Source: Thalassomonas actiniarum (GTDB lineage: Bacteria > Pseudomonadota > Gammaproteobacteria > Enterobacterales > Alteromonadaceae). From it: a stretch of DNA of 64,000 bases. Position numbers and translations under genes: made by a program. This document shows, in pieces, positions 1 through 64,000 of this stretch (its first letter is position 1; the number at the start of each line of letters is the position of its first letter). The notes beneath the pieces were generated by a model. It was not told the DNA's origin. It worked only from the letters and a program-made list of their open reading frames with translations, and ran no database searches. Location of the stretch: the NCBI RefSeq assembly GCF_000948975.2, contig NZ_CP059735.1, forward strand, positions 5,392,603 to 5,456,602, written 5' to 3'.

Positions 1-899
1 TTACTATCCGCTTGCTGATAGCCGCCGTTATTACCGGCATTTTGGGCTATTTTGCCCCCTATGCCATGGGCATAGACAGCAGCGCTATCTCCTTTACCCT
101 GGCCAACCAGGATCAGCTATCGGTGTTACTGCTGTTGTTGCTGGCAAAATTTTTAATGACTATCTTTGCCATTGGCCTGGGCGTACCCGGCGGTATTATC
201 GGCCCCATTCTCGGCATAGGCGCCATCGCCGGTACCTGTTCCGCCCTGGTGATCATGCAGCTGTTGCCGGGAGAGTATGTCGCCAGCGATTTTGCCCTGA
301 TGGGCATGGCGGGCTTTATGGCCGCAACCTTAAATGCCCCCTTGGCGGCATTGCTTGCTGTGGTGGAGCTTTCCAACCAGGTGGAGCTGATTATCCCGGC
401 GATGTTGTCCATCGCCAGCTCCTGCCTGATCGCCGGACAATTTTTCAGAAACCGCTCGGTCTTTTTGATGCAGCTGGATGTACAGCAACTCAGTTACCGC
501 AAACCGCCGATTGAAAGTTCCCTGCAAAAAATCGGTGTCGCCGGCGCCATGAAAACCGAGTTCGACTTGCTGGAAAACCCGTCTCCGCAAACACTTGCCC
601 AGGCGTTAACTTCAGCGGAGAACAAGGCGCTGATTATCAAAAAGCCACTGCAAAATTCAAACGACTATTATTTCGCTGAGTTTAACGTCCCAAATCAAGA
701 CCCTTCGGCGGAAACCGTGGTAAAACATAAAATGACGCCGCTTTCGAGCCAGGAAACATTGGCCGAGGCTTACCTGGCCCTGGGTGAAGCTCGCTGCGGC
801 GCCGTGTATATCTATCACAGGGAAGCGGACAATATCCTGGGCTATATTACTTTTGAACAAATTCGTCGTTATCTATTAGAAGGAAAACTCCGTTCATGA
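1..899 (+). CDS. ClC-family chloride channel/transporter, 3' part
   Basis: This is the C-terminal part of a ClC-type anion channel or H+/Cl- antiporter in the inner membrane. The reading frame is open to the left edge (first full codon at base 3), so the true start lies outside the window and the TTG at 12 is not a start. The visible part has hydrophobic helices and a glycine-rich 'GVPGGIIGPILGIGAIAG' stretch, which corresponds to the GxFxP selectivity-filter region of ClC proteins. The last ~120 residues are soluble and end in a CBS-like segment, so this is probably a ClC-CBS protein. The gating-glutamate motif would lie upstream and cannot be checked. The stop overlaps the next start (ATGA), which suggests co-transcription with hemJ. 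Confidence 0.85.
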   Translation, partial: TIRLLIAAVITGILGYFAPYAMGIDSSAISFTLANQDQLSVLLLLLLAKFLMTIFAIGLGVPGGIIGPILGIGAIAGTCSALVIMQLLPGEYVASDFALMGMAGFMAATLNAPLAALLAVVELSNQVELIIPAMLSIASSCLIAGQFFRNRSVFLMQLDVQQLSYRKPPIESSLQKIGVAGAMKTEFDLLENPSPQTLAQALTSAENKALIIKKPLQNSNDYYFAEFNVPNQDPSAETVVKHKMTPLSSQETLAEAYLALGEARCGAVYIYHREADNILGYITFEQIRRYLLEGKLRS

Positions 900-1327
900 C
901 AAGTCTACTCTGGCTAAAAGCATTTCATGTAATTTTTATGGTGGCCTGGTTTGCCGGGATTTTTTACCTGCCGCGGCTGTTTGTCAACCATGCAGAAACC
1001 GACAATAGGGACATCAGCGAACACTTTAAAGGCATGGAGCGCAGGTTGCTCTATTTCGTCACGCCTTTTGCCATTTTCACCGTCCTTTTAGGCCTGGCAA
1101 TGATCTTTCTCTATGGTCATGAATGGTTCGTACAATCAAAATGGCTGCACATCAAAATAACCCTGGTAATTTTCCTGATCGCTTATCATCTTTATTGCTT
1201 TAAGCTGGTGAAGGATTTCCGCGAAGATAAAAATACCCGCTCCGGCAGGTTTTACCGTCTCTTCAACGAAATTCCCGTGCTGATTTTATTTGCCGTGATC
1301 ATCCTGGCTTATGTAAAACCTTTTTAA
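896..1327 (+). CDS. hemJ: HemJ-type protoporphyrinogen IX oxidase (UPF0093)
   Basis: A 143-residue integral membrane protein of the HemJ family, which oxidises protoporphyrinogen IX to protoporphyrin IX in haem synthesis in bacteria lacking HemG/HemY. The N-terminal 'LKAFHVIFMVAWFAGIFYLP' segment with the early conserved histidine is the family signature, and about four hydrophobic helices can be traced. Length is normal for the family. It overlaps the ClC gene by four bases (ATGA). A second tetrapyrrole gene, hemL, lies 1.4 kb downstream, separated by pyrB. Assignment is by family resemblance. Confidence 0.85.
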   Translation: MTSLLWLKAFHVIFMVAWFAGIFYLPRLFVNHAETDNRDISEHFKGMERRLLYFVTPFAIFTVLLGLAMIFLYGHEWFVQSKWLHIKITLVIFLIAYHLYCFKLVKDFREDKNTRSGRFYRLFNEIPVLILFAVIILAYVKPF

Positions 1328-1349
1328 CCGTTAGCAGCCGGCTTATTTT

Positions 1350-1372
1350 CCCGTACCAGAAAATGGTACGGG
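1350..1372 (+). terminator. Stem-loop after hemJ (weak terminator candidate)
   Basis: A perfect 8-bp inverted repeat CCCGTACC / GGTACGGG with a 7-base loop, 22 bases after the hemJ stop. It has no T tract on either strand, so it may be an RNA-stabilising hairpin rather than an intrinsic terminator. Confidence 0.4.
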
Positions 1373-1579
1373 AAGTCTCCAGGTGAAAATATCCGGATCC
1401 GGTTGAACAATTTCCTTTACCGGCGGTCCAACAGCAAAATCCCGCTCCAGCCAATAAAAGCCGTTTTTATGATCCAGCTCTGCTTGTGCCGAAATTTTCC
1501 CCTGCCATTCGATTATAAATTTTCAACGATACACTTATATGCTATATTCCTGCGGCATTTTACCTCTAGCTTCACCAGA

Positions 1580-1665
1580 GCACAGGTAAAACTTTAACCA
1601 TGAAACAGCGGTAATTTATCTGTGTCTTAGCAAGCGCACAAATAAAGTTTTAACCATGAAATAGC
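1580..1665 (+). repeat. Direct repeat in the pyrB leader
   Basis: Two 30-base copies at 1580-1609 and 1636-1665, exactly 56 bases apart, match at 25 of 30 positions. Each contains the core TTTAACCATGAAA. Each core also contains a minute reading frame: ATG AAA CAG CGG TAA in the first copy and ATG AAA TAG in the second. The rest of the 1328-1691 gap shows only the hemJ hairpin and a possible coding relic on the minus strand. A role in pyrB control is an inference from position. Confidence 0.6.
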
Positions 1666-1691
1666 AAATTTACTCGCTCAGGTAACCCATT

Positions 1692-2702
1692 ATGATGAAG
1701 TTTCAAGGCAGCCATATCCTTTCCGTCTCGCAATTTGACCGGGATGCAATCTCCAGAATATTAGAAGTTTCTGCCCGAATGGCTCCTTATGCCGCCAGAA
1801 AAAAACGCTGCCACGTGCTCGATGGCGCCATTTTAAATAATCTTTTTTTCGAACCCAGTACCCGTACCCGGGTCAGTTTCGGCACCGCCTTTAATTTGCT
1901 CGGCGGTTATGTCCGGGAAACCGTAGGCGAAGAAAATTCTTCGTTGAGTAAAGGCGAATCCCTGTTTGATACCGCCCAGGTGCTGAGCGGCTATTCCGAT
2001 GTTATCGCCATGCGCCACCCGAAAATTCTTTCTGTGGAAGAGTTTTCCAAAGGCAGCACGGTACCAGTGATCAACGGCGGCGACGGCGCCAATGAACATC
2101 CGACCCAGGCCTTGCTCGATTTGTTTACCATAGAGTCGGAAATGGCCCCTTTTGGCAAAGGACTCGACGATCTCAATATCGTACTGATGGGAGATCTTAA
2201 ACACGGCCGCACCGTGCATTCCCTGTCGAAACTGCTCAGCCTGTATAACAACCTGAAAATTACCCTGGTCTCCCCCAAGGCCCTGCAAATGCCGGATAAT
2301 GTCGTCTCTATCCTCAGCAATGCCGGTCACAGGGTGGAAATTACCGATGAATTAGGCGCCAACCTCGCCTGCGATGTGATTTACCAAACCCGGATCCAGC
2401 AGGAAAGATTTGCCGATAAAGCCGAAGCCGATTTATACCGCGGCCATTTCAGCTTAAACAAGCAGGTTTACCAGAAGTACTGTAAAGAAAATACCGTGAT
2501 CATGCACCCCTTGCCCAGAGACTCCCGTCCGGAAGCCAATGAGCTCGATGTTGACTTAGATGATATGCACAACCTGGCAATTTTCCGCCAGGCACAAAAC
2601 GGCGTTCTGGTACGCATGGCATTATTTGCCTTGACCCTGGGCGTGGAAGACAAATTAAGTGAATTTGAACAACCGGTTCACTGGTACACAAACAAAAATT
2701 AA
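1692..2702 (+). CDS. pyrB: Aspartate carbamoyltransferase catalytic chain (stand-alone type)
   Basis: Condenses carbamoyl phosphate with aspartate in the first committed step of pyrimidine synthesis, in the cytoplasm. The carbamoyl-phosphate loop 'FFEPSTRTRVSF' (about residues 53-64), 'HPTQALLDLFTI' and 'MHPLPR' are present. At 336 residues it is longer than the E. coli chain (311), with a C-terminal extension, and no pyrI follows; this is the type found in several marine gammaproteobacteria. Start is ATG at 1692, with a second ATG directly after it. hemL follows 12 bases downstream, so the two are probably co-transcribed. The leader carries the direct repeat noted separately. Confidence 0.95.
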   Translation: MMKFQGSHILSVSQFDRDAISRILEVSARMAPYAARKKRCHVLDGAILNNLFFEPSTRTRVSFGTAFNLLGGYVRETVGEENSSLSKGESLFDTAQVLSGYSDVIAMRHPKILSVEEFSKGSTVPVINGGDGANEHPTQALLDLFTIESEMAPFGKGLDDLNIVLMGDLKHGRTVHSLSKLLSLYNNLKITLVSPKALQMPDNVVSILSNAGHRVEITDELGANLACDVIYQTRIQQERFADKAEADLYRGHFSLNKQVYQKYCKENTVIMHPLPRDSRPEANELDVDLDDMHNLAIFRQAQNGVLVRMALFALTLGVEDKLSEFEQPVHWYTNKN

Positions 2703-2714
2703 AGCGAAATTATT

Positions 2715-3995
2715 ATGCAAAAATCTCAACAATTATTTGAAAATGCAAAAAATATCATTCCCGGTGGCGTAAACTCACCGGTGCGTGCCTTTAATGGTGT
2801 CGGTGGTACCCCTTGTTTCATAAAACGCGCCGAAGGCGCCTATATTTATGACGCCGATGATAAAGCCTATATCGATTATGTCGGCTCCTGGGGCCCGATG
2901 ATCTTAGGCCACAATCACCCGGCCATCCGTGAAGCGGTGATCGAAACCGCACAAAACGGCCTCAGCTTCGGCGCTCCCACCGAGCTGGAAATTACCATGG
3001 CGGAAAAAGTCCGTGAACTGGTGCCGTCGATGGAATCCCTGCGCATGGTCAGCTCCGGCACAGAAGCCACCATGAGCGCCATCCGTTTGGCCCGCGGTTA
3101 CACCGGCCGGGATAAAATCCTGAAGTTTGAAGGCTGCTACCACGGACACGCCGATTCCTTATTGGTCAAAGCCGGCTCGGGCGCCTTGACTATGGGCGTG
3201 CCAAATTCTCCGGGTATCCCGGAAGATTTTGCCAAACATACCCTGACCGTCAGCTACAACAAACTGGATGAAGTTAAAGCCATGTTTGAAGCGGTAGGCC
3301 AGGAAATCGCCTGTATTATCGTCGAGCCGGTTGCCGGCAATATGAACTGTATCCCGCCGGTGGAAGGCTTCCTTGAAGGCCTGCGTGAAATTTGCGACCA
3401 ATACTCCAGCGTGTTAATTTTTGATGAAGTAATGACAGGTTTTAGGGTTGCCTTGGGCGGCGCCCAGGCGTTTTACAATATCACCCCGGACCTGACCACT
3501 TTAGGTAAAGTGATCGGCGGCGGCATGCCGGTTGGCGCTTTTGGCGGTAAAAAAGCCATTATGGATTATATCGCCCCGGTAGGCCCGGTTTACCAGGCTG
3601 GTACCTTATCCGGCAACCCTATCGCCATGGCCGCAGGTCTGGCATCTCTGAATGAGTTATCTCAGGGAGATAAACACCAGCAGCTGGCCGATGCCACGGA
3701 AAAACTGGCGATGGGCTTTAAAGCTGCGGCAGAGCGTAACGGTGTCTCGTTAAGTATCAATTATGCCGGTGCCATGTTCGGCTTCTTCTTTACCGACGAA
3801 GAGCAGATCACTACCTATGAGCAGGCTACCGCCTGTGACGGTGAAAAATTCAAACGTTTCTTCCATTTGATGTTAGAGCAAGGGGTTTACCTGGCGCCTT
3901 CGGCGTTTGAAGCCAGCTTCTTGTCTACCGCCCATAGCGAAGAGATTTTAGATAAAACCCTGGCGGCTGCGGATAAGTGTTTCGCCCAGCTATAA
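2715..3995 (+). CDS. hemL: Glutamate-1-semialdehyde 2,1-aminomutase
   Basis: PLP-dependent aminomutase that converts glutamate-1-semialdehyde to 5-aminolevulinate, the C5-route precursor of haem. The 426-residue length equals that of E. coli HemL. Visible landmarks are the N-terminal '[12 protein letters not shown]', '[16 protein letters not shown]', the PLP-aspartate segment '[11 protein letters not shown]', and the Schiff-base lysine in '[18 protein letters not shown]'. It follows pyrB closely and is ended by a strong intrinsic terminator, so it is the last gene of that unit. Confidence 0.97.
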
Positions 3996-4007
3996 GCTTA
4001 ACCTTTT

Positions 4008-4043
4008 AAAAAAGGCAGACGAGTGAAATAGTTTGCCTTTTTT
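4008..4043 (+). terminator. Intrinsic terminator after hemL
   Basis: A 13-bp stem (one G-T pair) from AAAAAAGGCA to TGCCTTTTTT with a 10-base loop, 13 bases after the hemL stop. The T run on the + strand makes a classical Rho-independent terminator; the matching A run could also serve the other strand. Confidence 0.9.
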
Positions 4044-4217
4044 ATCTGATATGTCCCGTTCAGAGATAGGTTGACATGAAGTATGAAACTTAATAATCCC
4101 CCCTTACCTGTTCACTCGGTAATTGGATTCACCCAAAAAGCTTAAGCACTAAAAAAAGCCTGAAATAGCTAAATCATCAAGCAATGGAAGGAACCACTAT
4201 AAATTAAAGGAAATAGA

Positions 4218-4607
4218 ATGATTAAGTCATTACTTGCAAATATATATTTAGCCTCTGTCTTTAAGCTCTTAAGCGTAAAGTATTTATTAGAGATCGTTAA
4301 AGGTAATCAAACCAAGTATTTTTGGCACCAGGTAGAAAAATACGCAAATCAATTCAAACGTAAAGATGATGTTTTTTTAGTAGACAGCCGTTTTTTATAT
4401 GACCATTATTTTTTAAAGCAGCATGTCAGGCGCTTTGCGATTAACAGCGGTGATGATGTATATGAAGCTTTAAGAAATTACATCGCAATAAGTGGTGAAC
4501 ACCACGAGTTTTTTATGAGCGGCAATGATATTAAACCACTGAACTCTGAGCCTGTTATTTTACTGAAAGAGGCTTTTGAAAAGCTATACAGCTTAAAACC
4601 GAGCTAA
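4218..4607 (+). CDS. Hypothetical protein, 129 aa
   Basis: Not recognised. A good ribosome-binding site (AAAGGAAATAG) sits just before the ATG. The N-terminus is mildly hydrophobic, and the rest is charged and rich in Lys, Tyr and Phe with no clear motif. Base composition is AT-rich compared with hemL. It lies at the edge of the accessory island, convergent with an Rhs remnant that begins about 15 bases past its stop. It could be a cargo gene of the island. Confidence 0.6.
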   Translation: MIKSLLANIYLASVFKLLSVKYLLEIVKGNQTKYFWHQVEKYANQFKRKDDVFLVDSRFLYDHYFLKQHVRRFAINSGDDVYEALRNYIAISGEHHEFFMSGNDIKPLNSEPVILLKEAFEKLYSLKPS

Positions 4608-4621
4608 AGAAAAATTACAGA

Positions 4622-4821
4622 TTTACCGACCTGGGTAATAGCGGTAACATAGCCGAACAGGTTAACCGCCAGGGTGGCGGTGACATTTTCCGGCGAGGTG
4701 ATGGTTAGCGGCTGCTGATAGGCCGGTTCGCCATAGGCCAGGTAGCGGGTAGTAGTGGCGTTGCCGCGCCCGTCGGTGATGCTTTGCATTACCTGGCGCT
4801 GTAGGCCGTCATAGGTAAAGC
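4622..4821 (-). pseudogene. Rhs core fragment (displaced, internally deleted)
   Basis: Read on the minus strand, this 200-base stretch encodes 'TDGRGNATTT', 'AYGEPAYQQPLTITSPENVT', 'LAVNLFG' and 'VTAITQ', closely matching the intact Rhs gene at 8722-8975. The fragment is exactly 54 bases shorter. The missing segment lies between two copies of CGTCGGTGA (8871-8879 and 8925-8933 in the intact gene), so it looks like a deletion between short direct repeats. The surrounding open frame runs back to 5026 but crosses an intrinsic terminator and non-Rhs sequence, so it is not a plausible gene. This is best read as a scar of earlier recombination at the Rhs locus. Confidence 0.8.
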
Positions 4822-4870
4822 TGACACAGAATTTTGAACGCCCTCTATCAAATTTCACAGCACCACCATG

Positions 4871-4963
4871 TAGTGGCGCTGCGATAAATTGCACACCCGG
4901 CTGGCAAGAGGTGATCACTTCTACTGCGATAGTCTGCTTGAGTTGCTGGTGAAGTTGCTCATT
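4871..4963. repeat. 93-base repeat, copy A
   Basis: Clearly related, almost without gaps, to 6023-6116. Shared blocks include GTGATCACTTCT, AACACCC/CACACCC and TTGCTCATT. Copy A lies between the Rhs fragment and the terminator of the 103-residue gene. Its nature is unknown. It is probably a remnant of a duplicated cassette or an old toxin-gene end. Confidence 0.65.
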
Positions 4964-4982
4964 TTCAGATAGCCAAACACGT

Positions 4983-5008
4983 AAAAAAATGCCTCGTAAA
5001 AACGAGGC
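4983..5008 (-). terminator. Intrinsic terminator of the 103-aa gene
   Basis: On the minus strand, GCCTCG / CGAGGC with a 6-base loop is followed by ATTTTTTT. It begins 10 bases after the stop of the gene at 5019-5330 and separates it from the Rhs fragment. Confidence 0.9.
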
Positions 5009-5018
5009 AAATACTACA

Positions 5019-5330
5019 TTAATCAAATTTTGGCGAGTTCCTTTCTCGTCTCTGTTTGTCTAATTCAAAAAACTCCCAGTCTGTTTGTTCATCTTTCCGT
5101 TCAGCCCTTTCTTCAGGCTCTAACTCGGCCATAATTTCTAAACTTTTATCATCTTCCAATAAATGACTAACATGCACTAAATGGCATTCTTCAGCCTCAT
5201 CAGCCTGTTCATCACCACAAAAAAACTGCCAATCACTATCAGGGTCTCTAATCACTAGTTTTACAGGCCTTTCTTTTTTGAACACATGAGGACAAGTATA
5301 AACTCCATAATCTCGTCTAAATTTTTTCAT
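5019..5330 (-). CDS. Small acidic protein, candidate orphan immunity protein
   Basis: A 103-residue, strongly acidic protein (many Asp/Glu and Trp) with no signal peptide. I recognise the general look ('CPHVF...RPVKLVIRDPDSDWQFFCG...HLVHVSHLL') of small conserved proteins but cannot give a family name. It has its own terminator and lies between an Rhs fragment and two DUF4265-like genes, all on the same strand downstream of a complete Rhs toxin gene. By position it could be an immunity gene whose toxin has been lost. The function is inference; the coding call is good. Confidence 0.7.
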   Translation of the reverse strand: MKKFRRDYGVYTCPHVFKKERPVKLVIRDPDSDWQFFCGDEQADEAEECHLVHVSHLLEDDKSLEIMAELEPEERAERKDEQTDWEFFELDKQRRERNSPKFD

Positions 5331-5391
5331 AGGCTTATGACTTTTTTGTTTTTCAAATTGTTTCTTTAATACAATAAATTACGCCCTATCC

Positions 5392-5465
5392 ATACCACTA
5401 CAACAATATTTTTGGAACACAGCAAAAAATAGCGGAATCTATCTTGTCATTATTGTTAGTGGTAT
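5392..5465. repeat. Spaced inverted repeat
   Basis: Arms ATACCACTACAACAAT (5392-5407) and ATTGTTAGTGGTAT (5452-5465) are complementary except for two extra bases in the first arm, and enclose 44 bases. This could be the ends of a small lost element or the stem of an RNA. No transposase is present. Confidence 0.5.
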
Positions 5466-5471
5466 TAGATC

Positions 5472-5501
5472 CAAAAAATAAAGTCTCACAATTATTGTGA
5501 G
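5472..5501 (-). terminator. Intrinsic terminator of the first DUF4265-like gene
   Basis: On the minus strand, CTCACAAT / ATTGTGAG forms a perfect 8-bp stem with a one-base centre, followed by a T-rich run (ACTTTATTTTTT). It lies 40 bases after the stop at 5542. Confidence 0.8.
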
Positions 5502-5541
5502 GCTGTTTTCCTTAAAGTAAATTTAGAGAGCCTTGTCAATC

Positions 5542-5982
5542 TTAGTGCCGCATGGAAGGATAATCTGCAAGGATAATTTCTCTATCACAGTAACTGCTTA
5601 TCATATTATATACTTTTTCCATACTAATTTTTTCTGGCACATTAACTCCGTAGTATCCTTCGGGCTTCCCACCTTCTATATCACACCCCAGGTTTCTAAA
5701 TTTATCAACAATCTCATCATCATATGTTTCATTTTGAACAACAATCCAAATGGTACTATTTTCAGATTTTTGATTAATACTAAGTATGCGGTGTCTTTTA
5801 TCTTTTAGTTCCTTAGTTTCAACTACATCATTATATGAAATCCCTTCAATAAACATGGAAATATTTTTGATTTGTAACCCTCCATCAACCATTAAGCACC
5901 ATAATGCCTCAGTATCTATAGGACCATCCCCTATTTCATCATCGTTCAATTGAAAGCTAATCTTAATTCTATTTTCTTTCAT
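5542..5982 (-). CDS. DUF4265-like protein, candidate orphan immunity protein
   Basis: A 146-residue protein when started at the ATG at 5982, which has GGAAATAATTGC in front. An upstream in-frame start at 6048 would run into the 94-base repeat and has no better site. The pattern 'ENSTIWIV...FRNLGCDIEGG...EGYYGVNVP...ADYPS' is that of DUF4265 proteins. It is a divergent paralogue of the gene at 6316-6750. It has its own terminator and lies downstream of the Rhs toxin gene and its adjacent DUF4265-like gene. I infer an immunity role, perhaps to a former or sibling toxin. No enzyme motif was seen. Confidence 0.75.
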   Translation of the reverse strand: MKENRIKISFQLNDDEIGDGPIDTEALWCLMVDGGLQIKNISMFIEGISYNDVVETKELKDKRHRILSINQKSENSTIWIVVQNETYDDEIVDKFRNLGCDIEGGKPEGYYGVNVPEKISMEKVYNMISSYCDREIILADYPSMRH

Positions 5983-6022
5983 GCAATTATTTCCATTAAA
6001 GATCCCACTTCTTTTTCCTTGA

Positions 6023-6116
6023 TAGTGACACCGCAATAAATAGAACACCCGACTGGTTGAGGGTGATCACTTCTGCTGCTATTCCCTGATCAAATTACAG
6101 GGTAAAATTGCTCATT
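6023..6116. repeat. 94-base repeat, copy B
   Basis: Second copy of the repeat at 4871-4963. It lies just upstream (minus-strand sense) of the DUF4265-like gene at 5542-5982. The rest of the 5983-6315 gap holds only the terminator of the next gene and AT-rich sequence. Confidence 0.65.
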
Positions 6117-6247
6117 TATTTACAGCTATGCAGTCATAAAAATTTAAATGACCTCCATTTACCCTGTTCTTCATTTCAATTCATTTATTGAAAACCTTAC
6201 TATGTAAAAATGAAATACATGCATGAGCCATTGAATGTAAAAAGAGT

Positions 6248-6273
6248 AAAGCCTTGCTATTTTACAAGACTTT
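6248..6273 (-). terminator. Terminator after the Rhs-linked DUF4265-like gene
   Basis: Minus-strand stem AAAGTCTTG / CAAGGCTTT (9 bp with one G-U) with an 8-base loop, followed by ACTCTTTTT. It would end the FG-GAP / Rhs / DUF4265 transcript. Confidence 0.7.
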
Positions 6274-6315
6274 GAAGAAAGGTTTAAGGGGTTACTTATT
6301 ACTTTTCTTAAGTAG

Positions 6316-6750
6316 CTATGTATCTTCCTTTATACATGGATAATCCACCATAATTTTTTCATCGTTAATATAGGGGTCAAGTAAACCATAAAGTACTTTC
6401 AATATCGATGACGATGGTATATTGATTGAATAATAATTATCAACAACCCCTCCTTCTACAGCACACTTTAAATCTTTTATCTGCTTAATAATTATAGGAA
6501 TATCATTATCATCGTTGATATATATCCAAATTGTGCTATTCGGCGATTGATTAACGATTTTTATTATGTCAAATGAATTATCATCCAGCTTTTTAATCTG
6601 AACCACATCGTCAAATGCAATGTTATCAATAAAAAAGGGAGCATTTTTCACTTTAAATGTGTTGCCATCTTTTTCTCCCCAAAGATTTTCATACTTAACT
6701 GGCGGCCAGCCATCCTCTATACCTTTGATTACAAACTTTATTTTTTCCAT
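6316..6750 (-). CDS. DUF4265-like protein, probable immunity to the Rhs HNH toxin
   Basis: A 144-residue protein if started at the ATG at 6750 with GGTGAT upstream; a TTG at 6765 is an alternative start. The 'NSTIWIYIND...IKDLKCAVEGG...NYYSINIP...MVDYP' pattern matches DUF4265 proteins and the paralogue at 5542-5982. It begins 30 bases after the Rhs stop, the usual position for the cognate immunity gene of an Rhs toxin. It shares the AT-rich composition of the toxin tip, which suggests they arrived together. Immunity is inferred from position, not from a known DUF4265 activity. Confidence 0.75.
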   Translation of the reverse strand: MEKIKFVIKGIEDGWPPVKYENLWGEKDGNTFKVKNAPFFIDNIAFDDVVQIKKLDDNSFDIIKIVNQSPNSTIWIYINDDNDIPIIIKQIKDLKCAVEGGVVDNYYSINIPSSSILKVLYGLLDPYINDEKIMVDYPCIKEDT

Positions 6751-6780
6751 TAAATATATCACCAATTAAATAAATTAATA

Positions 6781-9700
6781 TTATTCTCGTTTTTCTCTTT
6801 CTTCGCGACGTTTTTTTGCACGCTCTTTATTTTCTTCCTTAGTTTTTTCTTTATGACATTTTCCTGCACATAATATTTGTCCATTTGTATCAGCATCATC
6901 TGCCCCCCCATCAGCCAAAGGCTCTATATGATCTGCTTGACCTTCATTATCAGGAACCTTCTCTCCCTTTTTACGTCTTTTTCCTTCTTGAACTTCTACA
7001 CCACACCCATCACAAACAAGGTCACCTTTATTTTTTTCTCGATTCTTATCTTTTACTTTTTGACCAAACTTACGGTCTCTCTTTCTTTTTTCGAGAGCCT
7101 TTTTTGTTCCTTCAACACCATGATAAGCAGCACCTATTGTAACGACTACTCCTGCAGCACAAGCAAGAGGTCCACCAGCACATGCAGCTAAAGCAGCATT
7201 ATTACCATCCGGATCGACATACTTATACGGATTATTTTTGGCATAAACATAGCGATTAAAGTTGTGAATATTAGTCATGTTCACAGGATCATTCGAGTAA
7301 AAACGACCTATCACGGGATCATAATACCGTGCCTGCATATAACTCAGCCCCAAGTCGGTATCAAATTTATGCCCGGTATAACCCACCTCGTCGTTGGCCG
7401 CTTCAATCGTTTCCCCAAAAGGCTTAAAGTTCATCACGCTGTTATAGTCGGCGTCATCGCTTTTGGTTACCACCCCGGTGCCTTGCTTGGCCACCAGCTT
7501 ATCCCCCAGGAAGATATAATTGATGCCGCCCTTATCGGTTTCCCGGTAAAGCAAACGGCCCGATTGGCTGTACAGGCTGTAGCTGGTGCCTTTGCTGTCG
7601 CTGGTTTTTATGCGGCGGTTATGGCCGTCGTACAGGTAGTCGTTGCTGCTGTTATCCTTGGTTGAGCGTGTCATCTGCCCGGCCAGGTTGTAGTCAAAAC
7701 TGCGCTTGCCGTTATCGGTAACATTACCTCGGCTGTTGTAGCTGCCGCTTTTTGCAAAGTCATAACCTTCGCTGCCGCTGCCGGTAACACTGCTTAACCG
7801 CATGTTGCTGTTATAGCCATAACTCAGGCTCGACGGGTTGAGTATACTGGTGTTGCTGTAGCTGCGGATATTACCTAAGCCGTCATAGCTTAAGGCGCTG
7901 CTGCCGATACCGGCGAGGTTACCTGTGGTGGCGGTTAACCGGTCCAGGCCGTCATACGTTAACGCACTCAGGCTGAAATTGCTGTCAACACCGTTGGTGA
8001 TGTGGGTAATGTTGTTGTTATTGTCATAACCATAACTCAGGCTGACCTTGCTGGTTGAGCCCAGGTAATCACGGATTTGTGACGGCAGCTGGCGGCTGTT
8101 GAGGGTGGTTTTATGATTAACGCCGTTGCCGTAGGTAAAACTGTTGATGCTGCCGCCCGGGTAGTAGCTTGCCCCGGGTTTAACAAAGTTATACACGGTA
8201 TCATCCGCCTGGGTCCAGGTGGCTTGTGTCGCCTGGCCAAAACCGTTGGGAGCAAAGTCTACCGCCAGTGCGTTACCGGGGTATTCAAGGCGGCTGAGGC
8301 TGCCTAAGGCATCATAACCATAGGCCAGGGTAAAGGTTTTGCCGTCGAGGGTCAGGCTTTCCTTATCGAGCAGGCGCTGGCTGTTATAGCTATACTCCTG
8401 GCGGAAACCGCCGCCGGTAATGGTTTTAATATCGCCGTTGTTGTTGACGGTATAGGTGCGTGTGGCCGTGCCGTCGCCGTAGCTGAGGCTGCGCTGGTTG
8501 CCGTGGTTGTCATAAGCAAAGCTGACTTTATCTTTGGCATCGGCGCTGGTGTTACAGCTGGTATTGCCGGTGGCGGTTTGGCCTTGTGCCTGCCACAGAA
8601 TTTCACCAACATCATTTAAGCTCATGACGGTGGTGCCGACATCATCACGTTTAATCTGGCATAAACGCTGGCGGCTGTCGTAGGCACGGTATTCTGTTTG
8701 GCTGATATCAAGCGCGCCGTTTTTACCGGCCTGGGTAATGGCGGTAACATTGCCGAACAGGTTCACCGCTAAAGTCGTGGTGACATTTTCCGGCGACGTA
8801 ATGGTCAGCGGCTGCTGATAGGCCGGTTCGCCATAGGCCAGGTAAGTTGTGGTGGTAGCGTTGCCGCGCCCGTCGGTGACCCGCTGCTTGTTATCGGCGA
8901 GGTAGTTAGTGGTGACTGTGCCGCCGTCGGTGATGGTTTGTGTTAGCTGGCGCTGCAGGCCGTCATAGGTAAAGCGGGTACCGGCGCTGCTGATTGTGGC
9001 AGTAGACGGGAACGACTGGAACGTCGGCTTGTTGTAGATGTTGTAGTTGCTGTTTTGATAAATCGTGCTGTTGCCGTCAGTTGTTTGTACCCGGGTCGGA
9101 CGGAATAAGCTGTCATAGGTGGTGGTTGTGGTCAGCCTGGCACTGTCGCTACAGGCGGTTTTGCCGGCATTTAAGGTACAGCGTTTGACCGTGCGCACCG
9201 GCTGGTTATTACTCAGGCCGCCGCTATAGCTCCAGCTCAGCAGGGTGTCAGCCCAGGCTGTGTCTACCGGGTCGATATAGGCAATGCGCCCTAACTTATC
9301 GTAGCCATAGTGGGTGGTGTTGCCTTCAAAGTCTTTGGTTTGAGTGACCCAGCCGTTGTCGTCGACGGTGCGCGATACTGAGATAGTACTGCTGCTATAG
9401 GGGGCGGGCAGGGTAATGGTTTGCGCCTGGCCGCGTTTATAGCTGCTAAAGCTTTGGTAGCGGTTGCCGCTGCCGCTTGTTAGCGCCCGGTTGTATTCGA
9501 TTTTTTTGATATTGCCGTCGCTGTGATAGGCCGAGTAGTACTTTTGCCAGGTGCCGAAGGATTTTTCATATTTGGGCAGCAAGGCATAGCTGGCATGGCT
9601 GTTGGGGTAGTACTCAATTTCACTGACCGTGGTGTAGCTGCTGTCGTCGCTGCTCAGTGCCGTGGTGGTCGGCTGGTTGATGAGCCAGCGCGTGGTATCG

Positions 9701-11886
9701 TGCATAAAGCCTTGTTTGCGATACTGTACCCGGCTGGCTGCTTCAAGCGAGTCGCCGATAAAGCTGACAGTTTTTTCTGCCTGGTAGTAGTCGTTAAATG
9801 CCTGGTATAAGGTCTGATAGGTGGTGGTCTCCTGTGCCCCGTTATCGGCATCGGCGGCAAAGATTTGCTGGCGCTCTTTTACCTTGTGTCTGACACATTC
9901 GGTTGCTTCACGGTTGGGCTGGTGCATTTGGTTGGAGCCGACGCAGGGGCCTTTTTCAAACTCGGGTAATACCCGCTTGAGCAGGGTGCTGCGGTCGGTA
10001 TCGTAATAGCTGGTGGCCAACGGGGCATTTTCCAGCCAGTCATAGCGGCGGCTGAAATAATGCCTGGTGCTGGAATTATCCGGGGCTTTGACACTGGTCC
10101 ATTTGATATCACCGGCATCTACGCCAGCAGGCAGAGAGAAAGGGGCCGTGGTAAAACCGGGTTTGGTTTCCCCTTCAAACGCGCCAAAATGGGCAGAATA
10201 GTTATAATCCCAGGTTGAGGTGGCGGCGCCCGGGATGGTCAGGGTTTTCTTATTCAGGGCGATGACGTTATAACAACGGGCATATAAATAAGAGTTGGTA
10301 TCCGGGTTGGGCTGCTCTTCCCCGATAATATGCTTGGGCACTTCGGTGCGGCCATGGCCGACCTGGGTGAGCCAGTATTGTCCCTTGGCCCCGTCCGGGT
10401 GGGTTATTTCAACATGGGGACCGGGAGCGCTGATAATGGCACCGCACATACTGGTCTTATCATAGAAGCTTTCGCTATAGTTTTCCGGACTCATCCTTGC
10501 CAGCAGACTATCGTTGATAATCCAGCTTTTATTATCAGGCCGGGTCACCTTGCTTAAACGCCTGTCGGTATAGTCATAACTCCAGGTACGGTTATTGGCG
10601 CTGATGGTTTTGATCACTGTGCCGCCTTCATAGCCGAAAGTGACATTACGGCCGTCATTGGCGCTGATTTTTGTTAACAGGGCGTTGCTGTTATAGTCAA
10701 AGGCTAACCAGTTGCCATGCTTATCTTCGATGCGGCTTACCAGCATATAGGTATTAACCAGGTCAAAGATGGTGCAATGCTGTATACATTGGCCGGTATC
10801 CGGATCCAGTACCGATACCGGGGCATTGGGCAGTGATGCCGGCGGTGTTAAATTAAGCTCGGCTTTACTGACAACTTTTGATGGGGTCAGGCGCAGTTGC
10901 TCAAAATAATAGCGGGTGCCGTCGGGGGTGGTGACTTTAAATCCTTCATAGCCGTTATTGCTGTCGGCAGGTGTGATGCAGTCTATTTTCCAGTTATTGG
11001 CGGTCACCCGGTAATGGGAGCCGTCACCTTCTGTTTTTTCCAAAATAGAGGTGCTGCCTTTTCCGGGAATATAAATGGTTTCTCCGCTCCAGTATTCACT
11101 GGCGGGCAAACTGGCCTTGCCACCGCCATCAGCCGAACTCGGGGTTAAGTAGCTGGTGCAGGCATCGCCGTCGTACCAGCCGCTGGGATAGCGATCCCTT
11201 GTTCTGTCTTTGGCCATAGTGGTGCTGATATGGGGTAAATCCAGGCTCCAGCTGCCAAATTCCCGCGGCGAGGCATAATGCATTTGCGCACCAGCCATTT
11301 TCCGGGCAATGCTGATGTCAGGGCCGTTACCTGGGAGTACCAAATCGGTTTGGGCGAAGCTTAATGCTCCTGTGCTTAAGTTTATTTGTTCGCCAATCAG
11401 ATCGCTGGTTTCCGGGGTCACTTCAAAATCGATCTTTAGGCGCTCCAACACATTAATGCCCTGTCCGATACGTTCCTGTCCGCTGTTGTCCGTTGGCAAC
11501 TCTCCTTCTTCTTCTGAAGTTGTTGGATCGAATACAACTGGCGGCAAAAGCTCGGTGAGCGGCGGTAAAAGCCCGGTGTTCGGCGCCATAACCGGCAGTG
11601 TTTCAGATAACGGCCGGTCAATGGTGACGTTTTCAATGACGGTCGCCATATCGACCGTGGCCGCCTGGCTGTGAACGGGCAGCGCCAGCAAAAACGCATA
11701 AGTCAGCTGGCCGAGCCATGTTATTTTCCTGTGTTGTCCATGAGGCTCCCGGGTTGGGGCATGGGCGCTTGTTTGTTTTTTTTGTCTCATCTGCTTACTT
11801 GGTATTGGCTGTAAATTGTCTTTATGGAGCGAGGCAGTGTCCTGTACGGATAATGCCCGGCTGTTGTTTGTGGTTAGTGTTTTCAT
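6781..11886 (-). CDS. Secreted Rhs protein with C-terminal HNH nuclease tip
   Basis: A 1701-residue Rhs/YD-repeat protein, expected to form a shell that encloses a toxic tip. The start chosen is the ATG at 11886, overlapping the preceding stop (TGATG); a GTG one codon earlier is possible. A polar, basic extension of ~54 residues precedes a hydrophobic segment ending 'LPVHSQAA', so this looks like a long Sec signal. YD repeats follow. The Rhs core closes with 'GLSYMQARYYDPVIGRFYSNDP' and 'NPYKYVDPDGN'. The last ~139 residues (bases 6781-7200) differ sharply, being AT-rich and lysine-rich, with a Cys-x2-Cys pair (~1625/1628), 'DHIEPLADGG' (~1652), 'NGQILC' and 'CHKEKT' (~1668-1682). This is an HNH, zinc-binding endonuclease pattern. 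No VgrG, PAAR or T6SS genes are nearby. The usual 'HTDxLGSPVAETD' element is absent where expected, between 'GDKLVAK' and 'FKPFGE'. Confidence 0.9.
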   Translation of the reverse strand: MKTLTTNNSRALSVQDTASLHKDNLQPIPSKQMRQKKQTSAHAPTREPHGQHRKITWLGQLTYAFLLALPVHSQAATVDMATVIENVTIDRPLSETLPVMAPNTGLLPPLTELLPPVVFDPTTSEEEGELPTDNSGQERIGQGINVLERLKIDFEVTPETSDLIGEQINLSTGALSFAQTDLVLPGNGPDISIARKMAGAQMHYASPREFGSWSLDLPHISTTMAKDRTRDRYPSGWYDGDACTSYLTPSSADGGGKASLPASEYWSGETIYIPGKGSTSILEKTEGDGSHYRVTANNWKIDCITPADSNNGYEGFKVTTPDGTRYYFEQLRLTPSKVVSKAELNLTPPASLPNAPVSVLDPDTGQCIQHCTIFDLVNTYMLVSRIEDKHGNWLAFDYNSNALLTKISANDGRNVTFGYEGGTVIKTISANNRTWSYDYTDRRLSKVTRPDNKSWIINDSLLARMSPENYSESFYDKTSMCGAIISAPGPHVEITHPDGAKGQYWLTQVGHGRTEVPKHIIGEEQPNPDTNSYLYARCYNVIALNKKTLTIPGAATSTWDYNYSAHFGAFEGETKPGFTTAPFSLPAGVDAGDIKWTSVKAPDNSSTRHYFSRRYDWLENAPLATSYYDTDRSTLLKRVLPEFEKGPCVGSNQMHQPNREATECVRHKVKERQQIFAADADNGAQETTTYQTLYQAFNDYYQAEKTVSFIGDSLEAASRVQYRKQGFMHDTTRWLINQPTTTALSSDDSSYTTVSEIEYYPNSHASYALLPKYEKSFGTWQKYYSAYHSDGNIKKIEYNRALTSGSGNRYQSFSSYKRGQAQTITLPAPYSSSTISVSRTVDDNGWVTQTKDFEGNTTHYGYDKLGRIAYIDPVDTAWADTLLSWSYSGGLSNNQPVRTVKRCTLNAGKTACSDSARLTTTTTYDSLFRPTRVQTTDGNSTIYQNSNYNIYNKPTFQSFPSTATISSAGTRFTYDGLQRQLTQTITDGGTVTTNYLADNKQRVTDGRGNATTTTYLAYGEPAYQQPLTITSPENVTTTLAVNLFGNVTAITQAGKNGALDISQTEYRAYDSRQRLCQIKRDDVGTTVMSLNDVGEILWQAQGQTATGNTSCNTSADAKDKVSFAYDNHGNQRSLSYGDGTATRTYTVNNNGDIKTITGGGFRQEYSYNSQRLLDKESLTLDGKTFTLAYGYDALGSLSRLEYPGNALAVDFAPNGFGQATQATWTQADDTVYNFVKPGASYYPGGSINSFTYGNGVNHKTTLNSRQLPSQIRDYLGSTSKVSLSYGYDNNNNITHITNGVDSNFSLSALTYDGLDRLTATTGNLAGIGSSALSYDGLGNIRSYSNTSILNPSSLSYGYNSNMRLSSVTGSGSEGYDFAKSGSYNSRGNVTDNGKRSFDYNLAGQMTRSTKDNSSNDYLYDGHNRRIKTSDSKGTSYSLYSQSGRLLYRETDKGGINYIFLGDKLVAKQGTGVVTKSDDADYNSVMNFKPFGETIEAANDEVGYTGHKFDTDLGLSYMQARYYDPVIGRFYSNDPVNMTNIHNFNRYVYAKNNPYKYVDPDGNNAALAACAGGPLACAAGVVVTIGAAYHGVEGTKKALEKRKRDRKFGQKVKDKNREKNKGDLVCDGCGVEVQEGKRRKKGEKVPDNEGQADHIEPLADGGADDADTNGQILCAGKCHKEKTKEENKERAKKRREEREKRE

Positions 11887-14789
11887 CACAGTACATTCCC
11901 CTGTTCATCGGTTTCGGCGACGGGGGAGCCTAAGTTGTCGGTGTGGATGAAAATAACGGCGGGGGATGCTTTTGCCGCTTTCACGTCAATACTAAAGGGG
12001 GGCAAATAGGCCCTGGACTTGCCGTCACTGACGGAAATACTGATATTGCTGAAAGTACCGATATTGCCGTCCGTCGGTGTGCCGCTTAATGTGCCGGTTG
12101 AGGCAGTAAAGCTTAACCAGGCCGGTTGGTTGCCAATGCTGAAAGTTAAGTTGTCGTTATCGCCATCGCTTGCCGTTGGTGTGAACTGGTAAGCTTCCCC
12201 CGGCGTTGCGGTATTGGCAGGTGTGCCGCCAATAACCGGAAGCTTGTTAGTTGGTGCGCTGACGGTGATATTGATGTCGTCGGTGGATGAATACGTCCCG
12301 TCATTGTCTTGGGTGCGATAATAAATGGTGTGGTTACCGGCAGATAAAGTACCAAAATTTCGACTGTAAGGACTGCTGTTGTCGACCTGCCAGCTGCCGG
12401 CATTAAGCTTAAATTCTACCTGGGCTATGCTGCCGTCGCTGTCGCTGGCACTGGCAGTAGCAATGACATTTTGGCTGGTCAGGTAACTGGCATTATTTGA
12501 GGGACTTAGCGCCCTGACGGTCGGCTTTTGGTTAGCTGTTACGGTAATATTACGGTACGCCGTTGTAGAGTAACCGCCAAGGTTATCCTTAGCACGATAG
12601 GCGATGGTATGGCTGCCAGCACTGAGGGGACCGAAGTTTTTGCTGTAAGGACTGCTGCTGTCGGCCTGCCAGCTGCCGGAGTCGAGTTTAAATTCCACCT
12701 GGGCGATGCTACCGTCGCTGTCGCTTGCACTGGCGCTGGCACTGATGCTTTGCGTGCTGAGGTAGCTGGCGTTATCCGAGGGCGTTAACGGACTGACAAC
12801 CGGTTTAATGTTTTGTATCGTAAAAGTCCTGCTCGGATAGGGACTGGTACTATAGCCGCCGTCATTATCTTTGGCGCGGTAATAAATGGTATGGCTGCCG
12901 ACGCTAAGCCTGCCGAAATTTTTACTGTACGGGCTGCTGCTGTCAACCTGCCAGCTGCCGGAGTCGAGTTTAAATTCCACCTGGGTCACGCTGCCGTCGC
13001 TGTCGCTGGCACTGGCGGAGGCGCTGATACTTTGATTGGACGGGTAACTGGCGTTATTCGAGGGGCTTGACGGGCTGACCACCGGCTTTTTATTCTCGAC
13101 GGTAACCGTTGTCGTGCCCCAGTCGCCGCAAGGCAATTGCGGATTACAGGCGCGGACATAAAAAGTGTAAGTGCCCGCCGTCGTCAGTGACGGGGTGGTT
13201 GCTCTGGTGGTGCTGCTGCCGCTGACGTGGTTCATGGTGGATTGCGAAATCACAGCGCCTGTGGGGGTTTTATATTTTCGCTCATAATAACCCCCCGTCC
13301 AGATAATACGGCTTGTGGTTGGCCAGGAAATGGTTGCGCTATTTCCCCTGGCAATAGTTGTCGGCGAAGCCGAAGGGCTGGCTCGATAAGGGGAGTCATA
13401 GGCATGTACCTTTTGCCAAGGGCTTAAACCGCTGCAAATATCCGCTTCAAAACAGGCATCATATTTTATATATTGATAGCCGTGTGTGCTTCTTAGGGTA
13501 ATTGCTTTTGTCCGCCCGGAGTAAAGGGCGCCGGCAAAGTCGTAACTGCGGTTATCATTACTGACATATACCTGGTAATACTGGCCGCTGCGTAAAGAAG
13601 GAAAAGTAACGGTGATTCTGCTGCCAATAGGCCAATAGGTACCGTTGACAACAGGTGCCGAGGTGGGGGTTGGCGGAGGGGTGCAATGCCCCTGGTCCGG
13701 AGCTATCCCGCAGGGCAGTTCGGGCTCGGTAAGTCTCTGCAAGCCGGGCGTGGCTTCGACCTTTGCATGGACGCCGTCTTTTTCTGCTTCACTCCCTTGC
13801 CAGGGCGCACAGGTTGTGCCAGTTCCCCCTTCGGCGGAAAAATACATTTGATCACAGATATTATCGATATCATCCGTATCTTCATTTGCGGCAGATAAAT
13901 GTATCTCCCCTTTTTCGTCTATGCCGCCGGGCATATTGTTTAAGCGGATAATATCTAAGGTATTGTCATGATTGGCATTGCCAACCCAGACATTAAAGTC
14001 ATTGCTGTTCCAGTCTTTTCCCTGCAATTTGTCACTGATTTTACGGCTTTGCTGTAAGTGCCCGGCCCCATTGGCCAACACCAGATAATGGGATTGGTGC
14101 TTTTTTTTCGCCAGGGCAAAGACATCATCTCTGCCGTCCTGATTGAAATCGCGGATGATGAGCTTTTCACTGCGTTTTTTCCCCCATTTGACGTTTTTGT
14201 CGATTTCCTGGGCGATAACGAGCTGGCCGCTGTCATCACTGTGCATCAGGTAATGCTGGTGTTTATCCTGCGACAAGGCCAATAAATCCTGCTTGCCGTC
14301 ACCGTTAAAGTCGCCGGGATAAAAGTCAAAATCCTGCTCTTTTGCCAGCCAGGGAAGTTCGGTTGCGCTATAACGCAGTGACGGTTCAAGGGAGAAGTCT
14401 ATGCCCTGGTCTGTGCCTGAGTACACCCATATTTGCTGCGCTTGGGGCAATACCAGTAAAACATCGTCATGGCCATCGCCGTTAAAATCTGCCGGGACAA
14501 ATTGTGTCTGTCCAACAAACCAGGACTGCTGGTTGATTAATGCGGGTAAGCGGGCCGGGATCGGTGCTGGCTCGTCACTTAATCCTGAGTTTTTTGTTCC
14601 CGGGAAAAAAAGCCCCGGCTGGTTTTCAGCTAACGGTTGCAGCAGTAAATCCCGAAGGCCGTCGCCGTTAATATCGACATGGTGGGGTTGATAGTCTTGT
14701 GCTTGCCAGTTGAACGGTTCCTGTGCGGCTAAAGCCGTGGGCAGAAAACACAGGCAACAGGGCAATATTTTTCTAAAAAGTTGACGCAT
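11886..14789 (-). CDS. Secreted FG-GAP/VCBS and Ig-like repeat protein, Rhs partner
   Basis: A 967-residue exported protein starting at the ATG at 14789 (AGGA before it), followed by a signal peptide ending 'LPTALAA'. About residues 25-290 hold five FG-GAP-like calcium motifs of the type DxNxDGxxD. A cysteine-containing linker and a fibronectin-like part follow. Three very similar Ig-like repeats come next ('SASASDSDGS...VEFKLDSGSWQ...SPYSKNFG'), then a 'putative Ig' domain ('TPGEAYQFTPTASDGDNDNLTF'). The final residues are HTDNLGSPVAETDEQGNVL and then the stop, a motif normally found inside Rhs proteins. The stop overlaps the Rhs start (TGATG), so translation is probably coupled. FG-GAP plus Rhs is the order seen in TcB/SpvB-like toxin proteins; here it is split into two genes. 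The partner role is inference. Confidence 0.85.
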   Translation of the reverse strand: MRQLFRKILPCCLCFLPTALAAQEPFNWQAQDYQPHHVDINGDGLRDLLLQPLAENQPGLFFPGTKNSGLSDEPAPIPARLPALINQQSWFVGQTQFVPADFNGDGHDDVLLVLPQAQQIWVYSGTDQGIDFSLEPSLRYSATELPWLAKEQDFDFYPGDFNGDGKQDLLALSQDKHQHYLMHSDDSGQLVIAQEIDKNVKWGKKRSEKLIIRDFNQDGRDDVFALAKKKHQSHYLVLANGAGHLQQSRKISDKLQGKDWNSNDFNVWVGNANHDNTLDIIRLNNMPGGIDEKGEIHLSAANEDTDDIDNICDQMYFSAEGGTGTTCAPWQGSEAEKDGVHAKVEATPGLQRLTEPELPCGIAPDQGHCTPPPTPTSAPVVNGTYWPIGSRITVTFPSLRSGQYYQVYVSNDNRSYDFAGALYSGRTKAITLRSTHGYQYIKYDACFEADICSGLSPWQKVHAYDSPYRASPSASPTTIARGNSATISWPTTSRIIWTGGYYERKYKTPTGAVISQSTMNHVSGSSTTRATTPSLTTAGTYTFYVRACNPQLPCGDWGTTTVTVENKKPVVSPSSPSNNASYPSNQSISASASASDSDGSVTQVEFKLDSGSWQVDSSSPYSKNFGRLSVGSHTIYYRAKDNDGGYSTSPYPSRTFTIQNIKPVVSPLTPSDNASYLSTQSISASASASDSDGSIAQVEFKLDSGSWQADSSSPYSKNFGPLSAGSHTIAYRAKDNLGGYSTTAYRNITVTANQKPTVRALSPSNNASYLTSQNVIATASASDSDGSIAQVEFKLNAGSWQVDNSSPYSRNFGTLSAGNHTIYYRTQDNDGTYSSTDDINITVSAPTNKLPVIGGTPANTATPGEAYQFTPTASDGDNDNLTFSIGNQPAWLSFTASTGTLSGTPTDGNIGTFSNISISVSDGKSRAYLPPFSIDVKAAKASPAVIFIHTDNLGSPVAETDEQGNVL
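12250..13090 (-). repeat. Three tandem Ig-like coding repeats
   Basis: Three units of about 250-280 bases within the FG-GAP protein gene share long blocks such as CTGCCGTCGCTGTCGCTGGCACTG and AAAATTT(C/T)(G/T)ACTGTA(A/C)GG. The third-position variation is low, so the duplication is recent or kept homogeneous by recombination. Repeat number may vary between strains. Confidence 0.75.
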
Positions 14790-14957
14790 AGTTATCCTGG
14801 AAAATAAAAAAGTAAAATCAGGGATAACGTGCATTTACTGCATACTCAACGAGTATAAACTGCCATTGTCCCTAACAGCTCAAGTTTATGTTTTTCAGCG
14901 CGTACGCTAACACAAACGAAAATAAAACATTAATTACAAGCAATTACAGCAAAGGTT

Positions 14958-15554
14958 TTAGCCGCAAGCTTTACTCGGTATCGGACCTGGAGTTGCCCTG
15001 CATTGTTTTTGCCGGGCTTTTTCAGGTAAGTTTGTTACCTTAGGCTTATGTGTTTTGTTCGCCCGGGCAGCTTCCAGCAAGCTCAGCTGGTGCCTCAGCA
15101 GCTCCAGCCACTTCTCACGGACGATAAAAACCTCACGGTCATCGGCCATTAAGTCGTCACGGCTAAAAGAGGAAAGAAATTTGTTGATAAACATCCATTC
15201 CACGGTCAGGTTGAGCCGGGCCGCTTTCAGCGGTAGCCCTTTCACCCTGACGGTTGGGTGGTATAAGTCGTCAATGGTATGTACCGGGGTAAATTTATTC
15301 CACTCCAATAGCGCCTCTCGATAGCTTTTTTGCGGCGTCATGCCTTTTGGACCCGGGCAGTTACATTGCGGCTTTTGGCAAACCATCAGATAACTGTTGT
15401 TATTGATCATTTTGACCTTGGGCAGGTGTCCGTTCACACAAGGCAATGCCTCAATTTTCAGTAATCTTTTACCTTTTGTACTGTTGGACACAATTGGCGC
15501 TGAAACCCCGGCTTTTATAAATCTTATATGATAAGGTTTTACTGACATTTGCAT
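14958..15554 (-). CDS. Hypothetical protein with a Lar-like zinc ribbon
   Basis: 198 residues, no signal peptide. Residues ~38-90 read 'LPCVNGHLPKV...YLMVCQKPQCNCPGP...SYREALLEWNKF'. The spacing of two Cys-containing knuckles followed by 'EA...WN' resembles Lar-type restriction-alleviation proteins and similar small zinc ribbons, although the first knuckle is C-x3-H rather than C-x2-C. The C-terminal half is helical, basic and unrecognised. The ATG at 15554 lacks a strong ribosome site; an in-frame ATG two codons on is equally possible. It lies upstream of the FG-GAP gene on the same strand, with ~170 bases between. The link to the Rhs locus is only positional. Confidence 0.6.
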   Translation of the reverse strand: MQMSVKPYHIRFIKAGVSAPIVSNSTKGKRLLKIEALPCVNGHLPKVKMINNNSYLMVCQKPQCNCPGPKGMTPQKSYREALLEWNKFTPVHTIDDLYHPTVRVKGLPLKAARLNLTVEWMFINKFLSSFSRDDLMADDREVFIVREKWLELLRHQLSLLEAARANKTHKPKVTNLPEKARQKQCRATPGPIPSKACG

Positions 15555-15897
15555 GATATCAGCCCTCCATCAACCAGCCTTGCCCGGGGTAATATTTTGA
15601 CTATACATGCTGTTTGTTGCCGGCTGTTCAGCCTATAAAATGCCCTTAGGGCTTGCTTCATCATTTTGTTTCATCCATAAATCTAATTTGCTGTAGCTTC
15701 AAAAACCTTTTAATTTAACAAACTCCCCCAACCCCGCCGGTTCAAACTTAATGACGGACATACAGGTATGTTTGCGGAGACACTATACAACTACGCATGT
15801 AAACATTTCTTATCATTACAAAAAAATAATTTAATGCGTGCTTTTGTGCTTTTTTGGCGATATATATGTAAAAAGGGATGGAATATAGGGAAATAAA
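15555..15897. other. Intergenic region with a palindrome, divergent promoters
   Basis: A 343-base gap between the Lar-like gene (minus) and the XRE regulator (plus). It contains ACATAC-AG-GTATGT (15758-15771), a near-perfect dyad of the kind bound by small XRE repressors. AT-rich sequence follows up to the XRE start. I see no RNA gene or coding relic. Confidence 0.5.
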
Positions 15898-16215
15898 ATG
15901 TTTAAGTTTGTCATGGGGGATGACTTACGGCGTATAAGACTAAATGCCGACCGCACCATGGAAGAAGTCGCAGACAAACTGGGCGTCAGCCGGGTAACCA
16001 TTGGAAAATGGGAAAACGGCATTGGCAGGCCGGATGTTAACCAATTTTTGGAGCTTTACGGTTTTTGCGGAAGGAACATCAAGCTTATATACGAAGAAAT
16101 TTTCTCCATTAGAGATGAATTTCAAATAAGGGATGAAGATGATAAAACTAAACGGGCTTCAAAACGAAAAAAGGGAAAGAAAAGAGCAAAAAGTGGGGAT
16201 AAACAAAAGCAATAG
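15898..16215 (+). CDS. XRE-family HTH transcriptional regulator
   Basis: 105 residues. Residues ~8-65 form a helix-turn-helix of the XRE/Cro type ('LRRIRLNADRTMEEVADKLGVSRVTIGKWENGIGRPD'), followed by a short linker and a very basic tail rich in Lys/Arg. The ribosome site GGGAA precedes the ATG at 15898; a second ATG at 15913 is possible. The 3' end overlaps a second small gene in another frame by about 77 bases. It probably controls its own locus, perhaps through the dyad at 15758-15771 (inference). Confidence 0.85.
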   Translation: MFKFVMGDDLRRIRLNADRTMEEVADKLGVSRVTIGKWENGIGRPDVNQFLELYGFCGRNIKLIYEEIFSIRDEFQIRDEDDKTKRASKRKKGKKRAKSGDKQKQ

Positions 16216-16399
16216 CTCCCCGCTTCCTCTGTTTACAACAGGTATGCTTATTCAAATTGCTGGTGGTGTTGGAAGCAACATAGGTAAAGGTGTAAAACCA
16301 GCGAATGCTATTATGCCTGATACTAATAATTTTTCAGTCATGACTGCTGATATGACGCTTGAAGTTGGTAGTAACATAGGCAAAGGAAAAGAGCCTTAA
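16139..16399 (+). CDS. Small protein with duplicated VGSNIGKG motif
   Basis: An 86-residue open frame overlapping the end of the XRE gene; AAGGGATGAAG before the ATG at 16139 is a plausible ribosome site. An internal ATG at 16244 would give a ~51-residue product. The C-terminal half carries 'VGSNIGKG' twice. The two coding copies (16268-16290 and 16364-16386) differ at three bases, all at third codon positions and all silent, which supports translation and selection on the peptide. No family recognised. It could be a secreted or processed peptide, but no clear signal sequence is seen. Confidence 0.5.
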   Translation: MIKLNGLQNEKRERKEQKVGINKSNSSPLPLFTTGMLIQIAGGVGSNIGKGVKPANAIMPDTNNFSVMTADMTLEVGSNIGKGKEP

Positions 16400-16427
16400 T
16401 CATAAGTAGCGATTATATCAAATAATT

Positions 16428-16487
16428 ACAGGTGTTGATTATTTAGAGTAAGACGAACCAACTAAAACTTAAGCGGTCAATACCTGT
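16428..16487. promoter_or_regulatory. Spaced inverted repeat before the 30-aa peptide gene
   Basis: Arms ACAGGTGTTGAT (16428-16439) and GTCAATACCTGT (16476-16487) pair at 10 of 12 positions (two G-U-type mismatches), with 36 bases between. They lie in the leader of the peptide/membrane-protein unit. This may be an operator pair or an RNA stem. Confidence 0.4.
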
Positions 16488-16517
16488 TATTTAACGGACA
16501 AATTTACAAGGAGAGAT

Positions 16518-16610
16518 ATGAAACAGAAAATCATCGGTCCAGCAGTATTTGATCAGAATATCCACCGCAAAAGTGCGGTTGCAGGAGTCAGACCACGTGA
16601 ATATGATTAA
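16518..16610 (+). CDS. 30-residue leader peptide or peptide gene
   Basis: A short open frame with an almost ideal ribosome site (AAGGAGAGAT) directly before the ATG. The peptide begins MKQKIIGPAVFD and ends GVRPREYD; it is hydrophilic with no signal peptide. Its TAA lies inside the start region of the next gene (ATG at 16603), so the two frames overlap by eight bases. This looks like translational coupling. Whether the peptide itself has a function is unknown. Confidence 0.55.
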   Translation: MKQKIIGPAVFDQNIHRKSAVAGVRPREYD

Positions 16611-17223
16611 ACTGACTTTGATCATTCTGGGAATGACATTTGCGATAGTCAGTAAAGACCCTTTATATATGGCAATCCTTGTCAATGTAACAATATTTAC
16701 AGTCATGCTAATCAATCGTCATGATATCAATATCGTTTCTCTATGCCTGATATTTTTAATTGTAAAATTAACAGAAACAATTATTTGGGAAAATTTCATT
16801 GTAACTAAAAGCGAAACCATGAGCTCTATGTGGGTCAATGCTATTATTTTTGCATTTCATTTCATAATAGATTTGTCGTTAATGATTATGGTGATGTTAA
16901 GAGCACCATATACTCGGGGATGGCTGGCAGCAAGAAACAAGCCCATAGATAAAGTGCATATCTACAGGGCAGAAGTAGCCTTCGTCAGCCTATTCTTTGC
17001 TTTTATGCTGGTAGATCTCGCCGCCCTGTTAGAAAATTTTATCCGCCACCTGGACGAAATAGGCTTCAGTGATGAAACCGCAGAAGTATTTTCCAACTGG
17101 AACTGGATTTATTATCAATATGAACATATTAAAATAGTACTCACTAGCATATCTTATCTACTGCTATGGTCCATGACCATAGCAGTTGGCAAGGAAAAAC
17201 ATCGAACAGCTGATCTGAGCTAA
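16603..17223 (+). CDS. Hypothetical six-TM membrane protein
   Basis: 206 residues from the ATG at 16603. The frame is open further up to 16549, but the region upstream encodes the 30-residue peptide in another frame and gives no better start. Six hydrophobic helices can be traced, with short loops and an acidic segment before the last helix. No catalytic or transporter motif is recognised. It is downstream of and coupled to the peptide gene and ends before a strong terminator. Family unknown. Confidence 0.65.
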   Translation: MIKLTLIILGMTFAIVSKDPLYMAILVNVTIFTVMLINRHDINIVSLCLIFLIVKLTETIIWENFIVTKSETMSSMWVNAIIFAFHFIIDLSLMIMVMLRAPYTRGWLAARNKPIDKVHIYRAEVAFVSLFFAFMLVDLAALLENFIRHLDEIGFSDETAEVFSNWNWIYYQYEHIKIVLTSISYLLLWSMTIAVGKEKHRTADLS

Positions 17224-17297
17224 TAAATACCGAACACAGTAGACATCAATGTCGCATTCTTTCGTAATCATATGATTACCTGATATTGTTTACAAAA

Positions 17298-17325
17298 AAA
17301 GGCAAGTAAGTGGTCACTTGCCTTT
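17298..17325. terminator. Bidirectional terminator
   Basis: AAAGGCAAGT / ACTTGCCTTT, a perfect 10-bp stem with an 8-base loop, between the six-TM gene and the convergent gene at 17371. The long A run on its left gives a good T tract for the minus-strand gene; the + strand side has a shorter TTTCATTCTC. Confidence 0.85.
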
Positions 17326-17370
17326 CATTCTCAAACACCATCTGACGTCAATAACGCTTAGCGAATCCGA

Positions 17371-17766
17371 CTAATTCGCCTCTGTCATCACCAGTTCGCT
17401 TTGCAACCAGTCATACGCCTGTTGCCAGCCTAATTCCAGACCGGAAAAGCTTTTCAGGTTCCAGTCGTCCATGGCGCGTTTTTCCAATAACTCCCGGGTA
17501 ACCTGCTCGCTCTGCTTATTGTAGATCACCACAGCCATAGCCTTGATTTTTTCATAAGAGACTACGGTCAGCTGGGCTTCATAGGTAAATGTATAGTTAT
17601 TGATCCTGTGCACTAAAATGCCCAGTTCACCGGGAAACATACGTTCCAGGAAATTATCACATTCTTCGGTCATTTCCAGCGTGATTTCAACGCCTTCGTC
17701 CACGATGATTTCTGCGATATTTTCCGATAGGATATTTACATAACCAAAACTTAACTTATGCTTCAT
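17371..17766 (-). CDS. Hypothetical STAS/SpoIIAA-like protein
   Basis: 131 residues from the ATG at 17766, which has AAGGAAGTGAGAAGT in front; an upstream GTG is less likely. The sequence 'FGYVNILSENIAEIIVDEGVEITLEM...' and 'AMAVVIYNKQSEQVTREL' looks like the alpha/beta pattern of STAS/SpoIIAA-like domains common in Colwelliaceae. No signal peptide. It stands alone upstream of mrcB on the same strand, with a terminator downstream. The function is not known. Confidence 0.65.
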   Translation of the reverse strand: MKHKLSFGYVNILSENIAEIIVDEGVEITLEMTEECDNFLERMFPGELGILVHRINNYTFTYEAQLTVVSYEKIKAMAVVIYNKQSEQVTRELLEKRAMDDWNLKSFSGLELGWQQAYDWLQSELVMTEAN

Positions 17767-18037
17767 ACTTCTCACTTCCTTTTGTTTTAATTGTGTATTT
17801 TACTAGAGTAGCAAGCAGACAATAATGATATTGCTCAATGAAGTTTTAATGACAACTCCCGAAATGTTTTTGATGTGCTGCCGTTACCAAACCCTGGCTC
17901 CTGCTTCGGCTAAGACTTAACTGAAGCAAGATATTAACATGATTTTACATTACATTAATAAAAGAGGCCTATTTGTTAACTATAGTTCAGGAATTTTTAT
18001 TTGCGTGATTTTCCTTTATTCACCTTTTCTTTAGTTT

Positions 18038-20383
18038 TTATTTGCCAAGCAAACGCTCCAGCCAGGAGCGGGTATCCGGACGTTTCTGCAGGCAATTTTC
18101 GTTCACCCTGATAGCCAAACTGATGGCTGGATAGAGCTCGGTATTATCGCATTCATCCGTGACCGCATTACCACTTTGGCGTTCAAACAAGGTCATGGCG
18201 ATCCCTTCCGGCATAACGACCTGTTTCTCAACAACCCCCTGCTGTTTTAAAAAATCGGCAAATAACACCAGGGCGCCGCTGCTGCCGGTAAGCCCCATGG
18301 ATTTGTTATCGTCACGCCCGACCCAGGTGGTGACCAGGTGGCGGGCATCGTAACCGATAAACCAGCTGTCGCGTAAATCATTGGTGGTACCGGTTTTACC
18401 CGCTACCTGTTTATCTTTTAAACGCCAGCTCAGGGAGCGTGCCGTACCTCGCTGCGTTACCTGCTCCAGGGCATAATCGAGCAGATAGGCGGCATTTTCC
18501 GACATCCTGGGTTCAGCCGGGCGAGCAAACTGCCATAAGCTTTCTCCCTGCCCGGAAACGATATGGGTAATGGTATGGGTTTGCTGGTAAGCCCCCTGCG
18601 CGGCAATGGGCAAATAAAGCTGGTTGATTTCCATCGGCGACATATTGATGGAGCCCAGCAACAACGATGGCCGGGTGGTAATATCCTGCTGGTAACCGAG
18701 TAAATGAATGGCATCGGCAACCGCATCCAGCCCCAAAGACATCCCCAGATTCACGGTAGGAATATTTAATGACAACACCAGGCTGTCAATTAAAGACACC
18801 TGCTCCCGGTACTTGCCGTCATAGTTTTTCGGCCGCCATTCTTTACCGCCGTCGCTGGCCAGGGTTATGGCTTTGTCATCAAGTACGGTGGCAAAGTTAT
18901 ACTCTTCATACCTTTCCAGCGCCGCCAGGTAAACTGCGGGTTTGATCAAAGAGCCCACCGGACGCCTGGCGTTTAACGCCCGGTTAAAACCGGAATAATT
19001 GCTTTTACGGCCACCGCTTAATGCCCGGATCTCACCGCTGGCAATATCGGTAACCAGCATCGCTGCCTGCAATTCTTGCTGGCTACTGCTTTTTTCCAGC
19101 GCCGCCAGGCGCTCGGTGATAGTTTGCTCCAACAGGGCCTGGCTGCGGTGGGAAAAGCCGGTAAAAACTTTGATATCCGACAGTTCCCGGTAGTTCTCCA
19201 GATGTTGGGATAACTCGCGTTTCACCTGCTGCAGATAAGCGGGGTACTTTTGTTTCACCAAACGGCGGGATTTTCGCACCGATAAGGGATCATTAAGTGC
19301 CTGCTCGAAATCCGGCTGACTTAATAAATGGTGTTCATACATCAGGCGAAGAATAAGGTCGCGCCGTTTTTTGGCACGCTCCGGATAACGCCAGGGATCA
19401 TAATAACTCGGTCCCTTGATCTGGCCGATTAATAACGCCATCTCTCCGGCATCAAGCTGATTGACACTTTTGCCGAAATAAAATTTTGCCGCCAAACCGA
19501 AACCATAGATGCCGTTGGCATAATGCTGGCCGAGGTAAACTTCATTGACATAGGCTTCGAGCAACTGGTCTTTGCTGTACCTGTACTCAAGAATAAGCGA
19601 CATCAGGGCTTCATTGACCTTACGCCACAGTGTTTTTTGCCGGGTCAAAAACATGTTTTTCACCAGCTGCTGGGTCAGGGTACTGCCCCCCTGCACCGTG
19701 CGCCCGGCGCGGATATTTTGCACCAGGGCCCTGAGAATACCGAGCGGCGAAACCCCGGCATGAAAATAAAAATCCCTGTCTTCCACCAGCAATAAGGTAT
19801 CAAGCAAGGCTTCCGGAACATTTTCCAGCCCCACCAGCACCCGGTCTTCTTTGTTTTCAGGCACGATACGGTCCAGCAATACCGGCTCAAGCACTAACTG
19901 CGCCGCCTGTTCACTGCCCAAATATAAGCGGGAAATCTGGCCCTGGCTGACATCCACGGTCAACTCGGCGGCAGCTTCTATGCCTGAGCCAAAATCAAAG
20001 GCGCGGCGAAAAATAATGATGCGCTTTTTAGATAAGGCAAATTGCCCGGGGCGGCTGACCTTAGCCACTTTTTGGTAACCATTGTAAGTTAACGATGAAG
20101 CCAGCGCCGGTAGGTCCAGCGGCTCTCCCGGCAGCAGGGTTTCGGTCCGGCCAAACACCTGCACCGGCACCTGCCACTTTTGCCCCTCAAAGGTACGGCG
20201 GACTTTGCCGTCAAGATAAATGGCATATCCTCCCAGGGCCAGCAAAGCCACCAGGGTTAATTTCATTCCGGTAAAAAACAGCCAGCGTAGCCAGCCCCTG
20301 CTGCGGGCAACGGCCTTTGCCTGTGGTTTTTGCTTGCTACTTTTTTTACTGCTTTTACTGCTTGTTGCTTTTTTCTTCGCCAT
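18038..20383 (-). CDS. mrcB: Penicillin-binding protein 1B, bifunctional
   Basis: Inner-membrane enzyme that polymerises lipid II and cross-links peptidoglycan. 781 residues: a basic cytoplasmic tail, one TM helix (~35-55), a UB2H-like region (~60-150), a GT51 transglycosylase with catalytic 'EDRDFYFHAGV' (Glu201) and 'GGSTLTQQLVKNMFL', then a transpeptidase with Ser478 in SxxK ('GSLIK'), SLN at 538-540 and KTGT at 663-666. All key residues are present. It is 33 bases downstream of hrpB and probably co-transcribed with it. This order matches the E. coli hrpB-mrcB neighbourhood. Confidence 0.96.
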   Translation of the reverse strand: MAKKKATSSKSSKKSSKQKPQAKAVARSRGWLRWLFFTGMKLTLVALLALGGYAIYLDGKVRRTFEGQKWQVPVQVFGRTETLLPGEPLDLPALASSLTYNGYQKVAKVSRPGQFALSKKRIIIFRRAFDFGSGIEAAAELTVDVSQGQISRLYLGSEQAAQLVLEPVLLDRIVPENKEDRVLVGLENVPEALLDTLLLVEDRDFYFHAGVSPLGILRALVQNIRAGRTVQGGSTLTQQLVKNMFLTRQKTLWRKVNEALMSLILEYRYSKDQLLEAYVNEVYLGQHYANGIYGFGLAAKFYFGKSVNQLDAGEMALLIGQIKGPSYYDPWRYPERAKKRRDLILRLMYEHHLLSQPDFEQALNDPLSVRKSRRLVKQKYPAYLQQVKRELSQHLENYRELSDIKVFTGFSHRSQALLEQTITERLAALEKSSSQQELQAAMLVTDIASGEIRALSGGRKSNYSGFNRALNARRPVGSLIKPAVYLAALERYEEYNFATVLDDKAITLASDGGKEWRPKNYDGKYREQVSLIDSLVLSLNIPTVNLGMSLGLDAVADAIHLLGYQQDITTRPSLLLGSINMSPMEINQLYLPIAAQGAYQQTHTITHIVSGQGESLWQFARPAEPRMSENAAYLLDYALEQVTQRGTARSLSWRLKDKQVAGKTGTTNDLRDSWFIGYDARHLVTTWVGRDDNKSMGLTGSSGALVLFADFLKQQGVVEKQVVMPEGIAMTLFERQSGNAVTDECDNTELYPAISLAIRVNENCLQKRPDTRSWLERLLGK

Positions 20384-20416
20384 TTTAATTCTGCTCTAAT
20401 ATAAGGTTGCCACCGG

Positions 20417-22987
20417 CTAAGATCGGCGTGGTTTAATAGATCTGCCCGCTTTTTCCAGCAAGGGCTGCTCCGGCCAGCGGTGTTTCGGGTAACGGCCGCG
20501 CATATCTTTTGCCACTTCAAAATAAGAGTTTTGCCAGAAATGGTTTAAATCACTGGTCACCTGAATGGGCCTTTTCGCCGGGGATAACAATTCAAAACAT
20601 AACGGGGCCTTGCCCCAGGCCAGCAAAGGTGAGACCAGCTCGCCGAACACTTCCTGCAATACCACAGACACTTTGGGATTGTGCTGCTGGCTATAGGTGA
20701 TCATGACTTTTTTATCCGACGGCGTCAGGTAATACTCAGGCGCCTGCTGCTCCAGCTCCGTCTGCTTTGACCAATCCAGGCTTTGCTTTAATATCGACAG
20801 CAGATTGATTTTTTTCAGCTCGGCAACCGAGCTGATGCCGCTCAGGTAGGGCTGCAACCACAAGGATAATTGTTCCAACATATTCTTTTCGGTGAAGACC
20901 TCAAAACTGCTGTCATATAACGCCAGCCACCTGGCCCTGTCCAGCCAGGACAAGGAGGCTTTATCCCAGGGTAAAATGGCCAACCGGGTTTCTTTTACCG
21001 CCGCCAGCAAACAGGCTTCGATTGCCGCTTTATCCGGCTCGGTGATCGTTTGTCTGCCTAAAACCAGCGCCCCCAACTTATGCTCGACGCTGCCGGATAT
21101 TTTATTTTTTTCTTTATCGTAACGGTACTGGCTTTTTTGTTTTAGCTGGTCGCCAAACAGGGATTTAATCGCCTCCAGGCTGACCGGTGCCGCCAGGTAG
21201 ATTCGTCCCTGTGTTTTTTGTCCGTCTACCTGGGGCGCCACTAAAAAGGCTGCTTCTGCCAGGGGATCATCATCAAACAGCATGGCCCCTTTACCGTTGG
21301 CTAACTGGAAATTGGCGGCATGGCCTGCGCGCCGTTTCCCTATCCGGTCCGGATAGGCCAGCGCCAGTAATTGCCCGCTGTATTGATGAATTTCGGCCAG
21401 GCTATAAGCCTGGGCTTGTTTGTCGCCGCCGAGTTTTCGCTGCCAGTTACGGCTGTTTTGCAGCGCCTGCTCGGCGGAAAAGGGCACTAAAGGATGTTGC
21501 TCGCGAGCCTTATTGCGCTGGCGGCGATAATCTTGCAGGGCAATCAAGCGGGCATTGAGATCTGCCCCCTTACCGCTGGTAAAAATATCCCGCTCCGACA
21601 GCAGCGCCGCTAAATCGCAGGCTAGGGTCAGCTGCTGCCACTTTTTCCCCTGCATCAGCATTTTGGCAAAGCGCGGCTCTATGCCTAAGGAAATACCCCG
21701 CTGGCCGATCTCGGTTATGGCGCCGTCTTCATCGAGCAGGCCAACTTCGGTTAGCAGGTTTTTTGCCTGCTGAAAATGCGCAGCCGGCGGCGGCGTTAAC
21801 CAGCTCAGCTCAGACGGCTGTTTTACCCCCCACATCGCCAGCTCCAGCACCAGGGAAGCAAGGTCAACTACCTTGATTTCTTCTTCGTAATAATCTGCCA
21901 GCTGATGGTGCTGGCTTTCGGTCCATAACCGGTAGCAGCTGCCAGCGCTGAGACGGCCGGCCCGGCCTTTTCTTTGCTCCGCCGATGCCTTGGACACCAT
22001 ACAGCTGACCAAACGTGTCATACCGCTTGAGGGATCATACAGGGATCTTTTGCTTAAGCCGGTATCGATCACACAGCGTATGCCTTCTATGGTCAAACTG
22101 GTTTCGGCAACATTAGTGGTAAACACCAGTTTACGCCGCCCTTGGGCATCCGGTAAAATCGCCTGTTGTTGTTTGTCTGCCGACAATTCGCCATATAAGG
22201 GCAATAACAGCACATCCGGATCGCGATAATCCGGCGCCAGGGTTTCAATCGCCTTATTGATCTCCCCTTTACCCGGCAGAAATATCAAGATATCGCCTTC
22301 ATGCTCGTGAAAGGCCGTTGCCGCTGCCTTTTTCAACGGCTCAAGATAACTGTAACGGCCGGTCGCCGGTATTGGCCGGGGCAGATAAAACGTCTCTACC
22401 GGGAATACCCGGCCGGGACAAATCACCACAGGCGCATCCGATAAAAACTCACTGACCGCCGCCGTGTCTATGGTGGCAGACATCACCAAAATTTTCAGGT
22501 CATCACGCAGGGCCTGCTGAATTTCCAACCCCAGGGTCAGCGACAGATCCGCATGTATGGAGCGCTCGTGAAATTCATCAAAAATAATCAGACCGATATC
22601 CGCCAGTTCGGGATCATGTTGGATCCTGCGGGTGAGGATCCCTTCGGTCACAATTTCCAACATAGTGGTTTTAGAGCAGGTATTATCATTTTTTACCTGG
22701 TAACCGACACTTTGCCCGACTTTTTCCCCTAACTGAGCTGCCAGGTAGGTAGCAATAGACTTAGCCGCCAAACGCCTGGGCTCAAGCATGACGATTTTTT
22801 TGCCTGCACCGATATTCGCCTGTAACAGAGACAGGGGCACCTTAGTAGATTTACCGGCGCCGGGGTCCGCCTGCAATACCAGGGTATTGTTTGTTGTCAG
22901 TAACTGGGTGATCTCAGGCAGGAAATCATCAATGGGCAGTGATTTAGTCAAGGTTATGTCTTTAATGCAAAGTAATATCAAAGGCAT
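20417..22987 (-). CDS. hrpB: ATP-dependent RNA helicase HrpB
   Basis: DEAH-type helicase family protein of unknown physiological target, 856 residues. It shows Walker A 'DPGAGKST', 'DEFHERS' as the DEAH-box variant, 'SATID', motif VI 'EQRKGRAGR', and the HrpB C-terminal domain. The start at 22987 adds about ten residues compared with E. coli HrpB; an internal start at the codon before KSLPIDDFL would fit the family better, but no strong ribosome site decides it. It is divergent from thpR with only ~50 bases between. Confidence 0.93.
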   Translation of the reverse strand: MPLILLCIKDITLTKSLPIDDFLPEITQLLTTNNTLVLQADPGAGKSTKVPLSLLQANIGAGKKIVMLEPRRLAAKSIATYLAAQLGEKVGQSVGYQVKNDNTCSKTTMLEIVTEGILTRRIQHDPELADIGLIIFDEFHERSIHADLSLTLGLEIQQALRDDLKILVMSATIDTAAVSEFLSDAPVVICPGRVFPVETFYLPRPIPATGRYSYLEPLKKAAATAFHEHEGDILIFLPGKGEINKAIETLAPDYRDPDVLLLPLYGELSADKQQQAILPDAQGRRKLVFTTNVAETSLTIEGIRCVIDTGLSKRSLYDPSSGMTRLVSCMVSKASAEQRKGRAGRLSAGSCYRLWTESQHHQLADYYEEEIKVVDLASLVLELAMWGVKQPSELSWLTPPPAAHFQQAKNLLTEVGLLDEDGAITEIGQRGISLGIEPRFAKMLMQGKKWQQLTLACDLAALLSERDIFTSGKGADLNARLIALQDYRRQRNKAREQHPLVPFSAEQALQNSRNWQRKLGGDKQAQAYSLAEIHQYSGQLLALAYPDRIGKRRAGHAANFQLANGKGAMLFDDDPLAEAAFLVAPQVDGQKTQGRIYLAAPVSLEAIKSLFGDQLKQKSQYRYDKEKNKISGSVEHKLGALVLGRQTITEPDKAAIEACLLAAVKETRLAILPWDKASLSWLDRARWLALYDSSFEVFTEKNMLEQLSLWLQPYLSGISSVAELKKINLLSILKQSLDWSKQTELEQQAPEYYLTPSDKKVMITYSQQHNPKVSVVLQEVFGELVSPLLAWGKAPLCFELLSPAKRPIQVTSDLNHFWQNSYFEVAKDMRGRYPKHRWPEQPLLEKAGRSIKPRRS

Positions 22988-23046
22988 ATAATAAACATGA
23001 GACGCACTCCCGCAAAGGCTTATTTTACCAAGCAGGCATGTTAATT

Positions 23047-23592
23047 ATGAACCGGTATTTTTTTGCCCTGAACCTGTCCCATAAAAGCAAAAAACAGTTA
23101 ATACGCTGGCGAGACAGCGAGCTGGCCCTGCCCTGTCACCCGGTAGCCGGGGACAACCTCCATATTACCCTGGCGTTTTTAGGGGTGTTAACAGACGAAA
23201 AGAAACAGCAGCTGTTAACCGGAGCCGGACAACTGGCTGATACCCTCAGGCATGAAGACATAACCCCGTTAAAGATTAACCGCCTGGGTTATTTTAAAAG
23301 GCCCAAAGTGCTCTATCTGGCCAATGACGATATCCCTGACTGGCAAAATAAACTGGCAGCAGGTTTAACAAAACAGGCTTTGGATGCTGGTTTAAACCAG
23401 GAGCAGCGCCGTTATCTCTCCCATATAACCCTTTATCGAAAAGTACGCGCTTTACCCGGGGAACTTCCCCTGGTGAACATGCTTACCCCGATCGACAGGT
23501 TCAGCTTATTTCAATCGCTGTCAACAGCAACAGGCGTACGCTATCAGGCGGTAAAAACCTGGCACCTGACATCGAGTCAAAGTGCAGGATAA
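23047..23592 (+). CDS. thpR: RNA 2',3'-cyclic phosphodiesterase (2H family, LigT)
   Basis: 181 residues from the ATG at 23047 (an ATG at 23038 adds three residues). Two catalytic HxTx motifs, 'LHITLAFLG' and 'SHITLYRK', define the 2H phosphoesterase fold. Family members open 2',3'-cyclic phosphate RNA ends and were first described as 2'-5' RNA ligases in E. coli. It is divergent from hrpB, as in the E. coli gene order. Confidence 0.92.
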   Translation: MNRYFFALNLSHKSKKQLIRWRDSELALPCHPVAGDNLHITLAFLGVLTDEKKQQLLTGAGQLADTLRHEDITPLKINRLGYFKRPKVLYLANDDIPDWQNKLAAGLTKQALDAGLNQEQRRYLSHITLYRKVRALPGELPLVNMLTPIDRFSLFQSLSTATGVRYQAVKTWHLTSSQSAG

Positions 23593-23759
23593 CAGCAGGC
23601 GGTAGCAAATCCCCCTGATTATGATATCCGGGTCTGCAGCGGATAACGGATAAAAATCAGCCAGGATTTTAGCGCTAATATTTTGTCCGGCTTTCTTACT
23701 TGGCAACTCAGGCTAAACTTGGTACTAATAAAGATCACATTGACAAATGGAATTTGAAA

Positions 23760-24197
23760 ATGACAGATAATGCTCTCGACAAAAACAATGGCAATAACAG
23801 TGGAAACAAGCCGGGCAGCTACAGCATAGAACACCAGGATAATATTCTCGATACCCGGGTATACGGCCCGCTTCCCCCTCAAGTTGTCGAACAATACCAT
23901 AGGGATATGCGCAGCGCCTGTGAAAGCTTTCAAGGAAAAAAGTGGGGAGCACTGGTCACTTATTACGGCGGGGAACTGATCACACCGGACACGGAAGAAA
24001 CCTTGATCAGCATCGCCAAACACCGCATACAACATGGTATGGTAGCAAACGCCACAGTGATCCTCGAAAGTAAACATACCGATCTGCAGCAGATGCAATT
24101 AAAACGTATCTATCAAAGCTGCCAACTGGAATTTCATGTCTTCACCAATACCGAAATCGCCAGGAACTGGTTATCTCAGTATTTAGCACAACAGTGA
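23760..24197 (+). CDS. Hypothetical STAS/SpoIIAA-like protein
   Basis: 145 residues from the ATG at 23760, which has TGGAATTTGAAA in front. A frame-open extension to 23700 is unlikely because it gives no better site. The hydrophilic first ~20 residues are followed by an alpha/beta region ('YGPLPPQVVEQYHRDM...WGALVTYYGGELI...VANATVILES...HVFTNTEIARNWL') like the STAS-like proteins of Colwellia relatives. No catalytic motif. It stands alone between thpR and the convergent pepB. Confidence 0.65.
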   Translation: MTDNALDKNNGNNSGNKPGSYSIEHQDNILDTRVYGPLPPQVVEQYHRDMRSACESFQGKKWGALVTYYGGELITPDTEETLISIAKHRIQHGMVANATVILESKHTDLQQMQLKRIYQSCQLEFHVFTNTEIARNWLSQYLAQQ

Positions 24198-24255
24198 TTT
24201 ATCAGGAGTTGCAGCCAACAACGCACACCTGAACGACCCCATGTGTTCACCCATA

Positions 24256-24284
24256 CAGAGATCGCCGAAAACCGGCAATCTCTG
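24256..24284. terminator. Stem-loop between convergent genes
   Basis: CAGAGATCGCCG / CGGCAATCTCTG, 12 bp with one mismatch and a 5-base loop, between the genes ending at 24197 (plus) and 24305 (minus). There is no T run on either side, so termination is likely but not certain. Confidence 0.5.
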
Positions 24285-24304
24285 CATTGAGCGCAACAAA
24301 AACG

Positions 24305-25597
24305 TTATGCTTTATCGCAAATCAAGGCTGCAATGGTAGCGATGCCCTGACCTGTACCGCCGGCAGCCCACAGACTATTGGCGCTGCCGTTATAGGCGGC
24401 GGCTAAGTCCATATGCAACCAGCCCTTGCCTTCATTGGCAACAAAGCGCGCCAGGAAGCCCGCGGCATTGCTGGCGCCACCGGCACCACCGCCTTTTTGG
24501 GTACGGCTGTTGGCGGTATCGGCAAATACCGAACTGCATTTATCCTGATGCCAGCGCTCTAAAGGCAACTGCCACACCGGCTCATTCGCTTTCACCGCTT
24601 CTGCTTTGGTTTGCTCCATCAAGTCGGCATCTAAACCAAATAATGCGGTGTAATCACCGCCGGTAGCCATCATGGCCGCCCCCGTCAGGGTTGCCGCATC
24701 GATAATCAGGCCACTGTTAGCTTCTGCCGCCGCCAGCAAACCATCTGCCAGCACTAACCGGCCTTCGGCATCGGTATTGGCCACTTCCACCGTCAGGCCG
24801 TTTTTATAGGTTAAAATGTCACCGAGTTTATAGGCGTGGCTACTGACCATGTTCTCGGCGCAACATAAAAATAACTTCACCCTTTTATCCAGGCCCTGCT
24901 TGATCGCCAGTGCCAAAGCGCCGGCAACGACGGCTGCGCCGCCCATATCACATTTCATATCAAACATACCGGCACTGGGTTTTATGCTGTAACCGCCACT
25001 GTCAAAGGTGATGCCTTTACCCACTAAGCTGGCCGCAACCGGCGCCTGGCTGTCACCGGTAGGGTTATAATCAAGGATCATCAAACAAGGTGGATTGATG
25101 CTGCCTTTACCGACATTATAAATCCCGGTCCAGCCCTGCTGCTCAAGATCTTCCCCGGAGATAATTCCCACCGATACATGCTCAGGCGCCAGGGTCTTAA
25201 TATATTCCGCCGCCAGTTCAGCCAGTTTCAGCGGGTATAGCTGGGAAGGGGTCTGGTTGGTCAGATCCCGGCTCCAGGCAAAAATGGCCAGTTTATCCGC
25301 CAGCTGCCCGGCCTTATCTCCGGTAAACTCAACATTGGTGAGTTTGCCGACACAGGTAAAGCCCATAGCAAATGCCCACTGGCTCTGCTCTGTCCATAAA
25401 TCGCCGGTTAATTTGGCGGTATCTATGCCCAGACCTTCAATTTTTCGCCCGGCCTTTTGGATGTCCCTTAACGACAATTCCTGACCGTCTTTAAGGCAAA
25501 TATGAATTTCATTCTTAAAAATCTGTACCGGGTTATCCGCCTGCCAGCCTTCTGACACCGGGGTATTGGTTAATATGATATTGGTTGTTTTAGTCAT
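24305..25597 (-). CDS. pepB: Peptidase B (M17 aminopeptidase)
   Basis: Cytoplasmic leucyl-type aminopeptidase that degrades dipeptides with N-terminal acidic and other residues. The 430-residue length is close to E. coli PepB (427). The family signature 'NTDAEGRLVLADGL' and the metal-binding segments 'GKGITFDSGGYSIKP' and 'MKCDMGGAA' are present. It is divergent from sfsA; the 119-base interval must contain both promoters. Confidence 0.95.
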   Translation of the reverse strand: MTKTTNIILTNTPVSEGWQADNPVQIFKNEIHICLKDGQELSLRDIQKAGRKIEGLGIDTAKLTGDLWTEQSQWAFAMGFTCVGKLTNVEFTGDKAGQLADKLAIFAWSRDLTNQTPSQLYPLKLAELAAEYIKTLAPEHVSVGIISGEDLEQQGWTGIYNVGKGSINPPCLMILDYNPTGDSQAPVAASLVGKGITFDSGGYSIKPSAGMFDMKCDMGGAAVVAGALALAIKQGLDKRVKLFLCCAENMVSSHAYKLGDILTYKNGLTVEVANTDAEGRLVLADGLLAAAEANSGLIIDAATLTGAAMMATGGDYTALFGLDADLMEQTKAEAVKANEPVWQLPLERWHQDKCSSVFADTANSRTQKGGGAGGASNAAGFLARFVANEGKGWLHMDLAAAYNGSANSLWAAGGTGQGIATIAALICDKA

Positions 25598-25716
25598 TAT
25601 TCTTCCTTCACTGGGCGTTATCTGCCTTAGTCTATCTTAATCACGGCGTTTTTTTGCAATTTTAGTCAGAAAAATGATATTTATAGCTTTTTCTGTATTG
25701 CCAACAAAATAACCCT

Positions 25717-26427
25717 ATGCAATTAGCCTTACAAAGCGCAACCTTATTAAAACGTTATAAACGCTTTTTAGCGGATATAGAATTCGCTGACGGCGAGCAA
25801 ACCACCATACATTGCGCCAATACCGGCGCCATGACCGGATGTGCCGATCCCGGCAATACCGTCTGGTACAGCCAGTCGGACAACCCCAAACGCAAATATC
25901 CCTTTAGCTGGGAGTTATCGCAAACTCAGGCGCAAGATATCATTTGCGTCAATACCATACGCGCCAACCAGCTGGTGGAAGAAGCCCTTGAATCGGGAAA
26001 AATAGCCGAACTGACCGGCTACGATGAGCTGAAACGGGAAGTCAAATACGGCAACGAGAACAGTAAAATCGATTTTTACCTGTCCTCCCCCGAAAAAGCC
26101 GAGACCTATATCGAAGTAAAAAGCGTCACCCTGCTCAGCGACGGCCAGGGTTATTTTCCCGATGCCGTAACCACCCGGGGACAAAAGCACCTGAGGGAAT
26201 TGACCGAACTGGCGCAACAGGGCAAAAGAGCGGTATTACTTTTTGCGGTATTACACAGCGGTATCAACTCGGTAAAAGCCGCCGACCATGTAGATCCGCT
26301 TTACGGCCGGTTATTGGCAGAAGCCATCGAAGCCGGGGTAGAAGTCCTGGCCTATAAGGCAAGCTTTACCCTGGGAGATAAAGTAACCGAGATCAGCTTA
26401 TCTCAGCCCCTTGATTTTAAGCAGTAA
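25717..26427 (+). CDS. sfsA: SfsA family protein (sugar fermentation stimulation)
   Basis: 236 residues, family length. The N-terminal OB-like part has '[14 protein letters not shown]', and the C-terminal nuclease-like part has '[21 protein letters not shown]' and '[19 protein letters not shown]', matching SfsA. E. coli SfsA was linked to maltose gene expression and binds DNA; its true role is unclear. It precedes dksA as in E. coli. Confidence 0.95.
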
Positions 26428-26642
26428 CAATAATTTTTATGGTACTATAGTGGAATTATATTTGACTGACGGTGTCAATCATTGATAGAAAGGTCTGAAT
26501 AGAAAGCCTGATTGCGAGAGCTGGTAAAAACAGCCCTCAGAACAGCTAACAGCGCCGGCAGAGTTAATCTCGATAATGTGTGAATTTACATATTTATAAA
26601 AGATTGATTTATAATGAATATGGTTTTTTTTGCAATTAAGCC

Positions 26643-26671
26643 TTGATATTTATTTTCGCCGGCACAATATA
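26643..26671 (+). promoter_or_regulatory. Candidate dksA promoter
   Basis: TTGATA and AATATA with a 17-base spacer, about 130 bases before the dksA start. The whole sfsA-dksA gap (26428-26802) is otherwise AT-rich without a recognisable RNA gene, and no terminator is evident after sfsA. The -10 is weak, so this is tentative. Confidence 0.35.
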
Positions 26672-26802
26672 GGCCAGATACCAATGGTCTATTTAATATT
26701 GGCAATTGCAACCACGTGGTTTTTAACAGGTATCCGCAATAGAATGCGCTTTACCAGCTAAATTAAGGTCACTTTGGTCTATGTAGCATTAGGAGATTCA
26801 GC

Positions 26803-27249
26803 ATGCCAAACAGTAAAAATAAAGCCTTAGGCATCCTAGCATTAGCCGGCGTTGAGCCGTATCAGGAAAAGCCTGACGAAGAATACATGAACGTTGAGCA
26901 ACTGGAGCATTTTAAAAAAATTCTCGATGCTTGGCGTGTTCAACTCAGAGAAGAAGTTGATCGCACAGTAACGCATATGCAAGATGAAGCGGCCAATTTC
27001 CCCGACCCTGTCGATCGCGCAGCCCAGGAAGAAGAATTCAGCCTGGAATTACGCACCCGGGATCGCGAACGTAAGTTGATCAAGAAAATTGAGAAAACTT
27101 TACAGTTAATCGAAGAAGATGAATTCGGCTTCTGTAAGTCTTGTGGCATCGAAATCGGCATTCGCCGCCTGGAAGCACGTCCGACTGCAGACCTTTGTAT
27201 TGAATGTAAAACCTTACAGGAAATCAAAGAGCGCCAGATGGCAGGTTAA
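26803..27249 (+). CDS. dksA: RNA polymerase-binding transcription factor DksA
   Basis: Binds the RNA polymerase secondary channel and works with ppGpp in the stringent response. 148 residues: helical coiled-coil with the acidic tip ('[12 protein letters not shown]') and the C4 zinc finger with C-x2-C ... C-x2-C ('[25 protein letters not shown]'). A clear AGGAG ribosome site lies before the ATG. gluQ follows 14 bases downstream, the usual dksA-gluQ arrangement. Confidence 0.97.
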
Positions 27250-27263
27250 TACCCGGCTTTTCT

Positions 27264-28166
27264 ATGGTATTACCCCTCCCCCGGCGACCACAGTCTAGTT
27301 ATCGTGGTCGCTTTGCTCCATCCCCTTCCGGGCTATTACACTTTGGCTCGTTAATCTCGGCCTTAGCCAGTTACCTGCATGCCAAAAGCTGTCAGGGAAA
27401 ATGGCTGGTACGCATTGAAGATATTGATCCCCCCAGGGAGCAGGCAGGCGCCAGTTCAGCGATTTTATCCACCCTGGAAGCGTTCGGTTTGCACTGGGAT
27501 GAAGAGGTGCTTTACCAAAGTAAACAAACCCAGGTTTACCTGGATGTGCTCGATTACCTCAAACAACAAAAACTCAGTTATTTTTGTCAATGTACCCGGG
27601 CCGAAATCAAGGCCGCCGGCGGTATTTATCCGGGGATCTGCAAATCCCGGGAGCACGCTGCTGCCAACAGCGCCATCCGTTTGATCAATTCCGCCGGGCA
27701 TTTTCAATATCAGGACATCTTTCAGGGAGCAATCAGCTGCGATCCGGCACTTGCCCGGGAAGATTTTATCCTGCTGCGCAAAGACGGCCTGTTTGCCTAT
27801 CAACTGGCGGTTGTCGTAGACGATATTTGCCAGGGGATCAGCCATGTTATCCGCGGCTGTGATTTACTCGAACCCACGGCAAGACAATTAAGCTTTTATC
27901 ATATCCTCGAGCGGCCAAATCCCCAATATGGCCACGTGCCGTTAGCCGTCACCAATGAAGGCTACAAACTGAGCAAACAGAACAAAGCCCCGGCGATAGA
28001 TAACCATCATCCGCAACCGGCGCTGGTCGCGGCATTAACTTTCCTCGGTCAGGAGCCGCCAGCTGAGCTGATTAGCGCTTCGGTCGAAGAAATCATCGCC
28101 TGGAGCATAGGACACTGGAGCCTGGATAAAGTCCCGAGAAAACAGCAGATCACCTTGCCGGAATAA
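27264..28166 (+). CDS. gluQ: Glutamyl-Q tRNA(Asp) synthetase
   Basis: Paralogue of glutamyl-tRNA synthetase that attaches glutamate to queuosine in tRNA(Asp). 300 residues without an anticodon-binding domain. The HIGH-like motif is 'RFAPSPSGLLHFGSL' and the KMSKS-like motif is 'YKLSKQNKAPAI'; zinc ligands C-x-C and Y/C appear in 'YFCQCTRAEI' and 'YPGICK'. It follows dksA closely, as in most gammaproteobacteria. Confidence 0.95.
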   Translation: MVLPLPRRPQSSYRGRFAPSPSGLLHFGSLISALASYLHAKSCQGKWLVRIEDIDPPREQAGASSAILSTLEAFGLHWDEEVLYQSKQTQVYLDVLDYLKQQKLSYFCQCTRAEIKAAGGIYPGICKSREHAAANSAIRLINSAGHFQYQDIFQGAISCDPALAREDFILLRKDGLFAYQLAVVVDDICQGISHVIRGCDLLEPTARQLSFYHILERPNPQYGHVPLAVTNEGYKLSKQNKAPAIDNHHPQPALVAALTFLGQEPPAELISASVEEIIAWSIGHWSLDKVPRKQQITLPE

Positions 28167-28290
28167 ACCGGGATAAAATCATTCTGCGCAAAGAAGCGGT
28201 TAAATTCGGCAAAGATCACTAAATAGTGCGGTTTTTTCATTCTCTTTTGCCCTGTGCTGTTATATCATTGCGCGATAATTTCTAGCGAAA

Positions 28291-29748
28291 ATGCGCATAA
28301 CCTTGAGGTCAAAAATTATCAAAAGCGTGATTAATTTGTGTAAAAAAGTTCTGGGAAGAAAAACCAACAAAACGGAAAAGAAAACAGCAACATTTTCCAG
28401 CCCGGTAGTTTTAACACGTGATCAACACCCGGTTTCCCGAAAACATATCAGCACCAATGCTTTAAAAGTACTGTATCGCTTGAATAAAGGCGGTTACGAC
28501 GCTTATCTGGTGGGCGGCGGCGTCAGGGATATTATTTTGGGGCTAGAGCCGAAAGATTTTGATATTGCCACCAATGCCACCCCGGAGCAGATTAAAGAGC
28601 TGTTTCGCAATTGCCGCCTTATCGGCCGCCGCTTTCGTTTAGCCCATATCGTTTTTGGCCGCGATGTAATCGAAGTCGCCACTTTCCGCGGACACCATGA
28701 CAACAACCAGGAAAAGGCCAAAGGCAACCAGAAAATCTCCAAGCAGAGCGAGCACGGCATGCTGCTGCGCGATAATATTTACGGCTCAATTGAAGAAGAC
28801 GCCGAGCGCCGCGATTTTTCCATCAATGCCCTGTATTACTCGGTCACAGATTTTAAAGTTTATGATTTTGCCAATGGCGTCGAAGACGTTCATAACCGTA
28901 TTATCCGCCTGATCGGCGATCCCGAAACCCGTTACCGCGAAGACCCGGTGCGCATGCTCAGGGCGATCCGTTTTGCCACTAAGCTGGATATGACCATCAG
29001 TGAAGAAACCCAGGCGCCTATCGCCGAGTTAGCCCCGCTGCTGGCCAATATTCCCGCCGCCAGGATGTTTGAAGAATTCAATAAACTTTTCCTGTCCGGT
29101 AAGGCCCGGGAAAATTTTGATATGTTAAGGGACTACGGCCTGTTTAAATATTTCTTCCCTGTGGTAGAGCAAAGCCTTGAGCAGGAAGAAAATATCCATT
29201 TAAACGATTTCATCCGCCTGGCGCTGAAAAATACCGATTTGCGCATCAATAACAACCAAAGGGTTACCCCGGCCTTCTTGCTGGCGGCCATGTTATGGTA
29301 CCCGCTGCAGGCCCGCATCCAGAGGTTAAATGCCGCCAGTCAGTTAACGCCGCAAGATGCCTTTTTTGCCGCCTATAACGAGCTGATCTCCGAGCAACAA
29401 CGCAGCATTTCTATCCCGAAACGCTTCCAGCTGGTGATGAAAGATATCTGGATCTTACAGGATAAACTGGCGCGCCGTGACGGCAAACGCGCCTATAAAA
29501 GTTTCGAACATCCGAAATTCAGGGCCGGCTACGACTTCCTGTTGCTGCGCGGCGAGATAGAAGGCGGACCGGCACAGGAGCTGGCCAAGTGGTGGACAGA
29601 TTTTCAGGCCGCTCACCCGGAAACCCAGCAACAAATGATCAAAGCGGTTGCGGTTAACCGCCCCGGCGCCCGCAGATCCAGCCGCAAGCGGAAAAAACCC
29701 GGCAGTCAGAGCGCCAATAAGGCAAGCTCTGAGAAAAACAGTGTCTGA
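28291..29748 (+). CDS. pcnB: Poly(A) polymerase I
   Basis: Adds poly(A) tails to RNA 3' ends and promotes decay. 485 residues. Nucleotidyltransferase core 'LVGGGVRDIILGLEPKDFDIATNATPEQI' contains the paired catalytic aspartates; a basic RNA-binding C-terminus ('RRSSRKRKKPG') ends the protein. Start at 28291 lacks a good ribosome site, and a TTG at 28303 is another option. E. coli pcnB uses a non-ATG start, so weak initiation would fit. It is followed by folK. Confidence 0.93.
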   Translation: MRITLRSKIIKSVINLCKKVLGRKTNKTEKKTATFSSPVVLTRDQHPVSRKHISTNALKVLYRLNKGGYDAYLVGGGVRDIILGLEPKDFDIATNATPEQIKELFRNCRLIGRRFRLAHIVFGRDVIEVATFRGHHDNNQEKAKGNQKISKQSEHGMLLRDNIYGSIEEDAERRDFSINALYYSVTDFKVYDFANGVEDVHNRIIRLIGDPETRYREDPVRMLRAIRFATKLDMTISEETQAPIAELAPLLANIPAARMFEEFNKLFLSGKARENFDMLRDYGLFKYFFPVVEQSLEQEENIHLNDFIRLALKNTDLRINNNQRVTPAFLLAAMLWYPLQARIQRLNAASQLTPQDAFFAAYNELISEQQRSISIPKRFQLVMKDIWILQDKLARRDGKRAYKSFEHPKFRAGYDFLLLRGEIEGGPAQELAKWWTDFQAAHPETQQQMIKAVAVNRPGARRSSRKRKKPGSQSANKASSEKNSV

Positions 29749-29814
29749 CAACCGCCACTTTGACGCAGACTTTTAGCTTAAATTTTTGGCTTAGAAATAG
29801 ACCCGATCAAGCAC

Positions 29815-30339
29815 ATGAGTACAGACAACTCCCCGGTTAACTTAGAAAAACATACTGCCTACATAGGGTTAGGCAGTAACCTATCCGATCCGCAGGCGCA
29901 AATTCGCCAGGCCATTGTTGCCATAGCGGGCATAGCAGACTCAAGTATTCTCCGGATATCTTCCTTATATTTCAGTAAGCCTATGGGGCCACAAGATCAG
30001 CCGGATTATATGAATGCCGTGCTGGCATTAACAACGGAGTTAACCCCGCTAGCCTTACTCGATGCCCTGCAAGACATAGAAAACAAAGCCGGACGGGTGC
30101 GCAAAGACAACCGCTGGGGCGCACGGGTACTGGATCTTGATATCCTGCTGTTTGACCAGGAAATTATCGATAACGAACGCCTGACAGTGCCTCATTATGG
30201 CATGAAAGAACGAGAGTTTGTGCTCTTGCCACTGGCTGAAATAGCCCCTTCGCTGACATTGCCCTGTGGTGAGTCCGTGCTGGAGCTGAGCAAAAACATT
30301 AACCCTAACGGGCTGAAAATACACAGCAAACTCGGCTAA
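29815..30339 (+). CDS. folK: 2-amino-4-hydroxy-6-hydroxymethyldihydropteridine pyrophosphokinase
   Basis: Transfers pyrophosphate from ATP to hydroxymethyl-dihydropterin in folate synthesis. 174 residues. 'YIGLGSNLSDPQAQIRQA' and the signature 'RWGARVLDLDILLFD' are present. Slightly longer than E. coli FolK owing to an N-terminal extension. It lies between pcnB and panB, the standard order. Confidence 0.96.
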   Translation: MSTDNSPVNLEKHTAYIGLGSNLSDPQAQIRQAIVAIAGIADSSILRISSLYFSKPMGPQDQPDYMNAVLALTTELTPLALLDALQDIENKAGRVRKDNRWGARVLDLDILLFDQEIIDNERLTVPHYGMKEREFVLLPLAEIAPSLTLPCGESVLELSKNINPNGLKIHSKLG

Positions 30340-30402
30340 GTGCTGATAAAAAGTGCTGACGATGCTTATTTTTAACGGAAAAGAGCTTTAACGGAAAAAA
30401 TT

Positions 30403-31197
30403 ATGGCGAAAATAACAACATCCCGCTTATTAAAAATGAAAGAGCAAGGGGAGAAAATTTCCACCATTACCGCTTACGATGCCAGTTTTGCCAAGATCTT
30501 TGATCAGGCGGGCATTCATGCCATTTTAATCGGCGACTCCCTCGGCATGGTTTTGCAGGGAGAAAATGATACCGTACCGGTAACCATAGAAGATATGGCC
30601 TATCACACCCGTTGTGTCAGCAAAGGGGTAGAAGAAACCTTAGTGATCAGCGATATGCCTTTTATGAGCTACGCCACCAAAGAACAGGCTTTTGTCAACG
30701 CCACTAAGTTGATGCAGGCGGGCGCTAACATCGTCAAAATGGAAGGCGGCAGCTGGCTGATAGAGACTATCTCTTCCCTGGTAGAGCGTGGTATTCCGGT
30801 ATGCGGCCATTTAGGTTTAACCCCTCAATCTGTCCATGTTTTAGGCGGCTTCAAGGTACAGGGACGCGAGCAGGACAAAGCGCTGGAAATGATCGCCCAG
30901 GCAAAAGAACTGGAACAGGCAGGTGTGCAGTTATTGGTACTGGAATGTATTCCTGCCGAGCTGGGTAAAGCCATCTCAGAAGCGGTGAATATCCCCACTA
31001 TCGGCATAGGCGCAGGTAAAGATACCGACGGCCAGATTTTGGTGATGCACGATGCCTTAGGCATTTCCTGCAGTTATATGCCAAAATTCTCAAGGAATTT
31101 CCTGGTAGATACCGGTGATATCAAAAAAGCGATCGAGCTTTATATCAGTGAAGTAAGCAAAGGCAACTTCCCCGGCCCCGAGCATATTTTTAAGTAA
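30403..31197 (+). CDS. panB: 3-methyl-2-oxobutanoate hydroxymethyltransferase
   Basis: Makes ketopantoate from 2-ketoisovalerate and methylene-THF. The 264-residue length matches E. coli PanB exactly. Landmarks are '[15 protein letters not shown]', '[20 protein letters not shown]' with metal-binding Asp, 'VKMEGG', and '[17 protein letters not shown]'. panC follows 29 bases downstream, so this is an operon. Confidence 0.97.
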
Positions 31198-31226
31198 GCC
31201 GTCCAAGCGAGCGAGTAAGAGATAAC

Positions 31227-32078
31227 ATGAAAACAGTTAATGACATTACCGCGCTGCGCCAACAGATCAATGAATGGCGCCAGCAAGGCCTTAAAATAGC
31301 CTTTGTGCCGACCATGGGCAACTTACATGCCGGACATATAGCTTTAGTTGAAGAAGCCCGTAAACATGCGGACAAGGTGGTTGCCAGCATCTTTATCAAT
31401 CCGATGCAGTTCGGCGCCAACGAAGACATCGACAGCTATCCGAAAACCTTAGGCGAGGATCAGCAAAAACTGATCGCCGCGGGCACGGAGCTGCTGTTTA
31501 CCCCGACTGCGGCCATCATCTACCCCAAGGGGCTGGATCAGCAAACCTACATCGAAGTGCCGGATGTCTCCGAAGGCAGCTGCGGCGAAAGCCGTCCCGG
31601 TCATTTTCGCGGCGTTGCCACCATAGTTGCCAAGCTGTTCAACCTGGTACAGCCCGATGTTGCCTGTTTCGGTAAAAAAGATTACCAACAGCTCCAGGTG
31701 ATTCAAACTATGGTGGAAGATCTGTCGATGCCGATCCGCATCATAGGTGTTGAAACCGTACGCGAGGCCTCGGGTTTAGCGATGAGCTCCCGCAACGGTT
31801 ATTTAACCGAACAGGAAAAAGCCATGGCTCCGGCCTTAAGACAGGCCCTGTTATGGTTAGGGGAGCAGCTTGAACAAGGCAACCAGGACTATCAAGCCCT
31901 GAGCAAGCAGGCAGCCGGAAAAATCAACCTGGCAGGACTCAATACCGACTATATCGATATTCGCCATGCCCGTACCCTGGCCCGGCCAAAGCCGGCAGAC
32001 AAGGAGCTGGTGATCCTGGCTGCTGCCCATTGCGGTAAAGCCCGGCTGATCGATAATTTACAGGTCTCTGTAAAGTAA
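31227..32078 (+). CDS. panC: Pantothenate synthetase (pantoate--beta-alanine ligase)
   Basis: Joins pantoate and beta-alanine with ATP. 283 residues, as in E. coli. '[18 protein letters not shown]' is the HIGH-like nucleotide motif, and '[16 protein letters not shown]' and 'AMSSRNGYL' (KMSKS-like) follow. A strong terminator lies 20 bases downstream. No panD follows; the convergent panP probably supplies the beta-alanine. Confidence 0.97.
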
Positions 32079-32098
32079 GATTAAAGTAGCGAATAGAT

Positions 32099-32126
32099 AA
32101 AGGGGAGCTTTTTAGCTCCCCTTTTT
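32099..32126 (+). terminator. Intrinsic terminator after panC
   Basis: AAAGGGGAGCT / AGCTCCCCTTT, an 11-bp stem with a 4-base loop, followed by TT. The A-rich left flank may let it act on both strands. Confidence 0.92.
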
Positions 32127-32130
32127 AATT

Positions 32131-32216
32131 ACAGGACGTAATGTATGTCACGGGTTCACGGATGAACTGGAGTGACGCTACAGGACGTAATCTATGTCAC
32201 GGGTTCACGGATGAAC
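32131..32216. repeat. Duplicated 37-base intergenic repeat
   Basis: Two copies, 32131-32167 and 32180-32216, differing at one base and starting 49 bases apart. Each contains CACGGGTTCACGGATGAAC and is followed by a TGACG motif. The look is that of short, dispersed intergenic elements in gammaproteobacteria. No gene overlaps it; it lies between panC's terminator and the panP stop. Confidence 0.85.
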
Positions 32217-32252
32217 AGCAATGACGATAATGCTTGTTTTTCTAGAGAAGTC

Positions 32253-33881
32253 TTACAGCATAGCCTTCAGCTGGGGATAGAAGTTCTCACTTTCCTGGGC
32301 CAACTCGGTTTGTTCCTGTAAAATATCATGCAAAATTTCTTTAGAAGTCAGCGGGTTGGCAAGTACCACTCTGAATACCAGAATTTTCTCACCGCCGTAA
32401 CGGGAAACTTCAATCCGGGTACGGGAAACAAACGATTTACCGTTCTCCCGCTGACGTTTCTGGATAAACTTGGTGAGCTTGCCCAATAAGCCGTTAATCT
32501 CTTGCTGCTGCTCTTGTGAGCCATTACGCAAGAGCTCCTGTATCCCGGGAGGAACATAGCGGTAGGTCAATAAACATAGCTCAGGCTCGGAAATCAATTC
32601 GAATTCCGGGTGCTGGTTAATGATCCCAGCAAAATAAGCGGCTTTTTCTATACCCTGATTGATCAACATTTCATAACCCGGGCGGCTGATAATATGCAAA
32701 CTGGCATACACCAGCATCGCCATACCCGGACGGGAACCTTCCAGGGTATGACTCCCCAAATCTTTCGAGCCCTTACGCAGGATATACTCGGCATGATGCT
32801 CGATGGCGGTTACCGAGGAAGGATTTTTAAAGACCACCAATCCTGCCCCCATAGGCACATACATTTGTTTGTGGGCGTCTATGGTGACAGAATCGGCCCG
32901 CTCTATGCCGTTAAGCAAAGGACGGTATTTTTCCGACAGCAAGGTTGCCCCACCCCAGGCGGCATCCACATGGAAGTGACAGCCGTATTCCCCGGCGATA
33001 TCCGCCATCTCGTTTAACGGATCGATATTGCCGGTTTCCGTGGTACCTGCCACGCCGACAATACTTAAAATCTTGATATTGTTTTCCGTCAGCTCCCGGC
33101 ACTTCTGGCGCAGTAACTGACAATCGATGCGGTTATCTTCATCGGTAGGAATAGCAATCACACTTTCCTGGCCTATGCCCAGCACATCGGCAGACTTTTT
33201 CAGGGAATAATGGCCGCGCTCCGACACCAGAATCGCCAAACCGTCGCAGTCATAATGTTTAAGGGCTTTAAACAGGCCTTCGCGGGCAATGCCTTTAAAA
33301 TCGCCGTCCGGCTTTAACAGGTTATTGCGTGCCACCCACAAGGCGGTCAGGTTGGCAACCGTGCCGCCTGAGCAAAAGGCGCCCAGGGAATGGTTGGCAC
33401 TGTGCATCCAGCGCTGGTAAAAGTCTTCTTCATCCCGGTAAACCAGGCGATGTATCATGCCCAGCACCTGGCGCTCCAGCGGGGTAAAAGCCTTGGAAGT
33501 TTCTATCTTCACCAGGTTCTGGTTAAGGCCCACCATCAGCTTGGACAGGGGTAAAATAAAATACGGCAGCGCCGAAGTCATATGACCGATAAAACTCGGG
33601 CTGGAAGTATGTACCGACTGCGAGATCAGTTTATCCAACAAATGGTGCATATGATCCGAAACAAATTCCGGCTCTTCCGGGATCTGCGAACAGGCAAAGT
33701 CCTGCTCGATATCGGTTAATGGCTTTTCAGTCGCAACAATATGGTTGCCAAGAAAACCCGCCAGGTTTTCTGAGATCTCTTTCTCGATCAAACCCAGGGT
33801 TGATTCCGGAGCTTCTGGAATTGTGAAGATGCGATGCAAAGACTCTTGAGTTGCTTTTGCTTTACGCTTGCCAGTCGTCAT
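32253..33881 (-). CDS. panP: PLP-dependent aspartate 1-decarboxylase PanP
   Basis: Group II PLP decarboxylase, 542 residues, that makes beta-alanine from aspartate; the PanP subgroup replaces PanD in Vibrio and related marine bacteria. The Schiff-base lysine is in 'VTIDAHKQMYVPMGAG', and 'FCSGGTVANLTALW' and 'HVDAAWGGATLLS' are the cofactor-binding segments. It is convergent with panB-panC, which need beta-alanine, and no panD is in the window. Glutamate decarboxylase or sulfinoalanine decarboxylase would be the family alternatives, but the context favours PanP. Confidence 0.92.
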   Translation of the reverse strand: MTTGKRKAKATQESLHRIFTIPEAPESTLGLIEKEISENLAGFLGNHIVATEKPLTDIEQDFACSQIPEEPEFVSDHMHHLLDKLISQSVHTSSPSFIGHMTSALPYFILPLSKLMVGLNQNLVKIETSKAFTPLERQVLGMIHRLVYRDEEDFYQRWMHSANHSLGAFCSGGTVANLTALWVARNNLLKPDGDFKGIAREGLFKALKHYDCDGLAILVSERGHYSLKKSADVLGIGQESVIAIPTDEDNRIDCQLLRQKCRELTENNIKILSIVGVAGTTETGNIDPLNEMADIAGEYGCHFHVDAAWGGATLLSEKYRPLLNGIERADSVTIDAHKQMYVPMGAGLVVFKNPSSVTAIEHHAEYILRKGSKDLGSHTLEGSRPGMAMLVYASLHIISRPGYEMLINQGIEKAAYFAGIINQHPEFELISEPELCLLTYRYVPPGIQELLRNGSQEQQQEINGLLGKLTKFIQKRQRENGKSFVSRTRIEVSRYGGEKILVFRVVLANPLTSKEILHDILQEQTELAQESENFYPQLKAML

Positions 33882-34328
33882 ACCTTACCATTCTTTACAT
33901 TTTGCTTAGCTATCTAGTTAGCTATTTATTTAATTATTTGCTTAGCAAAAAGCCTGATTGCTTTTGAATGCGGCACTGTAATAAAAAATGAAGCAAAAGT
34001 CTTCTCTTTTTAGTAAGAAGTCATACCAGCTTGCTGGTTTTCTTGTTACTCCTATAGGGAACTGGCGACATAAATCAAAGCAAACTGTGATAAGGCAACA
34101 CAGGATAAAGCCGGGACAAAGACATTTTTTCTTATGGTTAAGCGCATGATAGTTATCTCTTGTTAAATTCACAGGAACATAAACAAGATCCAGACCACAA
34201 AACTATACCTTTGATTTATAAGAGATATATGAAAGATTGAGGATTTGCCCTGAACAAGGGTTTAGCAGATAACACTAAATAGTGGGGAGATTTACCAATA
34301 TCCCCACTATCTTACCGCGAATAGTCCT
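33882..34328. other. Intergenic region upstream of panP
   Basis: A 447-base AT-rich stretch between panP and the TrmB-like gene, both on the minus strand. It carries TTAGCTA-type short repeats at 33905-33950. A 76-codon open frame at 33942-34172 has no ribosome site or recognisable content and I treat it as chance. The panP promoter must lie here; no confident -35/-10 was chosen. Confidence 0.5.
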
Positions 34329-34982
34329 TTAGATAGTTAACTGCCAGCATTGCTGGCCGCTGGCCCGGTATTTTGCCTCAAACGGCGTTAACGGCTCGGC
34401 ATCTGTCACCTCACTAATATCACCGCTTTTTCCGGCAATTTCGGCGGCAAACAGAAACTCTTCCAGATATAAACGCCAGTTGCTGCGCAGGATGATCTGC
34501 TCGCCGATATTGATAATATCCGGGAACACGGCAGTGCCGTGCCAGCGCCGCTGCACGTGCTTGGCTTTAGGCCAGGGATTGGGATAAAGAATATAATGCT
34601 TAGCTACTTGCCACTGCGCCTTAGTCACCAGGCGGTAAAAGTCGTTAAGATCGGCGCGGATCAAATGATAATTATCCGCCTGCCAGATATCTTCGACATT
34701 GCGCTCGATACGATGGGCGGATTTATCCACCCCTATCACTAAGGCCTCGGGATTATTTTTCGCCAGAATACGGGTACTTTGCCCGACACCGCAGCAGGAG
34801 TCTAAAATCACCTCGCCGTCAAAAGCCTTAACCTTGGCATCAATTTCGGCAAAAGCGTCCAGGGTATGTTGCTGGAACGGCTTTTTCGAGGCATGGCTTA
34901 AATGCTTGTTGACAATATCCGCCAGGTTTTCGTGGATCCCCGGCTGGTTGCTGATAATAGCTTTTGAATCTCCGAAACTCAT
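34329..34982 (-). CDS. TrmB-like SAM-dependent methyltransferase
   Basis: 217 residues. The SAM-binding segment is 'ILDSCCGVGQSTRILA', and 'YPNPWPKAKHVQRRWH' closely resembles the substrate motif of tRNA (guanine-N7) methyltransferases. The rest of the C-terminus differs from canonical TrmB, so this is probably a paralogue with another or narrower substrate. Its start overlaps the yadH stop by one base (TAATG), so it belongs to the yadGH operon. The methylated substrate is not known. Confidence 0.8.
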   Translation of the reverse strand: MSFGDSKAIISNQPGIHENLADIVNKHLSHASKKPFQQHTLDAFAEIDAKVKAFDGEVILDSCCGVGQSTRILAKNNPEALVIGVDKSAHRIERNVEDIWQADNYHLIRADLNDFYRLVTKAQWQVAKHYILYPNPWPKAKHVQRRWHGTAVFPDIINIGEQIILRSNWRLYLEEFLFAAEIAGKSGDISEVTDAEPLTPFEAKYRASGQQCWQLTI

Positions 34983-35755
34983 TAACTTCTCAATCCTATA
35001 CCTTTGGTGATCAAGGTCATGGCTATGGTAAATAAAGTTACAATAAAGACGCCCAATACGGAAAATGCCAGGGTCAGGTCAACATCACTGATACCCAGGA
35101 AACCATAACGGAAGGCATTCACCATATAAACGATGGGGTTGATTTGCGATACCCCCTGCCAAAACTCCGGTAACAGGCTAATCGAATAAAACACCCCGCC
35201 CAAATAGGTTAACGGCGTCAGCACAAAGGTCGGGATAATGGAAATATCATCGAAACTGCCGGCAAAAACCGCATTGATCAGTCCCCCCAGGGAAAATACC
35301 GCCGAGGTCAGACATACGGTAATGATGATCACTGCCAGGTTATGGATCTGAATATCGACAAAGAACAAAGACACTAAGGTGACGATCAGGCCCACCAGGA
35401 TACCGCGGGCCATACCGCCGCCGACATAACCGGCGACGATCACCCAGTTGGGCACCGGGGCCACCAGCATTTCTTCAACATTCCGCTGCCATTTGGCGCT
35501 GAAAAAAGAAGAGGCGACATTGGAATAGGAATTAGTGATCACACTCATCATGATCAGCCCGGGCACAATAAAGGACATGTAATCAAAGCCGCCCATTTCA
35601 CCGATGCGTGAGCCGATCAGCGAGCCAAAAATCACAAAATATAAGGTAATGGTAATGGCTGGCGGCACTAAGGTTTGCACCCAGATACGCATAAAACGGT
35701 TTATTTCTTTATAAAGTATGCTCTTTAAGGCAATACGGTTAACCAAAGCCGACAT
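34982..35755 (-). CDS. yadH: ABC-2 type exporter permease YadH
   Basis: 257-residue inner-membrane permease with six helices. The ATG at 35755 is preferred over a further upstream frame extension because AGGAGAACAATTAAG precedes it and 'MSALVNRIALKSILYKEINRFMRIW' is a typical YadH N-terminus. 'FGSLIGSRIG', 'NSYSNVASSFFSAKWQRNVEEMLVAP' and 'GGVFYSISLLPEFWQ' are ABC-2 signatures. It follows yadG by one base; the TrmB-like gene overlaps its stop. Substrate unknown. Confidence 0.92.
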   Translation of the reverse strand: MSALVNRIALKSILYKEINRFMRIWVQTLVPPAITITLYFVIFGSLIGSRIGEMGGFDYMSFIVPGLIMMSVITNSYSNVASSFFSAKWQRNVEEMLVAPVPNWVIVAGYVGGGMARGILVGLIVTLVSLFFVDIQIHNLAVIIITVCLTSAVFSLGGLINAVFAGSFDDISIIPTFVLTPLTYLGGVFYSISLLPEFWQGVSQINPIVYMVNAFRYGFLGISDVDLTLAFSVLGVFIVTLFTIAMTLITKGIGLRS

Positions 35756-35756
35756 C

Positions 35757-36698
35757 TTAATTGTTCTCCTGAGCAGCGGCATCTGCCTGGCCATTGCCTA
35801 TCAAACTGACAAATAATTCTTCCAGGCGGTTGCTTTTATTTCTCATACTGTACACTTCAATCCCCTGCTCGCTCAGCTGACTGAACACCTGGTTGATACT
35901 CTGGGATTTTTTCACATCCACTTCCAGGGTATGATCATCTATCATCCGGCTGTTGAAATCCGTTAATTGCTCGCAAACACTGCCTTTGGCGATATCGAGC
36001 ACAAAAGTTTCCATATCTAATTTCGCCAGCAAGGCCTTCATATTGGTGTTTTCAACAATAGTGCCTTTATCGATAATGGCGATATTGCGGCATAACATTT
36101 CCGCTTCTTCCAGATAATGGGTGGTTAAAATAATGGTGATGCCCTGCTTGTTAATTTCCCGAAGGAAATCCCACATAGAGCGGCGCAGCTCAATATCGAC
36201 CCCGGCAGTTGGTTCATCCAAAATCAATATCTTAGGTTCATGCATCAAGGCCCGGGCAATCATCAACCGGCGCTTCATGCCCCCGGACAGCATACGGGCA
36301 GAGTCGTTACGTTTATCCCATAACTCCAGTAGTTTCAGGTACTTTTCAGCGCGCTGGCGCGCCAGGGAGCGTTCGACACCATAATAACCCGCCTGATTAA
36401 CCAAAATGGTCATCAATTTTTCAAACTGGTTAAAATTAAATTCCTGCGGCACCAGGCCTAAATGGCTCTTGGCCTTTTCCAGCTCGGTATCGATATCATG
36501 GCCGAACACCTTAACCTTACCCGAAGTTTTATTCACCAGGGAGGAGATAATACCGATAGTGGTCGATTTACCGGCGCCGTTAGGCCCCAACAAGGCAAAG
36601 AAGTCCCCTTGTTTCACCGTTAAATCTATGCCTTTAAGGGCCTTAAATCCGCCTTTATATACTTTTTCTAAATGAGAAATTTCTAACGCGTGCTGCAT
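35757..36698 (-). CDS. yadG: ABC transporter ATP-binding protein YadG
   Basis: 313 residues. Walker A 'GPNGAGKST', the signature 'LSGGMKRR', Walker B 'ILILDEPTAG' and the switch histidine in 'ILTTHYLEEAEML' are all present. It pairs with the YadH permease to form a homologue of E. coli YadGH; the substrate is unknown. First gene of a three-gene operon with yadH and the TrmB-like gene. Confidence 0.94.
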   Translation of the reverse strand: MQHALEISHLEKVYKGGFKALKGIDLTVKQGDFFALLGPNGAGKSTTIGIISSLVNKTSGKVKVFGHDIDTELEKAKSHLGLVPQEFNFNQFEKLMTILVNQAGYYGVERSLARQRAEKYLKLLELWDKRNDSARMLSGGMKRRLMIARALMHEPKILILDEPTAGVDIELRRSMWDFLREINKQGITIILTTHYLEEAEMLCRNIAIIDKGTIVENTNMKALLAKLDMETFVLDIAKGSVCEQLTDFNSRMIDDHTLEVDVKKSQSINQVFSQLSEQGIEVYSMRNKSNRLEELFVSLIGNGQADAAAQENN

Positions 36699-36860
36699 GC
36701 TTAATACCTAAATCATTTGAACTTTACTAAATGAGGGAGCAGATCGCCTTTTTCAAGTAGGCACCGGGATATATTGTGACGCTTACCTGCCGGTTGAAAT
36801 CAGGACATAATTGCTCTGTGAAGTCCATTTCAACGCAATATACCGTCCATCCCTGGACAT

Positions 36861-36919
36861 AAAAAAACCAGCAATGTTGTTTCCCGAAATAAAAGCCGGG
36901 ATAACAAGACGGCTGGTTT
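36861..36919 (-). terminator. Terminator structure after efp
   Basis: On the minus strand AAACCAGC / GCTGGTTT form the outer stem, followed by a T run, and a nested CCCG/CGGG hairpin sits within the 39-base loop. It begins about 45 bases after the efp stop and precedes the yadG promoter region. Confidence 0.65.
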
Positions 36920-36964
36920 CATCAGCCCGGCCGAGATTAAACTCAGCCGGAAAACAAGCTTAAG

Positions 36965-37534
36965 TTACTTACCTGCGCGTGATACATATTCGCCGGAGCG
37001 GGTATCCACTTTAACCACTTCACCGATTTGTACAAATAAAGGCACACGAACAACAGCGCCAGTGCTTAAGGTAGCAGGCTTGCCACCGGTACCCGCAGTA
37101 TCGCCTTTAAGGCCCGGATCGGTTTCGGTGACTTCCAGCTCAACAAAGTTAGGCGGGGTTACCGAAATAGGTGAACCGTTCCACTGGGTAATGGTACAAA
37201 CATTGCCTTCCACCAGCCATTTTTCGGCATCGGCAACCGCTTTTTCATCCGCAGCGATTTGCTCGAAAGTGTCATTGTTCATAAAGTGCCAGAATTCACC
37301 GTCGGCATAAAGGTACGCCAGTTCGCTGTCCATCACATCAGCGCCTTCAACGCTCTCACCTGATTTGAACGTTTTTTCCAGTACCTTACCGGAAATTAAT
37401 TTGCGAATTTTCACCCGATTAAAAGCTTGACCTTTACCCGGTTTAACGATTTCATTCTCAAGAATGTTGCAAGGTTCGCCGTCAAGCATTATTTTAAGCC
37501 CGGCTTTGAATTGGTTTGTACTGAAATTAGCCAT
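36965..37534 (-). CDS. efp: Translation elongation factor P
   Basis: Relieves ribosome stalling at polyproline. 189 residues, one more than E. coli. Lys34 is in '[16 protein letters not shown]', the site that EpmA/EpmB modify with beta-lysine. Three OB-like domains: '[11 protein letters not shown]', '[13 protein letters not shown]' and '[10 protein letters not shown]'. It is divergent from epmB with only 35 bases between the starts, so their promoters overlap and may be co-regulated. Confidence 0.97.
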
Positions 37535-37569
37535 AATGTTCTCAATTAACGCAGAGATATAAATTAGAA

Positions 37570-38652
37570 ATGCCGCAGATAATAACCCAAATCAGCGAAC
37601 AATTGCACACTTCTTGGCAAAAAGAATTGGCAAATGTTGTGACAGATCCAAAAACCTTACTGGAAATGCTGGATATTGCCCCACAGGCCTATCAGGATCA
37701 CTTTAAGGCGAGGAAATTATTTCCGGTACGCGTGCCCCGGCCTTTTATCAAACGCATGAAAAAAGGCGATATTAACGACCCGCTGTTAATGCAAGTAATG
37801 CCGTTAAGCGATGAATTTGACCTGAGCGACGGTTATCTCACCGATCCGCTGCAAGAACATGATACCGTCGCCGAAGGGTTATTACACAAATACCGCCACC
37901 GGGTGCTGATGATAGTCAAAGCCGGCTGCGCGGTGAATTGCCGCTACTGTTTCCGCCGCCACTTTCCCTACGCCGATAACAGCCCGAACAAGGCCCGCTG
38001 GCAGCAGGCCCTGGACTATATCGCCGAACATCAAGAAATCAGTGAAGTCATTTTCAGCGGCGGCGACCCCTTGATGGCCAGTGACGAACATCTGGCCTGG
38101 CTGGTAGATAAAATTGAAGCTATCCCCCATGTAAAACGCCTGCGTCTGCACAGCCGCTTACCTGTAGTCATCCCGCAGCGGATAACAAAGGCGCTGGTTA
38201 AATTGCTTGCCGATAGCCGGTTGAAAGCCACCATAGTCTTTCATATCAACCACGCCAATGAAGTCGATGAAGCCTTTATCTCGGCAATAGAGCCGTTACG
38301 GGCTGCACGTATTCCGCTGTTTAACCAAAGCGTATTGCTTAAAGGGGTAAACGATAACAGCGAAGTTCTATGCCGGTTAAGCGAAGTTTTATTTGATAAC
38401 GGCATACAGCCTTATTACCTGCATATGTTTGATCCCGTCCAGGGGGCCGCCCACTTTGATATCAAAGAAGCGCATGCGGTAAAAATAGTCAATGAAATGC
38501 TGGCGGTTTTACCCGGCTTCCTGATGCCGAAACTGGTACGGGAAATTGCCGGTGAAGCCAACAAAACACCGATTAATTTAACTTATGGCATAACGGCAGA
38601 ACTTCTTCAGCCCGAACTGACGGAAAGTAAGGGAAATAGCGACATAAGCTAA
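37570..38652 (+). CDS. epmB: EF-P lysine 2,3-aminomutase EpmB
   Basis: Radical-SAM, PLP-dependent enzyme that turns alpha-lysine into beta-lysine for EF-P. 360 residues. The iron-sulfur motif C-x3-C-x2-C is '[15 protein letters not shown]', and the PLP/substrate regions 'FSGGDPLM' and '[13 protein letters not shown]' match the KamA family. It is divergent from efp, its target's gene. epmA is not in the window. Confidence 0.94.
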
Positions 38653-38726
38653 CAAAACCTTATCTAATTTGGCATAATAAGCCGATAATGGCACAAGCAG
38701 CCGCTAAGCGAAAAATGTGAAGATAT

Positions 38727-39038
38727 ATGACTGAAACAGCAAACGTTAATCAACAACTCATCGAAAATATTTCTATTATCCTGAAAAAATCTCTGACCGC
38801 GGATGCCACCCTGCAGGATCTGCGGGAACATAAAAAAGCCGGTTTTGAAGCTATTTTTAAAAAAGACGCCGGCTTTAAATGCTCCGCCAATACTTTTCAG
38901 CCTTACGTCCAGGAAGTGGCGGATAACCTGCTGTACTGGCAAGAGCACCAGGATCAACCGACCCTGGTCACCTTAGTCAAACAAATAGAACAGTTATTCA
39001 CCGTGCTAGGCCAGTTTGAAAACAGCCACAGCAAATAA
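38727..39038 (+). CDS. Hypothetical protein, 103 aa
   Basis: Not recognised. A mostly helical, soluble protein with charged ends and no signal peptide; 'LREHKKAGFEAIFKKDAGFKC' and 'QEVADNLLYWQEHQDQPTL' are its most distinctive stretches. It lies 75 bases after epmB. A GGGGAATAA / TTATTCCCC hairpin follows, overlapping the end of the convergent gene. Confidence 0.65.
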   Translation: MTETANVNQQLIENISIILKKSLTADATLQDLREHKKAGFEAIFKKDAGFKCSANTFQPYVQEVADNLLYWQEHQDQPTLVTLVKQIEQLFTVLGQFENSHSK

Positions 39039-39045
39039 CATCACG

Positions 39046-39069
39046 GGGGAATAAGCAGGTTTATTCCCC
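39046..39069. terminator. Hairpin shared by convergent genes
   Basis: GGGGAATAA / TTATTCCCC, 9-bp stem and 6-base loop, just past the 103-residue gene and overlapping the stop codon of the DUF3016 gene at 39061. The T tract on the + strand is poor (TTGCTTT). Confidence 0.5.
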
Positions 39070-39588
39070 TTGCTTTACGGCAGCTACGACAGGAGAAAAA
39101 GTTTCTTCAAACCAGTCATCAAGCATGTTTTTTTCATAATTTAAAGATTCTGTTCGATGCTTTAACCGGCTGCCGCGCATAAAACTCATGTCTTTAAGGT
39201 TCACCTCACCCGAGCTCAGTACCGTTTCATCAGCAGCAAGTAACTGATAGGAAAACGTCATGCGCGGAGCATAAATTTCTTTAATGATCCTTATTTGCCT
39301 GTGGCTGCCAAAGCGCACATCTCCCGCCAGGTCGACATCAGTTACCTCAATTTTTAATTGTTGCTTTTCCGGCAACCTGGCAGCCAGTTTTGCAAAATAT
39401 GACTCAAGCTCTTTAAAAGTTCGTTCCTGAAAGCGCTTGCGGTTCTCGTCACCGGGGCGGATATCCCGGTATTTTTCCGGCTCCGTCCACTTAACCTCAC
39501 TGCCTGCGGCAAAAGCGGTAGACAAAGCCGTTGATGTCATCAGTAATAAAGCACCTGTGGTAATGATCAAGCCTATATGTTTTTTCAT
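39061..39588 (-). CDS. DUF3016 family periplasmic/secreted protein
   Basis: 175 residues with a signal peptide ('LIITTGALLLMTSTALSTAFAAG'). The remainder ('VKWTEPEKYRDIRPGDENRKRF...LKIEVTDVDLAGDV...KDMSFMRGSRLKHRTESLNYEKNMLDDWF') matches the DUF3016 pattern. Function unknown. It lies alone, convergent with the 103-residue gene. Confidence 0.85.
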   Translation of the reverse strand: MKKHIGLIITTGALLLMTSTALSTAFAAGSEVKWTEPEKYRDIRPGDENRKRFQERTFKELESYFAKLAARLPEKQQLKIEVTDVDLAGDVRFGSHRQIRIIKEIYAPRMTFSYQLLAADETVLSSGEVNLKDMSFMRGSRLKHRTESLNYEKNMLDDWFEETFSPVVAAVKQGE

Positions 39589-39766
39589 TATTAAATCCCT
39601 TATTTAAAGTTGCTATCAAGGTGGGTTATAGCAATGAAACCTCTATGGTATAAGACCACAGACCCGGGGAAAAAGTCACTGATAATTGTTATTTTTTGTA
39701 TAGATTTGTCATCAATGAATAAGGGATTGAGCATTCCCGGCCGGTTTAGCTGATGACCCGGGCGGG

Positions 39767-40375
39767 TTATTTAGCATTAAATTGATTATAACGTTTACGG
39801 ATTTCAGCCTGCAGTTCTGTTAATTCGTCTGCCGACAAGCGTTTGCCGATGAAATATCTATGAACATAAGCCATTTCATCTCCCGCCATGGCCGCCAAGC
39901 CGCACCAGAGGTAAGCCTGTTTATTATCTTTTTCTACCCCCTGGCCATGGTAGTATTTCATGCCCAGGTTGTCTTGAGCCAATAAATGTCCCTGCAGGGC
40001 GGCTTTTCGGTACCAATAAACCGCTTGTTTATAGTCTTGCTTCATCCCCCGGCCAAAATTATACATAGTACCTAAGTTATTTTGGGCAGCGGCATGTCCC
40101 CGCTTTGCAGCCTGCAAGTACCAATGAGCGGCTTTTTTGTAGTCTTGTTTAGTACCGCTGCCCTGCTCGTACATGGTGCCAAGATAAAATTGGGCTTGCC
40201 TAAACCCCGACTCTGCCGCTGTTAAATACCAGGTAAAGGCCGTTTTATAATCTTGCTTTTGATCGGCAGCCAAACCTTTAGCAAAATGCTCCTGCCCTTC
40301 AGCACTGCCTTGTGCCAAAGCAGCATTGGCCGAACTTGTCGCTATGATAAAAATAACAACCCACTTCCATTTCAC
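39767..40375 (-). CDS. Sel1-like repeat protein, exported
   Basis: 202 residues with a signal peptide ('VVIFIIATSSANAALAQ'). About four Sel1/TPR-like repeats with the pattern 'AAxxGxxxAQxxLGxMYxxGxGxxxDYKxAxxWYxxAA' form an alpha-solenoid, normally a protein-protein adaptor. The 3' end has a less regular helix region. It is followed (minus sense) by no close gene. The partner is unknown. Confidence 0.85.
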   Translation of the reverse strand: MKWKWVVIFIIATSSANAALAQGSAEGQEHFAKGLAADQKQDYKTAFTWYLTAAESGFRQAQFYLGTMYEQGSGTKQDYKKAAHWYLQAAKRGHAAAQNNLGTMYNFGRGMKQDYKQAVYWYRKAALQGHLLAQDNLGMKYYHGQGVEKDNKQAYLWCGLAAMAGDEMAYVHRYFIGKRLSADELTELQAEIRKRYNQFNAK

Positions 40376-40711
40376 CTTAATAACCTCCTTGTTTATTAAC
40401 AGTCAGAAAACTCCATCAAACAAAAAAACATCAAGTTTTTCCGTTTGGGGATAGCGGCTATTTATCTTATAACTCTATGTTGCTTTTAAATTTATTCAAC
40501 ATTCCCGTTAAAAAACACTCAAGGATGAAAAGACGCTTTCAAAAATTTAACTTTAGCTATACAGAAAACAACAGAATTATCCGTTACTGCTCACACTCCC
40601 CTTGCCCCTGTCAGCTAATTGTCGCTAACTAATAGCTGGCTGTAACTATCACTCAATATATTCACGACCTCTAAATTTTGGACTTTAGAAGCTTGATTAT
40701 AATCAGTAACA
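40376..40711. other. Intergenic region between Sel1 gene and kinase gene
   Basis: 336 bases, AT-rich. No reading frame with a ribosome site, no RNA gene and no good terminator were found. The Sel1 promoter must lie in the left part. Confidence 0.5.
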
Positions 40712-42055
40712 TTATCCAAATATGCATCGAAAGCAAGCGCCTTGGCTCCTGGTGACGTACACAAGATCACCGCCATGGTTGATCATAATCTGCCTGGAGA
40801 GACTTAACCCTATACCCGAACCTTGCTGTTTAGTGGTGAAAAAGGGCACAAAAATCATTTCAATAACATGTTTGGCAATACCGGCACCGTTATCCGTTAT
40901 TTCAACAAACAGTTGTTGTGCATCGTTTTTGGCTGCCGTGAGTTTGATTTTTCCCTGGCTGTCGCCATTATGCTCAATGTTTTCTACTTGGTTAAAGTAA
41001 AGAGTTAATGCTTCAATGGCGTTCTTAACAAGGTTAATGAGCACTTGCTCTATTTGCCCGCTATCTAACATAACCAATTGCCGGCATTGGATATCAATTG
41101 CTAATTCTATTTTGCTCTCTTTGAGCTCCCGGCGATGAAGCATTTGAATGTGCTCCAAAATAGTGTCTATGGCAACGGGAACTAATTGTGGCATGGGTAA
41201 ACTGCTGATCTGCCTGAAACTCGCGATAAACTCGCCTAAATGGTGAGTACGCGAAGCCAGTGTCTGTAGCGCAAAACTTAAATCTTGTTTACTTTCATCA
41301 TCGCTAAAACATAATTGCTGTGGGATAAGTCCTTCACAAGTCTGTGCTATAGAGGCGAGTGGGGTAATGGTATTGGCTACTTCATGTGTTAATACTTGTG
41401 TTAATCGTTTATAGGCCTGCTGCTCTTTATTTAACAGCATTTCGTGAATTGACTGTAAGGTCACTATTTTATGCTCTTTGCCTTGAATCTCGGCAATGCT
41501 TACCTGTAGCGTCAGGGTGTCTTGTTGTTCACCATGTAACCATTGTACCGTGCTGCGCAGGTTTTTTTCTGCAGCGAGTACCATAGTACCAATATGACTC
41601 AATTCACTGAGGTTTTTGATACTTTTTCCCATCAGCCGGGCGACCGCAGGGTTAGAGTCAACGACATTTCCTTTGCCATCACAAACAAGAACTGCAAGAT
41701 CGATATGCACTAACAGCGCTTTTAAAAACTCGCTTTGATGCTCAGCGGCAAATCGTGCCGATTGCATTTGTTGCTTAACCTGGTCGTAATACTCTCGCAT
41801 CGGATGATGGCGGGCGAATCCTAAGGTGTTATCACCATTAGCAAGCGCTCTAATAACTTGTATCAGCTGTTTATTTTGGCTTTTAAGGAGAGAAAATAAT
41901 GCGGCTGTGAAACTCACCGATAAAGTTAACACCAATAACCAGGCCGGTGATATGCCTGTCTTGATGTACATACAGGTAAGCAATACTACGCAAGTTATTA
42001 GCAAGACTAAGTTGGCGGTAAATATTATTAATGGTCGTCGGCTGATGTTGTCCAT
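40712..42055 (-). CDS. Sensor histidine kinase (NtrB/NtrY-like)
   Basis: 447 residues. Two N-terminal TM helices (~9-27 and 36-56), a HAMP-like linker, a PAS-like domain (~110-200, 'LVHIDLAVLVCDGKGNVVDSNPAVARLMG'), then HisKA with 'LTHEVANTITPLASIAQ' (phospho-His about 224) and HATPase with 'VLINLVKNAIEAL', 'DNGAGI' and 'GSGIGLSLSR'. There is almost no periplasmic loop, so it probably senses a membrane or cytoplasmic signal. It lies 67 bases downstream of its probable partner, the sigma-54 regulator, on the same strand. Confidence 0.92.
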   Translation of the reverse strand: MDNISRRPLIIFTANLVLLITCVVLLTCMYIKTGISPAWLLVLTLSVSFTAALFSLLKSQNKQLIQVIRALANGDNTLGFARHHPMREYYDQVKQQMQSARFAAEHQSEFLKALLVHIDLAVLVCDGKGNVVDSNPAVARLMGKSIKNLSELSHIGTMVLAAEKNLRSTVQWLHGEQQDTLTLQVSIAEIQGKEHKIVTLQSIHEMLLNKEQQAYKRLTQVLTHEVANTITPLASIAQTCEGLIPQQLCFSDDESKQDLSFALQTLASRTHHLGEFIASFRQISSLPMPQLVPVAIDTILEHIQMLHRRELKESKIELAIDIQCRQLVMLDSGQIEQVLINLVKNAIEALTLYFNQVENIEHNGDSQGKIKLTAAKNDAQQLFVEITDNGAGIAKHVIEMIFVPFFTTKQQGSGIGLSLSRQIMINHGGDLVYVTRSQGACFRCIFG

Positions 42056-42122
42056 TTTAATTGCTCTTCTATGTTATTTTACTCACGGTACATAGCTAAG
42101 CCTTGCTAAAGCATTTAGCCGG

Positions 42123-43523
42123 TTATAAATCGTACCTTTCCAGTCGGCGATACATAGCGCCGCGTGTTAAGCCTAATGCTTTAGCTGCCTGAGTGACATT
42201 GCCTTGATGGAATTTAAGTGCTGCCCTTACAGCCCGTTGCTCTAAAATTTCCAGGTCAAAGGTATCGTAACTATGATTGTTTTCAGCAGCTGCTTCGCTT
42301 ATTTGTCTGCCGGGCAACTCACAGGCATCTGCCGGTATAACGGCACGAATATCCACATATTCACTGTCACTTAGGATCACGGCTCGCTCAATAGAGTGTG
42401 CCAACTCACGTACATTACCAGGCCAGGAGTAACGGCAAAGTAACTCAAGGTCGCCGGGGGTAATGGATAATGCTCTTTTATATTTTTGATTGAAGTAATC
42501 AAGATAATACTCTGTCAGCAATGGGATATCTTCAATGCGCTCTCTTAGAGGCGGCAAGCGAATTTCAACGGTATTAATTCGATACAAGAGATCTTGTCGG
42601 AACCTGTTATCGAGCACCGCTTGTGGTAAGTTTTCATTGGTTGCGCTGATGAGTCGAATATCGACATCTATAGTCTTTGCACTGCCCACGGGTGTAACTT
42701 GACGGTTCTGTAATGCCGCCAATAACGTCGCTTGTTGCTGGGCGGGCAAATTAGCTAATTCATCTAAAAATAACGTACCGCCATGGGCAAGTTCAAAATG
42801 CCCTACCCGATCTTCTTTCGCATCGGTAAAGGCACCTTTTTTATGACCAAATAATTCACTTTCAAACAAACTTTCAGCAAGCGAGCCCATATCTAAACCA
42901 ATAAAGGGGTGGGCACTTCTGTTGCTCGCCATATGAATGGCGTGTGCGGCGAGCTCTTTGCCGGTTCCGCTTTCACCGGTGAGTAAAATATTGGCGTCGG
43001 TCTGTGCGGCTTTTTCTATGGTGTCAAAAACCGTTTGCATGGCAGGGCTCTGTCCCAAAAACTCAAACTTTTGATTGCTGAGCGCCTGATTGAGGCCTTG
43101 CGCTTGACGGGTGAGTTTATTGACCCTTTGTTTGTCTTTGGCATGAGAAAAAGCCGCTGCCACAACCCCCTGTAGCTGTTCATTTTTCCACGGTTTGGCA
43201 ATAAAATCGGCAGCTCCGGCTTTAATGGCTTCTACGGCAAGCGTAATATCACTGTACGCTGTCATCAATACCACGACAACGGCAGGGTCCTGGGTGATAA
43301 TTTTCTTTAACCAGTAAAACCCTTCCTGGCCACTTATTGCGTCATGATTGAAATTCATATCAAGCAAAATAACTTCTATTTGTTGTTCTTTAAGAAGTTT
43401 TTCTATGTCGAAGGGATTATCTGTGGTGATAACCGTTTGATAATATTGCTTAAGTAGTAATTTTACTGCAATTAAAATATCAGGATTATCATCTACAACT
43501 AAAATGGCGCCTTCCTGTTTCAT
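42123..43523 (-). CDS. Sigma-54-dependent response regulator (NtrC family)
   Basis: 466 residues. Receiver domain with 'VVDDNPD', phospho-Asp in 'ILLDMNF' and Lys in 'AKPWK'; AAA+ domain with Walker A 'GESGTGKE', the sigma-54 contact loop 'GAFTDAKE', Walker B 'GTLFLDELA' and 'RFRQDLLYRINTVEI'; and a C-terminal Fis-type helix-turn-helix ('TQAAKALGLTRGAMYRRLERYDL'). All functional residues are present. It is divergent from the efflux operon, whose upstream region carries matching sites. Confidence 0.95.
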   Translation of the reverse strand: MKQEGAILVVDDNPDILIAVKLLLKQYYQTVITTDNPFDIEKLLKEQQIEVILLDMNFNHDAISGQEGFYWLKKIITQDPAVVVVLMTAYSDITLAVEAIKAGAADFIAKPWKNEQLQGVVAAAFSHAKDKQRVNKLTRQAQGLNQALSNQKFEFLGQSPAMQTVFDTIEKAAQTDANILLTGESGTGKELAAHAIHMASNRSAHPFIGLDMGSLAESLFESELFGHKKGAFTDAKEDRVGHFELAHGGTLFLDELANLPAQQQATLLAALQNRQVTPVGSAKTIDVDIRLISATNENLPQAVLDNRFRQDLLYRINTVEIRLPPLRERIEDIPLLTEYYLDYFNQKYKRALSITPGDLELLCRYSWPGNVRELAHSIERAVILSDSEYVDIRAVIPADACELPGRQISEAAAENNHSYDTFDLEILEQRAVRAALKFHQGNVTQAAKALGLTRGAMYRRLERYDL

Positions 43524-43590
43524 CCAATCTATCCCTCTGCTGTGAATATCGGGTCTAACTCAATGTTATTTAGAGAGCTTAACAAGATTG

Positions 43591-43640
43591 CGTCCAAAAA
43601 TGGACACCAGATTACAACTAAGTGTTCTATAGGCGGACAC
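43591..43640 (+). promoter_or_regulatory. Two palindromic upstream activator sites
   Basis: CGTCC-N6-GGACA (43591-43606) and GTGTTC-N7-GGACAC (43622-43640) are related dyads about 32 bases apart centre to centre, roughly three helical turns. They lie ~70-110 bases before the sigma-54 promoter, the usual place for NtrC-type enhancer sites. Probably bound by the adjacent regulator. Confidence 0.6.
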
Positions 43641-43702
43641 CTTATCATAAAAACAAGGTTCGACTTCATCACAACCACCTGTATTTGTTATGTTTTATTT
43701 TT

Positions 43703-43718
43703 TGGCATGAATGTTGTT
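43703..43718 (+). promoter_or_regulatory. Sigma-54 promoter of the efflux operon
   Basis: TGGCATGAATGTTGTT: the -24 GG and -12 G are 11 bases apart, as in the consensus TGGCAC-N5-TTGC (one base off at the -12 C). Predicted transcription start is about 43729, ~50 bases before the HlyD-family gene's ATG. Confidence 0.7.
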
Positions 43719-43781
43719 CTATTTTCTTGGTAGCAGCAGTTTGCGTGACACTTAATACACGCATAGAGAGGAGTCGTCTTT

Positions 43782-45038
43782 ATGGACAAAAAAATAACCC
43801 GTTCACCACTACAAAAATACCTTAAAAAAGCGCTTTTGCTTGCGGGGGGCATTGGTTTTGCTGCTGCCGTATATAGCTTTAGTCAATCTGCTGCCGGCGG
43901 GCGTAGTCATAACTTAACCCTAAGCAGTATTACGGTAAGTCCGGTCACACAAGGGGCATTCGTTGATGCGCTTAGTTTACGCGGCCAGGTAGTTCCAAAA
44001 ACAACGATTTACTTAGATACCGTTGCCGGCGGTCGAGTTGAGCAGCGCTTAGTTGAACAAGGCGCGTATGTCGACAAAGGACAGCCATTAGTACGTTTGA
44101 GCAATACCAACTTACAGCTTGATGTGATGGGGCGTGAAGCACAAGTAACTGAACAGCTGAATTTCTTACGCAATACGCAAATGAACATGGAAACCAGCCG
44201 ATTGAATTTGCGTCGCGATTTATTGGAAATAAACCTGCAAATCAGTCACCTGGAGCGGCGTTTAAAGCAGACAAAACCTTTAGTAACATCGGGCGCCCTT
44301 GCCAAAGACAGGCTTGATGAGCTTAACAGTGACTTAACTTATTACCGCTCGAGAAAACAGCTCACAATTGAACGGCAAAAACAAGAAAACAGTATCCGCC
44401 AGGTACAAATTAAACAATTGGAAGACAGCGCAGTCATGCTCGATAAAAATTTAAAATTTGCCCGCAGAAACTTAGAAAACCTGTTAATTAAAGCGCCTGT
44501 AGCAGGTTATTTGAGCGAGTTGAATGTCGAAATTGGCGAGTCGAAAGAGCGAGGTGCCCGCTTAGGACAAATCGATATTCCAAATGAGTACAAGCTGGCC
44601 ATTGCCCTGGATGAATTTTACTTGAATCAGGTACAGCTAGACGCTGTTGTTTTGATCAAGCTGGAGACGGGCGATATTCAAGCCAAGGTCAGTAAAATTG
44701 ACAGCCGGGTCAATCAATCCCAGTTTCAAATTGAGGTCGACTTACCCAGGACGGATAGCAACATCAAACGCGGCCAGAGTCTTGATGTTGAGTTAATGCT
44801 TGGCGGCAATAAAGAAAACGCTTTACTGCTCAGCCGTGGCGGCTTTTTTACCAGCAGCGGCGGTAATTGGGCTTATGTACTTAATCAAACGGGTGACAAA
44901 GCCGAGCGCCGAAATATTCGTTTAGGTAAAAAAAATAAACACTACTTTGAAGTGTTATCGGGTTTGGCTTTAGGTGACAAGGTCATCACCTCAAGTTACG
45001 GCAACTTCGATAACGCACAACAATTACAATTAAATTAG
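43782..45038 (+). CDS. HlyD/MacA-family periplasmic adaptor of an efflux system
   Basis: 418 residues. N-terminal signal-anchor helix (~18-35), a lipoyl/biotin-like half ('GGRVEQRLVEQGAYVDKGQPLVRL'), a coiled-coil hairpin of ~110 residues, the second lipoyl half ('LLIKAPVAGYLSELNVEIGE') and beta-barrel domains. GAGGAG precedes the ATG. First gene of an operon with an ATPase and permease; it would link the inner-membrane pump to an outer-membrane channel, which is not encoded here. Transcription is probably from the sigma-54 promoter. Confidence 0.92.
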   Translation: MDKKITRSPLQKYLKKALLLAGGIGFAAAVYSFSQSAAGGRSHNLTLSSITVSPVTQGAFVDALSLRGQVVPKTTIYLDTVAGGRVEQRLVEQGAYVDKGQPLVRLSNTNLQLDVMGREAQVTEQLNFLRNTQMNMETSRLNLRRDLLEINLQISHLERRLKQTKPLVTSGALAKDRLDELNSDLTYYRSRKQLTIERQKQENSIRQVQIKQLEDSAVMLDKNLKFARRNLENLLIKAPVAGYLSELNVEIGESKERGARLGQIDIPNEYKLAIALDEFYLNQVQLDAVVLIKLETGDIQAKVSKIDSRVNQSQFQIEVDLPRTDSNIKRGQSLDVELMLGGNKENALLLSRGGFFTSSGGNWAYVLNQTGDKAERRNIRLGKKNKHYFEVLSGLALGDKVITSSYGNFDNAQQLQLN

Positions 45039-45048
45039 GGAAATAATA

Positions 45049-45750
45049 ATGATCACAATAACTAACTTAAGTCGTGTTTTTCGTACACAAGATCTGGAAA
45101 CAACAGCATTAAGTAACATTAACCTTAGTGTAGAGGAAGGTGAGTTTGTTGCCATTATGGGTCCTTCAGGGTGCGGTAAATCTACCCTGCTTTCAATATT
45201 AGGCATGCTTGACTCTCCCTCTTCAGGCAGCTTTGAATTTGCCGGCCAGGATATTGCCAGCTTTAGTGAGAATAAATTAGCCGAACTGCGTAAAGCCTCG
45301 ATTGGTTTTGTTTTTCAAAGCTTTAATTTAATTGATGAGCTAACAGTATATGAAAATGTAGAGTTACCTTTGCAATACCTGAATATTTCAAAAGCAGAAC
45401 GCAAAAAGCGAGTGGAAACTATATTAAAGCGCGTGGCAATTGACCATAGAGCCGATCACCTGCCTCAACAACTTTCCGGTGGTCAGCAGCAACGTGTTGC
45501 TGTCGCCCGTGCTTTGGTTATCAACCCCAGGTTGATTTTAGCCGATGAGCCGACAGGTAATTTAGATTCCAAAAATGGCGATGAAGTAATGACTATGTTA
45601 CGCGAACTTAACCGTGAAGGCACTACCGTCATTATGGTGACCCACTCAGAAAAAGAAGCGAATTACGCCGATCGTTTAGTGCGTTTACTTGATGGCCAGA
45701 TCATGATTGACAAGGCGAATAATGCTTCATTAAAAACAGAGGTTGCTTGA
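45049..45750 (+). CDS. ABC transporter ATP-binding protein (MacB/LolD-like)
   Basis: 233 residues. Walker A 'GPSGCGKST', Q-loop, signature 'LSGGQQQR', Walker B 'LILADEPTGNLD' and switch 'MVTHS'. It belongs to the class that pairs with FtsX-type permeases (MacB, LolD, YbbA). It lies between the adaptor and the permease, 10 bases after the former. Confidence 0.95.
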   Translation: MITITNLSRVFRTQDLETTALSNINLSVEEGEFVAIMGPSGCGKSTLLSILGMLDSPSSGSFEFAGQDIASFSENKLAELRKASIGFVFQSFNLIDELTVYENVELPLQYLNISKAERKKRVETILKRVAIDHRADHLPQQLSGGQQQRVAVARALVINPRLILADEPTGNLDSKNGDEVMTMLRELNREGTTVIMVTHSEKEANYADRLVRLLDGQIMIDKANNASLKTEVA

Positions 45751-45751
45751 T

Positions 45752-48154
45752 ATGCTTAATAATTATATCAAAACAGCACTTCGGTCGATAAATAAGAATA
45801 AGCAACATTTTTTTCTTAATCTTATTGGTTTTAGCATAGGTATAGCGGCAGCCATCTTAATGGCGTTATTTGCTCAACACGAATTGTCATATGATAAACA
45901 TCAGCCGGACAGCGAACGGGTCTACCTTGCCCATACCGACTATACGTCCGCGGGTTTACAGGTTATTGCAAGCTCTGGATACAGCCATGCGGAAAAATTA
46001 ACAAGCCATAGTCAGGTAGAAGAGATATTCAGGTTAGCTGAGGCTGGCATGCTTACTGAAAGAGTACATGAACTTGTTCAGCTTGGTGACAATTATTACC
46101 GGCTAAACAATTTTTATGCGGTAACGAATAATATCTTAAATTTTATCCATTTAGAAACGGTGGCAGGAGATATTGAACAGGCATTAAGCCAACCTAATCA
46201 ATTGGTGTTAAGTGAGCGGGAAGCTAATCGAATCTTTGGAGAGTCTCAAGTTGTCGGTCAAAGCTTGAACTTTGATCAGGGCCAATACCGTATCGGCGCA
46301 GTCTTTAAAGACTTACCGGAGAATACCCATGTTAAGTTTGACAGTTTAATTCAAATGCCGGTGAAGTTTAGCCAAAATGGTTATGGTTTCGCCTATTTCA
46401 AACTGGTAAAAAATACCGATATAGCAAGTTTTGAGCAACAATTTACCGAGTTATTGCACGAATCTTGGGGCGAAAACGCAAGTCCTGCCATTACTATGAA
46501 GTTAATCAATATGCAGGATATGCACTTAGAAGGCCAAGGACCTCTTTTTATGAAAAAAGCCGGTTCATCGTCAATCTTGCAAATTTGCATTGGTTTAAGC
46601 CTGATTTTGGTATTAGTTGCCAGCATTAATTTTATCAACCTTAATATTGCTCAATCGGCAAAGCGTGCAAAAGAAGTAGGCGTCCGTAAAGCCTTAGGTG
46701 CAAGCAAAGGACAAATCATTGCTCAATTTTTAACGGAATCTCTTTTGGTGGTGACTTTTGCCAGCTTATTGGCATTTACCCTGGTGGAGTTTGCATTACC
46801 ACATTTTAATCAAATGATGGACAGGCAACTGAGTTTACAATACGGCTCAGAATTTATGCTGATGACGGTCATGGTCATTTTTTCTGTGGGCTTACTTTCA
46901 GGGTTCTATCCCGCGTTATTTATTGCCTCCTTTAGTGCCAAACGCGTACTTAGCGGTGACTTGGTTCGTGGCGGCACGGCTATCTTTGTCCGGAAATTAA
47001 CCTTGTGCCTGCAGGGAGTGTTATCTATCGGTTTGATTATTGCGGCGATTTCTTTTTATCAGCAAATTAATCTGATAAATAGTCTGGCGGTTGGCTATGC
47101 CAAATCATCAAGATTGGTGGTGAAAGAGCTGCCAACGCAAGCCCTGTATAAAAAAGATAACAATAGTTTATTGACGGCAATTAGAAATGTACCCGGGGTT
47201 GAACAGGTCACGATTACCAATACCGACCTGACCAATGACATGGAATATAACTTTGATTTTACCTGGCCCAACGGTGAAAAAATAGATAGCTATCAGCCAA
47301 CGGTAGGCACAGGTTATTATGCCGCACAAACGCTGGGATTAACCTTAATTGCAGGCAGAGACTTTTCACCCGAGTTTAGCGGCGACTGGTATACTCGAAA
47401 TGATGAAAATAATCCAACCGTTGGTGTTTTGGTCAGTCGCCGTATGGTTGAACTGGCGGGTTATCAAACACCGGAATCGGCTATTGGGCTTTTGCTAATA
47501 GAGCCCAGGTTTAAAGTGACGGCTAAAGTAGTGGGTGTCGTTGAAGATGTTAAAATCGGCTCAGCCAGACAACAAGCATTGCCGGTATCATTTAATCTGG
47601 GATTTAACAGCAATGCCACAGGTCATCTGGTTATTAAGACAAATACTGCTGATATGGCACAGTTAAGCCGCGAAATTCAGCAAATTGTGCGCCAGGAATT
47701 GCATTTAAGTGATGTGCAAATCAGCTTGATCGCACAAGACTATGCTGATGCACACCAAAACGAACACCGAGCGTTAGACATGGTGTCTATTTTTAGCCTG
47801 CTTGCTATTTTTCTCACCTGTTTAGGGACTTTTGGTTTGGCATCTTTTGCCACCATAAGACGTCAAAAAGAAGTGGCCGTGAGAAAAGTGCTCGGCGCAT
47901 CGCGTCTCAGTATTGTCAACCTGCTCGCTAAAGAGTTTTTATTCCTGGTAGCGTTAAGCATTATTATTGCTTTCCCATTGAGTTATTGGCTGGTCGGTGA
48001 CTGGTTAGCTAACTTTAATGACCGCATCGAACAAATGCTTTGGGTGTATTTACTGGCTGCGGGCATTATCGCGATGATCACTTGGCTTACCGTTGCGGTT
48101 CTGGGCTTTAAATCGGCGAGTGCCAGACCTTCGTTAATATTGCGGTATGAATAA
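45752..48154 (+). CDS. FtsX-type ABC permease with two MacB-like halves
   Basis: 800 residues from the ATG at 45752 (an overlapping TTG at 45743 is less likely). The pattern is duplicated: an N-terminal TM helix plus MacB-like periplasmic domain, three TM helices with 'RAKEVGVRKALGASKGQI', then again a helix, a periplasmic domain and three helices with 'RRQKEVAVRKVLGASR'. This is the mechanotransmitting type of permease, which drives efflux through an adaptor rather than transporting across the inner membrane. The substrate is not indicated by sequence. Confidence 0.92.
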   Translation: MLNNYIKTALRSINKNKQHFFLNLIGFSIGIAAAILMALFAQHELSYDKHQPDSERVYLAHTDYTSAGLQVIASSGYSHAEKLTSHSQVEEIFRLAEAGMLTERVHELVQLGDNYYRLNNFYAVTNNILNFIHLETVAGDIEQALSQPNQLVLSEREANRIFGESQVVGQSLNFDQGQYRIGAVFKDLPENTHVKFDSLIQMPVKFSQNGYGFAYFKLVKNTDIASFEQQFTELLHESWGENASPAITMKLINMQDMHLEGQGPLFMKKAGSSSILQICIGLSLILVLVASINFINLNIAQSAKRAKEVGVRKALGASKGQIIAQFLTESLLVVTFASLLAFTLVEFALPHFNQMMDRQLSLQYGSEFMLMTVMVIFSVGLLSGFYPALFIASFSAKRVLSGDLVRGGTAIFVRKLTLCLQGVLSIGLIIAAISFYQQINLINSLAVGYAKSSRLVVKELPTQALYKKDNNSLLTAIRNVPGVEQVTITNTDLTNDMEYNFDFTWPNGEKIDSYQPTVGTGYYAAQTLGLTLIAGRDFSPEFSGDWYTRNDENNPTVGVLVSRRMVELAGYQTPESAIGLLLIEPRFKVTAKVVGVVEDVKIGSARQQALPVSFNLGFNSNATGHLVIKTNTADMAQLSREIQQIVRQELHLSDVQISLIAQDYADAHQNEHRALDMVSIFSLLAIFLTCLGTFGLASFATIRRQKEVAVRKVLGASRLSIVNLLAKEFLFLVALSIIIAFPLSYWLVGDWLANFNDRIEQMLWVYLLAAGIIAMITWLTVAVLGFKSASARPSLILRYE

Positions 48155-48180
48155 TAGCTTACATCCAAATTTATAAGTGT

Positions 48181-48216
48181 TTAAGAGGCGGGGTGTTTAT
48201 CACTTAGCCTCTTTAA
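48181..48216 (+). terminator. Terminator after the efflux operon
   Basis: TTAAGAGGC / GCCTCTTTAA stem with a 17-base loop, 26 bases after the permease stop, ending in TTTAA. The rest of the gap to 48600 shows no gene. Confidence 0.7.
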
Positions 48217-48620
48217 TACTTAAATATTACCGTTAAAATAAACCTTCATTGTTATGCTCCAGTCAGCCAGTCACAGTAAAATCCAGGTGAGTTTGTTTAT
48301 TTAATTGTCAGCTATTGCGACAAGCCTGTTATTTAGAAAGTTCTATTTGGGTTGTACTTATCGTGGACCGGACAATTTCTACAATTTGCGTAAGTACGCC
48401 TGAAACAATGCAAATTCAATAGATACAAACTTCGTCTCACCTACATCTCCCACAGGATTAATTATAAAATAAACTTCTACTGTACTGCCATATAACCTCT
48501 TAACCAGCTTGAAAACTGGTGCTGAAAAATGCCCCTAAACAAGAAAACTTACCTCAGCACACACTCTACCCCAAACAAACTACACATCATAACAGGCTGA
48601 TATATAAGACATACTTCAGT

Positions 48621-48659
48621 GTCAGAAAAAAGTCAGCTAAAAGTCATTGGAACTTCAAG
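48621..48659 (+). promoter_or_regulatory. Tandem 11-bp boxes upstream of the serine hydrolase
   Basis: GTCAG (48621), GTCAG (48632) and GTCAT (48643) recur at exactly 11-base spacing, followed by GGAACTTCAAG. This is the layout of OmpR/PhoB-type winged-helix operators. A 39-base stretch aligns without gaps to 52601-52639 (28 of 39 identical). A TTGACC-N17-TGATAG promoter lies at 48721-48749. The winged-helix regulator encoded just downstream is the obvious candidate to bind. Confidence 0.55.
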
Positions 48660-48760
48660 TATTGAAATTCCAATTCGTTACCATTTAGCACTCTTAGTTA
48701 AAGAACGAACGCAAAATTAGTTGACCTGAACCAATTTGTGTACTGATAGTTAACAACAAA

Positions 48761-49972
48761 ATGGGTATACCTATGATCATCAATTTAAAATTTAGCAGCT
48801 TGCTCGCTGTCGTTTTATTAAGCAGTTTCAGCAGCTTTACCACGGCAAGTGCCAAAGAAAATAATGGCCTCGCACCCGAGGCCTCAGCCAAAGAGGCCAA
48901 ACTCTCATTCAGGGATATTACCCTACTGGAGAAAGCTTTTATCGACACGGCACCCGCGGCCAGAAACGACGCTATTCCCGTGGGCGAATTAGGCGTAGAT
49001 GCTGGAAAAAAGGCCAGTATTGTCAAGCTGGCTGAGGAGATCGGCGATGGCAAGCACGGCCGCTACGATAGCCTGCTTATCTCCCACAAAGACAAGCTCC
49101 TGTTTGAAAGTTACTACCGGCGCGGTCGCATCAATCTGGCTCACCCACAAGCCTCAGCCGTTAAAGCCGTCACCAGCCTGGCACTGGGCCGCGCGATCCA
49201 GCTGGGCTATCTGACCATGGCCGACCTTGATAAGCCGTTGGTGAGTTTTCTGAAAAACCTGGACCCGACAAAACTTGTTGAGGGCGCAGAAAAAATCACA
49301 CTGCATAAGGCATTGACTATGCACGGGGGGCTTAGCGTCAGTAATGAGAAATGGGAAGAACTTCAGAAAAACCCCGCCCCGTTAAAGGGCCAGGGCCTGG
49401 TGCAGACCCTGCTTGAACATAGTGGTCCCATTACCTCAGAATCTCAGACCTATTTATACGGCAACCATAATCCAATGCTGGTGATGACGGTCATCGACGC
49501 CGTCGTGCCAGGCACCGCCAGGGATTTCATCAAAAATGAAATTCTCGATAAATTGGGCATCACCAATTATAGCTGGCAGACTCACGTTAGTGGCCTGCCA
49601 CAAGCGGGTTGGATGGTGAGCATAACACCTCGTGATATGCTCAAGTGGGGCAGCGTGGTGCTAAACAAAGGCAAGTGGAACGGCAAACAGTTCATTCCGG
49701 CAGATTATCTCGCCAAGGCCACCAGCGGGCTTGTTAAGCCTACTGAAGACTGGATGCCTGATAGCTACCGCTACGGTTATTTTTGGTATCAAACGTCTAT
49801 CGCAGTCGGTGATAAAAATTATAATGCCACTTTTGCCTGGGGCGGCGGCGGACAACGCATCATTGTAGTTGATAAACTTGACCTGACCATAGCAATCACC
49901 GGCCATGATGGGGACGATCAAATCATGGCGCAGGTATCAAAAACAATCCTACCTGCGTTTGTCAAACTTTAA
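48761..49972 (+). CDS. Serine hydrolase of the beta-lactamase/S12 family, exported
   Basis: 403 residues, or 399 from the second ATG at 48773, which is better placed for a ribosome site and the promoter. A signal peptide ('SLLAVVLLSSFSSFTTASA') leads to a class C beta-lactamase-like domain. 'SAVK' fits the SxxK nucleophile motif and 'YGN' fits the second motif; the third, usually HTG/KTG, appears as 'GGG' in 'WGGGGQ'. Whether it acts on peptides, esters or lactams cannot be said. It is transcribed towards the convergent regulator gene. Confidence 0.88.
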   Translation: MGIPMIINLKFSSLLAVVLLSSFSSFTTASAKENNGLAPEASAKEAKLSFRDITLLEKAFIDTAPAARNDAIPVGELGVDAGKKASIVKLAEEIGDGKHGRYDSLLISHKDKLLFESYYRRGRINLAHPQASAVKAVTSLALGRAIQLGYLTMADLDKPLVSFLKNLDPTKLVEGAEKITLHKALTMHGGLSVSNEKWEELQKNPAPLKGQGLVQTLLEHSGPITSESQTYLYGNHNPMLVMTVIDAVVPGTARDFIKNEILDKLGITNYSWQTHVSGLPQAGWMVSITPRDMLKWGSVVLNKGKWNGKQFIPADYLAKATSGLVKPTEDWMPDSYRYGYFWYQTSIAVGDKNYNATFAWGGGGQRIIVVDKLDLTIAITGHDGDDQIMAQVSKTILPAFVKL

Positions 49973-50111
49973 GGCAACAACGAGGGTAGCTGTTTACGCT
50001 GCAATATCTCTGTTACTTGCTGTGTTAATTGTGAGTAACAAAGGTATATCAGTTCCGACCGGGGCTGACGGTTAACCTCATAACGGGGCCAATGACCTGC
50101 ACCTTGCAAAC

Positions 50112-50143
50112 AAAAAAGCCGGGCATAAAAGTTGCCCGGCTTT
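50112..50143. terminator. Bidirectional terminator
   Basis: AAAGCCGGGC / GCCCGGCTTT, 10-bp stem with a 9-base loop, with A-rich and T-rich flanks. It lies between the hydrolase (stop 49972) and the convergent regulator (stop 50243). Confidence 0.85.
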
Positions 50144-50242
50144 ATATTATTAAACGCTTAAGCAGTGCTCGGCTTAAGCAGGCAATGCTGGTGCTTAATA
50201 CTCATGATAGAAAAGCTCGCGACTCTTTTTGTTCGCACGCCC

Positions 50243-52447
50243 CTATTCGCTTAAGATTAATTCCGCCACTTCCTTTTTGCCGGTGATCATAACGGTCAAT
50301 AATATATCTGTCTGGTTAATGTCAGTTAAATAATCATAGTCATCAAGTGTTTTTCCCAGGAGCTTAAATACATTTTCATTCAGATCATATGACCACAATT
50401 GGAGTTCATCACTGATCCCATAAATGACATTGTTTTTTACCAGGAATGGTTTATCACTTCCTTGATTTTCCAGTGCATCGATCAGTTGGTATTCGGCAGG
50501 ACCTGACTGCCAAAACCGGTCCATATGATCGGTGTAAATTAATCGACCGTCTTCAGTTTTGAGTGCCCACTTGACTGGGTTATTATGTATTACCCTAAGC
50601 TCTGAACTGTTCAGGTTGAATTCGACAAGTCTTATTATCCCCTTGATACGCACATTCATTAACGCGGTATTGGCTTCACTATCCCACTGGAACAGTCGCT
50701 CAACTGAGTGAACTAAGGGGATGGAGATGGGCTTGTCACTTGGCTCCAAGAATACCTGAGTCAGTTTTCTATTTGCATTAACCAAAATGCTCGCGCCATC
50801 CATGGCCCAATTCATGCCACCAATACGAGTATCTAACGGAAAATTTGTCAGTTGTTGCGGGTTGAGACCATCGGTTATCCATAGTTGCTCTTGTCCGGAA
50901 CGTCTGGACCTGAATGCCACTAAGCGACCATTTGGTTGAAAAATACCATGTTGTTCTACTCGTATCGAGCGTTGCAGTACCGAGTAATTGTTGATTGCTT
51001 CATTTTGCTTTTGCCTATGCTCTGCTTGTGCATCGGCAAATTGTGACAAAGGCAATTTCGCGATATCAGTATCGAAGATTGCCTTTGTCATCAGCATACG
51101 GTTGCCATCAGGATGAAATAATGGCGACCCCATAGGTTCATCTAAAGGCAGACTGATATTCGTGATATTACCTTGATAGGAAAGGGTAAAGAACTGTCGA
51201 CCCGTGCTGAAAATAAGTTGACCAGTTTGCGGCATAAAATTGGGGTAGATGTCCCTTAAGTCTGCAATTTCTTTTGGGTATTTAATTTGATAACTCGATA
51301 ACAGCTTGCCGTCGGGCTTGAGTATTTCAATGTATTTTTGTCCGTCGCTATGGGTGCTGGTTAATGCAATAAGGTCTTCTTTAGATGAATAGTCGAAGTC
51401 GTTTATGTTGCCCTCGTCCAGTTTATAGATGACAATGCTTTTGCTGTCTGCAATCGAATAGCTGGTCAGTTGCCTACGACTTGAAAACTCCTGTAAGAAA
51501 GCAACATTGCTATTATTCAACCATTTAGGATTGCTAATGGTTGAATTTTTACACTCCATCAGCACACCCGGCGTTTGCGGCGTTTCAAGCGCTTTGTGAA
51601 AATCCAGGTTCGATAATTTATAACATTGCTTCTGAGTGATAGGTTTATTGCAGTCCTCCTTTTCGATAATGACCAGCTCTTTACCGTCTTTAGAAAAACT
51701 ATGTTCACCGAAAGAACCCAAGTTTTTTGTCAGTTGAAATTCTTCCTGGGTGTTAACGTTTTTGGCCCAGAGATTATTAACACACAAATCTTTAGGAAAG
51801 CGATTGAAAACAATGTACTGACCGTCGGGTGTATAATTGCCGTTGCTCTCTGAGTGGTCAGTGGTGGTCAGTGAACGCAATTCCGTAAAGGCTAATTTCG
51901 TGCCTTGAGCTGGTGTCAGGTAGTTAACCCCGATAAAACTCACCATTGCGATAATTCCCAGAATAACTATCCCAATAAGGGGAGAGTTCAGCGTTAAAAC
52001 CGATCGGGATGACTTTGCCAGGTCGGCTCTCTCAATTTGAGGTGGGACAACCGCCTGCTCTTTCAGTACATCATCTTTAGCTGTAACCTCAGCTGATAAC
52101 GTACCTTGTGTCATTTGCGATTCGGTATCAGTTAATGCCTGCCACCGAACTTCAACTTCCAGACTATAACCCTGCTTAGCATGGGTCTTAATGTAGGACT
52201 GGCTGTCTTCACCGAGCGCTTTTCTTAACCGGGCGATGCTTCTTTGTAAGGTATTTGGTGTAACAACAGTGTCAGGCCACACTTCTGATAGTAACTCATC
52301 ATGACTCACGACTTTATTGGCGTTTTTGGCAAGGTAAGTTAACACCGCTAAAGCTTTTGGTGGAATCGTTTGAGATTGCGTTTTCTGGGTTATTTGATTA
52401 CGGGTTAAATCAATAAAAAAATCACCTACCCAATACTGTGCTGACAT
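50243..52447 (-). CDS. Membrane-bound winged-helix regulator with TolB-like sensor (CadC/ToxR type)
   Basis: 734 residues. Residues ~1-100 are an OmpR-type winged helix ('LLSEVWPDTVVTPNTLQRSIARLRKALGEDSQSYIKT'), a linker follows, then one TM helix (~178-198) and a ~530-residue periplasmic region with repeated WD40/TolB-like propeller blades ('SNGNYTPDGQYIVFNR', 'HSFSKDGKEL', 'FHPDGNRML', 'FQPNGRLVAFRSRRSGQEQLW'). The protein would sense a periplasmic signal and act directly on DNA without a phosphorelay. Tandem boxes occur before its own start and before the hydrolase. Confidence 0.92.
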   Translation of the reverse strand: MSAQYWVGDFFIDLTRNQITQKTQSQTIPPKALAVLTYLAKNANKVVSHDELLSEVWPDTVVTPNTLQRSIARLRKALGEDSQSYIKTHAKQGYSLEVEVRWQALTDTESQMTQGTLSAEVTAKDDVLKEQAVVPPQIERADLAKSSRSVLTLNSPLIGIVILGIIAMVSFIGVNYLTPAQGTKLAFTELRSLTTTDHSESNGNYTPDGQYIVFNRFPKDLCVNNLWAKNVNTQEEFQLTKNLGSFGEHSFSKDGKELVIIEKEDCNKPITQKQCYKLSNLDFHKALETPQTPGVLMECKNSTISNPKWLNNSNVAFLQEFSSRRQLTSYSIADSKSIVIYKLDEGNINDFDYSSKEDLIALTSTHSDGQKYIEILKPDGKLLSSYQIKYPKEIADLRDIYPNFMPQTGQLIFSTGRQFFTLSYQGNITNISLPLDEPMGSPLFHPDGNRMLMTKAIFDTDIAKLPLSQFADAQAEHRQKQNEAINNYSVLQRSIRVEQHGIFQPNGRLVAFRSRRSGQEQLWITDGLNPQQLTNFPLDTRIGGMNWAMDGASILVNANRKLTQVFLEPSDKPISIPLVHSVERLFQWDSEANTALMNVRIKGIIRLVEFNLNSSELRVIHNNPVKWALKTEDGRLIYTDHMDRFWQSGPAEYQLIDALENQGSDKPFLVKNNVIYGISDELQLWSYDLNENVFKLLGKTLDDYDYLTDINQTDILLTVMITGKKEVAELILSE

Positions 52448-52458
52448 ATAACCTCTGA

Positions 52459-52474
52459 GTCATTATCCAGTCAA
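52459..52474 (-). promoter_or_regulatory. Putative autoregulatory boxes before the regulator gene
   Basis: GTCAT (52459) and GTCAA (52470) at 11-base spacing, immediately upstream of the regulator's start. They resemble the boxes at 48621 and 52601. Two short matches can arise by chance. Confidence 0.3.
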
Positions 52475-52600
52475 AATTAATTTGATCAGGAACTTAATGA
52501 AAGTAGGAGCTGAGAAGTAAGTGTAAACAGGAAGACTTACCTAGCATTAGCTCCGATTGCAACTAATCATAACCGATTGATAAACATAAGATACCTTAAC

Positions 52601-52639
52601 CTCAGTAAAAATTCAGCCAGACATCGGCAGAACTTCAAG
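52601..52639 (+). promoter_or_regulatory. Second copy of the hydrolase operator block
   Basis: CTCAG (52601), TTCAG (52612) and a weaker third box, followed by the same AACTTCAAG seen at 48651. It aligns without gaps to 48621-48659. It faces a broken gene start at 52712 rather than an intact gene. Confidence 0.55.
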
Positions 52640-52711
52640 TATATTTATTTCTATTCGCTTAAATTCAGTTATCAATCTAATCAAAGTAAAACCTTATACG
52701 AAGAGACAAAG

Positions 52712-52758
52712 ATGAAAAGTGTTTAATCGTCATTCTTTTAGTGTTGTGGCCTTTTTAA
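52712..52758 (+). pseudogene. Broken 5' end of a secreted-protein gene
   Basis: An ATG AAA at 52712 with GAAGAG upstream runs into a stop after four codons, but in the +1 frame the next codons read CLIVILLVLWPF, a signal-peptide-like core, before a stop at 52756. With the operator block 75-110 bases upstream this looks like a gene start destroyed by a frameshift and deletion. A 43-codon antisense frame (52730-52861) is an alternative reading. Confidence 0.35.
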
Positions 52759-53036
52759 AAGCTTGAAGCAAGCGCTCCCGACTCACACTGAAAATGGATA
52801 GCCCTATTTTCAGGTAGGTATTCTCAAAGAGCATTGAATAAATATCCTTGGTTGTCATCATAGTACAGTCAATAAGATATCAAAATGTGAGACTTGCAAT
52901 GCCCTAACCAAAGGTGGTGAATTCGACATATACTCTGGAATTTCAACGGATTTAAAGGTGCCCTTACTTTATTTAGGGATAAACTGCTTGCTTTGGTTGC
53001 CTCAAATCAAGGTCCACAAAATAATTCATTGCTTGG

Positions 53037-53489
53037 TTAGTTGTCAAAATTTCGGAGAACAAAATACTCAGGCCAAATCTCTTTAACTTGAGCTTCCCAT
53101 TGATTATCTGTGCCGCCGTCAACTAACTTTCTCAACCAATACTTTGCCCACTTTCGCACGATTTTTCCTGATTTGCTTAATTTTAACGGCAAATATCGGC
53201 ATTCATAACACCATCCGTCATATTCAACTACTTCACGGTTTTTCGCTTTTCGATGTAACACCATAAGCTTGGCACTAATGATTTCAACTTCAGTAAAAGC
53301 TATCATTCCACTATTTTTTAAATCCAGCAATATCCCTGCCTTTTTGATGCATGCTTCGGTATAAGTATCTATATGGGGCGTATAAAGCTTCCCCGATAAG
53401 CCGTAAATAGCTTTATGCTCTCTGTCGGCTAAAATTTTGAGTGGTTGCAGCTCTTCATTGATAAAATTTAAATCATTAATTGAATACAT
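53037..53489 (-). CDS. Hypothetical protein, 150 aa
   Basis: Not recognised. Soluble, basic C-terminal half with several Trp and Cys residues ('YDGWCYECRYLPLKLSKSGKIVRKWAKYWLRKL'), no signal peptide or membrane helix. AT-rich, isolated, with ~280 bases of non-coding sequence on its left and ~490 on its right. Confidence 0.65.
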   Translation of the reverse strand: MYSINDLNFINEELQPLKILADREHKAIYGLSGKLYTPHIDTYTEACIKKAGILLDLKNSGMIAFTEVEIISAKLMVLHRKAKNREVVEYDGWCYECRYLPLKLSKSGKIVRKWAKYWLRKLVDGGTDNQWEAQVKEIWPEYFVLRNFDN

Positions 53490-54250
53490 AAAATACTCGT
53501 ATCGGTTTATTACACTATCATCCGGGACATAAATGATTTTGCGTAAATAAAGTTACTGGGAGAGTTAAGGTTCATTGCGATTAAATTTAAATTAATCCAA
53601 TTCTTAATCATTATTGACGCATACATAAACGCAGTTCTCACGGTAAGTTAGCTTTGAAAATGTACGATTACTTTTACCGTGAACATCATTGTCCACAATA
53701 CGGTTTTTTACAGAAATTGAGCACACCGGTTGCATTACCCCGATCTGTTGCCCGTTATATCTATAAGCTATAGTACCCGCTAAAAGACAGGCGTTTAACC
53801 GCCATATATAAACACAACTTTATTATCGTTTTCGCTCAAATGAAAAGATTGAGTGTGAGGCAGTGCGATAAAAATCAAACATGAATTCAGTAAAAAATTT
53901 CTAAAGATGGCTGACGGGCTCAAGGAAAGACATTGCAATAGGATATCATTAAAGATAATTCAAGTTAGTTTCAAAGAGTGAATGCTAACAAGGACCTGCA
54001 TTATAAGGGATGTGCGAAATATGTACAACTCATCACTTTCATTTACGACGAAGGTATTTTAACATCATCACATCTTGAATATCGCTCTTCAATCGGTACA
54101 ACCAGTACAACTTTCAGCAAAGCCACTAAATTTTCGAGATATGTAAAGAGTAAAAAAGAATCATTACCCCCTTAATATATCCAATATCTTAATTGAACCA
54201 GTATTAAATACCCTATACTTACGGCACCCCATTATTTAGGAGTCCAGGTA
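53490..54250. other. AT-rich intergenic region
   Basis: No supported gene. A 65-codon frame from a GTG at 53978 to 54175 has only AGAG before it and no recognisable content; I leave it uncalled. TTGAAC...TATACT at about 54193-54219 may be the promoter of the following genes, although its spacer is short. Confidence 0.45.
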
Positions 54251-54283
54251 ATGCTAAACGTATCTGCAAGCACCATAAAATGA
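54251..54283 (+). CDS. 10-residue leader ORF coupled to the next gene
   Basis: ATG-initiated frame encoding MLNVSASTIK, with AGGAGTCCAGGT in front. Its TGA overlaps the start of the next gene (ATGA). The strong ribosome site belongs to the leader, and the downstream gene has none of its own, so translation is probably coupled. Confidence 0.5.
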   Translation: MLNVSASTIK

Positions 54284-54672
54284 GAGTGACTTTCCTTATC
54301 CTGATAAACAGTGTACTCCTGTTGAGTATAATAACTTTAATGCCTACTGCTGTCGGACAAAACATTTATAGCGGTTCCGTTTCTTTTATCCGCTTCAATG
54401 ATGATGGTTCATTCATTTTTCAGTTAACTCAACAAAATAAACCTCTGGTCATTAGCCATCCTGATTGTGAAATTAAGCATATGTTACTGGTAAAAAAACA
54501 CCGAACCAATGTTAAGCACGAAAAACTAAATAGAATGCGTAACGACATTCGAGAGTTATTTCTTAATAAAGCAGCACATAACTTACAAATATCGGTATCA
54601 GTTTTTTCTTGTGATGATGGCACCGGCTATCCAATGGTTGATAACATTATGTTTGGCAGACAAAGAAAATAA
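54280..54672 (+). CDS. Hypothetical exported protein, 130 aa
   Basis: A signal peptide ('FLILINSVLLLSIITLMPTAVGQ') is followed by a small domain ('SGSVSFIRFNDDGSFIFQL...') with two cysteines that could form a disulfide. No family recognised. It begins at the ATG overlapping the 10-codon leader. A diguanylate cyclase gene follows 133 bases downstream on the same strand. Confidence 0.7.
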   Translation: MRVTFLILINSVLLLSIITLMPTAVGQNIYSGSVSFIRFNDDGSFIFQLTQQNKPLVISHPDCEIKHMLLVKKHRTNVKHEKLNRMRNDIRELFLNKAAHNLQISVSVFSCDDGTGYPMVDNIMFGRQRK

Positions 54673-54805
54673 AGAGGTTAACATTAACTGTAAATCGACC
54701 TTTTTTTGGATAAATAGCCAAGTTATAGGAGTGATCTTGAATAATGTGATAATGATGTGAGAGTTCAATGAATGCGGAAACATATAAGACGAGTGGCGTA
54801 GTCCC

Positions 54806-55672
54806 ATGAAAACTATTCTGAATATACTCGATGAATGCACAAGTAGCTTCGTTATCTCTGTATGTACTCTGACTGTAGTTTTTATTCTACTGATAGCTAT
54901 TTATTTCAATAATATCAGTATATTTGAGCCATTGTTTTTACTTCCTATTGTGGTACTCAGCTGGTATGGGGGTCGAACGGCTGGACTGACATTAGCGGCT
55001 TTAGTTGTTACTTTTACCTTCCTTATCAATGCCCTTAGCATAGAGCCTTTGCCCCTTTCCCTTAAATCCGTTATTTATATAAGCTTACGCTTTATTGTTT
55101 ATTCTGTACTGGCCGTTTTGATTATAAATTTCAGGGATGCCCATAATGAAGAATCTGCTATGGCCAGTACAGACAATCTTACAGGTATATTGAATTCAAG
55201 AGGTTTTTCTATTGAGTTGGCAAACGAAATTCTCAGGTCAATTAGATATAAGCATATTTTTTCTTTGTCATACATAGATATAGACAATTTTAAAGAGATT
55301 AATGATTCCATTGGCCATCAGGAAGGGGACAAATTACTTATTGCAGTATCAAAATGTTTAGTATCCAGCCTGCGAAAGACAGATATTGTTGCAAGACTAG
55401 GTGGTGATGAGTTTGCTGTTATATTCCCCGAAACAGGACAGCCAGAAGTGAAAAGAGCCTTTGCCAGTGCTAGTAAAACACTTGAATATCAAATGCTAAA
55501 GAAAGGTTGGAACGTTAGCTTTAGCGTTGGCATAGTAACATTTGAAATGTTACCGATGGATATAAAAGAAGCAATAAAAATTGCGGACGATCTGATGTAT
55601 ACCGTTAAAAAAAATAAAAAAAATGATGTCGCATTTCAGGTTTGGCAAGGAAAAAGTCATAATGGCCAATAA
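54806..55672 (+). CDS. Membrane-anchored diguanylate cyclase
   Basis: 288 residues. Four TM helices in the first ~105 residues form a 4-TM module. The GGDEF domain follows, with 'TDNLTGILNSRGF', 'YIDIDNFKEINDSIGHQEGD', an intact 'GGDEF' active site and an RxxD inhibitory site (RKTD) five residues before it. It should therefore make cyclic di-GMP and be subject to product inhibition. No periplasmic sensor domain is seen. Confidence 0.92.
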   Translation: MKTILNILDECTSSFVISVCTLTVVFILLIAIYFNNISIFEPLFLLPIVVLSWYGGRTAGLTLAALVVTFTFLINALSIEPLPLSLKSVIYISLRFIVYSVLAVLIINFRDAHNEESAMASTDNLTGILNSRGFSIELANEILRSIRYKHIFSLSYIDIDNFKEINDSIGHQEGDKLLIAVSKCLVSSLRKTDIVARLGGDEFAVIFPETGQPEVKRAFASASKTLEYQMLKKGWNVSFSVGIVTFEMLPMDIKEAIKIADDLMYTVKKNKKNDVAFQVWQGKSHNGQ

Positions 55673-55749
55673 TGCTGATATAACAGATACCGACTCTTCA
55701 AAGTGCCGTCATCTAATCTATTGTTTTAACGGCTTAATCAGGCGAGCAT

Positions 55750-55778
55750 AAAAAAGCCCGGAAATTTCTCTCCGGGCT
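55750..55778 (-). terminator. Intrinsic terminator of groL
   Basis: Minus-strand AGCCCGG / CCGGGCT stem with a 10-base loop followed by TTTTTT, 35 bases after the groL stop. Confidence 0.9.
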
Positions 55779-55812
55779 CTCATTAGAATACCTGGGGTTT
55801 AGGCCACAAAAA

Positions 55813-57486
<1,674 letters not shown>

Positions 57487-57569
57487 TTAATTAATGTGTG
57501 AGACGGAGGTCTTTGCTCAACATCCCGATTAAAATTTGTTGCTTAGTTGCGAACTGAGTTAGCTGTGAC

Positions 57570-57860
57570 TTACTCGACAATCGCCAGAATGTCTGATTCA
57601 CTCAGGATCAGTACTTCGTCGCCATCAATTTTTTCTGTTTTTACGCCGTAACCTTCATTGAAGATCACCTGGTCGCCAACTTTTACGTCTAATGCGCGTA
57701 CTTCACCGTTTTCTAAAATACGGCCGTTACCTACCGCAACAACTTCACCACGAGTCGATTTTTCAGCAGCGCTACCCGTTAAAACAATGCCGCCAGCAGA
57801 CTTAGACTCTACTTCTTTACGTTTTACAATTACGCGATCATGTAATGGACGAATGCTCAT
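57570..57860 (-). CDS. groS: Co-chaperonin GroES (10 kDa)
   Basis: Heptameric lid of GroEL. 96 residues starting '[18 protein letters not shown]', with the mobile loop '[21 protein letters not shown]'. AGGAGAG precedes the ATG. Driven by a sigma-32-type promoter. Confidence 0.99.
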
Positions 57861-57914
57861 TTATCTCTCCTGAGAATTTAAATATTTAAGGTTTAACAAA
57901 ATTGGTTGATTCAA

Positions 57915-57942
57915 AGATGGGGATTAAAAAATACTTCACAAG
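57915..57942 (-). promoter_or_regulatory. Sigma-32 heat-shock promoter of groESL
   Basis: Minus-strand CTTGTG and CCCCATCT with a 14-base spacer, very close to the sigma-32 consensus (CTTGAA-N13/15-CCCCAT). It lies between fxsA and groS, ~55-80 bases before the groS start. Confidence 0.85.
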
Positions 57943-57959
57943 TGCAAAGTGTAATTTTT

Positions 57960-58475
57960 TTAATCTTTACGCTCAAAATCCCCTTCCAGGGTATGGCCAC
58001 TCTGCCCTCTTGATTTTTCGATGAAATCCTGGCCAGGAGCCTGCTCATGAGTTTGCGAGAACCCCTGGCTTTGCGAGAAATGCTGGCTTTGGTGGCTAAA
58101 GCCCCCCCGGGCCACCTGGCTGACAACAATTTTTTGCTGGACCGCTTTAATCAGCGCCTGTCTGAACTGAGGCACCAGCAAAGCCAGGCCGAAAAAGTCG
58201 GTAACAAAACCGGGAGTCAACAGTAATACCCCGGACACCAGCAATAACACACCGGCCACAATTTCATCCGACGGCATTTGCCCCTGGGCCATTTTCGTTT
58301 GCACCGAACTTAAAGTTGCCAGCCCTTGCTGGCGTACTTTTTTCGCCCCGAACCAGGCGGTCAGAATAACAATAGCTATGGTCGGCCAGGCGCCTAAAAA
58401 GGCTCCTACCTGCATTAACACCATGATCTCTATGATAGGTACGGCAATAAATAATAAAAATAAGATCCGAAACAT
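57960..58475 (-). CDS. fxsA: FxsA family membrane protein
   Basis: 171 residues from the ATG at 58475, which has GGGAGTGCC in front. Hydrophobic helices in the first ~120 residues, with 'MQVGAFLGAWPTIAIVILTAWFGAKKVRQQG' and 'GVLLLTPGFVTDFFGLALLVP' typical of FxsA, then a hydrophilic Gln/His/Ser-rich tail. E. coli FxsA modulates exclusion of phage T7 by the F plasmid; its normal role is unclear. It lies upstream of groESL, as in E. coli. Confidence 0.9.
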   Translation of the reverse strand: MFRILFLLFIAVPIIEIMVLMQVGAFLGAWPTIAIVILTAWFGAKKVRQQGLATLSSVQTKMAQGQMPSDEIVAGVLLLVSGVLLLTPGFVTDFFGLALLVPQFRQALIKAVQQKIVVSQVARGGFSHQSQHFSQSQGFSQTHEQAPGQDFIEKSRGQSGHTLEGDFERKD

Positions 58476-58696
58476 TGGCACTCCCAACAACAATCAGTAA
58501 GGGAGATATATGGGCATTTACGCTATTTTCAACACCCTTTTACCAATGAACACGGGCAAAAGCCGCCTGCTCGGGCAACAGGCGGGCAATTGAAAAAATA
58601 CTTACATTTTTTCCTCTTTATTTGTGCGAGCTTAAGTTTTTTTTACATGAAATAAAGGTAGAATATTGGCCATTAATGAAATAAATTTTCAATATT

Positions 58697-59017
58697 ATGT
58701 ATCTATTAGTGTTATGTACTTGCCCGGATAACAGCATTGCCGAACTTATCGGCCGTGCCCTGGTTGAAGATAAACTGGCTGCCTGTGTTAATATCATGCC
58801 GGGTATCACTTCCGTTTATCGCTGGCAAGGTAATGTAGAGTTTGGTGCAGAAGTGCAGCTATTGATCAAAACAGCCTCGGATAAATATCCTTTGCTGGAA
58901 GAGAAAATCAACAGTTTGCACCCCTACGAAACTCCGGAAATTATCGCCTTGAACATCCAGCAAGGTGATAAACATTATTTAAACTGGATCACTGAGTCAT
59001 TAAAAGAAAATTCATGA
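58697..59017 (+). CDS. cutA: CutA1 divalent-ion tolerance protein
   Basis: 106 residues, a trimeric small protein of the CutA1 family with 'LAACVNIMPGITSVYRWQG' and 'LHPYETPEIIAL'. In E. coli the locus was linked to copper tolerance, and the biochemical role is not settled. Its stop overlaps the dsbD start (ATGA), the usual cutA-dsbD pairing. Confidence 0.96.
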   Translation: MYLLVLCTCPDNSIAELIGRALVEDKLAACVNIMPGITSVYRWQGNVEFGAEVQLLIKTASDKYPLLEEKINSLHPYETPEIIALNIQQGDKHYLNWITESLKENS

Positions 59018-60867
59018 AACAGCTAGCTATTTCCCTGTTATTACTGCTGACCAGCCTGTCTTTTTACAGCCAGGAGGTTAGCGCACAATCTTCCATCTTT
59101 GATACCTCAGCATCATCGCTATTCAGTAACGATGACGAGTTCCTGAAAGTGGAAGAGGCCTTTGTTTTCGATTTTTTCCAAAAAGATGACAAATTACAAG
59201 TTAGCTTCAACATTGCCGATGGCTATTATTTATACCGTCACCAGTTTAAGTTCTCCGCCGACAATGCCACATTCACCGCACCGGAATTGCCCGAGGGCAT
59301 AGAGCACGAAGACGAATTTTTCGGTATCACCCAGATATTTACCGAACCGCTTAATTTTACCTTTGATATTGGGGAAGCAGCCGACAGCGCCAATATCACC
59401 ATACGTTACCAGGGCTGCGCTGAAAAAGGCTTATGTTATCCACCCACCAAGCAGGTGGTGCCGCTTGCCTACGTCAAAAGCAAACTCAATGGCGACGGCA
59501 ATAACAGTACTTCCTCACAGGCAGTCTTATCTGCGCTGACACCAGAGAAAAACACCCCGGCAAAAACTCAAGAGCAGGCGAGCAGCAATAACAGCGAGCA
59601 ATACCAACTGGCCGATATGCTTAAGGGAGATAACCTCTGGCTGACCCTGGCGGCCTTTTTTGTCGGCGGCCTGCTGCTCTCTTTCACTCCTTGCGTTTTC
59701 CCTATGTATCCGATTTTAACCGGTATCATAGTGGGCCAGGGTGACAAACTTACCAACAAAAATGCCTTTACCTTATCTTTTGCTTACGTCCAGGGCATGG
59801 CGGTCACTTATACCCTGCTGGGCATAGTAGTGGCGCTGGCAGGGGCGCAATTCCAGGCCATGTTCCAGCATCCTTATGTGCTGATCGGCTTAAGCGTGCT
59901 CTTTATTTTCCTGGCGCTGTCCATGTTCGGCGTGTTTAATTTGGCCCTGCCCAGCAGCTGGCAAAATAAACTCAACAATTTAAGCAACCAACAAAAAGGC
60001 GGTTCTACTTTTGGCGTGATGGCCATGGGGGCGATATCGGCGTTAGTGGCTTCTCCCTGCACCACAGCACCGCTGACCGGCGCCCTGCTGTATATTTCCC
60101 AGACAGGTGATATCACCTTAGGTGCTTCCGCCTTATATGCCTTAAGTTTGGGCATGGGTCTGCCTTTATTGGTCCTTGGCAGCTCAGGCGGAAAACTGTT
60201 ACCTAAAGCCGGTAACTGGATGACAGTGATCAAAAACATTTTTGGCCTGCTGCTGCTCGCTGTACCGGTATTCCTGTTAGAGCGCCTGATCCCGGAAATG
60301 GCCACCCAGTTATTATGGGCGACGCTGATCCTGATAAGCGCCAGTTATTTTTATGTCATCAACCGTGACACCACCCCGGGATTCTGGTTTGGCGTGCGCA
60401 GTCTGGCGATCTTTCTTGCCCTGTTTGTCGGTGCCAACAAGGCCTATCAGCTTATTTACCCGCAACATAACACCACCTATTTGGCCCACGTAGAAGAGCC
60501 TGAATTTACCCGGGTACAAACCCTCAGCGAACTCAACCAGCTAGTAATGGAGGCAAACGGCCAGGGAAAAACCGTGATGGTCGACCTTTATGCCGACTGG
60601 TGTATTGCCTGTAAGGAGTTTGAGAAATACACTTTCCCCAAACCGGAAGTCCAGAATGCCCTGGCCAACACCCTCAAGGTACAAATAGACCTGACGGATA
60701 CGGGTACGGATACCAGCATAGAATTGATGGAGCATTTTAATGTCTTTGGCTTGCCTTCTATTTTGTTCTTTGACTTAGAAGGCAATGAATTAAGCCAGCA
60801 AAGGATCACTGGTTTTATGGAAGCCGTAGATTTTGCCGAACACGTCAACAGCATTTTTAATAGCTAA
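59014..60867 (+). CDS. dsbD: Thiol:disulfide interchange protein DsbD
   Basis: Carries reducing power from cytoplasmic thioredoxin to the periplasm. 617 residues: signal peptide, periplasmic alpha domain with the Cys pair in 'CAEKGLCYPP', eight-helix beta domain with 'FTPCVFPMYPILTG' and 'SPCTTAPLTG', and periplasmic gamma domain with thioredoxin motif 'DWCIACKEFE'. All six catalytic cysteines are present. It overlaps cutA by four bases. Confidence 0.97.
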   Translation: MKQLAISLLLLLTSLSFYSQEVSAQSSIFDTSASSLFSNDDEFLKVEEAFVFDFFQKDDKLQVSFNIADGYYLYRHQFKFSADNATFTAPELPEGIEHEDEFFGITQIFTEPLNFTFDIGEAADSANITIRYQGCAEKGLCYPPTKQVVPLAYVKSKLNGDGNNSTSSQAVLSALTPEKNTPAKTQEQASSNNSEQYQLADMLKGDNLWLTLAAFFVGGLLLSFTPCVFPMYPILTGIIVGQGDKLTNKNAFTLSFAYVQGMAVTYTLLGIVVALAGAQFQAMFQHPYVLIGLSVLFIFLALSMFGVFNLALPSSWQNKLNNLSNQQKGGSTFGVMAMGAISALVASPCTTAPLTGALLYISQTGDITLGASALYALSLGMGLPLLVLGSSGGKLLPKAGNWMTVIKNIFGLLLLAVPVFLLERLIPEMATQLLWATLILISASYFYVINRDTTPGFWFGVRSLAIFLALFVGANKAYQLIYPQHNTTYLAHVEEPEFTRVQTLSELNQLVMEANGQGKTVMVDLYADWCIACKEFEKYTFPKPEVQNALANTLKVQIDLTDTGTDTSIELMEHFNVFGLPSILFFDLEGNELSQQRITGFMEAVDFAEHVNSIFNS

Positions 60868-60887
60868 ACGGTTTAGTTATTATCCGC

Positions 60888-60915
60888 AAAAAAGGCCGGT
60901 TAACCGGCCTTTTTT
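60888..60915. terminator. Bidirectional terminator
   Basis: A fully palindromic 28-base sequence, AAAAAAGGCCGG...CCGGCCTTTTTT, between dsbD and the convergent GGDEF-EAL gene. Confidence 0.93.
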
Positions 60916-60931
60916 AAATCCGCTATTTGCC

Positions 60932-63364
60932 TTAAGGTTTCTTCGGCAGCCAGAAGCCATCAATGATTTTTTCATGGATAAAGTCCGCCAGCTCCACTTC
61001 CGGTACCGGCCTGGAAAAGTAGTACCCCTGGATATAATCGCAATCGTGCTGAGTTAAAGCTTGTAGCTGAGCACCGGTTTCCACCCCCTCCGCCACCACC
61101 TGTAAACCTAAATTTTTCACCATGGCTATGGTAGAGATAATAATCTGGTAGTCGGCATTATTTTCCAACATGCCAAAAACAAAGCTTTTGTCGATTTTGA
61201 TCACGTCCACCGGCATTTTTTTTAAGTAAGCCAAAGAAGAATAACCTGTGCCAAAATCATCAATAGCAAAGCTAAAACCTAGCTCCCTCAGGGCCGACAT
61301 CACCTCTATCGCAACATTGATATCTTTTACCAGGGTTTGCTCGGTTAATTCCAGTTCAAAATGGCGGGCTGATACGGAAAACTCCGCCAATAAAGCCTGG
61401 AGATAATCCGGCAACTTAGGATCGACAAACTGGCCGGCGGATAAATTCACCGCCATACGTACCTGGGTTAAACCAAGCTTTTGGATCTCCAGCAGCAGTT
61501 CAAAACTACGCCTGAGCACCCAGTAGCTGAGCTCGAGCATATAGGCGGAATTTTCCAGGATAGGAATAAAGTCATCCGGGGGGATCAGGCCTCTTTTGGG
61601 GTGGTGCCAGCGCAACAAAACTTCAAAACCGTATAACTTACGGCTTTTCGTTTCCAGCTGCGGCTGCAGGCTTAAGCTAAACTGCTTTTTTTCCAGCGCC
61701 TGCCTGACTTCCCCCTCGAGAAAAACATGACGGGCGATACGTTGATACATTTCACTGTGGTGTACATGGTATTGGCCGCCGCCGTCTTTTTTTGCCTCAT
61801 ACATGGCGATGTCGGCGAAACTGATCAACTGCTCCGCCTTGGCCTTGGGATCTTCGGTATAGGCTATGCCTATGCTGCTGGAAATATAGAAAATACTGGC
61901 ATCAAGCCGGATAGGTTGTTTAAACTGTTTGAGTACCTGTTCGGCAATCTCAACCGCCTGCTGTTCATTTTTGAGCTCCCCCAATACGATCACAAACTCA
62001 TCACCGCCAAAGCGACAGGCCAGATCATCTTTTCGCAAGGCTAAGCGAATACGGTTAGCCGCCTCGATCAATAAACGATCTCCTTCATCATGACCGTAAC
62101 TGACATTCACCTTTTTAAAATTGTCTAAATCAAGAAAGAGTACCGCCAGGCCGCCATGGTGCTTTTCGATCATTGCAACCGCCTTATTCAGCTTATGATT
62201 GAGCATGTTACGGCTCGGCAAACCGGTCAGCAAATCATACATGGCGATGTTTTCCAGCTCGCGTGCCTTTTGTTCGATATTTTGATCCAACTGTTCCAGT
62301 TCGAAACTCAGCTCTAAGGCGGCATCGGACAAGACATCGAGTTCATCGGAAAACAGACGCATACGGCGAAATTCTACCTGCCGAAATTCGGCAAAATGTT
62401 TTCGCGCCAGCAAAGGCAAGGCATCGGACAAGGCCAATAACCGCTGGGAAAAAGGCCCCGTGATATAAAATACCAGCATCGCCAGGGTGAAGAATATGAT
62501 ACTCACAGACCATAAAAACTGCCGCCGATCCTCGTCATGCTTTAAAGTGAATGGGGTCATATCATGGATCAATACCAGGAAAAATACCCGCTGCTGATTC
62601 TCGGACAAGGAAAGAAAGTTGACTAAATAACTCAGTTGTTCAACCTCTGCCTGCAAGCCGGTATTACTCACCTGAGAAACCAGCTGCCTGCCCTGCTCGC
62701 CGTAAAGCAAAATATTAATCAGCTCCCTGTTAGAGGAAGAAATAATACTGGCCTGTTGCACCTGGGGTTTACCCTGGCGGGGATAACTGACAATAGCGAC
62801 TTCATTTTCCAGTGACTGACCTATGGCAAATAACATATCCACCAGTGAGGCGGTAATGGCAATCACCGCCAGCTCCCCCTGCTTATTAAATACCGGGATA
62901 GTGATTAACTGCAAACAAAGCTGATCGCACAGCACGTCATTATGGGGGTGCTGCAATTTTAATGTTGCGGAGATTTTATCTTTAATATCCGAAGGTAACA
63001 CCCCGGTACCGTATAATTCCTGGCCGCTTTCCTTCACCAGCCAAACATTTTCTACATTCAGCTGCATTTGTAGAATTTCAAATTGCCTGCCAAGATTTAA
63101 GGCCAGCTTTTTAAAATCATCCTGCCGATAGAGGCGGGCAATGCCGGAAAAAGACTCCAACCAAATCCTTAACTGACGCTGCAAAATATTACTTTGCAAA
63201 TAAAACTGTACCTGGCCGTGTTGCAACGCCGTTGTTTGAAATTGTTTAAATTCATTCTGCAAACGCAACAGCGAGAGGCAAGCAAAACCACTGGTCACCA
63301 GCAGCAAGGTCCCGATGATCAGGATCAGTAATTTAGTGGGTACACTGATAAACTGCTTTTTCAT
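60932..63364 (-). CDS. Bifunctional GGDEF-EAL cyclic di-GMP protein
   Basis: 810 residues. One TM helix (~12-30), a ~245-residue periplasmic sensor region, a second TM helix (~283-303), a HAMP-like segment with coiled coil, GGDEF domain (~370-540) with intact 'GGDEF' and an RxxD inhibitory site (RKDD) five residues before it, then an EAL domain. The EAL signature reads EVL but the metal and catalytic residues are kept ('NLSA', 'ELTE', 'DDFGTGYSSL', 'IKIDKSF', 'AEGVE', 'QGYYF'). Both activities are possible. The 3-base spacing from the upstream outer-membrane protein gene suggests co-transcription. Confidence 0.93.
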   Translation of the reverse strand: MKKQFISVPTKLLILIIGTLLLVTSGFACLSLLRLQNEFKQFQTTALQHGQVQFYLQSNILQRQLRIWLESFSGIARLYRQDDFKKLALNLGRQFEILQMQLNVENVWLVKESGQELYGTGVLPSDIKDKISATLKLQHPHNDVLCDQLCLQLITIPVFNKQGELAVIAITASLVDMLFAIGQSLENEVAIVSYPRQGKPQVQQASIISSSNRELINILLYGEQGRQLVSQVSNTGLQAEVEQLSYLVNFLSLSENQQRVFFLVLIHDMTPFTLKHDEDRRQFLWSVSIIFFTLAMLVFYITGPFSQRLLALSDALPLLARKHFAEFRQVEFRRMRLFSDELDVLSDAALELSFELEQLDQNIEQKARELENIAMYDLLTGLPSRNMLNHKLNKAVAMIEKHHGGLAVLFLDLDNFKKVNVSYGHDEGDRLLIEAANRIRLALRKDDLACRFGGDEFVIVLGELKNEQQAVEIAEQVLKQFKQPIRLDASIFYISSSIGIAYTEDPKAKAEQLISFADIAMYEAKKDGGGQYHVHHSEMYQRIARHVFLEGEVRQALEKKQFSLSLQPQLETKSRKLYGFEVLLRWHHPKRGLIPPDDFIPILENSAYMLELSYWVLRRSFELLLEIQKLGLTQVRMAVNLSAGQFVDPKLPDYLQALLAEFSVSARHFELELTEQTLVKDINVAIEVMSALRELGFSFAIDDFGTGYSSLAYLKKMPVDVIKIDKSFVFGMLENNADYQIIISTIAMVKNLGLQVVAEGVETGAQLQALTQHDCDYIQGYYFSRPVPEVELADFIHEKIIDGFWLPKKP

Positions 63365-63367
63365 CGG

Positions 63368-64000
63368 CTAGAACCAATACATCAATTGCAATGCCCACAA
63401 ATTCCAGTGTTCACGGCTATTGGCCCGGGCATCCGGCAAAACCACAGGCGTTAACCGGGCCGTGCCTTCAAACCAGTGATGTTCAAGTTCAAGGCGCACA
63501 TTAGCCCGAAGATCATAGGATACCCCTAAGGTAAAGGAGTTCTGATAACCAAAGTAGGCGGGAATCTGTCCCTGACTTCCCTGTTCCAGTCTACGGCCGC
63601 TCTTATCATCTTTATTGATATAAAATTTTTCATAACGTCCCAGGAAGGTTAATCTGTTGCCCGCCTTATAACGCCCTTGCAAAAATATCCCCTGCCCCAG
63701 GTTATCCTGGTGGAAGCCGGGAAAATAAAAATCATCAAAAACAAACCTGTCCTGCAGCAGCTCTGCACTTAACTCCCAAAACTCCCCCTGGTACAAGGCG
63801 TTAAGAAAATAACGCTGTAAGACAATATCGGCATCCAGAAAAGCATCCTGTCCGCCGCTATGGTAGCTAAAGTCGGAATCAAGCAAAGCCAGACCAAAAC
63901 GCCACGGGGAATAAAGCGGACGCCAGTATAAACTGGCCTGTATATCATAATCGTGTTTCAACCGGCCACTGGCTAACTTGCTTAAGATAATTTGGGTCTG
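63368..64000 (-). CDS. Beta-barrel-like outer membrane protein, C-terminal part
   Basis: The open frame runs beyond the right window edge; the TTG at 63961 is not a credible start because codons continue upstream (QTQIILSKLASGR...). The visible ~210 residues show alternating aromatic/hydrophobic beta-strands ('ASLYWRPLYSPWRFGLALLDSDF', 'LQGRYKAGNRLTFLGRYEKFY', 'NLWALQLMYWF') and a C-terminal Phe, typical of outer-membrane barrels. No exact family is recognised. It precedes the GGDEF-EAL gene by three bases. Confidence 0.7.
   Translation of the reverse strand, partial: QTQIILSKLASGRLKHDYDIQASLYWRPLYSPWRFGLALLDSDFSYHSGGQDAFLDADIVLQRYFLNALYQGEFWELSAELLQDRFVFDDFYFPGFHQDNLGQGIFLQGRYKAGNRLTFLGRYEKFYINKDDKSGRRLEQGSQGQIPAYFGYQNSFTLGVSYDLRANVRLELEHHWFEGTARLTPVVLPDARANSREHWNLWALQLMYWF

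What the first reader, a model, noticed from the sequence alone, without database searches (positions are those of the whole stretch)
6316..14789. Two-gene secreted Rhs system with an AT-rich HNH tip and adjacent DUF4265-like partner
A Sec-exported FG-GAP/Ig protein, a Sec-exported Rhs protein ending in an HNH-type nuclease, and a small gene directly behind it form one coupled unit (TGATG between the first two, 30 bases to the third). The composition drops to AT-rich exactly after the Rhs core end (about 7200), as expected for a swapped toxin tip. No type VI genes are nearby and both large proteins have signal peptides, so export is not the usual VgrG/PAAR route. The combination resembles a split TcB-like arrangement. 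That DUF4265 is the immunity family here is an inference.
Basis: partly seen in the sequence, partly recalled or inferred. Interest (0 to 1): 0.7.

Follow-up and report, generated by a model that had tools for sequence, protein, structure and literature searches.

The report
Toxin cage finished by partner protein
A marine bacterium appears to build a toxin-carrying protein cage from two separately exported proteins, one of which ends in the small piece that the cage itself lacks; the arrangement recurs in many related bacteria and may be how the cage is fixed to its delivery protein.

Summary
In detail: a secreted FG-GAP/Ig protein (A), a secreted Rhs protein with an HNH tip (B) and a DUF4265 gene form one unit with an AT-rich tip. 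B lacks the last hairpin of the Rhs barrel wall (HTDxLGSPxxET, part of PF03527), and this hairpin is the extreme C-terminus of A. Among 66 deduplicated Rhs proteins that lack it, 59 have a hairpin-bearing partner gene next door; 0 of 28 that keep it do (corrected by eye). In all 59 pairs the pieces are complementary: 52 break before and 7 after the PFG box. The tail is under protein-level selection. In an intact relative AlphaFold2 puts it in the barrel wall at pLDDT 89-93; at the end of A it is about 40. I propose that A docks on B by donating this hairpin, completing the cage and tying adhesin to toxin; no complex was tested. HNH tip and DUF4265 recur together in another genus on a diverged barrel, so immunity is likely. 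New variant of Rhs polymorphic toxins.

The parts
11886..14789 (-). Gene A: secreted FG-GAP + Ig (Big_7, He_PIG) protein, 967 aa, with the Rhs hairpin as its C-terminus
11889..11957 (-). C-terminal tail of A, VIFIHTDNLGSPVAETDEQGNVL: the PF03527-type hairpin that B lacks
6781..11889 (-). Gene B: secreted Rhs protein, 1702 aa (GTG start; ATG start at 11886 gives 1701)
7435..7467 (-). Place in B (residues 1475-1485) where relatives with an intact core have the hairpin; here a short unconserved linker
7204..7434 (-). Rhs-associated core / C-terminal plug of B, from the PFGE box to the two DP motifs of the presumed aspartyl autoprotease (7282-7296 and 7204-7218)
   Evidence: role from PMC8636562 and PMC8765631 (passages)
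6784..7203 (-). AT-rich toxin tip with HNH nuclease domain
6316..6750 (-). DUF4265 gene, probable immunity protein to the HNH tip
5542..5982 (-). Second DUF4265 gene (33% identical to the first), probable orphan immunity gene
5019..5330 (-). Imm33-like gene (E 8.6e-5, below Pfam's cut-off), possible orphan immunity gene
4604..4856 (-). Relic of an Rhs barrel (86% identical to B residues 1001-1057)

Best explanation
The operon encodes one Rhs toxin cage on two secreted polypeptides. B folds as the Rhs barrel with its autoprotease plug and HNH tip, but its wall lacks the last hairpin before the chain turns inward to form the plug. A, an adhesin-like FG-GAP/Ig protein, carries that hairpin as its flexible C-terminus. 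After export by Sec the tail of A fits into the open edge of the B barrel, completes the wall and fixes the adhesin to the cage. The DUF4265 protein stays inside and protects the producer from the HNH nuclease. Shown: the complementary split, its conservation and repeated origin, protein-level selection on the tail, the predicted place of the hairpin in an intact relative. Inferred: physical docking, tethering, the moment of assembly, the export route, toxicity and protection.
For: Loss and gain go together: after deduplication and correction by eye, 66 Rhs ORFs without the hairpin, 59 with a hairpin-bearing neighbour (57 upstream on the same strand, 2 divergent); 28 Rhs ORFs with it, 0 with such a neighbour upstream; Fisher p 2.9e-18 on 59/65 against 0/28, L056 left out because its contig ends (rows are related). 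At 60% barrel identity, 38 of 42 hairpin-less clusters have a partnered member; 17 clusters keep the hairpin. The tree needs 7 changes, 4 forced by supported branches. Break points match: 52 pairs with the PFG box in B only, 7 in the partner only, 0 of 59 discordant. Specificity: of 5064 ORFs (60 aa or more, no core) in 173 loci 92 carry the motif; in the deduplicated loci 61, of which 60 lie in a locus with a hairpin-less Rhs; best score on a shuffled third of the ORFs 4.4 bits, cut-off 10. Tail under selection: mean pS 0.82, pN 0.22 over 1540 pairs of 56 tails. Partners differ in length (134-1597 aa) and domains (Ig, cadherin, fn3, FG-GAP, MAM; 20 of 59 scanned) but share the tail. AlphaFold2: strand-turn-strand at pLDDT 89-93 as the last confident hairpin of the wall in an intact relative, the same strands at pLDDT about 40 at the end of A.
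Against: No complex was predicted or measured. 7 of 66 hairpin-less Rhs proteins have no detectable partner: L056 (contig end 2.8 kb upstream), L069 (partner-like ORF that keeps only the last strand), L208 (short Ig-like ORFs without the motif), L162, L163, L164, L212 (nothing seen in 3.8-5.7 kb). The 7 pairs of the later break belong to one part of the tree. On four independent pairs with supported branches partner presence follows in a mean of 3.5 and never opposes, but four pairs cannot reach significance. One partner, L126, has the motif just after its signal peptide, not at the end. A second motif-bearing gene in L192 (441 codons) has no Rhs core gene behind it in the 4.5 kb held. The AlphaFold2 model of A is poor overall (pTM 0.33, 7 sequences).
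Confidence: 0.76

Rival explanations
1. The tail of A is a scar or a homology hook for DNA recombination, left when an Rhs gene was inserted into an older gene of the type Ig-hairpin-plug-tip; it has no role as protein.
For: The order A-start, Rhs barrel, plug is what an insertion of a barrel gene into such a gene would leave; a gene of that type exists in the same genome (L019, 2335 aa). Rhs loci recombine often, and relics lie nearby.
Against: Scars decay: synonymous sites are saturated while the peptide is kept. The motif is kept in partners of very different length and domains, in two divergent gene pairs and once at the other end of the partner, and the break points match in 59 of 59 pairs.
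Confidence: 0.1
2. The conserved C-terminus is a sorting or anchoring tag of the partner, read by a secretion or surface-attachment machine, and its likeness to the Rhs hairpin is secondary.
For: Short conserved C-terminal tags on secreted adhesin-like proteins are a known kind (recalled, no call). L192 holds one tagged gene with no Rhs core gene behind it in the stretch held.
Against: Next to Rhs proteins that keep the hairpin no upstream neighbour has the tag (0 of 28); the tag grows by the PFG box exactly where B lacks that box; it resembles PF03527.
Confidence: 0.06
3. A and B are made as one chain by frameshifting at the TGATG overlap, so the hairpin is in cis after all.
For: Overlaps of 1 or 4 bases are common.
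Against: Spacing over the 57 same-strand pairs runs from -71 to +738 bases, and two pairs are divergent; both proteins of the window start with their own signal-like stretch.
Confidence: 0.02
4. Ordinary two-gene Rhs toxin: A is an independent adhesin in the same operon, B works alone with a slightly shortened wall.
For: Four hairpin-less Rhs proteins have nothing like a partner in 3.8-5.7 kb (L162, L163, L164, L212).
Against: The tight pairing of loss and gain and the matching break points.
Confidence: 0.06

Closest known systems
Rhs polymorphic toxins (type VI-linked RhsA, Rhs1/Tre23, Tse5, Tse15, RhsP)
   Different: Signal-like N-terminus and no PAAR match; the last wall hairpin is on another protein. 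In Rhs1 wall and plug are one chain (PMC8636562, passages).
Tc toxin TcB-TcC cage
   Same: Cage made of two polypeptides, one with FG-GAP-like domains, variable tip at the C-terminus of the other (recalled).
   Different: The Tc break is in mid-barrel (recalled). Here one chain holds nearly the whole barrel and the other gives one hairpin; no SpvB domain found in A or B.
Bacterial teneurin-like proteins (PMC13018210; outline and passages)
   Different: Adhesion domains and shell are one chain there.
Donor-strand complementation of chaperone-usher pili (recalled)
   Same: A strand missing from one subunit is supplied by another.
   Different: Unrelated folds; here a hairpin closes a toxin cage.
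Orphan Rhs tip and immunity cassettes
   Same: Relic, orphan core-tip and extra immunity-like genes behind the operons.
   Different: Nothing in principle.

Membership tests
Rhs polymorphic toxin | Rhs/YD repeats and Rhs-associated core | tested here: met
   PF05593 E 1.1e-10, TIGR03696 E 5e-21
Rhs polymorphic toxin | PF03527 RHS hairpin inside the Rhs protein | tested here: not met
   No PF03527 match in B at E up to 1; found in A, residues 962-981 of 982, E 0.033, below cut-off and covering model positions 3-22 of 38; own motif model: none in B before the core, 43 bits in A
Rhs polymorphic toxin | Tip swapped on a conserved barrel | tested here: met
   Window against L018: 92% (1411/1534) up to the core, 31% (38/122) tip
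Rhs polymorphic toxin | Cognate immunity gene behind the tip | tested here: inconclusive
   HNH tip and DUF4265 together in the window, L265 and L267; protection not tested
Rhs polymorphic toxin | Aspartyl autoprotease cleaves the tip | not testable with these tools
   Both DP motifs are present in sequence (7282-7296, 7204-7218)
Tc toxin TcB | SpvB domain and TcB middle domains | tested here: not met
   No SpvB match at E up to 1 in A or B; TcdB_toxin_midN 19.3 bits against cut-off 24.8
Tc toxin | TcA translocator in the genome | tested here: inconclusive
   No PF18276 match in the own genome, but no control genome rang either
Type VI-delivered Rhs effector | N-terminal PAAR/prePAAR region and VgrG nearby | tested here: not met
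   No PAAR match in B; signal-like N-terminus; no type VI gene seen by eye in the window
Bacterial teneurin-like protein | FN-plug, NHL propeller and YD shell in one chain | tested here: inconclusive
   No NHL match in A or B; the fold of B's N-terminal part was not predicted
HNH nuclease toxin | HNH domain with its Cys, His and Asn residues | tested here: met
   PF01844 23.3 bits, over its cut-off of 21.4; ZRANB3 chain 5mkw E 1.4e-5; residues read by eye, activity not tested

The most novel reading that the evidence does not exclude
Rhs cages of marine gammaproteobacteria are modular assemblies of separately exported chains that come together outside the cytoplasm. In one form an adhesin donates the last wall hairpin (window). 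In another, a secreted cartridge of hairpin, plug and toxin is made apart from a barrel that has no plug (seven loci looked at: L019, L067, L071, L078, L281, L283, L284). Toxin loading would then happen after export, against the idea that an Rhs toxin is enclosed while its own chain folds.
Probability: 0.35. Interest if true: 0.9.

Novelty: new variant of a known kind. Interest (0 to 1): 0.76.

Why it matters
How secreted Rhs toxins without a type VI system are held on the cell and aimed is open. A hairpin given in trans would be a simple, testable docking rule that joins one kind of toxin cage to many different adhesins, explain why otherwise different partner proteins share one short C-terminus, and give a sequence mark by which partner genes, some of them short proteins without any Pfam match, can be found. 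The cartridge form would show that toxin and cage need not be one chain.

Full report
What is there. On the minus strand three genes follow each other: A (11886-14789), B (6781-11889) and a DUF4265 gene (6316-6750). Pfam and NCBIfam give A FG-GAP repeats, three stretches of Big_7 Ig domain and a He_PIG domain, B Rhs repeats, the Rhs-associated core and an HNH domain, and the third gene DUF4265. The tip changes on a conserved barrel: a second operon in the same genome (L018) has A 99% identical, B up to the core 92% and a tip of 31% identity.

The missing piece. A ends in VIFIHTDNLGSPVAETDEQGNVL. Pfam sees part of PF03527 (RHS protein, model positions 3-22 of 38, E 0.033, below the cut-off) there and nothing of it in B. 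In other Rhs proteins this stretch lies just before the core. B goes from GDKLVAKQGTGVV over a short unconserved linker to MNFKPFGETIE, where the intact relatives L063, L068 and L077 read on through HTDxLGS. So the stretch is absent from B and present at the end of A.

Is it a rule? I collected relatives by searches of 147, 345, 369 and 395 genomes, fetched regions, and added 77 named loci. Genomes overlap between the sets. A 19-position motif model built from 26 sequences scored at most 4.4 bits on a shuffled third of the ORFs; the cut-off was 10. In 173 loci, 96 different Rhs ORFs of 900 aa or more with a core pattern remained after deduplication: 70 scored as lacking the motif and 26 as having it. 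By eye L245 and L153 have it, and L019 and L170 are of another type (below), so 66 lack it and 28 have it. Of the 66, 59 have a motif-bearing, core-free ORF next to them: 57 upstream on the same strand (spacing -71 to +738 bases) and 2 divergent (L064, L224). Seven have none that I could find: L056, where the contig ends 2.8 kb upstream; L069 and L208, where partner-like ORFs exist but lack the motif; L162, L163, L164 and L212. Of the 28 intact ones, none has such an upstream neighbour; L158 has a fragment downstream. Counting clusters at 60% barrel identity, 38 of 42 hairpin-less clusters have a partnered member, and there are 17 intact clusters. Partnered hairpin-less Rhs genes also occur outside the window's family: Pleionea mediterranea (L255; Pleioneaceae by the tool's label) and Exilibacterium tricleocarpae (L238; Cellvibrionaceae).

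Relatedness. The 94 rows are related, so Fisher's p of 2.9e-18 (59/65 against 0/28, L056 left out) overstates the case. A tree of a barrel stretch that excludes the junction needs 7 changes between the two states, at least 4 on supported branches. On four independent pairs the partner follows in a mean of 3.5 of 4 and never goes the other way; four pairs cannot give significance. The tree was a quick search, and some rows are long.

Complementarity. The break is not always at the same place. In 52 pairs the partner stops before the PFG box (or, L126, has no box) and B has the box; in 7 the partner runs on through the box (for example HTDVLGSVILETDASGNVKKRTEYKPFGESKDN in L062) and B lacks it; none of the 59 pairs has it twice or not at all. 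The seven lie in one part of the tree, so this is one or a few events, but it is what a split protein predicts and what a sorting tag does not.

Selection. Over 56 tails, synonymous sites are saturated (mean pS 0.82) while pN is 0.22. Among six Thalassomonas copies the motif's pN (0 to 0.21) is lower than that of the 35 codons before it (0.12 to 0.31) in each of the 14 pairs that differ; the flanks were compared without alignment. The partners differ widely: 134 to 1597 aa long (the longest is cut by the start of its locus), and of the 20 scanned of 59 most have FG-GAP, Ig, cadherin, fn3, InlB-type, chitinase-N or MAM domains, while 6 have no Pfam match. Fifty-one of 59 have a hydrophobic N-terminal stretch by a simple scale; three of the rest (L125, L206, L238) begin at an end of the stretch held.

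Mechanism. The simplest reading is that the tail of A completes the barrel wall of B at the plug end and so ties the adhesin to the cage. B alone would have an open edge. This accounts for the loss in B, the gain in A, the matching break points, the selection on the tail and the variety of partners. It leaves open how the two meet, how they cross the outer membrane and whether the tip is cut and released as in known Rhs proteins. The HNH tip and DUF4265 gene travel together in L265, another genus: tip 65%, DUF4265 67% but barrel 46% identity to the window; L267 has an HNH tip with a DUF4265 gene directly behind it, at 33% and 25%. DUF4265 matches were found in 9 of 196 family genomes, 11 in all, 2 of them in this window; of the other 9, 7 show no Rhs core within 1.5 kb, so the family is not confined to this role.

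A second kind of split. In L019 of the same genome, and in L067, L071, L078, L281, L283 and L284, a barrel gene without core is followed (from 4 bases overlap to 52 bases gap) by a second protein with a signal-like start that holds motif, core and tip. In L019 a long repeat region stands before the motif; in the other six the motif follows the signal-like stretch and the protein is about 300 aa. I did not count how often this type occurs.

What is known. Papers seen: PMC13018210 (outline and passages), PMC8765631, PMC8636562 and PMC3482391 (passages); all others only as search listings. None of the passages tells of a Rhs wall hairpin on a separate protein. Searches for split, trans-complemented, donor-strand or two-gene Rhs systems and for DUF4265 listed no paper that I could recognise as such a report; the library lacks most subscription journals and preprints. 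Tc toxins (recalled) are the known case of a cage in two chains. I file this as a new variant of Rhs polymorphic toxins.

Noticed in passing
window 5542-5982 and 5019-5330: A second DUF4265 gene (33% identical to the first) and an Imm33-like gene behind the operon, both without a toxin tip of their own: probable orphan immunity genes.
   Followed up: partly
window about 4604-4856: Short relic of an Rhs barrel inside ORF 4604-5026 (86% identical to B residues 1001-1057).
   Followed up: partly
window about 6030-6100 and 4880-4960 (minus strand): Two similar stretches (gaagtgatcacc...gggtgt...tttat) before the second DUF4265 gene and before the Rhs relic, seen by eye; possible repeat or trace of a mobile element.
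   Followed up: no
L018 (second operon), 11674-15492 and beyond: After a gene behind the tip come a 330-aa ORF that looks like a REP-type transposase (by eye), an orphan Rhs core with a third tip and more small genes: a cassette array.
   Followed up: partly
L065 and L064 (Aestuariibacter sp. AA17 contig by its length): Array of short Rhs core-plus-tip ORFs: 11 in L065 and 3 more in L064 beside one full-length hairpin-less Rhs whose partner is divergent.
   Followed up: no
L126 3929-4363: A 144-aa partner with the Rhs hairpin directly after its signal peptide instead of at its end: a permuted partner.
   Followed up: no
L188 (Thalassotalea loyana): Two motif-bearing partner genes upstream of one hairpin-less Rhs, 407 and 156 aa.
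   Followed up: no
L192 (Bowmanella denitrificans) 12652-13977: A further motif-ending ORF about 2.7 kb behind a complete pair, with no Rhs core gene behind it in the stretch held: possible orphan partner.
   Followed up: partly
L074 (also L190), 1778-7054: A short motif-ending ORF followed by a hairpin-less Rhs that is broken into several ORFs; described only.
   Followed up: no
L162, L163, L164, L212: Hairpin-less Rhs proteins with no partner in the fetched upstream stretch (3.8-5.7 kb); whether the partner is elsewhere in the genome is unknown.
   Followed up: partly
L281 3669-14533: Barrel gene, hairpin-plug-tip gene, small gene, then a repeat of the barrel's last part and a second hairpin-plug-tip ORF (partly masked): looks like a duplicated cartridge.
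   Followed up: partly
own genome C1, six VipB matches: The genome has several type VI loci, none in this window, although both Rhs components have signal-like N-termini.
   Followed up: no
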